Shown here piece after piece: positions 1-33,787 of a stretch of DNA of 33,787 nt. The stretch spans positions 1 through 33,787 of the forward strand of contig JADGQK010000026.1 of the NCBI GenBank assembly GCA_017881915.1. Reading direction: 5' to 3'. Both the position numbers and the translations under genes were made by a program. Below the pieces are notes generated by a model that saw nothing but the letters and a program-made list of their open reading frames with translations, made no database searches and was not told the origin of the DNA. The stretch is from Chloroflexota bacterium (GTDB lineage Bacteria; Chloroflexota; Limnocylindria; Limnocylindrales; CSP1-4). Position 1 is the first letter of the stretch; the number at the start of each line of letters is the position of its first letter.

Positions 1-484
1 GCATCCCGTCGGGCGACCACATCGGCCCCTCTCCCCAGTCGCTGCCGCACGCGGCCGGGCCGAAGCCGGGATTGCCGTCCGCGATCCGGACGGGGTTCCG
101 GCCGTCCGAGTCGGCCACGTAGATGTCGCCGTCGAGGCCGTAGGCAAGATGGCCGAGCCGACCGGTCGGCAGCGGCGAGGGCTGGAACAGTCGGGCTCCG
201 ACCAGGGCCGCCCCACCCAGGAGGGCCACGATCACCAACAGCAGGATGAGCACCGTAGGCCAGCGCACACCCGAGCGCTGGAGCGAGCGTGCGCCGGAGC
301 TCGAACCGGCATCGTGCCCCTCCCCAACCCAGTGGCTGCCCGGACCGGCGAGCCACGCCGGCCGGGGCCTGCGGCGACGAGTGGCGTCGAGCACGCGGTC
401 GAGACCGCCGACCGGCGCGGGCGAGAGCGCGTCCGTCTCGAACCAGCCGGCGAGCGTTCGGTCGAAGTCGTCGTGGCCGGTCAT
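1..484 (-). CDS. Membrane-anchored PD40/TolB-like beta-propeller protein, partial (3' end off the window)
   Basis: The first 161 codons are visible; the rest lies left of base 1. The ATG overlaps the stop of the upstream sigma-factor gene (ATGA), so the two are translationally coupled. Residues 1-76 are a cytosolic segment beginning MTGHDDFDRTLAGWF, followed by a basic Arg/Pro patch near 36-43. A hydrophobic span at about 77-98 (VLILLLVIVALLGGAAL) is a transmembrane helix. Residues 119-137 (GDIYVADSDGRNPVRIADG) and MWSPDG at 155-160 are PD40/WD40-like blade motifs as in TolB, expected outside the membrane. By position and layout it could act as the anti-sigma or sensor partner of the sigma factor, but no zinc-finger HxxxCxxC motif is visible, so that role is inference. 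Confidence 0.75.
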   Translation of the reverse strand, partial: MTGHDDFDRTLAGWFETDALSPAPVGGLDRVLDATRRRRPRPAWLAGPGSHWVGEGHDAGSSSGARSLQRSGVRWPTVLILLLVIVALLGGAALVGARLFQPSPLPTGRLGHLAYGLDGDIYVADSDGRNPVRIADGNPGFGPAACGSDWGEGPMWSPDGM

Positions 485-1038
485 GCGATCGGCTCCTTGA
501 CCAGGATCGGCGTGCGTTCGTCGGCTTCGAGGGCCGCGCGAAGGGCAGCAGAGGCGCGGTTGAGCCGGGACTTGAAGGTGCCGACGGCGATATCGTGGAC
601 GATGGCCGCCTCCGCATCCGGCAGTCCGAGGTAGTGGTGGACGACGAGCACGGCGCGTTGCTCGGGGGTCAGGCGATGAAAGCCTCGCTCGAGCTGATCG
701 CGCACGGCGGTCAGGTCCTGAGCGTCGCCGCTGCCGCCTGTGTCAGGCGTCGTCATGTGGATCTCCACGATCTCGCGTTGCTTGACCCGGCGTGCCTCCC
801 GATAGCAGGCATGGACGAGCAGCCGATTGAGCCAGGCATCGAAGCGGTCGGGGTCGCGGACGGCACGAATGTGCAGCCAGGCCGCCATAAGGGCCTCCTG
901 GACGGCGTCGGCCGCCCGGTCGTCGCTACGCAGGATCAGCCGCGCGGTCCGGTGCAGCCGGTCGAACGCACCCGCGGCGAGTGCCGTGAAGGCGTCATGG
1001 TCGCCGTTACTGGCGCGAAGGACGAGGTCTCGCTGCAT
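481..1038 (-). CDS. RNA polymerase ECF-subfamily sigma factor
   Basis: Sigma-70 family alternative sigma factor of the ECF type, which directs RNA polymerase to a specialised promoter set. Region 2 is visible in the first half (RAADAVQEALMAAWLHIR, then DPDRFDAWLNRLLVHACY). Region 4, the -35-binding helix-turn-helix, is LTPEQRAVLVVHHYLGLPD followed by VGTFKSRLNRASAALRAAL. From the ATG at 1038 (MQRDLVLRASNGDHDAF) it is 185 aa, normal for the family. An in-frame GTG at 1077 would add 13 residues that look unlike sigma region 2 and is less likely. Its stop overlaps the start of the propeller-membrane gene, so both are in one transcript. I see no classical anti-sigma gene beside it. Confidence 0.9.
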   Translation of the reverse strand: MQRDLVLRASNGDHDAFTALAAGAFDRLHRTARLILRSDDRAADAVQEALMAAWLHIRAVRDPDRFDAWLNRLLVHACYREARRVKQREIVEIHMTTPDTGGSGDAQDLTAVRDQLERGFHRLTPEQRAVLVVHHYLGLPDAEAAIVHDIAVGTFKSRLNRASAALRAALEADERTPILVKEPIA

Positions 1039-1082
1039 CGGACATCCGGCTCGTGGCGGCCCGGTAGCCGCACTCACCCATC

Positions 1083-1185
1083 ATGAGTCGGGCGACGACC
1101 CGAGTCGTTCCATCTTCCATCGCATGGCGATCGCGACGCAGTCCCCGAGCAAAAGATGGAACGACTGCTGATGTTCGGGACTCAT
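1083..1185. repeat. Nested inverted repeats in the divergent intergenic region upstream of the sigma factor
   Basis: A perfect 14-bp inverted repeat (agtcgttccatctt at 1103-1116 and aagatggaacgact at 1153-1166, 36-nt spacer) lies inside an outer 7-bp pair (atgagtc 1083-1089, gactcat 1179-1185). The region separates the leftward sigma-factor gene from the rightward lipoprotein gene. It could be a regulator-binding region or a folded leader RNA. No T-run follows, so a terminator is unlikely. Confidence 0.5.
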
Positions 1186-1295
1186 ACCGGGCGGAAGCGC
1201 CGGACATGCCGACGCTCTGCGGAAGGGGTCATGGATCCCAGCTGGCCGCGACCACATGGCGCCGCCCCACTTGGGCAGCGTGGAGGGCTCAGTCG

Positions 1296-2036
1296 GTGAA
1301 CAGCACGCTCAAGTTGGTCTTCACTGCGGCGGCGATCGTCGCGTCCAGCACCGCTTGCAGTCCGGTTACCGGCGCTGCGTCGTCGCTGGTCTCCCCGACC
1401 GCGGTCGCTCTCTCGTCGGTGGTCATCCCTACCGCGGTCGCTCCGTCATCGGCGTTCATCCCGTCGCCGGAACCAAGCTCCAGCCAGCATGCGGCGCGCC
1501 TCACGGTCGCAGGGACTGATGTGACCGGTTCGCCGCTTCTTCTGACCGTGACGCTCCCATCGGATTGGGAGTCGTTCCAATTCGGCGCGAACCGCGGTAC
1601 TTCGAGCCCACCGTCGGGCATGGCCTTCATCGTGAGCACGGTCGACAACACGTTCAAGGATCCATGCGCGCATGTCCAACGGAGTCCGAGGATCGGGTCG
1701 ACGGTCGACGCCCTGGCGACGGCACTCGGTGAGGTTCCAAACACGACCGCGACCAAACCTGTCCAGACCACGATCGCTGGGCACCAGGCTACGTACATCG
1801 AGCTGGCGATCCCCGCATCGCTGCCTTGCCAGCCGAGTGATTTCTATCTGTGGCAAGACTCCCCGGACGGCGATTGGTGGGTTCAGGGCCTCAACGAGAC
1901 TGCTCGGGTCTGGATCCTCGAAGTTGGGGGTCAGCGGGTCGCGTTCCTCGCCCACTCGTATCCTGGTTCCGGCGACGACCCCAAGGCCGTGTTCCAGAAG
2001 ATTCTCGACACGGTCGTGTTCGAAGGCGCGTCCTGA
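1296..2036 (+). CDS. Predicted secreted lipoprotein of unknown function
   Basis: The 246-aa protein starts at GTG 1296, preceded by the Shine-Dalgarno-like ggagggc at 1282-1288. Earlier in-frame starts would put arginine-rich sequence before the signal peptide and are disfavoured. Residues 1-20 form a short lipoprotein signal (LKLVFTAAAIVASSTAC) with a lipobox ending in Cys. A Ser/Ala/Val-rich linker with repeated PTAVAPSS-like units follows (about residues 24-56). The remainder is a globular domain containing VTLPSDWESF, ATYIELAIP, DSPDGDWWV and a C-terminal PKAVFQKILDTVVF. The C-terminal part resembles small solute-shielding lipoprotein domains seen next to ECF sigma factors in this kind of genome. 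I do not recognise the family, and function is unknown. Confidence 0.7.
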   Translation: MNSTLKLVFTAAAIVASSTACSPVTGAASSLVSPTAVALSSVVIPTAVAPSSAFIPSPEPSSSQHAARLTVAGTDVTGSPLLLTVTLPSDWESFQFGANRGTSSPPSGMAFIVSTVDNTFKDPCAHVQRSPRIGSTVDALATALGEVPNTTATKPVQTTIAGHQATYIELAIPASLPCQPSDFYLWQDSPDGDWWVQGLNETARVWILEVGGQRVAFLAHSYPGSGDDPKAVFQKILDTVVFEGAS

Positions 2037-2045
2037 GAGGTGTGC

Positions 2046-2121
2046 TGGCGCGCCCGACAGGATTCGAACCTGCGACCTTCGGCTCCGGAGGCCGACGCTC
2101 TATCCACTGAGCTACAGGCGC
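2046..2121 (-). tRNA. tRNA-Arg (anticodon CCG)
   Basis: A full cloverleaf reads on the minus strand. The acceptor GCGCCTG pairs with CGGGCGC, the D arm is agctcagtggatagagc, and the anticodon stem TCGGC/GCCGA encloses loop CTCCGGA with anticodon CCG. The T arm is GCAGG-TTCGAAT-CCTGT, with discriminator G and an encoded CCA at 2046-2048. It decodes CGG, a common arginine codon in this GC-rich sequence. It is convergent with the lipoprotein that ends 9 nt away. Confidence 0.97.
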
Positions 2122-2437
2122 GTGGTGCAGTCGCCCGGACCGCGGTCGTCATCTTACCCGCCCGGCCCTCACAGGTCGCGATCCCCGGGGTCACCTCGAG
2201 ACGGAGCAGCCTCTTCGACGTCGTCGCTGGTTGCCGCGCCCGCCGACTCCAGCAGTCCAAGCGACCGGCTCATCCACTGAGCTCGGAGAGTGTCGTGAAG
2301 CCGACGAGGTCGGGCGCCGTCACATACCCCCTTGCCGCGCCCGGAAGTCCATCGGATACTGGCGCGACGAGCGGGCCGGTCGCGTCGACGCACGGGCCGC
2401 TCTCATGGATTCACCGTCGAGGGGAGCCCGCAGACCG
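2122..2437. other. Non-coding stretch between tRNA-Arg and the CvpA-like gene
   Basis: No credible gene is seen in these 316 nt. It holds the tRNA-Arg promoter and the Shine-Dalgarno site of the next gene (gaggggag, 2419-2426). Bases 2272-2283 (atccactgagct) match perfectly a 12-bp D-arm segment of the neighbouring tRNA gene (2102-2113). Confidence 0.5.
2151..2156 (-). promoter_or_regulatory. -10 element of tRNA-Arg
   Basis: TAAGAT on the minus strand lies 29 nt before the mature tRNA 5' end, leaving a leader of about 20 nt. No clear -35 is seen. Confidence 0.45.
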
Positions 2438-3028
2438 ATGGATATCGTCCTCGTGGGGTTTATCGGCGCCACGATCTTCGCTGGCTGGCGGGCGGGCTTC
2501 ATCCGGAGCGTCCTCGGGCTCGCGTTCATGGTCATCGCGTTCGTGGCCGGGGCCTACCTGCGCTATCCGGTCGGTGCGCTCTTCACCACGTTCTTCCACG
2601 ACGTTCCGCCCGACTACTCGAACCTGGTCGGCTACACGATCGTCTTCCCGGTCGTCCTCGCCGGTCTCCATATCGTCAGCGGCCTGCTCATCCGCAAGGT
2701 CGCCATGCGGGGGGTCTCGAGGGAAGTCGATAGCCTGCTCGGGGCGATCTTTGGAGGCGTCGAGGCGATCCTGATCTTGTCGGCCGCGATCGTCATCATC
2801 GACACGTATCTCGGGACGAGCACGTCGCTCAGGCACGCGCTGGGCCCTGGCATGCTCAAGACGATCACCGACGCGCTGAACGGATCGACCACCGTCCACC
2901 TCCTTCGGGATACGACCGTACCGCTGGTCCTGAATGTCCTCGGGCCACTCCTGCCCAGGGACATCTCGACGCTCATCCCCTCGGGACTGCCCAGCCTGCC
3001 GGGCGGCCTCCCGCTGCCCACCCCCTGA
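2438..3028 (+). CDS. CvpA-family integral membrane protein
   Basis: This 196-aa protein begins MDIVLVGFIGATIFAGW, the typical N-terminus of the CvpA (colicin V production) family, then GFIRSVLGLAFMVIAFVAGAY. About four hydrophobic helices are visible: near residues 3-20, 22-43, 63-85 and 97-120. The C-terminus is Pro/Gly/Leu-rich (PSGLPSLPGGLPLPTP). CvpA proteins are inner-membrane proteins implicated in envelope stress or secretion, and their biochemical activity is not settled. The start at 2438 is chosen over ATG 2405 because gaggggag sits 11 nt upstream and the family N-terminus begins here. It may be co-transcribed with the lipoprotein gene that starts 9 nt after its stop. Confidence 0.85.
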   Translation: MDIVLVGFIGATIFAGWRAGFIRSVLGLAFMVIAFVAGAYLRYPVGALFTTFFHDVPPDYSNLVGYTIVFPVVLAGLHIVSGLLIRKVAMRGVSREVDSLLGAIFGGVEAILILSAAIVIIDTYLGTSTSLRHALGPGMLKTITDALNGSTTVHLLRDTTVPLVLNVLGPLLPRDISTLIPSGLPSLPGGLPLPTP

Positions 3029-3037
3029 ACTAACCGG

Positions 3038-3652
3038 ATGATGGTCGTGCCAAAGCGCATCGGAATCGGATTGGCGGTGGCCCTCCTGGCGGCCGCCTGC
3101 GGCGGCGGTGGAACACCAGCGCTATCGAGCTCAACTTCGGCGGCACCCGCAAGCGCGAGCACTGCACCGACGACCGCCGCTGGTTCGAGCGGGCCCACCA
3201 GCTCAGCCGGCCCATCGAGCGCCGCCAGCCCGGCGCCCGGCGGCTCCGCCTCGGGCACGCCGCCGATCCTCACGCCAAACCTGTGTGACATGCTCGATGT
3301 CGCCACGATCGGTTCGATCACGAGCCTGAGCGTGTCCGCCGGCAAGCCGATCTCGGCAGACGTCAGCAACACGGGTCACTGCCTGTGGGCCGCCACGACG
3401 ACCCTGGGTCTCGAGCTGACGGGCTACACGGAAGCGCAGATCGCCCCGAAGATGGCGGCCACCGTGCCCGGGTTCCAGAACGTGCCCGGGCTCGGGCAGG
3501 GCGCGAAAGGCACGGTGGCCGCGCTGCCAGGAACGAACATCAAGGTCGCCTCGTTGTTCGTTGACTTTGGCTCATACGGGTTGCTGTTCGCGTTGAATTC
3601 GCCGAATGCCACGGTTGACCAGAACGTCCAGCTGGCCAACGCGCTGAAGTAG
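3038..3652 (+). CDS. Predicted lipoprotein, DUF3558-like
   Basis: The protein is 204 aa from ATG 3038, with a second ATG directly after it. A lipoprotein signal peptide ends at LLAAAC (lipobox, Cys about residue 21). A Ser/Ala/Pro-rich linker follows to about residue 85, and then a small domain. That domain has a Cys near its start (LTPNLCDMLDVATIG), a second at GHCLWAATTTLGLEL, and a C-terminal half ending NATVDQNVQLANALK. The CD-x-L start and C-x-W pair resemble DUF3558-type secreted domains of Actinobacteria. The resemblance is by eye only. It lies 9 nt after the CvpA-like gene and has no obvious Shine-Dalgarno of its own. Confidence 0.72.
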   Translation: MMVVPKRIGIGLAVALLAAACGGGGTPALSSSTSAAPASASTAPTTAAGSSGPTSSAGPSSAASPAPGGSASGTPPILTPNLCDMLDVATIGSITSLSVSAGKPISADVSNTGHCLWAATTTLGLELTGYTEAQIAPKMAATVPGFQNVPGLGQGAKGTVAALPGTNIKVASLFVDFGSYGLLFALNSPNATVDQNVQLANALK

Positions 3653-3744
3653 GAGCAACAGGCCCGCGGGGGAATGCGTCTCATTCGGACCAGGCTGGCC
3701 CGTTGCCGGACGGTTCCTGGATCGTCGCTGGTGAGGACTCCAAG

Positions 3745-4368
3745 GTGAAACGGACACTCGTCGTATCAATCGTGATGTCGACCTGCTCGTTCCTCATCCT
3801 GGGTGGCTGCACGAGTGCGGCCGCGACCGTGCCGCCCACGCCAGCAGCCGTCACTGCGAGCCCCGTCGCAAGCGTCTTCCCGACCGCCAGCCCGTCACCA
3901 TCCCCGACGCCAGCCCCAACCCCGCCCGCATTACCGCTGCCGAGCGGCTGCGTCAACCCACCGCCTGACCTGGCCACGATCGTCACGCTCGACCCGCCGA
4001 CGCGGCTGACCTGCTTCGGCGGATCCTCACTGACCTTCACTGCAACGGTGTCCAAGGCAATCTCCGACTGCGGGATCGGTCCGCGCGTCGAGCCCACCTG
4101 GTTCTGTCTGCCGGGGGTCTTCCTGGACGTGCCGAATGCTTCGCCCGATAGCGGTCTCGGGGCCCTGGACGTGTACTGGAACCCGACCTCCGGCCTCAAG
4201 CCGGCGAGTTTCGTGGCCGGCAAGACCGTCCAGATCACCGGTCATTTCGACGACCCCGTCGCGTCGACCTGCCACGCCACCGACGTGCCGGCGGGGCAGA
4301 GCCCGGAGCGGTCCGACCAGGTTGTCCTGACCTGTCGCGAGACGTTCGTCGTGACCGTGGTGCAGTAG
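3745..4368 (+). CDS. Predicted lipoprotein of unknown function
   Basis: I place the start at GTG 3745, which gives 207 aa. It has gtgagga at 3731-3737 as Shine-Dalgarno and brings the signal peptide to the N-terminus (VKRTLVVSIVMSTCSFLILGGC). The lipobox is LGGC. A Pro/Ser/Thr/Ala linker (residues about 25-65) follows. The globular part contains LDPPTRLTCFGGSSLTFTA, a Cys-rich stretch (DCGIGPRVEPTWFC), ALDVYWNPTSG, and VQITGHFDDPVASTCHATD ending in TCRETFVVTVV. The spaced cysteines suggest disulfides outside the membrane. The ITGHFDDPxxxxC pattern looks like a small beta-sandwich secreted domain. I cannot name the family. Confidence 0.7.
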   Translation: MKRTLVVSIVMSTCSFLILGGCTSAAATVPPTPAAVTASPVASVFPTASPSPSPTPAPTPPALPLPSGCVNPPPDLATIVTLDPPTRLTCFGGSSLTFTATVSKAISDCGIGPRVEPTWFCLPGVFLDVPNASPDSGLGALDVYWNPTSGLKPASFVAGKTVQITGHFDDPVASTCHATDVPAGQSPERSDQVVLTCRETFVVTVVQ

Positions 4369-4377
4369 AGGCCCGAC

Positions 4378-4408
4378 GCCACCCGCCAGGCAACCCACGG
4401 CGGCTGGC
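4378..4408. terminator. Candidate bidirectional hairpin between convergent genes
   Basis: gccacccgcc (4378-4387) and ggcggctggc (4399-4408) pair at 9 of 10 positions around an 11-nt loop. The hairpin lies between the ends of two convergent lipoprotein genes and reaches into the stop codon of the leftward one. There is no T-tract on either side, so intrinsic termination is uncertain. Confidence 0.35.
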
Positions 4409-5013
4409 TAATGGGCGATGTCGACGACCAGCCGTGGCGGCGAGCTGAGCCGGAACACGTGGACACAGCCGGGCTTCGAGAGACCGGCAATCCACGTCTG
4501 GATCGCCTCGAAGTCGCCCTGCCGCAACAGCTGGATGAGCTCCGGGTGCGAGACCACGAAGTTCGTCCGGCCGCTGTAGCCGACGCGCACACCCTCCAGC
4601 CGGATCCGCACGAACGACGAGCCGGTTACGGTCATGGGCAGGCCGCTCGGGTCCCGCGTGAACGGGGGACTGACCTTTTCGACCCGAAGCGACGGATAGA
4701 TCGTCCCGGAGTAGACGAAGACGATCCGGTCATACGTGCTGTGCCGGCCGATGAGAATCGTGCTGAGGTGCGCCTGGGTCGCGCCCGCCGCGTTTCCGGC
4801 GAGCGTCACCGGCAGTGAGCAGGTGAACGCGCTGCCGCCTGGGGCCGCGCTCGGCGTCGGGCTGACCGCGGCCGACGGAAGCTCTGAAGAAGCCGGGAGT
4901 GAGGCCGTCGCGGACGTAGCCGGGCCGGACGGAACAGCGCTGACGTTGGGCCCTCCGCACGCTCCGATTGCCACCGCGACGATGGCCAGAAACGCGATCC
5001 GCCGACGTACCAT
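4408..5013 (-). CDS. Lipoprotein with an AMIN-like domain
   Basis: The protein is 201 aa with a lipoprotein signal (FLAIVAVAIGAC, Cys about 19) and a Ser/Ala/Pro linker to about residue 62. The C-terminal domain has the AMIN-like signature: HSTYDRIVFVYSG, then YPSLRVEKV, FVRIRLEGVRVGYSG, FEAIQTWIAGL, and a final CVHVFRLSSPPRLVVDI. AMIN-type domains bind cell-envelope polysaccharide or target proteins to it. This stand-alone version is common in secreted lipoproteins of GC-rich bacteria. Its start is supported by gggaggttggg just upstream of the ATG. It is convergent with the preceding lipoprotein. Binding partners cannot be seen from sequence. Confidence 0.8.
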   Translation of the reverse strand: MVRRRIAFLAIVAVAIGACGGPNVSAVPSGPATSATASLPASSELPSAAVSPTPSAAPGGSAFTCSLPVTLAGNAAGATQAHLSTILIGRHSTYDRIVFVYSGTIYPSLRVEKVSPPFTRDPSGLPMTVTGSSFVRIRLEGVRVGYSGRTNFVVSHPELIQLLRQGDFEAIQTWIAGLSKPGCVHVFRLSSPPRLVVDIAH

Positions 5014-5102
5014 GGCCCAACCTCCCAGCTCAGCATCGGGGTTGGGGGTGGCGGCCTCCAGTGCCGATTGGCCCGTTCAACCCGACCGCGGGGCCCGCGG
5101 GC

Positions 5103-5801
5103 TCAGCGAATCCTGAACGGCGATACGTAGTCCGGCGCCTCCGGCCGGATGTCCCGATCGTTCATCTGCCAGCGCAGCTCGGCAGACACGCTGACAACGC
5201 CCGGCGTCTGTCGGATCAGGCGGTCGACGGTCTCGGCCAGCGACTGGCGCTCGACACTGCCGGTGATGGTGACATTGCCCCGATTGACCCTGATCGTGAA
5301 GTCCGCCGGGTCCAGCAGCAGCGCGCCAAGAAGGACCTCGTGCCGGACAATCTCGAGGAGCTCCGCATCCGAGCGCAGGAAGATCCGGACGAGATCCGAG
5401 CGTGCCACGATGCCGACCAACTGGCCGGCCTCGATGACTGGTAGCCGGTTCACCCTGTGCTCGATCATCAGCCGGGCAGCAACGGCGACTGGCGTGCCGG
5501 GCGAGGTGGTGATCGCCGGCGCGGTCATGGCCCCACTGGCCGTCCTGGCACCCTGTGCCGCGGCTGCATGCCGCAACGGCGCGGAAAACGCGAGGGACAG
5601 GCGGGTCGGCGCGGCCTCGCCCAGGAGCGCCTCCTTGGTCAGCAGGTCTGTTTCGGAGATCACGCCGATGACCTGCCCGTCGCGGACGACCGGCAAACCG
5701 CTCACGCGGGCGCCGAGCATCTGCGCGGCGACCTCCTGCAGCGGAGTCGTCGGACTGACGAACAGAACCTCGCGGGTCATCACATCGCCGACCGTGGTCA
5801 T
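5103..5801 (-). CDS. CBS-CBS-BON domain protein
   Basis: A 232-aa cytosolic protein with two CBS domains and a C-terminal BON domain. CBS1 opens with TVGDVMTREVLFVSPTTPL and contains GLPVVRDGQVIGVISETDLL. CBS2 has AMTAPAITTSPGTPV, then RLPVIEAGQLVGIVARSDLV. The BON part (about residues 150-215) includes FTIRVNRGNVTITGSVERQS, LIRQTPGVVSV and ends with a short tail. CBS pairs bind adenosyl ligands and usually sense energy state, while BON domains bind membranes or phospholipid. The ATG at 5801 is preferred over an in-frame GTG at 5837 because aaaggtgga precedes it and the domain begins there. The gene stands alone, with no enzyme beside it that it obviously regulates. Confidence 0.88.
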   Translation of the reverse strand: MTTVGDVMTREVLFVSPTTPLQEVAAQMLGARVSGLPVVRDGQVIGVISETDLLTKEALLGEAAPTRLSLAFSAPLRHAAAAQGARTASGAMTAPAITTSPGTPVAVAARLMIEHRVNRLPVIEAGQLVGIVARSDLVRIFLRSDAELLEIVRHEVLLGALLLDPADFTIRVNRGNVTITGSVERQSLAETVDRLIRQTPGVVSVSAELRWQMNDRDIRPEAPDYVSPFRIR

Positions 5802-6247
5802 GTCATTCCACCTTTGCGATCGACGATTCAGTTGCACTCAGGCGGGCGAGCCGAATCGCCGCTCGCGCCCACGCTCAATGGTCTAGTCCGAAGAACGCCG
5901 CGCAGTCAGGGCCCAACGTCCCGGATTCAGGGGTCGTTAGGCCTCCGGGCGGGGGGACTCAAGGTCACTCCCGGGGGCGAGAGTTCGGGGCGAGAGTTCG
6001 GGGAAATTAGTTCGGAGCGGCCCTCCGAAGAGAACCGCTCCGATGCTGTCCCGGTGAAGGTGTCCGTCGAAACGGACTCTTCTGCCACGCTACAAGGGCA
6101 TCTATCACGTCGGCTGCACCGACTACCCTGACCCTACCTACCCATGACCTTGCAGCTGGGGCAGCTGGCTGCTTGCGCAGCACCAAGAGAATACCTGAAT
6201 CGCCCCGCCGAGCCAAGAGTTTCGTCACGAATCCGGGTGAAAATTCC
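5802..6247. other. 446-nt non-coding stretch with several hairpins
   Basis: No convincing gene is present. The stretch holds a 13-bp tandem repeat (5978-6003), a 9-bp perfect hairpin (tcggagcgg 6012-6020 with ccgctccga 6035-6043) that competes with ttcgga/tccgaa (6011-6016 with 6024-6029), a six-bp hairpin gtccgt-cgaa-acggac (6062-6077), and gctgc-ttgc-gcagc (6168-6181). Read on the minus strand, the last two have TTCG and GCAA tetraloops. It lies downstream of the leftward cyclophilin gene and upstream of the leftward CBS gene, so it could hold an RNA gene, a terminator region or an untranslated leader. Confidence 0.45.
5978..6003. repeat. 13-bp direct tandem repeat, two copies
   Basis: cgagagttcgggg occurs twice head to tail (5978-5990, 5991-6003) upstream of the CBS-BON gene. 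Two direct copies could be paired regulator sites. Confidence 0.6.
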
Positions 6248-6745
6248 TTAACCTTCGCTCGGCGCGATCGTAATCGAGGTGATCGCGACCGGTTCGTTGG
6301 GCAGGTCGCGGTTGTTGCGGGGTGCCGCGACGATCTTGTCGGCCACGTCCATGCCCTTCGTCACCAGGCCGAACAGGGTGTAGTTCTTGGGCAGCTTGCC
6401 GGTCAGGTCGGCGACGCAGACGAAGAACTGCGAGCCGTTCGTGTTGGGGCCGGAGTTGGCCATCGCCAGCGCCCCTCGGACGTAGTCGCCCTGGACCTTC
6501 TCGTCCTCGAAGGTGTAGCCCGGCCCGCCGGTGCCGACCCGTCCGGCATCGAGGCTGTCCTTCTTGCCGAACTTGCCGTCGCCGGCCTGGATCACGAAGC
6601 CGGGGATGACCCGGTGAAAGATCACACCATCGTAGAAGCCGCTCGTGGCCAGCTTGGCGAAGTTCGTGGACGCCTTCGGGGCGCTTTCGTCGTACAGCTC
6701 GACGACGATATCGCCGAGGTCCGTGCCGATCGTGGCTGTGGTCAT
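6248..6745 (-). CDS. Peptidyl-prolyl cis-trans isomerase, cyclophilin type (cytosolic)
   Basis: A 165-aa single-domain cyclophilin catalysing proline cis/trans isomerisation during protein folding. Family blocks are all visible: GDIVVELYDESAPKASTNF, YDGVIFHRVIPGFVIQAGD with the catalytic Arg in FHR, GYTFEDE, GALAMANSGPNTNGSQFFV, and the C-terminal TLFGLVTKGMDVADKI. It has no signal peptide, so it is likely cytosolic. The start at 6745 has a strong Shine-Dalgarno (aaaggag, 7 nt before ATG), which rules out longer upstream reading. It is the last gene of a leftward run and follows a second, exported cyclophilin by 59 nt. Confidence 0.95.
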   Translation of the reverse strand: MTTATIGTDLGDIVVELYDESAPKASTNFAKLATSGFYDGVIFHRVIPGFVIQAGDGKFGKKDSLDAGRVGTGGPGYTFEDEKVQGDYVRGALAMANSGPNTNGSQFFVCVADLTGKLPKNYTLFGLVTKGMDVADKIVAAPRNNRDLPNEPVAITSITIAPSEG

Positions 6746-6804
6746 CTGGACTCCTTTCAATGGACCCGGCCGGCAGGCCCCGGCGGAGGCGGGTCGAGGG
6801 CTCG

Positions 6805-7524
6805 TCAGGGCCCGACGGTCACGCTGGTCATCGGTACCGGATTGAGGGCGGCGTAGTCGGGATCTCCCGAATTCGGGAGGGCGGCGATCGCGTCGACCAC
6901 ATCCATCCCGGTGCTGACCTTGCCCAGGATGGCGTAGTTGTTGGCCTGGCTCAGCGACTGGGCAGCCGCTTCGTCCAGGACGATGAAGAACTGGTCCGCC
7001 TGCGAGTGTGCCTGCGCAGTGCGGGCCATTGCAACGGTGCCGCGAACGTAGTTCGTGGTCACCGGCTCGTCGGCGATGGTGTAGCCGAGGTCGCCCGAGC
7101 CCATCAGGGCCTGGTTCGCGGCCGACAGCTTGCCGTCGGCGCCGACCCGGCCGTACTGCCCGTCGCCACCCTGGATCACGAACCCGGGCACGAGCCGGCT
7201 GAAAACCACCCCGTTGTAGTAGCCGCAGGCGGCCAGGGCGACGAAGTTGCCGGTGGCGATCGGGGCCAGTGAGGCATCGATCCTGATCACGATCTTGCCC
7301 TTCGCCGTGGTGATCGTGACGGTCCGCGTCTGGCTGGCGGCGAGCGCCGGTGGCTGGCTGGTCGGGCACGTGCTGGTCGCGGCCGAGCTCGGTGGCGCGG
7401 CGACCTGGGAGGCCGGCCCGCCACCGATCGGGAGTCCTCCGCCGGCGGCACAGCCCCCCACGCTGAGTGTTGCGGCGAGGGCCAGGGCGCGGAGCGACCA
7501 GCTCCGGCGGCGGGAGGAGGACAT
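6805..7524 (-). CDS. Lipoprotein cyclophilin-type peptidyl-prolyl isomerase
   Basis: A 239-aa exported cyclophilin. The N-terminus is a lipoprotein signal (LRALALAATLSVGGC, lipobox VGGC), followed by a Gly/Pro/Ser linker to about residue 55 and a cyclophilin domain (about 65-239). Motifs are TTAKGKIVIRIDASLAPIAT, YYNGVVFSRLVPGFVIQGGD (catalytic Arg kept; FSR instead of FHR), GYTIADEPVTTNYVRGTVAMA, QADQFFIVLD and ILGKVSTGMDVVDAI. It probably folds secreted or lipoproteins outside the membrane. Its ATG overlaps the stop of the HisA-like gene upstream (ATGA), and gggaggagg lies just before the start. The pair with the cytosolic cyclophilin next door may be an old duplication. Confidence 0.93.
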   Translation of the reverse strand: MSSSRRRSWSLRALALAATLSVGGCAAGGGLPIGGGPASQVAAPPSSAATSTCPTSQPPALAASQTRTVTITTAKGKIVIRIDASLAPIATGNFVALAACGYYNGVVFSRLVPGFVIQGGDGQYGRVGADGKLSAANQALMGSGDLGYTIADEPVTTNYVRGTVAMARTAQAHSQADQFFIVLDEAAAQSLSQANNYAILGKVSTGMDVVDAIAALPNSGDPDYAALNPVPMTSVTVGP

Positions 7525-8225
7525 CAGGCGGCGGCCTCGAGTGCAGCGGGATAGTCGATCGCCCCCGACAGGAGCGCCTCGCCGAGAATGATGCCGTCCA
7601 CGCCGGCATCGCGCAGGCGGCCGATGCCGGCCAGGTCGCGCGCCCCGCCCGCGACGAACAGGTCGACGTCGTGCGTCCGGACGAGGTCGCTCAACAGGGC
7701 GAGGTCCGGTTCAGCGCCGCCGTGGGCCAGGACAAAGCGGCGCACTCCCAATTCGACCAGCTCCGCGACGAGCGAGGCCAAGGTCGGCACAGCCGGCCGC
7801 CGCCAGGGAAACGCGGCGAAGCGTTCCGGTCGGGGGTCGAGGCCCACCGCCAGCCAGTCGCCCGCGACGGCCAGCGATTCGCGCAGCAGGTCGGGTTGCT
7901 CGACGACGCTCATCGCCAGGACAACCCGGGTCGCGCCGGCGGCGAAGGCCAGCCGGATCTGATCGGCGCCTTCGACGCCGCCGGCAAGCTGGAGGGGTGT
8001 GGCGATCCGCGACGCCACCAGCCCAACTGCCTCGAGATTGACCGGCTGGCCGCTTCGGGCGCCGTCGAAGTCAACGAGGTGGATCAGTGGTGCGCCCAGC
8101 TCCACGAAATGGGCCGCGATTCGCTCGGCCCGATCCGTGGGCGCCCCGAGCCCGGCCGCCGCGCCGGGCCAGAAGACGATGCGCGAGCGACCCGCCTCAA
8201 GGTCGATCGACGGGATGACCTGCAC
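7524..8225 (-). CDS. Divergent HisA/HisF-related TIM-barrel protein
   Basis: A 233-aa (beta/alpha)8-barrel of the HisA/HisF family, starting at GTG. HisA isomerises ProFAR to PRFAR in histidine synthesis. The family core is kept: IPSIDLEAG with the first catalytic Asp at residue 8, IHLVDFDGA, LQLAGGVEGADQI, VGLDPR with Asp130 at the place of the second catalytic Asp, VAGGARDLAGI and GIILGEALLSG for phosphate binding. The usual TDxxRDG block is absent; RRFVLAHGGAEPD is found there. The N-terminal phosphate loop reads VFWPGAAAGLGAPTDR instead of the normal VRLxxGD. It sits between a peptidase and a cyclophilin, with no other his gene in view. True HisA activity is therefore uncertain, and the gene symbol is left blank. 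Confidence 0.8.
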   Translation of the reverse strand: MQVIPSIDLEAGRSRIVFWPGAAAGLGAPTDRAERIAAHFVELGAPLIHLVDFDGARSGQPVNLEAVGLVASRIATPLQLAGGVEGADQIRLAFAAGATRVVLAMSVVEQPDLLRESLAVAGDWLAVGLDPRPERFAAFPWRRPAVPTLASLVAELVELGVRRFVLAHGGAEPDLALLSDLVRTHDVDLFVAGGARDLAGIGRLRDAGVDGIILGEALLSGAIDYPAALEAAA

Positions 8226-8231
8226 GCTCGT

Positions 8232-9917
8232 TCAGGCGGGCGCCGAGCTGCCTTCGCCGGCAAATAGCCGGCGATGGAAGCTGATCGGAAGGCTGCCATT
8301 GCGCAGGAGTGCGTCGTGGAAGTCGCGCAGGCTGAAGGCGTCGCCCAGCCGGCGTCGCTCGTCCTCGCGGAGCTGGAGCAGGAGGACCTTGCCCAGCAGG
8401 TAGGACAGCTGGTAGGTCGGCGTATAGGTGTAACGCCGAACCTCGGCCCGGGCGTGGGCGTTCTCGAAGCCGGTCTGCTCGACCAGCCACGCGGTAGCCT
8501 CATCCACCCCGATCTCGCCCAGGTGCATCCGGACGTCGAGGATGATCCGGCAGGCTCGCCAGATCGCGTCGGTGTGCATGCTTAGCCGAAAGTTCGGTCC
8601 GGCGTCGAAGCCCTCTTCGCGCATCATCTGCTCCGAGTACATCCCCCAGCCCTCGACGAATTCGGGGGCCTGGGTGGTCAACCGGCTGAGGCTTGGGTGC
8701 CGCCCGGCCACGCACAGCTGCAGGTGGTGGCCGGGGTATGCCTCGTGGATGCTGGTGTTGCTGATCGAGCTTCGATTGTGCTCGCGCATCGCGCCCGGAT
8801 CGCCGTCCACCGACGGCGTGACGATGTAGATGCCCTGCGGGCTGAGGTCGAACTTGGGAGCGTCGAAGTAGGCCGCGAAAGGCATCACCCGGCGCAGGTA
8901 GTCCGGGGTAGGGATCACCTCGATCCGTTCGTCGGCGGGCACGCTGACGATGTCGTGCTCGATCAGGTAGCCGCGGGCCCGGAGCATGGCATCGCGATAG
9001 GCGTCGAGGGCCTCATCGAACGTGGCCGGATGATCCGACTTGAGCTGATCGATCACGCTGGCCTCGTCGATCGTCGGATCGACCTCGCGGGCGGCGGCGG
9101 TTCGAGCCGCCCGTTGGCGGCCGAGCTGCTCCCAGCCGATCTCGACAATTGCGTCGGCGTCCAGACCGTCGAAGGCCCGCCGGGCGACGAGCTCGTCATA
9201 GCGCTCGCGACCGAGCGGCCAGCTATCGACCGCCGTATCGAGCGTGCCTCGCAGGAATCCTTCGTAGTCGGCAACGGCAACCTTGGCCCGCTTGGCCGCT
9301 TCGGCCAACCGGCGCTGCTCGGGTTCGGGGAGCCCGCTGCCGGCGGCGACGATCTCGTCGAAGAAGGACGGCATCTCCCCGGCCGATTCGATCTCGAACT
9401 GCTGCCACAGGCGAACCTGGGGCACGGTCGCCCGGGTGCGATGCTCAGCCAGGAAGCGGGGGATGGCCTCGAGCCGGCCGGTGAGCGAGGCCAGGCGCTC
9501 CTGGAGCGGAGCAAAGTTCCGGGCGAACAGGCCGAAGAGGGGATCACCGATCCCATCCATCGCCATCGAGCGTCGCTCCCAGAGCCGCTGCTCCTCGAGG
9601 TCGAACAGCTCCAGGCCCAGGTTATGGACCTCGATGTCGCGCTCGAAGCGGACCTCGGCCGACAATTCCGACGGGTCGAGCGCCTCGATCGCACCGAGGT
9701 GGGCTCGGGCCTGGGCGACCTGGTCCTCGACGGCTTCGCGCGTCCCGTCCGGCAGGCGGTGGTCTTCGGTGTGGATCCCCAGGAACGTGGCTGCATCGGG
9801 ATGGGCGACGATCGAGCGCCGGAAGTTCGCTTCGACCAGGTCGTAGAAGTGTTCGTCAAGCGGGCCCGCCTGAGGCGCTGGCGCTGGGCGGCTGAGTGGG
9901 AAGGCGTCGAGGTTCAG
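8232..9917 (-). CDS. DUF885 family protein, predicted metallopeptidase
   Basis: A 561-aa protein of the DUF885 family. The signature HEAYPGHHLQL, a His/Glu metal-binding motif, lies about two-thirds along, followed by FVEGWGMYSEQMMREEGF, RLSMHTDAIWRACRIILDVRMH and a C-terminal PTYQLSYLLGK. The N-terminal half is helical (FYDLVEANFRRSIVAHPDAATFLGI). Family members are thought to be Zn-dependent carboxypeptidase-like enzymes, mostly uncharacterised. No ATG, GTG or TTG exists in this frame close to the N-terminal conserved part. The best start is CTG at 9917, overlapping the TGA of the upstream aldolase gene (CTGA), which implies coupled translation. It ends 6 nt before the HisA-like gene, so one transcript is likely. 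Confidence 0.88.
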   Translation of the reverse strand: MNLDAFPLSRPAPAPQAGPLDEHFYDLVEANFRRSIVAHPDAATFLGIHTEDHRLPDGTREAVEDQVAQARAHLGAIEALDPSELSAEVRFERDIEVHNLGLELFDLEEQRLWERRSMAMDGIGDPLFGLFARNFAPLQERLASLTGRLEAIPRFLAEHRTRATVPQVRLWQQFEIESAGEMPSFFDEIVAAGSGLPEPEQRRLAEAAKRAKVAVADYEGFLRGTLDTAVDSWPLGRERYDELVARRAFDGLDADAIVEIGWEQLGRQRAARTAAAREVDPTIDEASVIDQLKSDHPATFDEALDAYRDAMLRARGYLIEHDIVSVPADERIEVIPTPDYLRRVMPFAAYFDAPKFDLSPQGIYIVTPSVDGDPGAMREHNRSSISNTSIHEAYPGHHLQLCVAGRHPSLSRLTTQAPEFVEGWGMYSEQMMREEGFDAGPNFRLSMHTDAIWRACRIILDVRMHLGEIGVDEATAWLVEQTGFENAHARAEVRRYTYTPTYQLSYLLGKVLLLQLREDERRRLGDAFSLRDFHDALLRNGSLPISFHRRLFAGEGSSAPA

Positions 9918-11020
9918 TGCCGTGCGCCGACCAGGCCGGCCGTCTCCCTGAGAACTTCGCGGGTCGCCCGCAGGATCGCGGTCACGTCGGCCGAGGTCAC
10001 ATCGGCGTGGGTCACGGCTCGGACTGTGCCGTGGGGGTAGTCGGTCATCAGCACGTCGCGGGCCCTGAGGCCGTCCAGGAAGGCGGCCCGATCCCCGCGC
10101 ACGCGGAAGATCACGAAGTTCGTGCGCACCCGGTCCGGGTCCAGCAATCCCGGGCTGGGCTGGGCGATGCCGCCGGCCGATTCGATCCCGTCGAGCTCGG
10201 CCAGGCCCTCGGCCAGCCGTCGGGCGTTGGCGTGGTCGTCGGCCAAACGGTCGATCATCCCGTCCGGTCCATTGCCCAGAGCGACGAGGCCGGCCGCGGC
10301 CAGGATGCCCGCCTGGCGCATGCCGCCGCCAACAAGCTTCCGCCCGCGCCGCGCCCGCCAGATGAAGTCGCGCGAGCCCACGACCATCGAGCCGACCGGG
10401 CATCCGAGCCCCTTCGACAGGCAGAACGCGACCGAGTCGGCGGGGGCGGCGAGCTCCCGCGCGCTGACCGCCTGGGCCACCACGGCGTTGAAGAAGCGGG
10501 CGCCGTCAACGTGGAGCGGCACGCCCCGTTCGTGGGCGAGCGCCCCGACGACGGAGGTGTAGTCGACGCTGAGCGGCTGGCCCATCGAGTGGGCGTGGGT
10601 GTTCTCCAGGGTGACCAGCCCGGTCGTCGGTTCGTGGGGGTCCATCGGATCGCGGAAGGCGTCGGCGATCTCGGCCGGGTCGAGCGTGCCATCGGATCGC
10701 TCGCGCAGGGAGCGCACGGAGGTACCAACGATGACGGCGTGGCCGGCCGCCTCGTCGATCACGATGTGGCTCTCGGACGGTGCAATGGTCTCCTGGCCGC
10801 GCTGGAGGTGGGCCAGTTGCGCGACCAGGTTGGCCTGGGTTCCCGACGTCACGAACAGGCCGGCCTCCTTGCCCAGCAGGTCTGCCGCAAGCTCCTCCAG
10901 GGCATTGACGCTCGGGTCGTCACCCAGGACGTCGTCACCGACCTCCGCCGAGGCCATCGCCCGGCGCATCGCGTCGGTCGGGCGGGTCACAGTGTCGGAG
11001 CGAACGTCGATCAGGCTCAT
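9914..11020 (-). CDS. ltaE: Low-specificity L-threonine aldolase
   Basis: A 368-aa PLP-dependent fold-type I enzyme that cleaves L-threonine or allo-threonine to glycine and acetaldehyde. It begins MSLIDVRSDTVTRPTDAMR, the classic aldolase start (SDTVTxPT). Further motifs are GDDVLGDDPSVNALE, LFVTSGTQANLVA, PLHVDGARFFNA, and SVAFCLSKGLGCPVGSM with the PLP lysine at residue 203. The C-terminus has RTNFVIFRV and GTVRAVTHADVT. Length is normal. Sequence upstream in frame is not aldolase-like, and a TAGACT hexamer ends 8 nt before the ATG, so translation probably starts at or near the transcript's 5' end. It is the first gene of the five-gene leftward run ending in two cyclophilins. Confidence 0.94.
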   Translation of the reverse strand: MSLIDVRSDTVTRPTDAMRRAMASAEVGDDVLGDDPSVNALEELAADLLGKEAGLFVTSGTQANLVAQLAHLQRGQETIAPSESHIVIDEAAGHAVIVGTSVRSLRERSDGTLDPAEIADAFRDPMDPHEPTTGLVTLENTHAHSMGQPLSVDYTSVVGALAHERGVPLHVDGARFFNAVVAQAVSARELAAPADSVAFCLSKGLGCPVGSMVVGSRDFIWRARRGRKLVGGGMRQAGILAAAGLVALGNGPDGMIDRLADDHANARRLAEGLAELDGIESAGGIAQPSPGLLDPDRVRTNFVIFRVRGDRAAFLDGLRARDVLMTDYPHGTVRAVTHADVTSADVTAILRATREVLRETAGLVGARH

Positions 11021-11028
11021 CGGTGGCG

Positions 11029-11034
11029 AGTCTA
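11029..11034 (-). promoter_or_regulatory. -10-like element of the threonine aldolase operon
   Basis: TAGACT on the minus strand, 8 nt before the ATG at 11020. No Shine-Dalgarno lies between them, which fits a leaderless or near-leaderless mRNA. Confidence 0.5.
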
Positions 11035-11156
11035 CCGCGGCCTCACGCGCGGCGGTTACGCGCGCCGGCTGCGCGCGCCGGCAGGGCGGTTCCATGCCGG
11101 CAGGGCCCTCCTTCCGGTGAGCCAATCTGCGAGGTGCTATCCTTCCGGCTCGTCGC

Positions 11157-11233
11157 GGACCCGTGGTGTAGCGGCCCAACATGCCAGCCTGTCACGCTGG
11201 AGATCGCCGGTTCGAATCCGGTCGGGTCCGCCA
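11157..11233 (+). tRNA. tRNA-Asp (anticodon GTC)
   Basis: A complete cloverleaf: acceptor GGACCCG/CGGGTCC, anticodon stem CCAGC/GCTGG around loop CTGTCAC (anticodon GTC), T arm GCCGG-TTCGAAT-CCGGT, discriminator G and encoded CCA. A TATCCT hexamer (11138-11143) upstream is a plausible -10. An intrinsic terminator follows at 11250. Confidence 0.97.
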
Positions 11234-11249
11234 TCTTCGAATACACCTA

Positions 11250-11284
11250 CGCCCCGTCCGCCGCCCGGACGGGGCGTTCCTTTG
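11250..11284 (+). terminator. Intrinsic terminator of tRNA-Asp
   Basis: A perfect 11-bp GC-rich stem, cgccccgtccg (11250-11260) with cggacggggcg (11266-11276), and a 5-nt loop, followed by the T-rich ttccttt. This is the clearest factor-independent terminator in the window. Confidence 0.85.
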
Positions 11285-11305
11285 CCCGTGTCAGAATGCA
11301 CGACA

Positions 11306-13066
11306 ATGACGATTCCGCCGCGCCGCAGGGATCACGCTCATCCGATCCGCTCGGCGTCCCGCACGCGGAGCGTGGCCGGGCGGCGCCCCCGCGGCGGATG
11401 GGGCGGGCCGTCGTTCGGGTGGATCGCGGTCGTCACGATTGCCCTCGGCAGCCTGGCCACGATCGCGATCCTGCTCGGATCGTCAAGATCACCGACGACC
11501 GGGCTGCCTGGCTCCTCCGGCGGGTCGCCGGGTTCATCGGCGCTGATCGCCGACACCTCCGGCGCTCCGAGCGACCAGCCGTCCGGCTCCGCTCCCCTCG
11601 ACAGCTTCGGGTCCACAGGTCCCGGGGCGTCGGGTTCGGCGAATGGGCCGGTTGGAACCGTTCCGATCGTGCCGGTGGTGGACTTCCGATCCACCCTTCT
11701 GTCGGTCGGCGTGGTCGACGTCCGGGCGATCCTGAACGGCCACCAGGCGACGTTCACGAGCCTCGAGCTGGTCTCCACCGAAGCTGATCCGATCCTGGCG
11801 GCGATCGGGGTCGACCGCCCCGACGTCCCATCGCGGCTGATCCTTGTCGCCAGCGCGGCCGTGCTCGGCAAGGATCTGGCCGCTCACTCCGATCGCCTGG
11901 GGTTCATCCGGGCTGACGCCGTGACCCCGGCGGTCCGAGCCGTGGCCTGGGGCAGCCGGACCCTGTTCGGTGTCGACCGGGTCAGGAGCGCCGGGGCCTG
12001 GCAGCTCAACGCGGCCTTGCCGACGACGATCGGTGGCGCGGTCGCGTTCAAGCCGGCGGCGGTCTGGACCATCGTGGCGGGCGGCGACATCATGCTCGAC
12101 CGGGGTGTGGCCAAGGCCGTCACCGTGCAGAAGCGCGGGGTCGACTTCCCGTTCAGCGGTGGGACGGCCCGGATCACCGGCCGGCATTGCTGCTCGTCGC
12201 TCGGCTGGCCCACCGTGGTCGCGGTTCGAACCGGCAACGCCGGCGCCGTCCGAAACCTGCTCAAGAGCGCCGACCTGGCCGTGGCCAACTTCGAGAACCC
12301 GGCCCCCGACAACTTCAAGTACCACACCCAGGGCACCGTCTTCTCTGCCAACCCGCGCCTGATCGCCGGGCTGAAGGACGCTGGCATTGACTACGTCTCG
12401 CTCGGCAACAATCACATCGGCGATGCCGGACCGGTGGGCCTTCTCCAGACGCTGGCCAACCTCGACAAGTACGGTATCCGGCATAGTGGCGCGGGCAAGA
12501 ACCTGGCCGCCGCCCGAACTCCGGCGATCATGACGGTCGATGGGGTCAAGGTGGCGATCCTGTCGTACGACACGATCGCCAAGTACTACGCAGCGGGCTC
12601 GCACAAGGCCGGCAGCGCCCAGCTCACGGCGGCCAACGTCAAGGTGGACGTGGCCGCGGCCCGCAAGGCGGGCGCCCAGATCGTCATCGTCTATCCCCAC
12701 TGGGGCACCGAATACTCACCCCGACCGTTCTCCGCCGAGCAGAAGCTGGCCCACGCCGTGATCGACGCCGGGGCGGACATGATCATCGGCAACCATGCCC
12801 ACTGGGTCGGCGCGATGGAGATCTACAAGGGTCGTCCGATCTGGTACGCGCTGGGCAACTTCGTCTTCGACCAGGTCTGGTCCGAGCCGACGAGCGAGGG
12901 CCTGTTGCTCCAGCTGACGTTTCGCGGAACCCAGCTTGTCCAGGTTCGCCTCCAGCCCACGGTCATCCTCGATGGGGCGCAGCCGAACCTGCTCGACCCG
13001 GCCAGGGACGGGCGGGTGGTCCTCGGCCAGCTCTACGACGCCTCGGGCAAGATGCTCCCGTGGTGA
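11306..13066 (+). CDS. CapA-family (poly-gamma-glutamate synthesis-like) membrane-anchored protein
   Basis: A 586-aa protein. A basic N-terminus precedes one transmembrane helix (WIAVVTIALGSLATIAILLG, about 37-57), then a Gly/Ser/Pro linker (to about 115) and an unassigned region of about 130 residues. The CapA metallophosphatase-like domain runs from about 253 to 545: VAGGDIMLDRGV (256), SADLAVANFENP, YVSLGNNHIGDAG (367), VIVYPHWGTEY (464), MIIGNHAHWV (494) and IWYALGNFVFDQ. CapA proteins take part in export or anchoring of poly-gamma-glutamate, but the domain is also widespread in proteins of unknown role. No capB or capC is nearby, so the substrate is unknown. The ATG at 11306 follows the tRNA-Asp terminator; GTG 11288 is an alternative start. 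Confidence 0.87.
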   Translation: MTIPPRRRDHAHPIRSASRTRSVAGRRPRGGWGGPSFGWIAVVTIALGSLATIAILLGSSRSPTTGLPGSSGGSPGSSALIADTSGAPSDQPSGSAPLDSFGSTGPGASGSANGPVGTVPIVPVVDFRSTLLSVGVVDVRAILNGHQATFTSLELVSTEADPILAAIGVDRPDVPSRLILVASAAVLGKDLAAHSDRLGFIRADAVTPAVRAVAWGSRTLFGVDRVRSAGAWQLNAALPTTIGGAVAFKPAAVWTIVAGGDIMLDRGVAKAVTVQKRGVDFPFSGGTARITGRHCCSSLGWPTVVAVRTGNAGAVRNLLKSADLAVANFENPAPDNFKYHTQGTVFSANPRLIAGLKDAGIDYVSLGNNHIGDAGPVGLLQTLANLDKYGIRHSGAGKNLAAARTPAIMTVDGVKVAILSYDTIAKYYAAGSHKAGSAQLTAANVKVDVAAARKAGAQIVIVYPHWGTEYSPRPFSAEQKLAHAVIDAGADMIIGNHAHWVGAMEIYKGRPIWYALGNFVFDQVWSEPTSEGLLLQLTFRGTQLVQVRLQPTVILDGAQPNLLDPARDGRVVLGQLYDASGKMLPW

Positions 13067-13085
13067 GCCCGAGCCGGCGACCCGC

Positions 13086-13994
13086 TCAGGCCAGCCCGGC
13101 GAACAGGTCCGTCTCGGGGATCGAGGTGGGGACCCGCGACTCGCGCAGGATGTAGGACTCGGTTGACCAGGCCTCGCGCCACCCCTCGAGGCCGAGGAGC
13201 ATGAACGGGGACTCCAGGCTGATCTGAGTCACATGGCGTCGGATCGCCGCCCACTTCTGGTCGAGGTAATCGGCGATATCGACCCGGGTCGTGATCGCGG
13301 AATCGGAGACGGTCGCCCGATCCATGAATGCCGCGTGCTCGGCGAGCTGCTCGGGCGTGGCGTCCTCGGGCGGCAGCCAGAAGCTGCGCCGGCCGAGCTC
13401 GGCCATCCGCTCGTTCATCGAGTCACGCTGGGCTCGCGAGATCGCCTGCTCGTAGAGCTTCGCCGGAGCCCACGGCTCGAGGCCATCAGCGAGCTGCTCC
13501 GGGTAAGCCTCCGGATCTCCGGCCCGGAGGAAGGCACCGAGCCCGACGAGGTGGGTCCTGATGTGGTCGGGATGGCCATATCCGCCGAAGTCGTTGTAGG
13601 TCGTCATCACGTCCGGCTGGACCCGTCGGACGAACCAGACCAGGCGGCCGATTGCCTCGTCCAGGTTCGCCTGCCAGTAGTTCCGCGGATCGCGATTGCC
13701 CTCGTCGCCCATCATCCCGGAGTCGCGGTAGCCGAGGTTCTCCCATTCGGTCACGCCCAGCTCGGTCATCGCCGCTTCGAGCTCGGCCGCCCGGATCTCG
13801 CCCAGCCGGCGGTGATTGGCCGGGGTGTCCATCTCGGGCACGACGATCTCGCCCAGCTCGCCCCGTGTGCCGGTGACGAGGACGACCCGGCGACCCTCGG
13901 CAACGGCCCGGGCCATGGTGCCGCCGGTACCGATCGTCTCATCGTCGGGGTGGGCATGGACGGCCATCAGGGTCAGGCGGTGTTCGCTGTTCAT
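13086..13994 (-). CDS. PIG-L/LmbE-type Zn-dependent deacetylase, mycothiol conjugate amidase (Mca)-like
   Basis: A 302-aa enzyme of the PIG-L superfamily, which hydrolyses N-acyl glucosaminyl groups. The zinc motif AHPDDE is at residues 14-19 (ligands His15, Asp18), and the third ligand is likely the His of FGGYGHPDH. Other blocks are TGTRGELGEIV, ENLGYRDSGMMGDE and RVQPDVMTTYNDFGGYGHPDHIRTH. These closely match Mca and MshB of Actinobacteria, which act on mycothiol conjugates or on GlcNAc-Ins. Length suits Mca. Whether this organism makes mycothiol cannot be judged from the window. The start lacks a Shine-Dalgarno but has TACGAT six nt upstream. It diverges from the CoA-transferase gene over a 60-nt spacer. 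Confidence 0.87.
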   Translation of the reverse strand: MNSEHRLTLMAVHAHPDDETIGTGGTMARAVAEGRRVVLVTGTRGELGEIVVPEMDTPANHRRLGEIRAAELEAAMTELGVTEWENLGYRDSGMMGDEGNRDPRNYWQANLDEAIGRLVWFVRRVQPDVMTTYNDFGGYGHPDHIRTHLVGLGAFLRAGDPEAYPEQLADGLEPWAPAKLYEQAISRAQRDSMNERMAELGRRSFWLPPEDATPEQLAEHAAFMDRATVSDSAITTRVDIADYLDQKWAAIRRHVTQISLESPFMLLGLEGWREAWSTESYILRESRVPTSIPETDLFAGLA

Positions 13995-14000
13995 CGCGGC

Positions 14001-14006
14001 ATCGTA
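14001..14006 (-). promoter_or_regulatory. -10-like element of the Mca-like gene
   Basis: TACGAT on the minus strand with 6 nt between it and the ATG at 13994, consistent with leaderless transcription. Confidence 0.5.
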
Positions 14007-14041
14007 GACGAGAACCGATCCGCCGGCCCCCGACGCTCCTG

Positions 14042-14047
14042 TATCGT
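14042..14047 (+). promoter_or_regulatory. -10-like element of the CoA-transferase gene
   Basis: TATCGT with 7 nt between it and the ATG at 14055. No Shine-Dalgarno is present in the gap. Confidence 0.5.
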
Positions 14048-14054
14048 CGCTCCA

Positions 14055-15317
14055 ATGGCCCACCATTTGGCACCGGCCGCTTCGCCCGGTCCGCTGGCCG
14101 GGATCCTCGTCGTCGACTGCTCGACTGTCCTGGCCGGGCCGTACTGCACGATGCTCCTGGCCGACCTCGGAGCCGAGGTGATCAAGGTCGAGCCGCCCGA
14201 AGGTGACGGGACGCGAGCCTGGGGTCCGCCGTGGGTTGCTGCTGGACGGCTCGGACCGGACGATCCGGGCGTCGCGGCTTACTACCTTGCGATCAACCGC
14301 AACAAGCGCAGCATCCGGCTCGACTTGCGCACGGCGGCGGGCGCGGCAATCCTGCGCGGTCTCGTCGGCCACGCCGACGTCCTGGTCGAGAACTTCCGGG
14401 TCGGCGGCTTCGATCGGCTGGGCTTCGACGACGCCGCGCTCGAGGCGCTCAACCAGCGGCTCATCCACCTGGCGATCAGCGGCTACGGGACGAGCGGGCC
14501 CGACGCACAGCTCCCTGGTTACGACTTCGTGATCCAGGCGGTTGCCGGACTGATGTCGATCACCGGCTTCCCGGACGGGGAGGGTGGCGGCCCGGCCAAG
14601 GTTGGTGTGGCGATCAGCGACGTCATCACCGGAATCCTGGGCTGCGTGGCGATCCTGGCTGCCCTCGAGGGCCGCGGGAGGGCGGATTCGCCGGCCTACG
14701 ACCGGGGTCAGCGGATCGACCTGTCGCTATTCGAGTCGACCCTGGCCATCCTGGTCAACCAGGCCCAGAACGCGTTCGCGACGCGGACCTCACCCGGCCG
14801 GCGCGGCAACGCCCACCCGAACATCGTGCCCTACGAGACGTTTGCCACGGCGGATGGTCAGCTCGCGGTCGCGGTCGGCAGCGAACGTCAGTGGGGGCGG
14901 TTCTGCTCGGCCGTCGACCTGCCCGAACTGGCCGGCGACCCACGCTTCGCCACGAACCGCGACCGGGTCGCACAGCGCGAGCTGCTCCGATCGATCCTGG
15001 CCAGCCGCTTCGTGGGCCAGCCCACGGCAGCCTGGCTCGAACGGCTCGAGGCGGCCGAGATCCCGTGCGGCCCGATCCGGGGCGTGCTCGAGGCCCTCGA
15101 ATCGGACCAGGCCCAGGCCCGCGGGATGATCGTCGACGTGGAGCATCCGCTGCTCGGTACGCTCCGCCAGGTGGGCGTCCCGTTCAAGTTCGGAGCCACC
15201 CCCGCCACGATCCGGAGGGCCCCGCCGCTCCTCGGCGAGCATTCGGCCGAGATCCTGTCGGAGCTCGGCTATGACGACGAGGCCATCGAGCGGCTCCGGG
15301 CGGACGGCGTGATCTGA
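14055..15317 (+). CDS. Class III CoA-transferase (CaiB/BaiF family)
   Basis: A 420-aa enzyme moving CoA between acyl-CoA and a carboxylic acid. It begins with the family block GILVVDCSTVLAGPYCTMLLADLGAEVIKVEPPEGD, seen here in full (residues about 15-50). Later come YYLAINRNKRSIRLDL, DVLVENFRVGGFDRLGF and HLAISGYGTSGP. The catalytic Asp is expected at residue 222 in GQRIDLSLFES. The C-terminal part has NIVPYETFATADGQLAVAVG, IPCGPIRGVLEAL and PPLLGEHSAEIL. The acyl substrate cannot be told from the sequence. It starts without a Shine-Dalgarno, 7 nt after a TATCGT hexamer. The enoyl reductase gene follows after 125 nt with its own likely promoter. Confidence 0.93.
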   Translation: MAHHLAPAASPGPLAGILVVDCSTVLAGPYCTMLLADLGAEVIKVEPPEGDGTRAWGPPWVAAGRLGPDDPGVAAYYLAINRNKRSIRLDLRTAAGAAILRGLVGHADVLVENFRVGGFDRLGFDDAALEALNQRLIHLAISGYGTSGPDAQLPGYDFVIQAVAGLMSITGFPDGEGGGPAKVGVAISDVITGILGCVAILAALEGRGRADSPAYDRGQRIDLSLFESTLAILVNQAQNAFATRTSPGRRGNAHPNIVPYETFATADGQLAVAVGSERQWGRFCSAVDLPELAGDPRFATNRDRVAQRELLRSILASRFVGQPTAAWLERLEAAEIPCGPIRGVLEALESDQAQARGMIVDVEHPLLGTLRQVGVPFKFGATPATIRRAPPLLGEHSAEILSELGYDDEAIERLRADGVI

Positions 15318-15442
15318 GAACGGTGCAGCCCTGCAGTCGCCTCGCGCGTCCGCCGGCCGGCCGGCGCTAGACTCGCCAGGCGGAGTGGCCAGCCGGCCCC
15401 CGTGACCTCCATCAGCCGCACCTCGAGCGGAGACGACAACCG

Positions 15443-16264
15443 ATGACCGACGAGCGCGAGCGCTGGGCCCTGATCCTGGGGGCATCGAGCGGCATGGGCG
15501 AGGCGACTTCCCGGGCCCTGGCCGCCAAGGGCTACCGGATCCTGGGCGTCCATCTCGATTTCCGGGCCGCCCTCAGCCACGTCGAGGAAGTCAAGGCGGC
15601 GATCTCCGCCGCCGGCTCGGAGGCCCTGTTCATCAACATGAACGCCGCCGACGACGAGAAACGGGCGGCCGCCCTGGCCACGTTCGCCGAGCGCTTCGCT
15701 CGGAGCCGGGCCGAGGGCCGCCACCCGTACATCCGGGTCGTGATGCATTCGCTCGCCTTCGGCTCGCTCGTGCCGTTCATCGCCGCCGACCCGAAGGCCG
15801 CGGTCGATCGCAAGAAGATGGAGATGACCCAGGACGTGATGGCCAACAGCCTCGTCTATTGGGTCCAGGACCTCTACCGCGGCGGCTTCCTCGAGTCGGG
15901 CTCGAAGATCTATGCGATGACCTCGGAAGGCTCGAGCCGAGTGGTTCCCAGTTACGGCGTGGTGTCGTCGGCCAAGGCGGCACTCGAGTCGCACGTCCGG
16001 CAGCTGGCGATGGAGCTGGCCCGACTGGGCGACGGGGTCACCGTCAACACGATCCGGGCGGGCGTCACGAAGACGCCTGCGCTGATGAAGATTCCGGAGC
16101 ACGAGATGATCATCGAGGCGGCCACCCGGCGCAATCCGACGGGTCGGATGACGACGCCGCAGGACGTGGCCAATGCGATCGTGGCGCTCAGCGGCGAGGG
16201 CACCGACTTCATCAACGGCGAGACGATCGGGGTCGACGGCGGCGAGTTCATCACCGGCTCGTGA
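15443..16264 (+). CDS. SDR-family enoyl-[acyl-carrier-protein] reductase, FabL-like
   Basis: A 273-aa NAD(P)H-dependent short-chain dehydrogenase. The nucleotide-binding motif is GASSGMGEATSRAL (residues 13-26). The active site is Tyr171-x6-Lys178 (SYGVVSSAKAAL), the wide spacing of enoyl-ACP reductases rather than the Tyr-x3-Lys of ordinary SDRs. The later NTIRAGVTKTPALMKIP, NPTGRMTTPQDVANAIV and INGETIGVDGG fit FabL/FabI-type reductases, which reduce trans-2-enoyl-ACP in fatty acid elongation. Residues VVMHSLAFGSLVPFI match the ACP/enoyl-binding part. cggagacg lies upstream as a weak Shine-Dalgarno. A TAGACT hexamer at 15366-15371 may be the -10. The ribokinase gene starts 13 nt after the stop. 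Confidence 0.85.
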   Translation: MTDERERWALILGASSGMGEATSRALAAKGYRILGVHLDFRAALSHVEEVKAAISAAGSEALFINMNAADDEKRAAALATFAERFARSRAEGRHPYIRVVMHSLAFGSLVPFIAADPKAAVDRKKMEMTQDVMANSLVYWVQDLYRGGFLESGSKIYAMTSEGSSRVVPSYGVVSSAKAALESHVRQLAMELARLGDGVTVNTIRAGVTKTPALMKIPEHEMIIEAATRRNPTGRMTTPQDVANAIVALSGEGTDFINGETIGVDGGEFITGS

Positions 16265-16277
16265 ATCGGACCGGTCG

Positions 16278-17195
16278 ATGAGCGGCCGCGTCATCGTCGT
16301 CGGCGGCGTCAACGTCGACCTCGTCGTGCACTCGGCCCGCCTGCCGGGTCCGGGCGAGACCGTGACCGGGGGCGTCTTCGAACGCCACGACGGCGGCAAG
16401 GGCGGCAACCAGGCGGTCGCCGCAGCCCGCCTCGGTGCGGATGTCCGGTTCATCGGTGCCGTGGGCGACGATTCGTTTGGCTCGGAGGCCCGGGCTGCGT
16501 TGGCTGCCGAGGGCATCGACGTGTCCGGACTGGCGACGAACCCGGATGCAGCGACCGGCATCGCCCTGATCCTCGTCGATGCGACGGGCGAGAACCTCAT
16601 CTCGGTCGCGTCCGGCGCGAACCGGGCGTTCGGTCCCGCCTCGGTCGAGGCCGAGCTCGCGCGCCTCGGATCGCTTGGCGGCGACGTCGTCCTCGTCTCG
16701 AACGAGCTGGCAGCGTCGACCGTCGCCGCTGCGCTGCACGCCGCATCAGCGGCGGGAGCCCGAACGATCCTCAACCCGGCCCCGGCCGACGACCTCGACC
16801 GTGGATTGCTGGCGTTGGTCGACATCCTGACCCCGAACCGCAGCGAGCTGTGCACCTTGACCGGGACGGATGCGGCCGATCTCGAGGCGGCTCAGGCCCC
16901 GGAGCGGCTGGCCGTCCGCGAGGCCGTGGTCGTGACCCTCGGGGCGGACGGCGCGCTCGTCGTCACCCACCATGGCCCGCCGCGTCCCGTTCCGGCGACC
17001 GCCGTCAACGTCGTCGATACGACCGGCGCCGGCGACGCGTTTAATGGCGCTCTCGCCGCGGCCCTTGCCCAGGGTCTCGCCCTCGAGGAGGCGGTCCTGC
17101 AGGCGGTTGCTGGCGGCGGCCTGGCCACGACCCGCCCGGGCGCCCGGGCAGGCATGCCCACCGCCGCCGAGCTCGAGGCTGCGCTCAGGGGCTGA
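16278..17195 (+). CDS. PfkB-family carbohydrate kinase, ribokinase-like
   Basis: A 305-aa sugar kinase. PfkB signature 1 is HDGGKGGNQAVAAARLGADV (from about residue 36), typical of ribokinase, which binds ribose through the GGKGxNQA segment. Signature 2 is VVDTTGAGDAFNGAL, with catalytic base Asp253. The N-terminus VIVVGGVNVDLVV carries the sugar-binding N-x-D. The ATP-site part VTLGADGALVV is also present. Ribokinase phosphorylates D-ribose at O5, feeding the pentose phosphate pathway or nucleotide synthesis. No ribose transporter or rbsD lies nearby. Closely related kinases act on nucleosides or other pentoses, so the exact substrate is open. It is probably co-transcribed with the enoyl reductase 13 nt upstream. 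Confidence 0.9.
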   Translation: MSGRVIVVGGVNVDLVVHSARLPGPGETVTGGVFERHDGGKGGNQAVAAARLGADVRFIGAVGDDSFGSEARAALAAEGIDVSGLATNPDAATGIALILVDATGENLISVASGANRAFGPASVEAELARLGSLGGDVVLVSNELAASTVAAALHAASAAGARTILNPAPADDLDRGLLALVDILTPNRSELCTLTGTDAADLEAAQAPERLAVREAVVVTLGADGALVVTHHGPPRPVPATAVNVVDTTGAGDAFNGALAAALAQGLALEEAVLQAVAGGGLATTRPGARAGMPTAAELEAALRG

Positions 17196-17279
17196 ACCTG
17201 GCTCGGGCCCGATCCTGGTGGCCGTATGTGAGATTGGCGTCCGATTCTCGACCGCGAGGCAGACCTGGGACGCAGCTGG

Positions 17280-18125
17280 CTACGACCCCAGGTCCGGCCG
17301 GCGCTGCTCGCGGCCAAGGAGTGTCGGACCCACGAGGAACCGTGATCCGAGGTACAGGACGAAGCTGAGCGATGTCACGTAGACGCTGACCGCAATGTTC
17401 GTGACGAGGGCCAGGAGGATCCCGCCGAGAACGCAGGTCAGGGCGATCGCGACGCTGTAGACGGCGGCCCGACCGGGCCGCGCCGTCAGCCGCTCGGCAG
17501 AGGCTCCGGGCGTGATCAGCAACGTCAGGATGAGCAGCACGCCGACCACCTGGACGGCCTCGGCAACCGCGGCAGCCATGATCAGCAGGAAGGCGATCGC
17601 CAGTGCCCCGACAGGGACCCCGCGCGCCTCCGCGACCTCGGGGTCCACGGTGGCGAAGGTCAACGGCCGGTAGACCACGGCCAACGCGAACAGGGTCAGC
17701 GCTCCAATTGCCACGAGCAGGACCACGTCGGAGCGGCTGACCCCGGTGATCGTCCCGAAGAGAATCGAGATCGCCTCGTTGGCGTAGTGGGGATACAGCG
17801 TCAGGAAGAGCACGCCGAGTCCGAGTCCGAAGGCCATCACCACCCCGACGACGGCATCCCGTTCGCGGACCCGGACGCCGAGCGTGCCGATGAAGATGGC
17901 CGTGATCATCGAGCCGGTCATCAGCCCGATCACCGGCGAGACACCGATCAGGATCGCCCCGGCCGAGCCGGTGAAGCCCAGCTCGGCCAGCGCGTGGACA
18001 GCGAAGGCCATGTTCCGGGCGACGACGAATCGGCTGACGATCCCCGACACGATCGCGATGACGATGCCTGCCGCGATCGCGTTCTGGACGAAGGGGTAGC
18101 CCAGGAGGTGGATCAGCTGGTCCAT
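17280..18125 (-). CDS. Metal ABC transporter permease (ZnuB/TroC family)
   Basis: A 281-aa integral membrane permease of the ABC-3 family, the channel part of a Zn/Mn/Fe importer. It is almost wholly hydrophobic, with eight or so helices. The N-terminus YPFVQNAIAAGIVIAIVSGIV matches ZnuB/MntB proteins, and the family block FVVARNMAFAVHALAELGFTGSAGA follows. Near the C-terminus, VVGVLLILTLLITPGASAERL is the conserved ATPase-coupling region. It overlaps the ATPase gene by ATGA. Ribokinase ends convergently 84 nt away. With its two partners it forms a complete binding-protein, ATPase and permease set. Confidence 0.94.
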   Translation of the reverse strand: MDQLIHLLGYPFVQNAIAAGIVIAIVSGIVSRFVVARNMAFAVHALAELGFTGSAGAILIGVSPVIGLMTGSMITAIFIGTLGVRVRERDAVVGVVMAFGLGLGVLFLTLYPHYANEAISILFGTITGVSRSDVVLLVAIGALTLFALAVVYRPLTFATVDPEVAEARGVPVGALAIAFLLIMAAAVAEAVQVVGVLLILTLLITPGASAERLTARPGRAAVYSVAIALTCVLGGILLALVTNIAVSVYVTSLSFVLYLGSRFLVGPTLLGREQRRPDLGS

Positions 18126-18991
18126 CAGGGCGCCGACCGGGCGTGGGGACCGGGGCCGTCATGGATGTCGGGCAGGTGGTGCGGCTCCTCGAGCTCGAAG
18201 CCCGAGCCGGTTGAATCGCTGACCACGAGGATCCGGCCGTGGACCCGGAGGACGTCGACGTGGGACCCGTACAGGTCCGACATCCGCTCCGAGGTCAGCA
18301 CCTCGTCGGGCGTCCCGGCCGCCCAGCGCCCGTTGACTACGAACAGGACCCGGTCGACCAGGTTGAGGATCGGGTTCACGTCGTGGGTGACGAACAGGAC
18401 GGTCCGGCGCGTCCGCCGCTGCCAGTCGCCGATCAGCTTGGTGATCTCCTGCTGGTAGCGCAGGTCAAGGCTGGCCAGCGGCTCGTCGCACAGGAGCAAG
18501 CGCGGGTCGCCGACGATGGCCTGGGCGATCCGCAGGCGCTGCTGCTCTCCGCCCGACAGGCGCCCGATCGGCGCATCCGCGTACGGCGTGGCCTCGACCG
18601 CCTCGATCACCTCGGCAACGCGCTTCCGTGCCGCCGATGATGGTCGGCCGATCCCCCAGCGATGGCCGTCGATCCCGAGCTGGACCAGGTCGCGGCCCCG
18701 CAGCGGCAGATCCTGGTCGAACGATTGATGCTGGGGCACGTAGCCGATCCCGGGATTGCCGCGTCGGGGCGCCTCACCCAGGACCTCGACGCCCCCGCTC
18801 GACAGCGGCGTCAGGCCCAGGATCACCCGCAGCAGGGACGTCTTGCCCGACCCATTCGGGCCGAGGATCGCGACAAACGAGGGCTCGTCGAATTCGAGCG
18901 ACAAGTCGCCCCACACCCGCCGGTCCTGATAGTCGAGCGTTGCCTCGGTGAACCGGACGGACAGTTGCGGAGCGATCTCAGCTACTGGCAC
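18125..18991 (-). CDS. Metal ABC transporter ATP-binding protein (ZnuC-like)
   Basis: A 288-aa ATPase that powers metal import. The Walker A is GPNGSGKT (44-51), the Q-loop area YVPQHQSFDQDLPL, the signature LSGGEQQR (145-152), Walker B LLLCDEP (165-171) and the H-loop His at 203 (VTHD). The region ends with about 60 residues beyond the core, including an acidic and His-containing tail (ELEEPHHLPDIHDG). The tail could be metal-binding, but that is inference. The start overlaps the binding-protein stop by 14 nt and the stop overlaps the permease start (ATGA), so the three genes are translationally linked. Confidence 0.94.
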   Translation of the reverse strand: MPVAEIAPQLSVRFTEATLDYQDRRVWGDLSLEFDEPSFVAILGPNGSGKTSLLRVILGLTPLSSGGVEVLGEAPRRGNPGIGYVPQHQSFDQDLPLRGRDLVQLGIDGHRWGIGRPSSAARKRVAEVIEAVEATPYADAPIGRLSGGEQQRLRIAQAIVGDPRLLLCDEPLASLDLRYQQEITKLIGDWQRRTRRTVLFVTHDVNPILNLVDRVLFVVNGRWAAGTPDEVLTSERMSDLYGSHVDVLRVHGRILVVSDSTGSGFELEEPHHLPDIHDGPGPHARSAP

Positions 18992-19895
18992 TGAGGGCCT
19001 GCTCGAGCTGGTTCAGCTGGCCGAGCTGCCAGCTCACGTAGGCGGAGTAGGCCGCCGGGATCGTCTCGGCGACGCCGACCACGGGGATCCCGTTGGCAAC
19101 GGCCAGGTCGTGCATCTGGCTGGTGATCGGGGAGGTGACCTGGCTGTTGTAAATGAGGACCTTGACCTTCTTGCCGGTCAGCAGGTCGCTCTCGCCGGCC
19201 ACGTCGGCGGGCGCCGGGTCCGTGCCATCCTCGATCGACTTCTGGAAGCCTTCGGGGGTCAGGACCTGGAGGCCGATCGCAGTCGCGAGATAGCCCGCGA
19301 CCGGCTCGGTGAACGCGACCGGAGAACCACCGAAGCGCGTCTTCATCTCGGCGATCTTAGCCGCGACAGGCTGGAGCGAGGCCCCGTAAAGCGCCTCGCG
19401 TGCCTTGAAGTAGAAGGCGTTGGTCGGATCAATCGCCGCGAGCGCAGCGGCGACCTGGGCCGCGACCGCGGGCATCGTCGCCGGGTCATACCAGATGTGC
19501 GCATTCGCGCCGTCGGCCGCACCAAGGAGCTGCTGGACGTTGATCACGACCCGGTCCGGGTTGGGCGACGCGGCGAGGAGCTTGTCCATGAACCCGTCAT
19601 AACCGAGGCCGTTGACGATCACCAGCCGGGCATCGGCCACCAGCACGGCGGCCTGGGGGCTGCTCTCGAAGGCATGCGGATCAGCGTTCGGATCGTTGAG
19701 CAGGCTCGTCGCGCTGACCCGGGCGCCGCCAACCTGGCCGAGCAGGTCGGCGTAGAAGTTCTCGGTGCCGAGGACCGCGATCGGTGGTGCGCTGCCGACC
19801 GGGAGGGGCCCGGCCGCGATCGCCGCCGAGGGGGAGGTCGGGGCCGAGCAACCGGCCAGGATGCAGACCCCGGCCGCAGCCAGATTCAGTCTCAA
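18978..19895 (-). CDS. Metal ABC transporter substrate-binding lipoprotein (cluster A-I, ZnuA-like)
   Basis: A 305-aa binding protein with lipobox ILAGC. Likely metal ligands are the His in NADPHAFE, the His in NAHIWYDP and the Glu in AFTEPVAGYLATAIG. The C-terminal ligand region reads LIYNSQVTSP, with no obvious Asp. The His-rich loop of classical ZnuA is missing, so Zn, Mn or Fe cannot be told apart. It starts at TTG 19895, with agagg before it; no ATG or GTG gives a better signal peptide. It is the first gene of the three-gene importer operon and diverges from a Fur/Zur-type regulator 113 nt away. Repression by that regulator when metal is plentiful is a reasonable inference. Confidence 0.9.
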   Translation of the reverse strand: MRLNLAAAGVCILAGCSAPTSPSAAIAAGPLPVGSAPPIAVLGTENFYADLLGQVGGARVSATSLLNDPNADPHAFESSPQAAVLVADARLVIVNGLGYDGFMDKLLAASPNPDRVVINVQQLLGAADGANAHIWYDPATMPAVAAQVAAALAAIDPTNAFYFKAREALYGASLQPVAAKIAEMKTRFGGSPVAFTEPVAGYLATAIGLQVLTPEGFQKSIEDGTDPAPADVAGESDLLTGKKVKVLIYNSQVTSPITSQMHDLAVANGIPVVGVAETIPAAYSAYVSWQLGQLNQLEQALSASS

Positions 19896-19960
19896 TGAGC
19901 CTCTGATGATAGCAAGCCTCGTGCGGGTGAATGGCAGACTATCTAATGAGACTGGGTCTC
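19887..19960. promoter_or_regulatory. Candidate operator region between the metal importer and the Fur/Zur-type gene
   Basis: cagtctca (19887-19894, over the importer start) and its inverse tgagactg (19946-19953) flank the spacer. The second copy is part of a tight palindrome gagac-tgg-gtctc (19948-19960). Such symmetry fits a dimeric repressor, but the sequence does not match a Fur or Zur box I know. Confidence 0.35.
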
Positions 19961-19995
19961 GTCAACGGCAAATCCGGAATCGCATCGATCCGTGG

Positions 19996-20001
19996 TATCG
20001 T
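19996..20001 (+). promoter_or_regulatory. -10-like element of the Fur/Zur-type gene
   Basis: TATCGT with 7 nt (cgaggcc) to the ATG at 20009. A partial Shine-Dalgarno gagg overlaps the gap, but the mRNA leader would be nearly absent. Confidence 0.45.
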
Positions 20002-20008
20002 CGAGGCC

Positions 20009-20449
20009 ATGACCGAAGCTTCCGCGATTGTCACGGTCCTCGATCGGGCCGGCTATCGCCTCACCGAGCCGCGCCGCGTGGTCGCCGGGCTGATTGCCGA
20101 TCGGACGGGTCACTTCACCGCCGCCGACCTCGTCGACGACGCTCGGCAGCGTCGGCTCGACGTCGGCCGCGCCACGATCTTCCGGGCCCTCGAGCTGTTC
20201 ACCGAGCTCAACGCGGTCGAGCGTGTCGACCTGCCCAGCGGTGATCACGCCTACGTCGAATGCGAGCCGGTCCATCATCATCACGTGATCTGCTCGCAGT
20301 GCGGCCGGACCACCGAAGTCGGGGCCTGCGGGATGCCCGCCATCGCCCGGGAGATCGGACGGCGGACCGGTTTCAGGATCCAGTCGCACCGGCTCGAGCT
20401 GTTTGGCATCTGCCCGGACTGCCAGGCAGCCAATGCCCGGCACGGATGA
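20009..20449 (+). CDS. Fur-family metal-responsive regulator, Zur-like
   Basis: A 146-aa repressor of the Fur family. Its N-terminal winged helix-turn-helix includes LDRAGYRLTEPRRVVAGLIA, HFTAADLVDDA and GRATIFRALELFTELNAVERV. The metal-sensing part has EPVHHHHVICSQCG and FGICPDCQ, giving two CxxC pairs (Cys95/98, Cys135/138) for structural Zn and four consecutive His (89-92). The in-frame GTG/ATG codons upstream add sequence unlike the family, so ATG 20009 is used. It is divergent from the metal importer, and control of that importer is the likely role. Zur is favoured over Fur by context only. Its stop overlaps the start of the DsbA-like gene (ATGA). Confidence 0.9.
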   Translation: MTEASAIVTVLDRAGYRLTEPRRVVAGLIADRTGHFTAADLVDDARQRRLDVGRATIFRALELFTELNAVERVDLPSGDHAYVECEPVHHHHVICSQCGRTTEVGACGMPAIAREIGRRTGFRIQSHRLELFGICPDCQAANARHG

Positions 20450-21336
20450 GCGGAACGTCAGGCGCCGGCATCCCCGGCCAAGGATCGCCCAGGCAGCCAA
20501 CCTCTCGGCGCCGACGTCGCCAGGAGCTCCGACTCGAGCAGGCCGCGCGGCCCGCCGGCAAGCGCCCCAGGCACCTGCCCGCGAAGCGACCGATGTGGCA
20601 GTCCCCGCTGGCCATCGTCACTGCGCTGGCAGTCGTCGCCGCCATCGTCGTGATCCTGGTCGTTAACCTCCGGCCCGCGGCGGCCAGCCCAACTGCGCTC
20701 AGTTCGCCGGCCAATCCGGTCGCCTCAACGGTTCCGCGCAGCGGCACGACCCTCGGTTCGAGCAGCGCGCCCGTGAGGATGGACGTCTGGGAGGACTACC
20801 AATGTCCGTACTGCCAGATCTGGAGCGAGCAGTGGGAGCCGCGCCTCGTGCGCGACTTCGCGGCCACCGGAATCCTGCGCTACCAGTTCAATGACTACGC
20901 ATTCATTGGCAACGGCAACAACCCCGACGAATCACTCGCGGCCGCCGTCGCCGCCCAGTGCGCCAACGACCAGGGCAAATTCTGGGAATACCACGACTGG
21001 CTCTACGCCAACCAGAATCCGGACGGCGAGAACAAGGGCTGGTTCACCACCGACAAGCTCGATTCGATTGCCCTGAAGCTGGGCCTCGACAAGACGACGT
21101 TCGACACCTGCCTCGCCGATCCGGCCAAGGCGACCGCGGTCAAGGCGGAGGAGGCCGCCGGGTCGGCGCTCGGGATCAACGGAACTCCCTCGATCTTCGT
21201 CAACGGAACCCAGGTGTCGCTCAGCACGTACGACGCGCTTGCCGCACAGATCCGGGCACTCGCGCCGGCGCTCTCTTCGGGCTCCGCGGGGTCACCGTCG
21301 CCGGCCGCGTCTCCAGTCGCGCCAGCGGGTTCCTGA
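20446..21336 (+). CDS. Membrane-anchored DsbA-like thiol-disulfide oxidoreductase
   Basis: A 296-aa thioredoxin-fold protein. A basic, Arg-rich N-terminus (residues 1-50) is followed by one transmembrane helix (about 53-74, LAIVTALAVVAAIVVILVV), a Ser/Pro linker and a DsbA/BdbD-type domain outside the membrane. The active site is CPYC at 120-123 (WEDYQCPYCQIW). The cis-Pro loop is GINGTPSIFVNG, and the helical insert contains FWEYHDWLYANQ. Two extra cysteines (AAQCANDQ, TCLAD) are present. It likely oxidises or isomerises disulfides in exported proteins. Start overlaps the Fur/Zur-type stop (ATGA), so the two are co-expressed, which may link metal status to envelope redox. The tail is a Ser/Ala/Pro-rich stretch. 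Confidence 0.92.
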   Translation: MSGTSGAGIPGQGSPRQPTSRRRRRQELRLEQAARPAGKRPRHLPAKRPMWQSPLAIVTALAVVAAIVVILVVNLRPAAASPTALSSPANPVASTVPRSGTTLGSSSAPVRMDVWEDYQCPYCQIWSEQWEPRLVRDFAATGILRYQFNDYAFIGNGNNPDESLAAAVAAQCANDQGKFWEYHDWLYANQNPDGENKGWFTTDKLDSIALKLGLDKTTFDTCLADPAKATAVKAEEAAGSALGINGTPSIFVNGTQVSLSTYDALAAQIRALAPALSSGSAGSPSPAASPVAPAGS

Positions 21337-21427
21337 TGGCCGGCTAGCCGCGGGGAGCCGCTGAATTCCTCGCCGGTCCCACCCGGGGCAGGACGATCGA
21401 CCGATCTACGAGTTCCACGCGGGTGGC

Positions 21428-21433
21428 TAGGCT
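21428..21433 (+). promoter_or_regulatory. -10-like element of the zinc-ribbon protein gene
   Basis: TAGGCT with 6 nt to the ATG at 21440; no Shine-Dalgarno, consistent with a leaderless transcript. Confidence 0.45.
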
Positions 21434-21439
21434 GGCAGA

Positions 21440-22225
21440 ATGGCGACGATGACCCGCGCCCGCAAGACCAGGGACCCCGCCCAGCCTCCGCCTCAGCTGA
21501 TCGGCGACGAGTCGTCTGGGGGGTATGTCTCATGCCCGCGCTGCGGGCGCCCGGTTGCCGATGGCCTCGTCCGCTGCGGCGGCTGCGGGATGCGGATCCT
21601 GATGGGTGTGGCCGCGCCGCGGGCGCTCCTGTTCCTGACCACAGGGGCCGTTTTGGGCCTGCTTGTCGGAGGGCTGACAGTCGGTTCGATCATGGGGGCG
21701 AGTCGAGCGACCGGTGGCGGGACGACGGCGGTGCTGCCACCCAGCCCGAGCCTGCGCGCGAGCGCCAGCGCGAACGCCACGAACGCCACATCGCCGCTTC
21801 CTTCGATTGCGAAACAGGCTGTCGATCCGCTGGCCGCGAGTGCCCTGCGCCAGGTGGCGTCCACGAATCTGCAGCTGACCTCATCCCTGAATACACTCCA
21901 GCTGGAATTGAGGTACCGCACGATCGACACCGGCGCAATGTCGGCGACACTTCGGGCGATGTCGGCCGCGGCGACATACGGCGGCACGGTGGTGGGCTAC
22001 CTCAGCGCCTGGCCCGTGGCGGCGACGCTCCAGGGCAAGGTCGGACGACTCTATACCCAGGTTGTGGCGGTCGCGGCCAATGGCCTCAGCGCCCAGCTGG
22101 CGAGCCAGAAGGCCTATCGGACGGCGGGCAACCAGATGGTCTCGATCCTTGTGCCACTGCCGGCGATCGAGGCTGCGGTGGCCGCCCTGGGCCAAAGTGG
22201 CGGGATCGATCTGCCTGGCCAGTGA
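21440..22225 (+). CDS. Zinc-ribbon, single-pass membrane protein of unknown function
   Basis: A 261-aa protein. A compact zinc ribbon (CPRCG at 32-36, CGGCG at 46-50) lies on the cytosolic side, directly before a transmembrane helix (about 61-83, RALLFLTTGAVLGLLVGGL). The outer part begins with a Thr/Ser/Ala-rich linker (about 90-130). A helical domain follows (SALRQVASTNLQLTSSLNTL, MSATLRAMSAAATYGG, VGRLYTQVVAVAANGLSAQL) and ends near DLPGQ. The helical domain has no cysteines. I do not recognise it beyond the zinc-ribbon/TM layout. The next gene is convergent, ending 28 nt away. Confidence 0.75.
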   Translation: MATMTRARKTRDPAQPPPQLIGDESSGGYVSCPRCGRPVADGLVRCGGCGMRILMGVAAPRALLFLTTGAVLGLLVGGLTVGSIMGASRATGGGTTAVLPPSPSLRASASANATNATSPLPSIAKQAVDPLAASALRQVASTNLQLTSSLNTLQLELRYRTIDTGAMSATLRAMSAAATYGGTVVGYLSAWPVAATLQGKVGRLYTQVVAVAANGLSAQLASQKAYRTAGNQMVSILVPLPAIEAAVAALGQSGGIDLPGQ

Positions 22226-22253
22226 GCCCCCGTCCCGAGAGCCCAGCCGGCGC

Positions 22254-23420
22254 CTAATTGCCGGGGCCGTAGCCAGTCAGTTCGACGTAGCCCTCGCCGC
22301 CGAGCGACCGCCCATTGCGAACCGCGCTCACCATTTGGGAACCCTCCCAGTAGACAACACCTGTGCTGGCCCGCGTGTCGAGCTCCTGGTCCTGGACCGT
22401 CGGCCGGAGGTTGATCGTGAGCGCTTGCCCAGGGATCGTCACGGTCCAGCCAGCCGGGTACACTGCGCCGGTCCTTGGTGACGTCCAACGCTTCGTAACG
22501 ACCACGCTGAACGCCGTTCGCTCGAGGTGGCTGACCCGACCGTCACGATCGACGAACGTCCCGTACACCAGCGGATAGCTTCCGTCGGTTGCCCGGACCA
22601 GGGACAGGGTAAGGTCCGAACCGTCGGCCAGGTTGACCGCGAACCAATCCCAGCCGCCCCCTCCGACGGCAATGAAGTCGCCCCACTGGTGATCGAACCA
22701 GGCGCTCCCGTCGACCTGCAGCGTCCGTCCATCAAGAACGATCGAGCCGCTCGCCAGGAGGTCCGTCCTGGAGTAGTAGTAGGAACCGCCGGCCGGCCCG
22801 AAGTCGACCCAGCCGGCCGCGCCCTGGAGCACGGCCGGCTTCGCCGGATGGAGGGCCAGATCCAGGCCGAGACCGCCGGGCGAACCAGCGGCGACTGCTT
22901 CGGCGGTCGACAGCCGAGCGGCCAGGTGGTCGTTGCCGCCGACGCCCAGCATCGTCCAGGCTGGTCGACCGAGCGTCGCTGGATCGGTGGGGTCGGCTCC
23001 CAGCGAGAACGAGAACCCGGCTGCCGCGGCGAGGTCCACGCCCTCGCCGACGACACTGCGCTGGGCATAGTGGAATGCGTCCCGGCCCTCGTCGGTGATC
23101 GCCAGGTGCGACGCCCAGGTCACCGGGAAGCCGCCCCGCTCGGCGCGGAAGATCACATCCTCGAAGCCGTAGCGAGCGCCGGTCGCGACGTCACGGAGAT
23201 GGCCGGTGTAATACCACCACTCGGTCAGTCGCTGATGAGCCGCGTCGTCACCCGGCAGCCGGATCGCGATCGGATCGGACGCGCCGCGCTGGCCGGGACT
23301 GGCGGCTGGCTCGGGCTGGAGGGACGCTGGCGGATTGGCCAGGATCGGTCCACCGGCGCACGCTGCCACGACCAGTGCGAGGATCCAGCTTCCGACCCGT
23401 GGGCCACGCCTGACCGTCAT
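22254..23420 (-). CDS. AttH/CrtC-type lipocalin-like lipoprotein
   Basis: A 388-aa exported protein. The signal ends at VVAAC (Cys21). The mature part shows the AttH/hydroxyneurosporene-synthase (CrtC) fold: EWWYYTGHLRDVATGARYGFE near residue 67, then GGSYYYSRTDLLASGSIVLDG, GSAWFDHQWGDF, and WDWFAVNLADGSDLTLSLVR, with C-terminal WEGSQMVSAVRNGRSL. The FDHQWG block is the family hallmark. CrtC hydrates carotenoids, but many members bind or modify lipids without a known substrate. The ATG overlaps the upstream MMPL stop (ATGA) and follows ggagg. A lipid-handling role with that transporter is inferred from coupling. Confidence 0.85.
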   Translation of the reverse strand: MTVRRGPRVGSWILALVVAACAGGPILANPPASLQPEPAASPGQRGASDPIAIRLPGDDAAHQRLTEWWYYTGHLRDVATGARYGFEDVIFRAERGGFPVTWASHLAITDEGRDAFHYAQRSVVGEGVDLAAAAGFSFSLGADPTDPATLGRPAWTMLGVGGNDHLAARLSTAEAVAAGSPGGLGLDLALHPAKPAVLQGAAGWVDFGPAGGSYYYSRTDLLASGSIVLDGRTLQVDGSAWFDHQWGDFIAVGGGGWDWFAVNLADGSDLTLSLVRATDGSYPLVYGTFVDRDGRVSHLERTAFSVVVTKRWTSPRTGAVYPAGWTVTIPGQALTINLRPTVQDQELDTRASTGVVYWEGSQMVSAVRNGRSLGGEGYVELTGYGPGN

Positions 23421-25696
23421 CCGCTGACCTCCGCCTCGGAGCCCGGCACGCGCTCGGCGAGCCAGCGCCGCAGGCGCTCCGGCATCCACCAGTTCCAGAC
23501 GCCCAGCAGGCGCATCGTGGCCGGCACGAGGAGCGCACGCACGATCGTGGCGTCGATCGCCACCGCGATTGCCACGCCCAGGCCGACCGCCTTGATCAGG
23601 ACGACGTCGGCGAACGCGAACGAGCCGGCCACGACGACCACGATCAGGGCCGCCGAGGTTACGATCCGGCCGCTCCGTTCGAGCCCCCAGGCGACGGCCT
23701 CGGTGTTGTCGTGGGTTCGATCCCAGGCCTCTTTCATCCGGGTCAGTAGGAAGACCTCGTAGTCCATCGACAGCCCGAAGAGCACGCAGAACAGGATCAC
23801 GGGCAGGGTGGTTTCGACGTAGCCGAGCGGCTGAAAGCCCAGGATCCTCGAAAGGTTCCCGTCCTGGAAGATCCAGACCAGGGCGCCGAACGAGGCGAGG
23901 ATCGACAGGCTGTTCATCACCAGCGCCTTGGCCGGCAGGATCGCCGAGCGGAGGAGCACGAGCAGCACGAGGTAGGTCGTCACGAGGATGAACAGGGCGG
24001 TCCGCGGGAAGTCGGCCGCGACTCGGTCCACGACGTCGCTGACATCGGCGGCGCCGCCTGCGATCAGGACCGTCGTACCCGGCGGTGGCGCCAGCGGCCC
24101 GGTCCCGGATCTCAGCGCCGTCACGAGGGCGCGGCCCTGGTCGGCATTCGGACCGTACGCGGTCGTCAACGTGAACGTGGTCAGGTCGCCTTTGGTGGTC
24201 GCCGCCAGCGTTGCTCCGACGAAGCGGTCGGGCGGCCCCGACCGTGAGTTGTACAGGAGCTGGTATTGGGCGAGGCGGATCCGCGGGTCGAGATCCACGT
24301 AGCCGCTGACCGAGGTGATCCGGGGATCGGCCGCCAGCCGGCGCGAGTAGTCGTACAGGGCGGCAACGTTGGCCGGGCTGGTCGCCGCGCCGGTCGTTCG
24401 GATGGCCAGCGAGAGGGGGGCAAACCGCCCAGCGCCGAAGGCCGCGTCGAGCCGGTCGAAGGCAACCCGGGACGGGACGGTCGGCGGCAGGATCGTCGCG
24501 TCGGGTGCATTCAGCCGGACGTGCAGGAACGGCGTGCCGAGCACGAGCAGCAGGCCGAGCGTCGGCAGAAACACGAGGAGCGGCCGGCGCATCACCCGTC
24601 GGGCGAGCCGCGCCCAGGGCTCGTCTGGCGAAGGCCCGGCATTCACCCGGCGCACCGCCAGTCGGTCCAGCCGCGGGCCCAGGATGGACAGGATCGCGGG
24701 CAACAGGGTCAATGCAGCCAGCACCGCGACGCCGACCACGATCGCGCCGGCGATCCCAACCGAGCGCAGGATCGTGAACTCGAACAGGACCAGTCCCAGG
24801 AGCCCGAGCAGGACGGTCAGGCCGGAGAAGAACACGGCCCGCCCGGCGGTCGCCACCGCCGCCTGGACAGCTGCGGCAATGGCCATCTCCGGCTCGTCTG
24901 ACGGCAGCCGGCGCCGGAGCTCCTCGCGGAAGCGACTCGTCATCAGGAGCGAGTAGTCGACGCCCAGGCCCAGGCCCAGGAGCGTGGCCAGGTTGAGCAC
25001 GAAGATGCTCATCTCGGTGAAGCTCGCGACCACGAAGATGGCGGCCAGCGAGACGAGCACGGCGGCGCCACCCACGGCCAGGGGCACGCCTGCCGCCACG
25101 ACCGATCCGAACACGAGCAAGAGGGCGAGGCCCGCCAGTGGGAGGGATACGAATTCGCTCCGACGCAGGTCGTCCTCGGAGACGGTCTGGATGTCACCGT
25201 AGAACGCCGGCCCGCCAGCCAGCTCGATCATGACCGGTGCGGGCGGCAGGCTCGCTATCCGGTCCTCGATCGCCGGCAGGGCCGCGGGGGAGTCATCCGG
25301 TCCGATGTTCAGGAGGACGATGTCGTAGGCCGTCCGCCCGTCGGCCGATACCTGGCTTGGAGCGAGCTGGTAGGAGAGGATCTCGGCAACGTACGGCGCG
25401 CCACCGATCGCCCGGCGAGCGGCTGCCGTGACCGTGTCGTAGGTCGGTTCACCAGCCCGCGTCGTCGTGCTCGAATAGACCAGGACGATCGCGGACTCGG
25501 GCAGGCCGAGCTCGGCATGAAGGACGGCCCGCGCCCGCGACGACTCGAGGTCGGGAAGGTTGAATCCGCCGGCATGGAGTGCCGCCGAGGCCCGTGGGGC
25601 GAGCGGCAGGGCAACCAGCAGGAGCACCGCCCAGGCCGCGACCACCAGCCAGCGGCGCCGATAGGCGAGCCGGCCCAGCCGCTCGAAGATCGTCAT
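23417..25696 (-). CDS. MMPL/RND-family transporter
   Basis: A 759-aa membrane protein with two repeated halves. Helix 1 is RRRWLVVAAWAVLLLVALPLA. The conserved Asp-Tyr pair appears twice, GLGLGVDYSLLMTSRFREE in the first half and FGLSMDYEVFLLTRMKEAW in the second. Each half has one large outer loop and about six helices. The C-terminal HDNTEAVAWGLERSGRIVTSAALI and the ending VWNWWMPERLRRW are typical of actinobacterial-type MmpL proteins, which export lipids or glycolipids by proton motive force. The start at 25696 (MTIFERLGRLAYRRRW) is the family N-terminus; longer in-frame reading adds Arg/Pro-rich sequence. It is translationally coupled to the AttH-like lipoprotein, suggesting joint lipid export. 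The cargo is unknown. Confidence 0.93.
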   Translation of the reverse strand: MTIFERLGRLAYRRRWLVVAAWAVLLLVALPLAPRASAALHAGGFNLPDLESSRARAVLHAELGLPESAIVLVYSSTTTRAGEPTYDTVTAAARRAIGGAPYVAEILSYQLAPSQVSADGRTAYDIVLLNIGPDDSPAALPAIEDRIASLPPAPVMIELAGGPAFYGDIQTVSEDDLRRSEFVSLPLAGLALLLVFGSVVAAGVPLAVGGAAVLVSLAAIFVVASFTEMSIFVLNLATLLGLGLGVDYSLLMTSRFREELRRRLPSDEPEMAIAAAVQAAVATAGRAVFFSGLTVLLGLLGLVLFEFTILRSVGIAGAIVVGVAVLAALTLLPAILSILGPRLDRLAVRRVNAGPSPDEPWARLARRVMRRPLLVFLPTLGLLLVLGTPFLHVRLNAPDATILPPTVPSRVAFDRLDAAFGAGRFAPLSLAIRTTGAATSPANVAALYDYSRRLAADPRITSVSGYVDLDPRIRLAQYQLLYNSRSGPPDRFVGATLAATTKGDLTTFTLTTAYGPNADQGRALVTALRSGTGPLAPPPGTTVLIAGGAADVSDVVDRVAADFPRTALFILVTTYLVLLVLLRSAILPAKALVMNSLSILASFGALVWIFQDGNLSRILGFQPLGYVETTLPVILFCVLFGLSMDYEVFLLTRMKEAWDRTHDNTEAVAWGLERSGRIVTSAALIVVVVAGSFAFADVVLIKAVGLGVAIAVAIDATIVRALLVPATMRLLGVWNWWMPERLRRWLAERVPGSEAEVSG

Positions 25697-25853
25697 CGGC
25701 CGGGCCACGGGCTCGAGGCGTGTCCCGCGGGGAGGCGCCTGGAACGAGACTGGCCGGGGGGCATATCCGCATCGTACCCGCCCGACCCGGATCACCCGCC
25801 CGGCTCGCCCTTGCCAGGCCTGGCTCGCCGCCGCGCTCGTTGAGGCGGATACT

Positions 25854-26435
25854 GTGCCCAGGCTTCAGCGGGACGGTGCCAACCCGCCACGTGCCGAAAT
25901 CGAGGGGACGAATACGCAGCACCGTACGCGGACGGGATCCGGCGAGCGCGACGTCCAGGATCCTGCCGAACCGGACCTCCGCTTCGGTCCCGACGTCATC
26001 GCGCACACCCGGGCGCTGATCGACGAACTGAGCCGCGCTCGTTCGCTCCAGCACTGCTCGGTGTTCCTGTGGGATCCGGCCGTCGATCGGCTGCGCCTCA
26101 CGGCCCAGCAATGGGGAGCGGGCGAGGACCTGGGTGAGGTCCACGTCGGTACCTGGACGATAGCCCTGAGCGGCGTGTGCGGCCGAGCCTTCACGACCGG
26201 GCTCCCGGCACTTGTCCCCGACGTGGAGGATGACCCGGACTTCCTGAGCTTCCCGGGAAGCCGAACGCGGAGCGAGCTGGCCGTCCCGATCCTGTTCGAC
26301 GGCCGGCCGATCGGTGTCATCAACCTGGAAAGCCCCCGCGTCGGTGCCTACGGACCCGCCGATGTCGAGGCGCTGGGCACCTGGGCCGACTCGGTTGGTG
26401 AGGCGATCCACAGCTTCTGCTTCAGCCCTGACTGA
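25854..26435 (+). CDS. GAF domain protein
   Basis: A 193-aa soluble protein with a single GAF domain at about 45-188 and no output domain. Motifs are QHCSVFLWDPAVDRLRLTA, LSGVCGRAFTTGLPALVPDV, SRTRSELAVPILFDGRPIGV and INLESPRVGAYGPADVEAL. GAF domains bind small molecules such as cyclic nucleotides, haem or aromatics, or act as free-methionine sulfoxide reductase (fRMsr). A Cys at GVCGRAF is present, but the fRMsr cysteine pattern is not convincing. The start is taken at GTG 25854. It is directly preceded by a GATACT hexamer, so the real 5' end may differ, and the N-terminal 40 residues are low-complexity and weakly supported. Confidence 0.75.
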   Translation: MPRLQRDGANPPRAEIEGTNTQHRTRTGSGERDVQDPAEPDLRFGPDVIAHTRALIDELSRARSLQHCSVFLWDPAVDRLRLTAQQWGAGEDLGEVHVGTWTIALSGVCGRAFTTGLPALVPDVEDDPDFLSFPGSRTRSELAVPILFDGRPIGVINLESPRVGAYGPADVEALGTWADSVGEAIHSFCFSPD

Positions 26436-26509
26436 GCTCGGGAGGGTCGCGCGGGCGGGTCCATCTGCTACGATCCCGTCGTTCAGTCTCCGATCGTCGA
26501 GGCGCCCCG

Positions 26510-26842
26510 GTGCAACTCCTCCTGGTGCCGTTTCAGGGACCCCTGCAATTCGCGATCTTCACGATCGCCACCGTGATCAGCGGTGGCTTCGTATTCATCT
26601 TCGCCCGTTCGGCGATGGCCTCGGAGGGGCGCTCGCCGGGCCTGGTCCGGGCGATGACGAACCCCAATACGAAGTTCCTGTTCACGTTCCTGGCGATTGG
26701 CTGGGCGCTCCTGTTCGGGATCGGCCTCCAGCTCGTGCCCCACGAGGGCGCCAACTCGCCGTACGGTGGCCTGGCCCTGATCGCCATGTTCTCGGGCTTC
26801 TTCATCCTGATGGGATTGCTCTGGTCCGTCATCGGCGAGTGA
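26510..26842 (+). CDS. Small three-helix membrane protein of unknown function
   Basis: 110 aa from GTG 26510. Three hydrophobic helices are clear: about 11-32 (PLQFAIFTIATVISGGFVFIF), 54-76 (FLFTFLAIGWALLFGIGLQL) and 84-108 (ALIAMFSGFFILMGLLWSV). The loop between helices 1 and 2 is charged (ASEGRSPGLVRAMTNPNTK). No motif that I recognise. A TACGAT hexamer at 26469-26474 could be its -10, with a 35-nt gap to the start. The Shine-Dalgarno is weak. Composition and codon use fit neighbouring genes, so it is likely real. Confidence 0.7.
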   Translation: MQLLLVPFQGPLQFAIFTIATVISGGFVFIFARSAMASEGRSPGLVRAMTNPNTKFLFTFLAIGWALLFGIGLQLVPHEGANSPYGGLALIAMFSGFFILMGLLWSVIGE

Positions 26843-26846
26843 GCCT

Positions 26847-26878
26847 CGCAGTGGCGCAGTGGCGCAGTGGCGCAGTGG
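26847..26878. repeat. Four perfect 8-bp tandem repeats
   Basis: cgcagtgg is repeated four times head to tail just after the stop of the small membrane gene. A looser echo (gcgcagga twice) follows about 30 nt later. A simple-sequence tract of this kind may vary in copy number by slippage. Confidence 0.8.
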
Positions 26879-27209
26879 GCTCGCGGACGCAGGTGGCTCG
26901 TTGGCGCAGGAGCGCAGGAGCGTAGCGGCGCCTGGGGCTCGAGCCCGTGTGTTTGAATCGGAGGGTCGGGACCGCCGTTAGACGCACACCGCGGACCTGA
27001 CAGATTCCGCCGGCAGACGCGTTACGGTCGGTCGGCTGCTTCTCGGGCCTCGGTTTCCGGTCCGATCGAGCCCAGTCGTTCGTGGCGCAAGATGAATCGG
27101 TTAGATTCGGCCGCGGAATCACTCCGATTTCGACCATACGGCGGCTGGTGGCGGCATTTGTCACCAATGGGCTATCCGGTTGACTCCGGTCAGCACAAGA
27201 TGTAGTGGG
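26879..27209. other. Non-coding stretch
   Basis: 331 nt with no gene I can support on either strand and no strong hairpin. The first 60 nt continue the simple-sequence composition of the tandem repeat. The rest has lower GC than its neighbours (attcgg and gaatc-rich patches around 27090-27150). Confidence 0.4.
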
Positions 27210-27338
27210 TCAACTCCGCGCCGGTCGCGGACCGGCGATGGTTCTCGGCCCGCGCACGAACCGCCGCCAGCCGACGATGAGAACGACCAGTCCCGCCACG
27301 ATCCCGGCGAGGTGGTCGAACGCGACCGCGCTGATCAT
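27210..27338 (-). CDS. Possible 42-aa single-helix membrane protein
   Basis: A short reading frame from ATG 27338 encodes a 42-aa peptide starting MISAVAFDHLAGIVAGLVVL. One clear hydrophobic helix (about 10-23) is followed by a strongly basic tail (GWRRFVRGPRTIAGPRPARS), as expected from the positive-inside rule. It lies 54 nt after the stop of the larger membrane gene on the same strand, so co-transcription is possible. gggcagga is a weak Shine-Dalgarno candidate about 16 nt upstream. Small size and no known homologue in memory keep confidence low. Confidence 0.4.
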   Translation of the reverse strand: MISAVAFDHLAGIVAGLVVLIVGWRRFVRGPRTIAGPRPARS

Positions 27339-27392
27339 CGGAAGGGTGAGCCGGGCACGATCCTGCCCTTCGAGTCGCTGGGCTGATCCGGG

Positions 27393-27935
27393 TCAGCGAG
27401 GAGCGACCGCAGTTCCGGCAGGGGGTTGCGCTGCCCCGCGATCTTCCGTCGAGCGCCCGTGGAAGCGGGCCGGCAGACGCGCGAGGACCGCGAACAGCAC
27501 AGCGGTCACGCCGAGGATCGCACCCTGCTCCGAGGGGAAGCCGCCCGGCGACTTCGACAGCTCCCACAAGACCATCGGAGCGAACGCGACGATGGCGGTC
27601 AGGACACGTGCGTGCGGAGCGCGGCGGGCGACGTATTCGAGGCCGACGAGAACCGCCAACAAGCCGGGCAGGACGAAGATCCAGCGGACCAGGAGAAAGC
27701 CGGCGACGAGCGGCACCAGTTCGACTGGCGTCACGGATATCGTCACCCCCGGCACCAGTTCGAGTGGCGTCACGGGTATGGTCGCCCCCGCGACGAGGTT
27801 CGCCGCCACGTCCACCATGGCCACGACCTCGTACGCCAGCAACACCAGCAGGGCATTGGCGAGGACCCGGACGGTCCCGGCGTGCCAGCCAAAGGGATCG
27901 CGATACGCGGCGGCGCGGACCAGATGCTTCGACAT
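27393..27935 (-). CDS. Multi-pass membrane protein with a 13-residue internal duplication
   Basis: A 180-aa protein with about four helices: VLANALLVLLAYEVVAMVDVAANL, LVPLVAGFLLVRWIFVLPGLLAVLV, VLTAIVAFAPMVLWEL and GAILGVTAVLFAVLARL. Between helices 1 and 2 a 13-residue unit is present twice (GATIPVTPLELVP, GVTISVTPVELVP), from a 39-bp tandem duplication at 27711-27788. The C-terminus is a charged, Ala/Pro-rich tail. ATG 27935 is preferred because agggag lies 6 nt before it; ATG 27941 would leave no room for that site. I do not recognise the family. It diverges from the lysine 2,3-aminomutase gene. Confidence 0.68.
   Translation of the reverse strand: MSKHLVRAAAYRDPFGWHAGTVRVLANALLVLLAYEVVAMVDVAANLVAGATIPVTPLELVPGVTISVTPVELVPLVAGFLLVRWIFVLPGLLAVLVGLEYVARRAPHARVLTAIVAFAPMVLWELSKSPGGFPSEQGAILGVTAVLFAVLARLPARFHGRSTEDRGAAQPPAGTAVAPR
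27711..27788. repeat. 39-bp in-frame tandem duplication
   Basis: Two adjacent 39-bp copies (27711-27749, 27750-27788), both starting cggcaccagttcga, differ at only a few bases. The unit is 13 codons long, so frame is preserved. Confidence 0.8.
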
Positions 27936-28062
27936 CGTCATCTCCCTGTCTGCCGGGCAGTCGTCCCGGATGCTCCTTGCTCCAATGACGCCCCGAGCGC
28001 CTCGGGAGTGTCGTTCGTGGCTGTTGCACCCGACATCGCTGGACCGGCGCGGATCTCCCGGG

Positions 28063-28068
28063 TATCAT
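28063..28068 (+). promoter_or_regulatory. Possible -10 element of the aminomutase gene
   Basis: TATCAT, about 10 nt upstream of the palindrome at 28078. It would give a leader of about 80 nt. No good -35 is seen. Confidence 0.35.
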
Positions 28069-28077
28069 CCCTGCATG

Positions 28078-28103
28078 CAGACTGCATAGACTTTATGCGT
28101 CTG
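28078..28103 (+). promoter_or_regulatory. Interrupted palindrome in the aminomutase leader
   Basis: cagac-t-gcata, a 5-nt loop gactt, then tatgc-gtctg: ten paired bases with one bulge. It sits just downstream of a possible -10 and 50 nt before the start codon. It could be a repressor site or an RNA hairpin. Confidence 0.55.
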
Positions 28104-28154
28104 GGCGGGTCCTGACGGCCGCCAAGTTCGATTGCCGAGGCAGGAGGCCCGCGC

Positions 28155-29759
28155 GTGGATGCCCAGGAGATCCAGACGGCTGTTGCCCGTCAGGCCGCCG
28201 CGGCCGACGCAGCGACGCCGTTCGTCAACCGGCGCGACCCCGCCCGGCTCCTTGGACCTGATGGTCAGCCGGCGGTCAGCCGGCGGGCACCGATCTGGCA
28301 GGACGTCCCCGACGAGAAGTGGAACGACTGGCGCTGGCAGCTCAGCAATCGGGTCAACGACCTCGCCGAGATCGAGCAGATCCTGGAGTTGACCGACGAG
28401 GAGCGTGACGGACTGTCCGCCCCCGACAAGTTCCGGGTGGACATCACCCCGTACTTCATCAGCCTGATCGATCCGCACGATCCGGACGATCCAATTCGCC
28501 GCCAGGTCATCCCACTCGGCCGCGAGCAGTCGGCCTTCACCGGGATGATGGAGGACTCGCTGGCCGAGGACCGCCACTCGCCCGTGCCGGGCCTGGTTCA
28601 CCGCTATCCCGATCGAGTCCTGATGCTGGTCACGACCCAGTGCGCGAGCTACTGCCGGTACTGCACCCGGAGCCGGATCGTCGGTGATGCGACGATGAAC
28701 TTCAACCGCAAGGAACACGAGGCGCAGCTCGACTACCTGCGCCGGACACCCCAGGTCCGCGACGTCCTGATCAGCGGTGGTGACGGCCTCACGCTCGCCC
28801 CGAAGCTGTTCGAGTCGATCCTGCGCGGCCTGCGCGAGATCCCGCATATCGAGATCATCCGGATCGGTTCACGAGTCCCCGTCTTCCTGCCCCAGCGGAT
28901 CGACGACGAGCTGTGCGCGATGCTCGAGAAATACCATCCGCTCTGGATCAACCTCCATTTCAACCACCCCAACGAGATCACGCCCGAAGTCAGCCGGGCC
29001 GTCGACAAGCTCACTCGGGCCGGGCTGCCGGTCGGCAACCAGTCGGTCCTGCTGGCCGGCGTGAACGATTGCGTCCACATCCAGCGCGCGCTCGTCCACA
29101 AGCTCGTGGAGAACCGGATCAGGCCGTACTACCTCTACCAGTGCGACCTTGTCGAGGGCTCGGGCCACTTTCGGACACCGGTCGGCAAGGGCCTGGAGAT
29201 CATGGAAGGGTTGCGTGGTCACACGAGCGGCTACGCGATCCCGACCTACGTGATCGATGCGCCCGGCGGCGGCGGCAAGATTCCGGTGATGCCCAATTAC
29301 CTGATCAGCTACTCCGACCACAAGGTCGTGCTGCGCAACTACGAGGGCTACATCACGACCTACGAGGAGCCGCCGACCTACCGCCAGCACGATCGGGCCG
29401 CCTGCTCGTACTGCCAGAATGAGCGTTCGGAGCCGGGTCAGTCGGGCATCCTCGGGCTGCTCGAGGGCGAACGGATGTGGATCGAGCCGAAGGGCTTCAA
29501 CGAGATCCACACCCGCGGCAATACCGAGGCGCACCGCCTCCAGGATCCCGCCAAGTGGGTCCCCCTTGGCATTGGCGCGATCGAAGGCAGCGCCGACACT
29601 TCGCTACGCGTCCTTGATTCCGGGGAGGGTGCCCGGGCCGAGGTCAGTGCTGCGGCCGAAGGCACGGCCCTCCAACCCGCGCCGACCTATGGGCCGGGTG
29701 AGGAACCACGACCGCGCGATGGCGAGCCAACTGGGTCGGCCCACGGCGAGCTCCTCTAG
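28155..29759 (+). CDS. kamA: Lysine 2,3-aminomutase (radical SAM/PLP)
   Basis: A 534-aa enzyme converting L-lysine to L-beta-lysine with a 4Fe-4S cluster, SAM and PLP. The cluster motif is CASYCRYC (Cys163/167/170). The PLP lysine is Lys375 in PGGGGKIPVMPNYL. Asp331 (YQCDLVEGSGHFRTPV) and Asp368 (YVIDAPGGGG) match the two aspartates that bind the substrate's side-chain amine in the clostridial enzyme, favouring lysine over glutamate. QSVLLAGVNDCVHI carries the conserved structural Cys. It is about 115 residues longer than typical enzymes, mostly at the C-terminus (after about 440), where the tail becomes Ala/Gly/Pro-rich. GTG 28155 follows aggagg (28142-28147). No beta-lysine acetyltransferase (ablB) is adjacent, so the product's fate is unknown. 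Confidence 0.94.
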   Translation: MDAQEIQTAVARQAAAADAATPFVNRRDPARLLGPDGQPAVSRRAPIWQDVPDEKWNDWRWQLSNRVNDLAEIEQILELTDEERDGLSAPDKFRVDITPYFISLIDPHDPDDPIRRQVIPLGREQSAFTGMMEDSLAEDRHSPVPGLVHRYPDRVLMLVTTQCASYCRYCTRSRIVGDATMNFNRKEHEAQLDYLRRTPQVRDVLISGGDGLTLAPKLFESILRGLREIPHIEIIRIGSRVPVFLPQRIDDELCAMLEKYHPLWINLHFNHPNEITPEVSRAVDKLTRAGLPVGNQSVLLAGVNDCVHIQRALVHKLVENRIRPYYLYQCDLVEGSGHFRTPVGKGLEIMEGLRGHTSGYAIPTYVIDAPGGGGKIPVMPNYLISYSDHKVVLRNYEGYITTYEEPPTYRQHDRAACSYCQNERSEPGQSGILGLLEGERMWIEPKGFNEIHTRGNTEAHRLQDPAKWVPLGIGAIEGSADTSLRVLDSGEGARAEVSAAAEGTALQPAPTYGPGEEPRPRDGEPTGSAHGELL

Positions 29760-29778
29760 GAGCGTCTCAGCCGAGCGG

Positions 29779-31275
29779 TCAGGGCCCGCTGAGGACCGAT
29801 ACGCCCTTGAGCAGCTGAGCATCGCCCGAGGCCGCCAGCTGGGCCGCTGTCATTTTGGCCAGGTCGGTCGGTGCAACGATCTTGCCCTTGGGCGTCGAGT
29901 CGAGCGAGATGTCGGGCTGGATCCCCAGCTTCCAGATCTGGCGGCCGTCGCGCGTGAGCCACTCGATCGTACCGACGAGGAGGGCCGAGCCGTCAGTCAA
30001 CGGGAACTGCTGGAGGACCGTCCCGGTTCCGAACGTCTTGGCCCCGATCAGTGTTCCGCGCCTGGCATCCTGGAGGGCGCCCGCCACGATCTCGGCCGAG
30101 CTGGCCGTGCCGTTGTCGACAAGGACGGCCAGTGGGAGGTCCGGGTCAGCGCCGCCTGACTTGATCGGGACCTCCTTGACCGAGCCAGTTCGATCCTGTT
30201 CGCGGTAGACGTCGCCGTCCTTGAGGAACTGGCTGGCCACGCCTACGGCTTCATCGACGTAGCCACCCGGATTGCCCCGCAGGTCGAGGATCAACGATTT
30301 CGCCCCGGCCTTCCGAGCGGCCGCAATGATCGTGACGAGCTGGCTGGTTGCATTACTGGCGAACTCATCGATGCGGACGTCGGCAACCTTGGTGCCTGGG
30401 ACCATCGACCAGCTGACCGATGGCACATCGACCTTCGCCCGGACGATCTTGACGTCGATCGCGGCAGCTGCGCCCGGATGCAGGATCGACAGGGTCACGG
30501 TCGTGCCGGCGTCACCGCGGATTCGCGAGACGACCGTATCAATGCTCTGACCATCGGTCGATGTGCCATCGACGCTGAGGACCGTGTCCCCGCCGAGCAG
30601 GCCGGCCTTCTCGGCTGGGCTGCTCGGGATCACCGACTGGATGACTGGAGCACCATTGACCGTGCTCATCTCGGCTCCGATGCCGACGACAGAACCACTC
30701 AGTGACGTGTTCTCGTTGGCGAGGTCCTGGGGCGTCAGGAAGCGAGTGTGATCGGTGTCGCCCACGGCGCTGAGGAGCCCGCTGATCGAACCATAGGTCA
30801 GGGTCGTCGGGTCGAGCGCCTTGGGGTCGACGTACTTGTCGTGGAGGATCTGCCAGGCTTGCTCGTAGACGGCGAACTGAGGCGGGAAGGAGCTCGAGGG
30901 CTGGAGCAGGCTGGTCGAGCCACCCAGTTCGAGCCCCGACCCTTGCGACAGTCCGACTGCCCCACCGGCGGCGAAGGCGATCGCGACCACCAGGACGATC
31001 GCGAAGATGGCGCGCCCAGACAAGGCTCGGTCCCGCCGCGGACCGGCGCCTCGCCAGCCGGGCGGCGCCTGCCAGCCCTGCGGCGGCATCGGCGGTGCCT
31101 GCCAGCCGGGCGGACCCTGCCAGCCGGGCGGACCCTGCCAGCCCTGCGGCGGCATCGGCGGTGCCTGCCAGCCGGGCGGCCCCTGCCAGCCGGGCGGCGT
31201 CTCGGGCAAGACACCGGGACTGGTCGCGGGCAAGGAATCATGCGGAGAACCCGTGCCCTGCGGCGGAAGCGTCAT
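29779..31275 (-). CDS. S41 C-terminal-processing peptidase with cytosolic GWQ repeat tail, catalytic Lys position altered
   Basis: A 498-aa membrane-anchored protein. Residues 28-75 are PPGWQGPPGWQAPPMPPQGW-type repeats. A transmembrane helix follows (about 88-108, GRAIFAIVLVVAIAFAAGGAV). Outside lie a helical region, a PDZ domain (about 195-275, with SSPAEKAGLLGGDTVLSVDG) and the S41 core. Core motifs are SLILDLRGNPGGYVDEAV, LAVLVDNGTASSAEIVAGAL with the nucleophile Ser392 (TASSAE), and GAKTFGTGTVLQQFPL. In Prc/CtpA the general-base lysine is in FGKG; here that position is Thr417 (FGTG). Lys413 lies four residues earlier. It may be inactive or use a shifted base. The final segment WLTRDGRQIWKLGIQPDISL is typical. 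It is convergent with kamA. Confidence 0.9.
   Translation of the reverse strand: MTLPPQGTGSPHDSLPATSPGVLPETPPGWQGPPGWQAPPMPPQGWQGPPGWQGPPGWQAPPMPPQGWQAPPGWRGAGPRRDRALSGRAIFAIVLVVAIAFAAGGAVGLSQGSGLELGGSTSLLQPSSSFPPQFAVYEQAWQILHDKYVDPKALDPTTLTYGSISGLLSAVGDTDHTRFLTPQDLANENTSLSGSVVGIGAEMSTVNGAPVIQSVIPSSPAEKAGLLGGDTVLSVDGTSTDGQSIDTVVSRIRGDAGTTVTLSILHPGAAAAIDVKIVRAKVDVPSVSWSMVPGTKVADVRIDEFASNATSQLVTIIAAARKAGAKSLILDLRGNPGGYVDEAVGVASQFLKDGDVYREQDRTGSVKEVPIKSGGADPDLPLAVLVDNGTASSAEIVAGALQDARRGTLIGAKTFGTGTVLQQFPLTDGSALLVGTIEWLTRDGRQIWKLGIQPDISLDSTPKGKIVAPTDLAKMTAAQLAASGDAQLLKGVSVLSGP
31051..31202. repeat. 66-bp near-identical tandem repeat in the peptidase N-terminus
   Basis: Two 66-bp copies (31071-31136, 31137-31202), both starting gccagccctgcggcgg, are nearly identical apart from a base near position 44 and their last few bases. 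They encode 22 residues each of the Trp/Pro/Gly/Gln-rich cytosolic tail, and partial units flank them. Confidence 0.85.
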
Positions 31276-31345
31276 GGTTCGGTGGGCTCGACTGCGAAAT
31301 CGGGTAGGCGCCAGTGTGCCCTACAACCGCCGGGAATGGGTGTTG

Positions 31346-31368
31346 GTCCGATAAAGAATCGATCGGAC
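31346..31368. repeat. 7-bp inverted repeat in the divergent promoter region
   Basis: gtccgat (31346-31352) and atcggac (31362-31368) flank a 9-nt AT-richer spacer between the peptidase gene and the divergent gene at 31494. It may be an operator for either gene. Confidence 0.4.
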
Positions 31369-31493
31369 TCTCGGCCCCTTGCGGTGTGCTTCCCACCGTC
31401 TCGGGGGACTCCATGGTAGTCTCGGGATGAAGTCCTACCGGACAACTTCACATTCGTTTGGCGACAGCCGCCGCGTCCAGGGGAGCCCTTGCC

Positions 31494-31964
31494 GTGACCC
31501 ATGCCCGCCCCGAGGGATCGGTAGCGGCCCGACCCGGATCCGTGCCGCTTCGGCCGGCGCCGGCCGGCCTGCCCAACCCGAATCTCCAGCCGCCGACAAT
31601 CGCCGAATCGGGTGATCCGTTCGCGCTCGTGCGGATTCTCGTGCTCGCCGCCCGGTTGGAGCGAGGCCGTCCGATCCGAATCGACGACATCGCGGCGACC
31701 CTCAACGGCTTATACCTCGACTGGACGTTCGCACCATCGGTGGTGACGGACGCCCTGGTCGCCCTGCAGGCCAACTGGCTGTCCGACTACCGTAACGGGT
31801 CGGGGATCGTCCTGGCCGAGGGCCCCTACGGCGCGACGATCACGATCGAGGAATCAAGTCGGGTGGATCCCTGGATCGTTCGCCAGGCGATCCGGGCGGC
31901 CGACGCCTGCCAGGAGGCGCTGCTGGCCTTCAGCCGGCGGGGTGAGTCCGGCTTCGATGACTGA
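31494..31964 (+). CDS. Conserved-looking soluble protein of unknown function
   Basis: 156 aa from GTG 31494, which has aggggag (31478-31484) nine nt upstream. The first 40 residues are Pro/Ala/Arg-rich and probably disordered. The core (about 45-150) is a mixed alpha/beta domain with DPFALVRILVLAARLERGRP, IDDIAATLNGLYLDWTFAPS, ALVALQANWLSDYRNGSGI, YGATITIEESSR and AADACQEALLAFSRR. No signal peptide, no TM helix and no motif I can name. It diverges from the S41 peptidase. Real coding is supported by codon use and a plausible ribosome site. Confidence 0.62.
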   Translation: MTHARPEGSVAARPGSVPLRPAPAGLPNPNLQPPTIAESGDPFALVRILVLAARLERGRPIRIDDIAATLNGLYLDWTFAPSVVTDALVALQANWLSDYRNGSGIVLAEGPYGATITIEESSRVDPWIVRQAIRAADACQEALLAFSRRGESGFDD

Positions 31965-32119
31965 CCCCAGGATCGATCAGCGGTCCAGCCGGACCTCCTG
32001 TCGGCCCGTTCATCGGGCGTGTCCCGGGCGGATCGATCGGGATCGATCGTCGTCCGCCGATGCGCGTCGCTGACCCAACCCGCACGTCCTCCCCCGATCC
32101 CCACAGGAGCACTTCCGAC

Positions 32120-32974
32120 ATGAGCACGACCCCTGTCCTCGTCGATGCGGCCTGGGCCCTGGCCCACCTCGCCGACCCGGCCGTCCGCTTCGTCGAGGTC
32201 GATGTCGACACGACCTCGTTCGAGCAGAGTCACCTGCCCGGCGCCGTCGGCTGGAACTGGACGAGCCAGCTCGCCGATGGCATCCGTCGCGACATTGCCG
32301 GCCGGGACGATTTCTCGGCCTTGCTGTCGGCCGGTGGAATCGGCCCCGACACCACGATCGTGCTGTATGGCGACAACAACAACTGGTTCGCGGCGTGGGC
32401 GTATTGGCAGCTCAAGCTGTACAGCCACAAGGATGTTCGAATCCTCGACGGCGGTCGCAAGTACTGGCTCGATCATGGCCTGCCGGTCACGACCGACGAA
32501 GCTTCCTACCCGGCGACGGGCTACCGCCTGCCCGAGCCCGACTTCGCCCTGCGGGCGTTCCGCGACGACATCCTGCCTCGGCTGTCCGATGCCGAGCTCG
32601 TCCTCGTCGATGTCCGCTCGCCGGCCGAGTTCAGCGGTGAGCTGCTGGCGCCCCCCGGCCTGACCGAGACGGCCCAGCGAGCCGGCCACATCCCGGGTGC
32701 TGCATCGATCCCGTGGGCCCAGACCGTGCGCGAGGACGGCACGTTCAAGCGCCCGGACGAGCTGGCCGCCCTGTACGCCGCCAAGGGCGTGACCGGCGAC
32801 AAGGACATCATCGCCTACTGCCGGATCGGCGAGCGCTCTTCGCACACCTGGTTCGTCCTGCACGAGCTGCTGGGCTATCGTCGGGTCCGCAACTACGACG
32901 GCAGCTGGACCGAATGGGGCAGCATGGTCGGGGTGCCGATCGAGAAGACATTCGTGGCGAATCCGACGACCTGA
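32120..32974 (+). CDS. Two-domain thiosulfate/3-mercaptopyruvate sulfurtransferase (rhodanese)
   Basis: A 284-aa cytosolic enzyme with tandem rhodanese domains. The N-terminal (non-catalytic) domain has LVDAAWALAHLADPAVRFVEV, then HLPGAVGWNW and TTIVLYGDNNNWFAAWAYW. The C-terminal domain has LVLVDVRSPAEFSGE, GHIPGAASIPWAQTV and the active loop AYCRIGERSSHTW with catalytic Cys234. A CRIGERS loop fits thiosulfate sulfurtransferase, moving sulfane sulfur to cyanide or thiol acceptors. ATG 32120 follows aggag (32104-32108) at 11 nt and begins the family-typical MSTTPVLVDA. It stands alone between an unknown gene and a chorismate enzyme. Confidence 0.94.
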   Translation: MSTTPVLVDAAWALAHLADPAVRFVEVDVDTTSFEQSHLPGAVGWNWTSQLADGIRRDIAGRDDFSALLSAGGIGPDTTIVLYGDNNNWFAAWAYWQLKLYSHKDVRILDGGRKYWLDHGLPVTTDEASYPATGYRLPEPDFALRAFRDDILPRLSDAELVLVDVRSPAEFSGELLAPPGLTETAQRAGHIPGAASIPWAQTVREDGTFKRPDELAALYAAKGVTGDKDIIAYCRIGERSSHTWFVLHELLGYRRVRNYDGSWTEWGSMVGVPIEKTFVANPTT

Positions 32975-33009
32975 CCTCGATCCATGTCGGGCGACCGCGC
33001 CCGACCGGC

Positions 33010-33015
33010 GATAAT
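33010..33015 (+). promoter_or_regulatory. -10-like element of the PabB/TrpE-type gene
   Basis: GATAAT, five of six matches to TATAAT, with 6 nt to the ATG at 33022 and no Shine-Dalgarno. Confidence 0.5.
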
Positions 33016-33021
33016 CGGCAG

Positions 33022-33787
33022 ATGGTCCTCGCCTCCTCGTCGCGCGGCGCCGAGCCTCGCCTCCTGCCGGCCGTCCGGCTTGACCGCCTGGCCGCGCTGG
33101 ACCGGGTCGCCCCGATTGACGCGGCCGAGCTGCTCGGCGGGTTGCCCGGCCTGGTTCTCCTCGAGAGCGCCCGGCCCGGGCGGCGCTCGCGGTGGACCTT
33201 CCTGACCGCGGATCCGCTGGCCGTCGTCCTCCGGCCGAGCCTGGGCGGGGAGCCTTTCGCGGAGGCGCGCCGGATGCTGGCGCGCCTCGATCAGACGCGG
33301 CCCGAAGGAATCGTGGTGCCACCGTTCCTGGGTGGCCTGGCCGGGTTCCTCGGCTATGACCTGGGCCTCGTCCTCGAGCCGCGGTCGGTCGTGGTCCCCA
33401 ACGACCAGGACCTGCCCGAGCTCCGCCTGGCGCTCCACGACTGGGCGATCGCCTGGGATCGCCGCTCGGGCGAGGCATACCTCGGCGGCCGGGCCGTGGA
33501 CGGCGACCGAAGCCGGCTCGACGGCCGCCTGGCCGCGGTCGGCGAGCGGATCTCGGCCGGCCTCGACGTGCCGCCAAACGACCGCCCCTGGACCGGGCGC
33601 CAGACGCCGGAGCCCGAGCCGGCGGACGAGCTCGTGTTCCGCTCGAGCCTCGACCGATCCGGCTACGAGGTCGGCGTCGGCGCGATCCGGCGGGCGATCC
33701 GGGACGGCGAGATCTACCAGGCCAACCTCGCCCGCCGTCTGTCGGCCGCTTTCGGGGGCGACCCGTGGCCGTTGTATCGCTCGCTGC
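33022..33787 (+). CDS. pabB: Aminodeoxychorismate synthase component I/anthranilate synthase-type enzyme, partial
   Basis: The first 255 residues are in view; the 3' end lies beyond the window. The start (MVLASSSRGAEPRLLP) precedes the N-terminal domain, which has LVLLESARPGRRSRWTFL and GGLAGFLGYDLGLVLEP. The chorismate-binding domain begins with RSSLDRSGYEVGVGAIRRAI followed by DGEIYQANLARRLSAAF; this IRDGEIYQ-NL block is the family hallmark. PabB makes aminodeoxychorismate for folate, and TrpE makes anthranilate. The catalytic region that would separate them is off the window. PabB is favoured by the short N-terminal domain and EIYQANLARR. A glutamine amidotransferase partner would be expected downstream. 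Confidence 0.82.
   Translation, partial: MVLASSSRGAEPRLLPAVRLDRLAALDRVAPIDAAELLGGLPGLVLLESARPGRRSRWTFLTADPLAVVLRPSLGGEPFAEARRMLARLDQTRPEGIVVPPFLGGLAGFLGYDLGLVLEPRSVVVPNDQDLPELRLALHDWAIAWDRRSGEAYLGGRAVDGDRSRLDGRLAAVGERISAGLDVPPNDRPWTGRQTPEPEPADELVFRSSLDRSGYEVGVGAIRRAIRDGEIYQANLARRLSAAFGGDPWPLYRSL

Follow-up and report, generated by a model that had tools for sequence, protein, structure and literature searches.

An FGTG-type S41 PDZ-protease from Chloroflexota with a probable Ser-His dyad in place of the catalytic Ser-Lys pair

The 33,787-nucleotide stretch of Chloroflexota DNA analysed here (the window) encodes, at 29779..31275 on the minus strand, a 498-aa S41 PDZ-protease in which threonine stands at the place of the catalytic lysine, within an FGTG motif. 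We propose that this protein is most probably an active, PDZ-containing C-terminal processing protease (CTP) with a Ser392-His176 dyad in place of Ser-Lys(-Gln), a reading drawn from alignments and from comparison with characterized enzymes. It would function as a membrane-anchored, extracytoplasmic protease with the CTP fold; the dyad would substitute for the Ser-Lys(-Gln) machinery, Thr417 and Thr419 would probably orient His176, and the PDZ domain would still gate access and recognise C-termini, as in other CTPs.

The gene was assigned from its ORF together with domain and family profile matches. The protein matches Pfam Peptidase_S41 (3e-44) as well as PDZ, and scores 268.3 bits against the NCBIfam profile TIGR00225 'prc', for which the cut-off is 218.6. 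Domain searches place the PDZ domain at residues 198-277 (30445..30684, minus strand, as for all features of this gene) and the Peptidase_S41 core domain at residues 296-457 (29905..30390), while translation and alignment locate a DLRGNPGG motif, as found in active CTPs, at residues 331-338 (30262..30285). The hydrophobic segment AIFAIVLVVAIAFAAGGAVGL, recognised in the translation by eye only at about residues 89-109 (30949..31011), is predicted to be an N-terminal membrane segment. The N-terminal tail ahead of it carries PPGWQ/PPMPPQGW repeats, which tandem-repeat analysis resolved at 31053..31197 as a nearly exact tandem with a 66-bp unit, 2.2 copies and 96% match. No promoters or terminators above chance were found at the gene. 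An AlphaFold2 model of the protein (pLDDT 90.8) displays the CTP fold; its top matches are CtpA and active-state CtpB, and it scores better against active than against resting CtpB.

The initial annotation of this locus had described an intact nucleophile and a threonine at the catalytic lysine place, and aligning the protein residue by residue with P. aeruginosa CtpA and B. subtilis CtpB, two CTPs of solved structure, bears out both observations. Ser392 (30100..30102) is the nucleophile in a TASSAE motif, of the S-x-x-E form, and Thr417 (30025..30027) falls without a gap on the catalytic lysine (CtpB Lys334, CtpA Lys-327). In the same alignments Leu421 (30013..30015) falls on the conserved glutamine (CtpB Gln338, CtpA Gln-331), the third residue of the CtpB catalytic triad (PMC3808539); thus two catalytic-site residues are altered in this protease, not one. 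Leu421 had been overlooked in that annotation, as had His176 (30748..30750), which lies outside the interval 29988-30120 that it quoted. Judged by its sequence, with no lysine at Ser+25, the protein is a CTP homologue and not a Ser-Lys CTP. Among the papers searched, none describes a CTP in which the lysine is replaced in this way.

It had also been suggested that FGTG might be the mark of a whole subfamily and not an isolated mutation, and a count across the lineage confirms this. The DNA pattern for FGTGTV[L/F] is present in 51 of 301 Chloroflexota genomes from many families, with the reversed pattern, used as a control, matching in 3 genomes; wherever a protein was recovered at a matching Chloroflexota locus, it was an S41 protein that retained the serine. 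Among Actinomycetota, 15 of 149 genomes matched, and 13 of these matches (Rubrobacter marinus, the chosen centre, included) are true S41 genes, all with a GD.GHT motif. These counts are lower bounds, as the exact pattern skips variants such as YGTGTV and FGTGTL. The matches in Bacillota (7 of 119 genomes) and Pseudomonadota (2 of 120) were rejected because they fell by chance in unrelated genes or in another reading frame, and no FGTG S41 protein was found among the genomes sampled from these phyla. Thr417 and Ser392 are present in all 69 FGTG S41 domains that we collected, again from many families, a consistency beyond chance. In a tree calculated with the trait columns masked, a single clade within the CTP group (support 96) holds the FGTG proteins. 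The genome that contains the window has three S41 genes, of which the other two (L001 and L003) are Lys-type. One FGTG-type CTP (L117) comes from a MAG labelled Spirochaetia and groups with Chloroflexota sequences, a case of mis-binning or transfer. Four members (L102, L103, L104 and L105) have an altered stretch between the serine motif and FGTG (for example KVNRPEVHV), not the usual QDxxRAxxVG; the three of these that were checked belong to a single Chloroflexota family, f38.

The residues that set the subfamily apart were sought in an alignment of 204 S41 domains (69 FGTG, 132 Lys), which came to 55 FGTG proteins and 114 Lys-CTPs once near-duplicates were removed. We screened for columns at least 95% fixed in the FGTG proteins in which the fixed residue occurs in at most 35% of the Lys-CTPs. 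Of the well-filled columns, this screen returned only His176, Thr417, Thr419 (30019..30021) and Leu421; column 469 was also returned, but is filled in few Lys-CTPs. Histidine occupies position 176 in 54 of 54 FGTG proteins versus 29 of 112 Lys-CTPs, and the latter figure led us to reject it as a strict clade marker. It is the sole invariant histidine among the 55 non-redundant members, in which no lysine, tyrosine or cysteine is invariant.

His176 corresponds by count to His-84 of P. aeruginosa CtpA: in the 7rpq chain the histidine of DPHS is residue 51 and the nucleophile, Ser-302, is residue 269, an offset of 33. In the active state of CtpA, His-84 lies within hydrogen-bond distance of Lys-327, and the H84A mutant has lowered activity (PMC11021448); the H85A mutant of H. 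pylori CtpA is likewise impaired (PMC12749690). These observations place position 176 within the CTP active site, even in enzymes that use lysine.

The same position is aligned with the base of the nisin resistance protein NSR, an S41 enzyme whose Ser236-His98 dyad is known from its structure and from alanine mutants. Thr263 and Asn265 of NSR hold His98, with Thr263 hydrogen-bonded to it, and the Thr263Ala mutant falls to 20% activity (PMC4698656). The lysine place is taken by Tyr261 in NSR, in which Ser+27 is Thr263 and Ser+29 is Asn265. A typed consensus probe was used to bring up the NSR entry, and for that purpose only; the NSR relatives in the profile alignment were fetched from plasmids. 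With the PDZ domain removed, the profile alignment to the NSR family has a probability of 99.4% (E 9e-22) and places His176 on the NSR histidine and Thr419 on the Thr263 column. The segment LGDRHSTFWDP of a Streptomyces relative lines up beside LGDTGHSRFLTP, and in the AlphaFold2 model His176 is flanked by the N-terminal helices and the cap helix, the arrangement reported for NSR. Other S41 families that have no catalytic lysine (L080/L081, L083b/L084b and the NSR relatives) also have histidine at this aligned place. One such type, from the same class, comprises L080 and L084 (G056 C24, ~71762-74429), L081 (G060) and L083 (G058), and has CHTYY ahead of the cap and TAGC or SIGC at the lysine place; in G056 and G058 its gene adjoins a second, PDZ-less S41 gene.

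The column screen and the alignments to NSR and CtpA point to His176 as the base of the protease, and favour one of the options in the initial annotation, reliance on another base. A number of considerations weigh against the dyad. Histidine is found at this site in about a quarter of the Lys-CTPs, where it supports the lysine and does not replace it, and the invariance of His176 could reflect a supporting role only. The FGTG clade has one origin, and the association within it amounts to one evolutionary event, backed by the other Lys-less S41 families. Finally, Asn265, the second orienting residue of NSR, is leucine in the protease.

The initial annotation had also put forward Lys413 (30037..30039), which lies with Thr417 in GAKTFGTGTVLQ, four residues ahead of it. 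The window protein and its near relatives within the genus do have a lysine there, but the position is not conserved (T26, K16, R9, H2, P1, G1 in the 55 non-redundant FGTG members), and it is as often lysine in Lys-CTPs, which do not need it. Nor does another lysine take its place, the commonest lysine column of the clade reaching only about 45%, and no gap in the alignments to CtpA and CtpB shifts Lys413 onto the catalytic column. We consider a base at Lys413, or at any other lysine, scarcely credible. Alternatively, Thr417, or a water bound by Thr417 and Thr419, might activate Ser392 directly and leave His176 with a structural role only, a scheme with which the invariance of both threonines would agree. 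To our knowledge, a general-base role for threonine has not been established in serine proteases of this type. The simpler choice is an invariant histidine at a known CTP active-site position (PMC11021448, PMC4698656), and activation by threonine or water appears very unlikely.

The remaining suggestion was that the protein is a pseudoprotease. Its fold and PDZ domain would then serve as a binding module or as a regulator of the two Lys paralogues, with no catalysis. This would fit the loss of both the lysine and the glutamine, which are catalytic in CtpB (PMC3808539), and the retention of two Lys-type S41 enzymes, L001 and L003, in the same genome. Against this, Ser392 is invariant in 55 of 55 non-redundant members despite switches between codon families (AGY in 51 genes, TCN in 18), which makes a pseudoprotease unlikely. 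His176, Thr417 and Thr419 are invariant as well, with all four threonine codons in use at Thr417, and the DLR..PGG motif is kept. Omega is 0.12-0.23 for same-genus FGTG copies and 0.16-0.23 for the genome's own Lys paralogue, so that the two are under similar purifying selection. A contrasting case is L085, a 477-aa PDZ-S41 paralogue from a genome of the same family (G019), in which the serine (GSIGEAE), the lysine (replaced by arginine) and the histidine have been lost together; L085 is likely to be a true pseudoprotease. We infer that the FGTG protease is an active Ser-His enzyme, and favour this over the pseudoprotease reading.

The history of the two active sites can be read in more than one way. 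The FGTG and Lys rows group together in the tree, apart from NSR and the other S41 rows (support 94). Constraining the Lys rows to one clade was not rejected (p-AU 0.83) and gave a higher score than the first tree search, so the FGTG clade may stand as sister group to the Lys-type CTPs as a whole and retain the older Ser-His chemistry of S41 enzymes; the outgroup is long-branched, which makes the rooting of the FGTG and Lys clades unsafe. On this tentative scenario, to which we give somewhat less than even weight, Ser-Lys-Gln would have arisen later and CtpA His-84 would be left over from the earlier base. The alternative is a later Lys-to-Thr change in an ancestor that already had the histidine. 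A Lys-type CTP from an Anaerolineae MAG (L119), with a GDEHT loop close to that of the FGTG clade and lysine for the glutamine (FGKGSVK), is a possible intermediate.

The genomic surroundings gave no operon or partner clue to function, and this line was rejected: no neighbour shared by the FGTG genes was found among 20 nearby genes in relatives (PPK2, ECH, PntB, IF3, parts of an oligopeptide ABC system and others). In the window, the protease gene faces an uncharacterised ORF and a convergent lysine 2,3-aminomutase-like gene (28155-29759, plus strand; TIGR03820, 551.9 bits, above the cut-off). No pathway can thus be named for the protease, and by default we regard it as an envelope protease of general function that would be gated by its PDZ domain. 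The window also encodes a two-domain rhodanese (32060-32974, plus strand), probably a thiosulfate or mercaptopyruvate sulfurtransferase, and tRNA-Arg(CCG) (2046-2121, minus strand) and tRNA-Asp(GTC) (11157-11233, plus strand).

Databases label the FGTG proteins as ordinary CTPs, though S41A is defined by a Ser-Lys dyad (as cited in PMC11021448). In part of two phyla, the mechanism, inhibitor profile and pH dependence assumed for these enzymes are therefore probably wrong. The subfamily shares the fold and the PDZ domain of other CTPs but probably has a different base, and so offers a way to test directly how the catalytic base of a protease can change. It also bears on the presence of an active-site histidine, of still debated role, in some Lys-type CtpA enzymes. 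If the sister-group reading is true, the FGTG clade would survive as an intermediate linking two S41 catalytic classes.

The tricorn core protease and CPAF, both of family S41, build their active sites on Ser-His, and the proposed Ser392-His176 site resembles theirs in having histidine, not lysine, as its base. Tricorn has a Ser-His-Ser-Glu tetrad; Glu437 (GTIEW) was considered by analogy as a third catalytic residue and rejected, since its column contains E/Q/H/L/V/I/R/D and no conserved glutamate is found at 437 in the subfamily. NSR shares with the protease the TASSAE motif, a histidine at the aligned place before the cap, threonine at Ser+27 and the lack of lysine at Ser+25. It differs in having no PDZ domain, in carrying Tyr261 and Asn265 where the protease has Thr417 and Leu421, so that only Thr263 of its His-holding pair is matched (by Thr419), and in its place in the tree, where the FGTG proteins fall with the CTPs. 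The S41A CTPs (B. subtilis CtpB, P. aeruginosa and H. pylori CtpA, D1 protease and E. coli Prc) have in common with the protease the N-terminal helices, the PDZ domain, the cap and core fold, the serine nucleophile and the DLR..PGG motif, and the protease scores above the TIGR00225 cut-off. In contrast to these enzymes, the protease has threonine for the catalytic lysine, leucine for the triad glutamine, a fixed His176, and a GD.GH[TS] loop one residue longer than their DPYS/DPHS.
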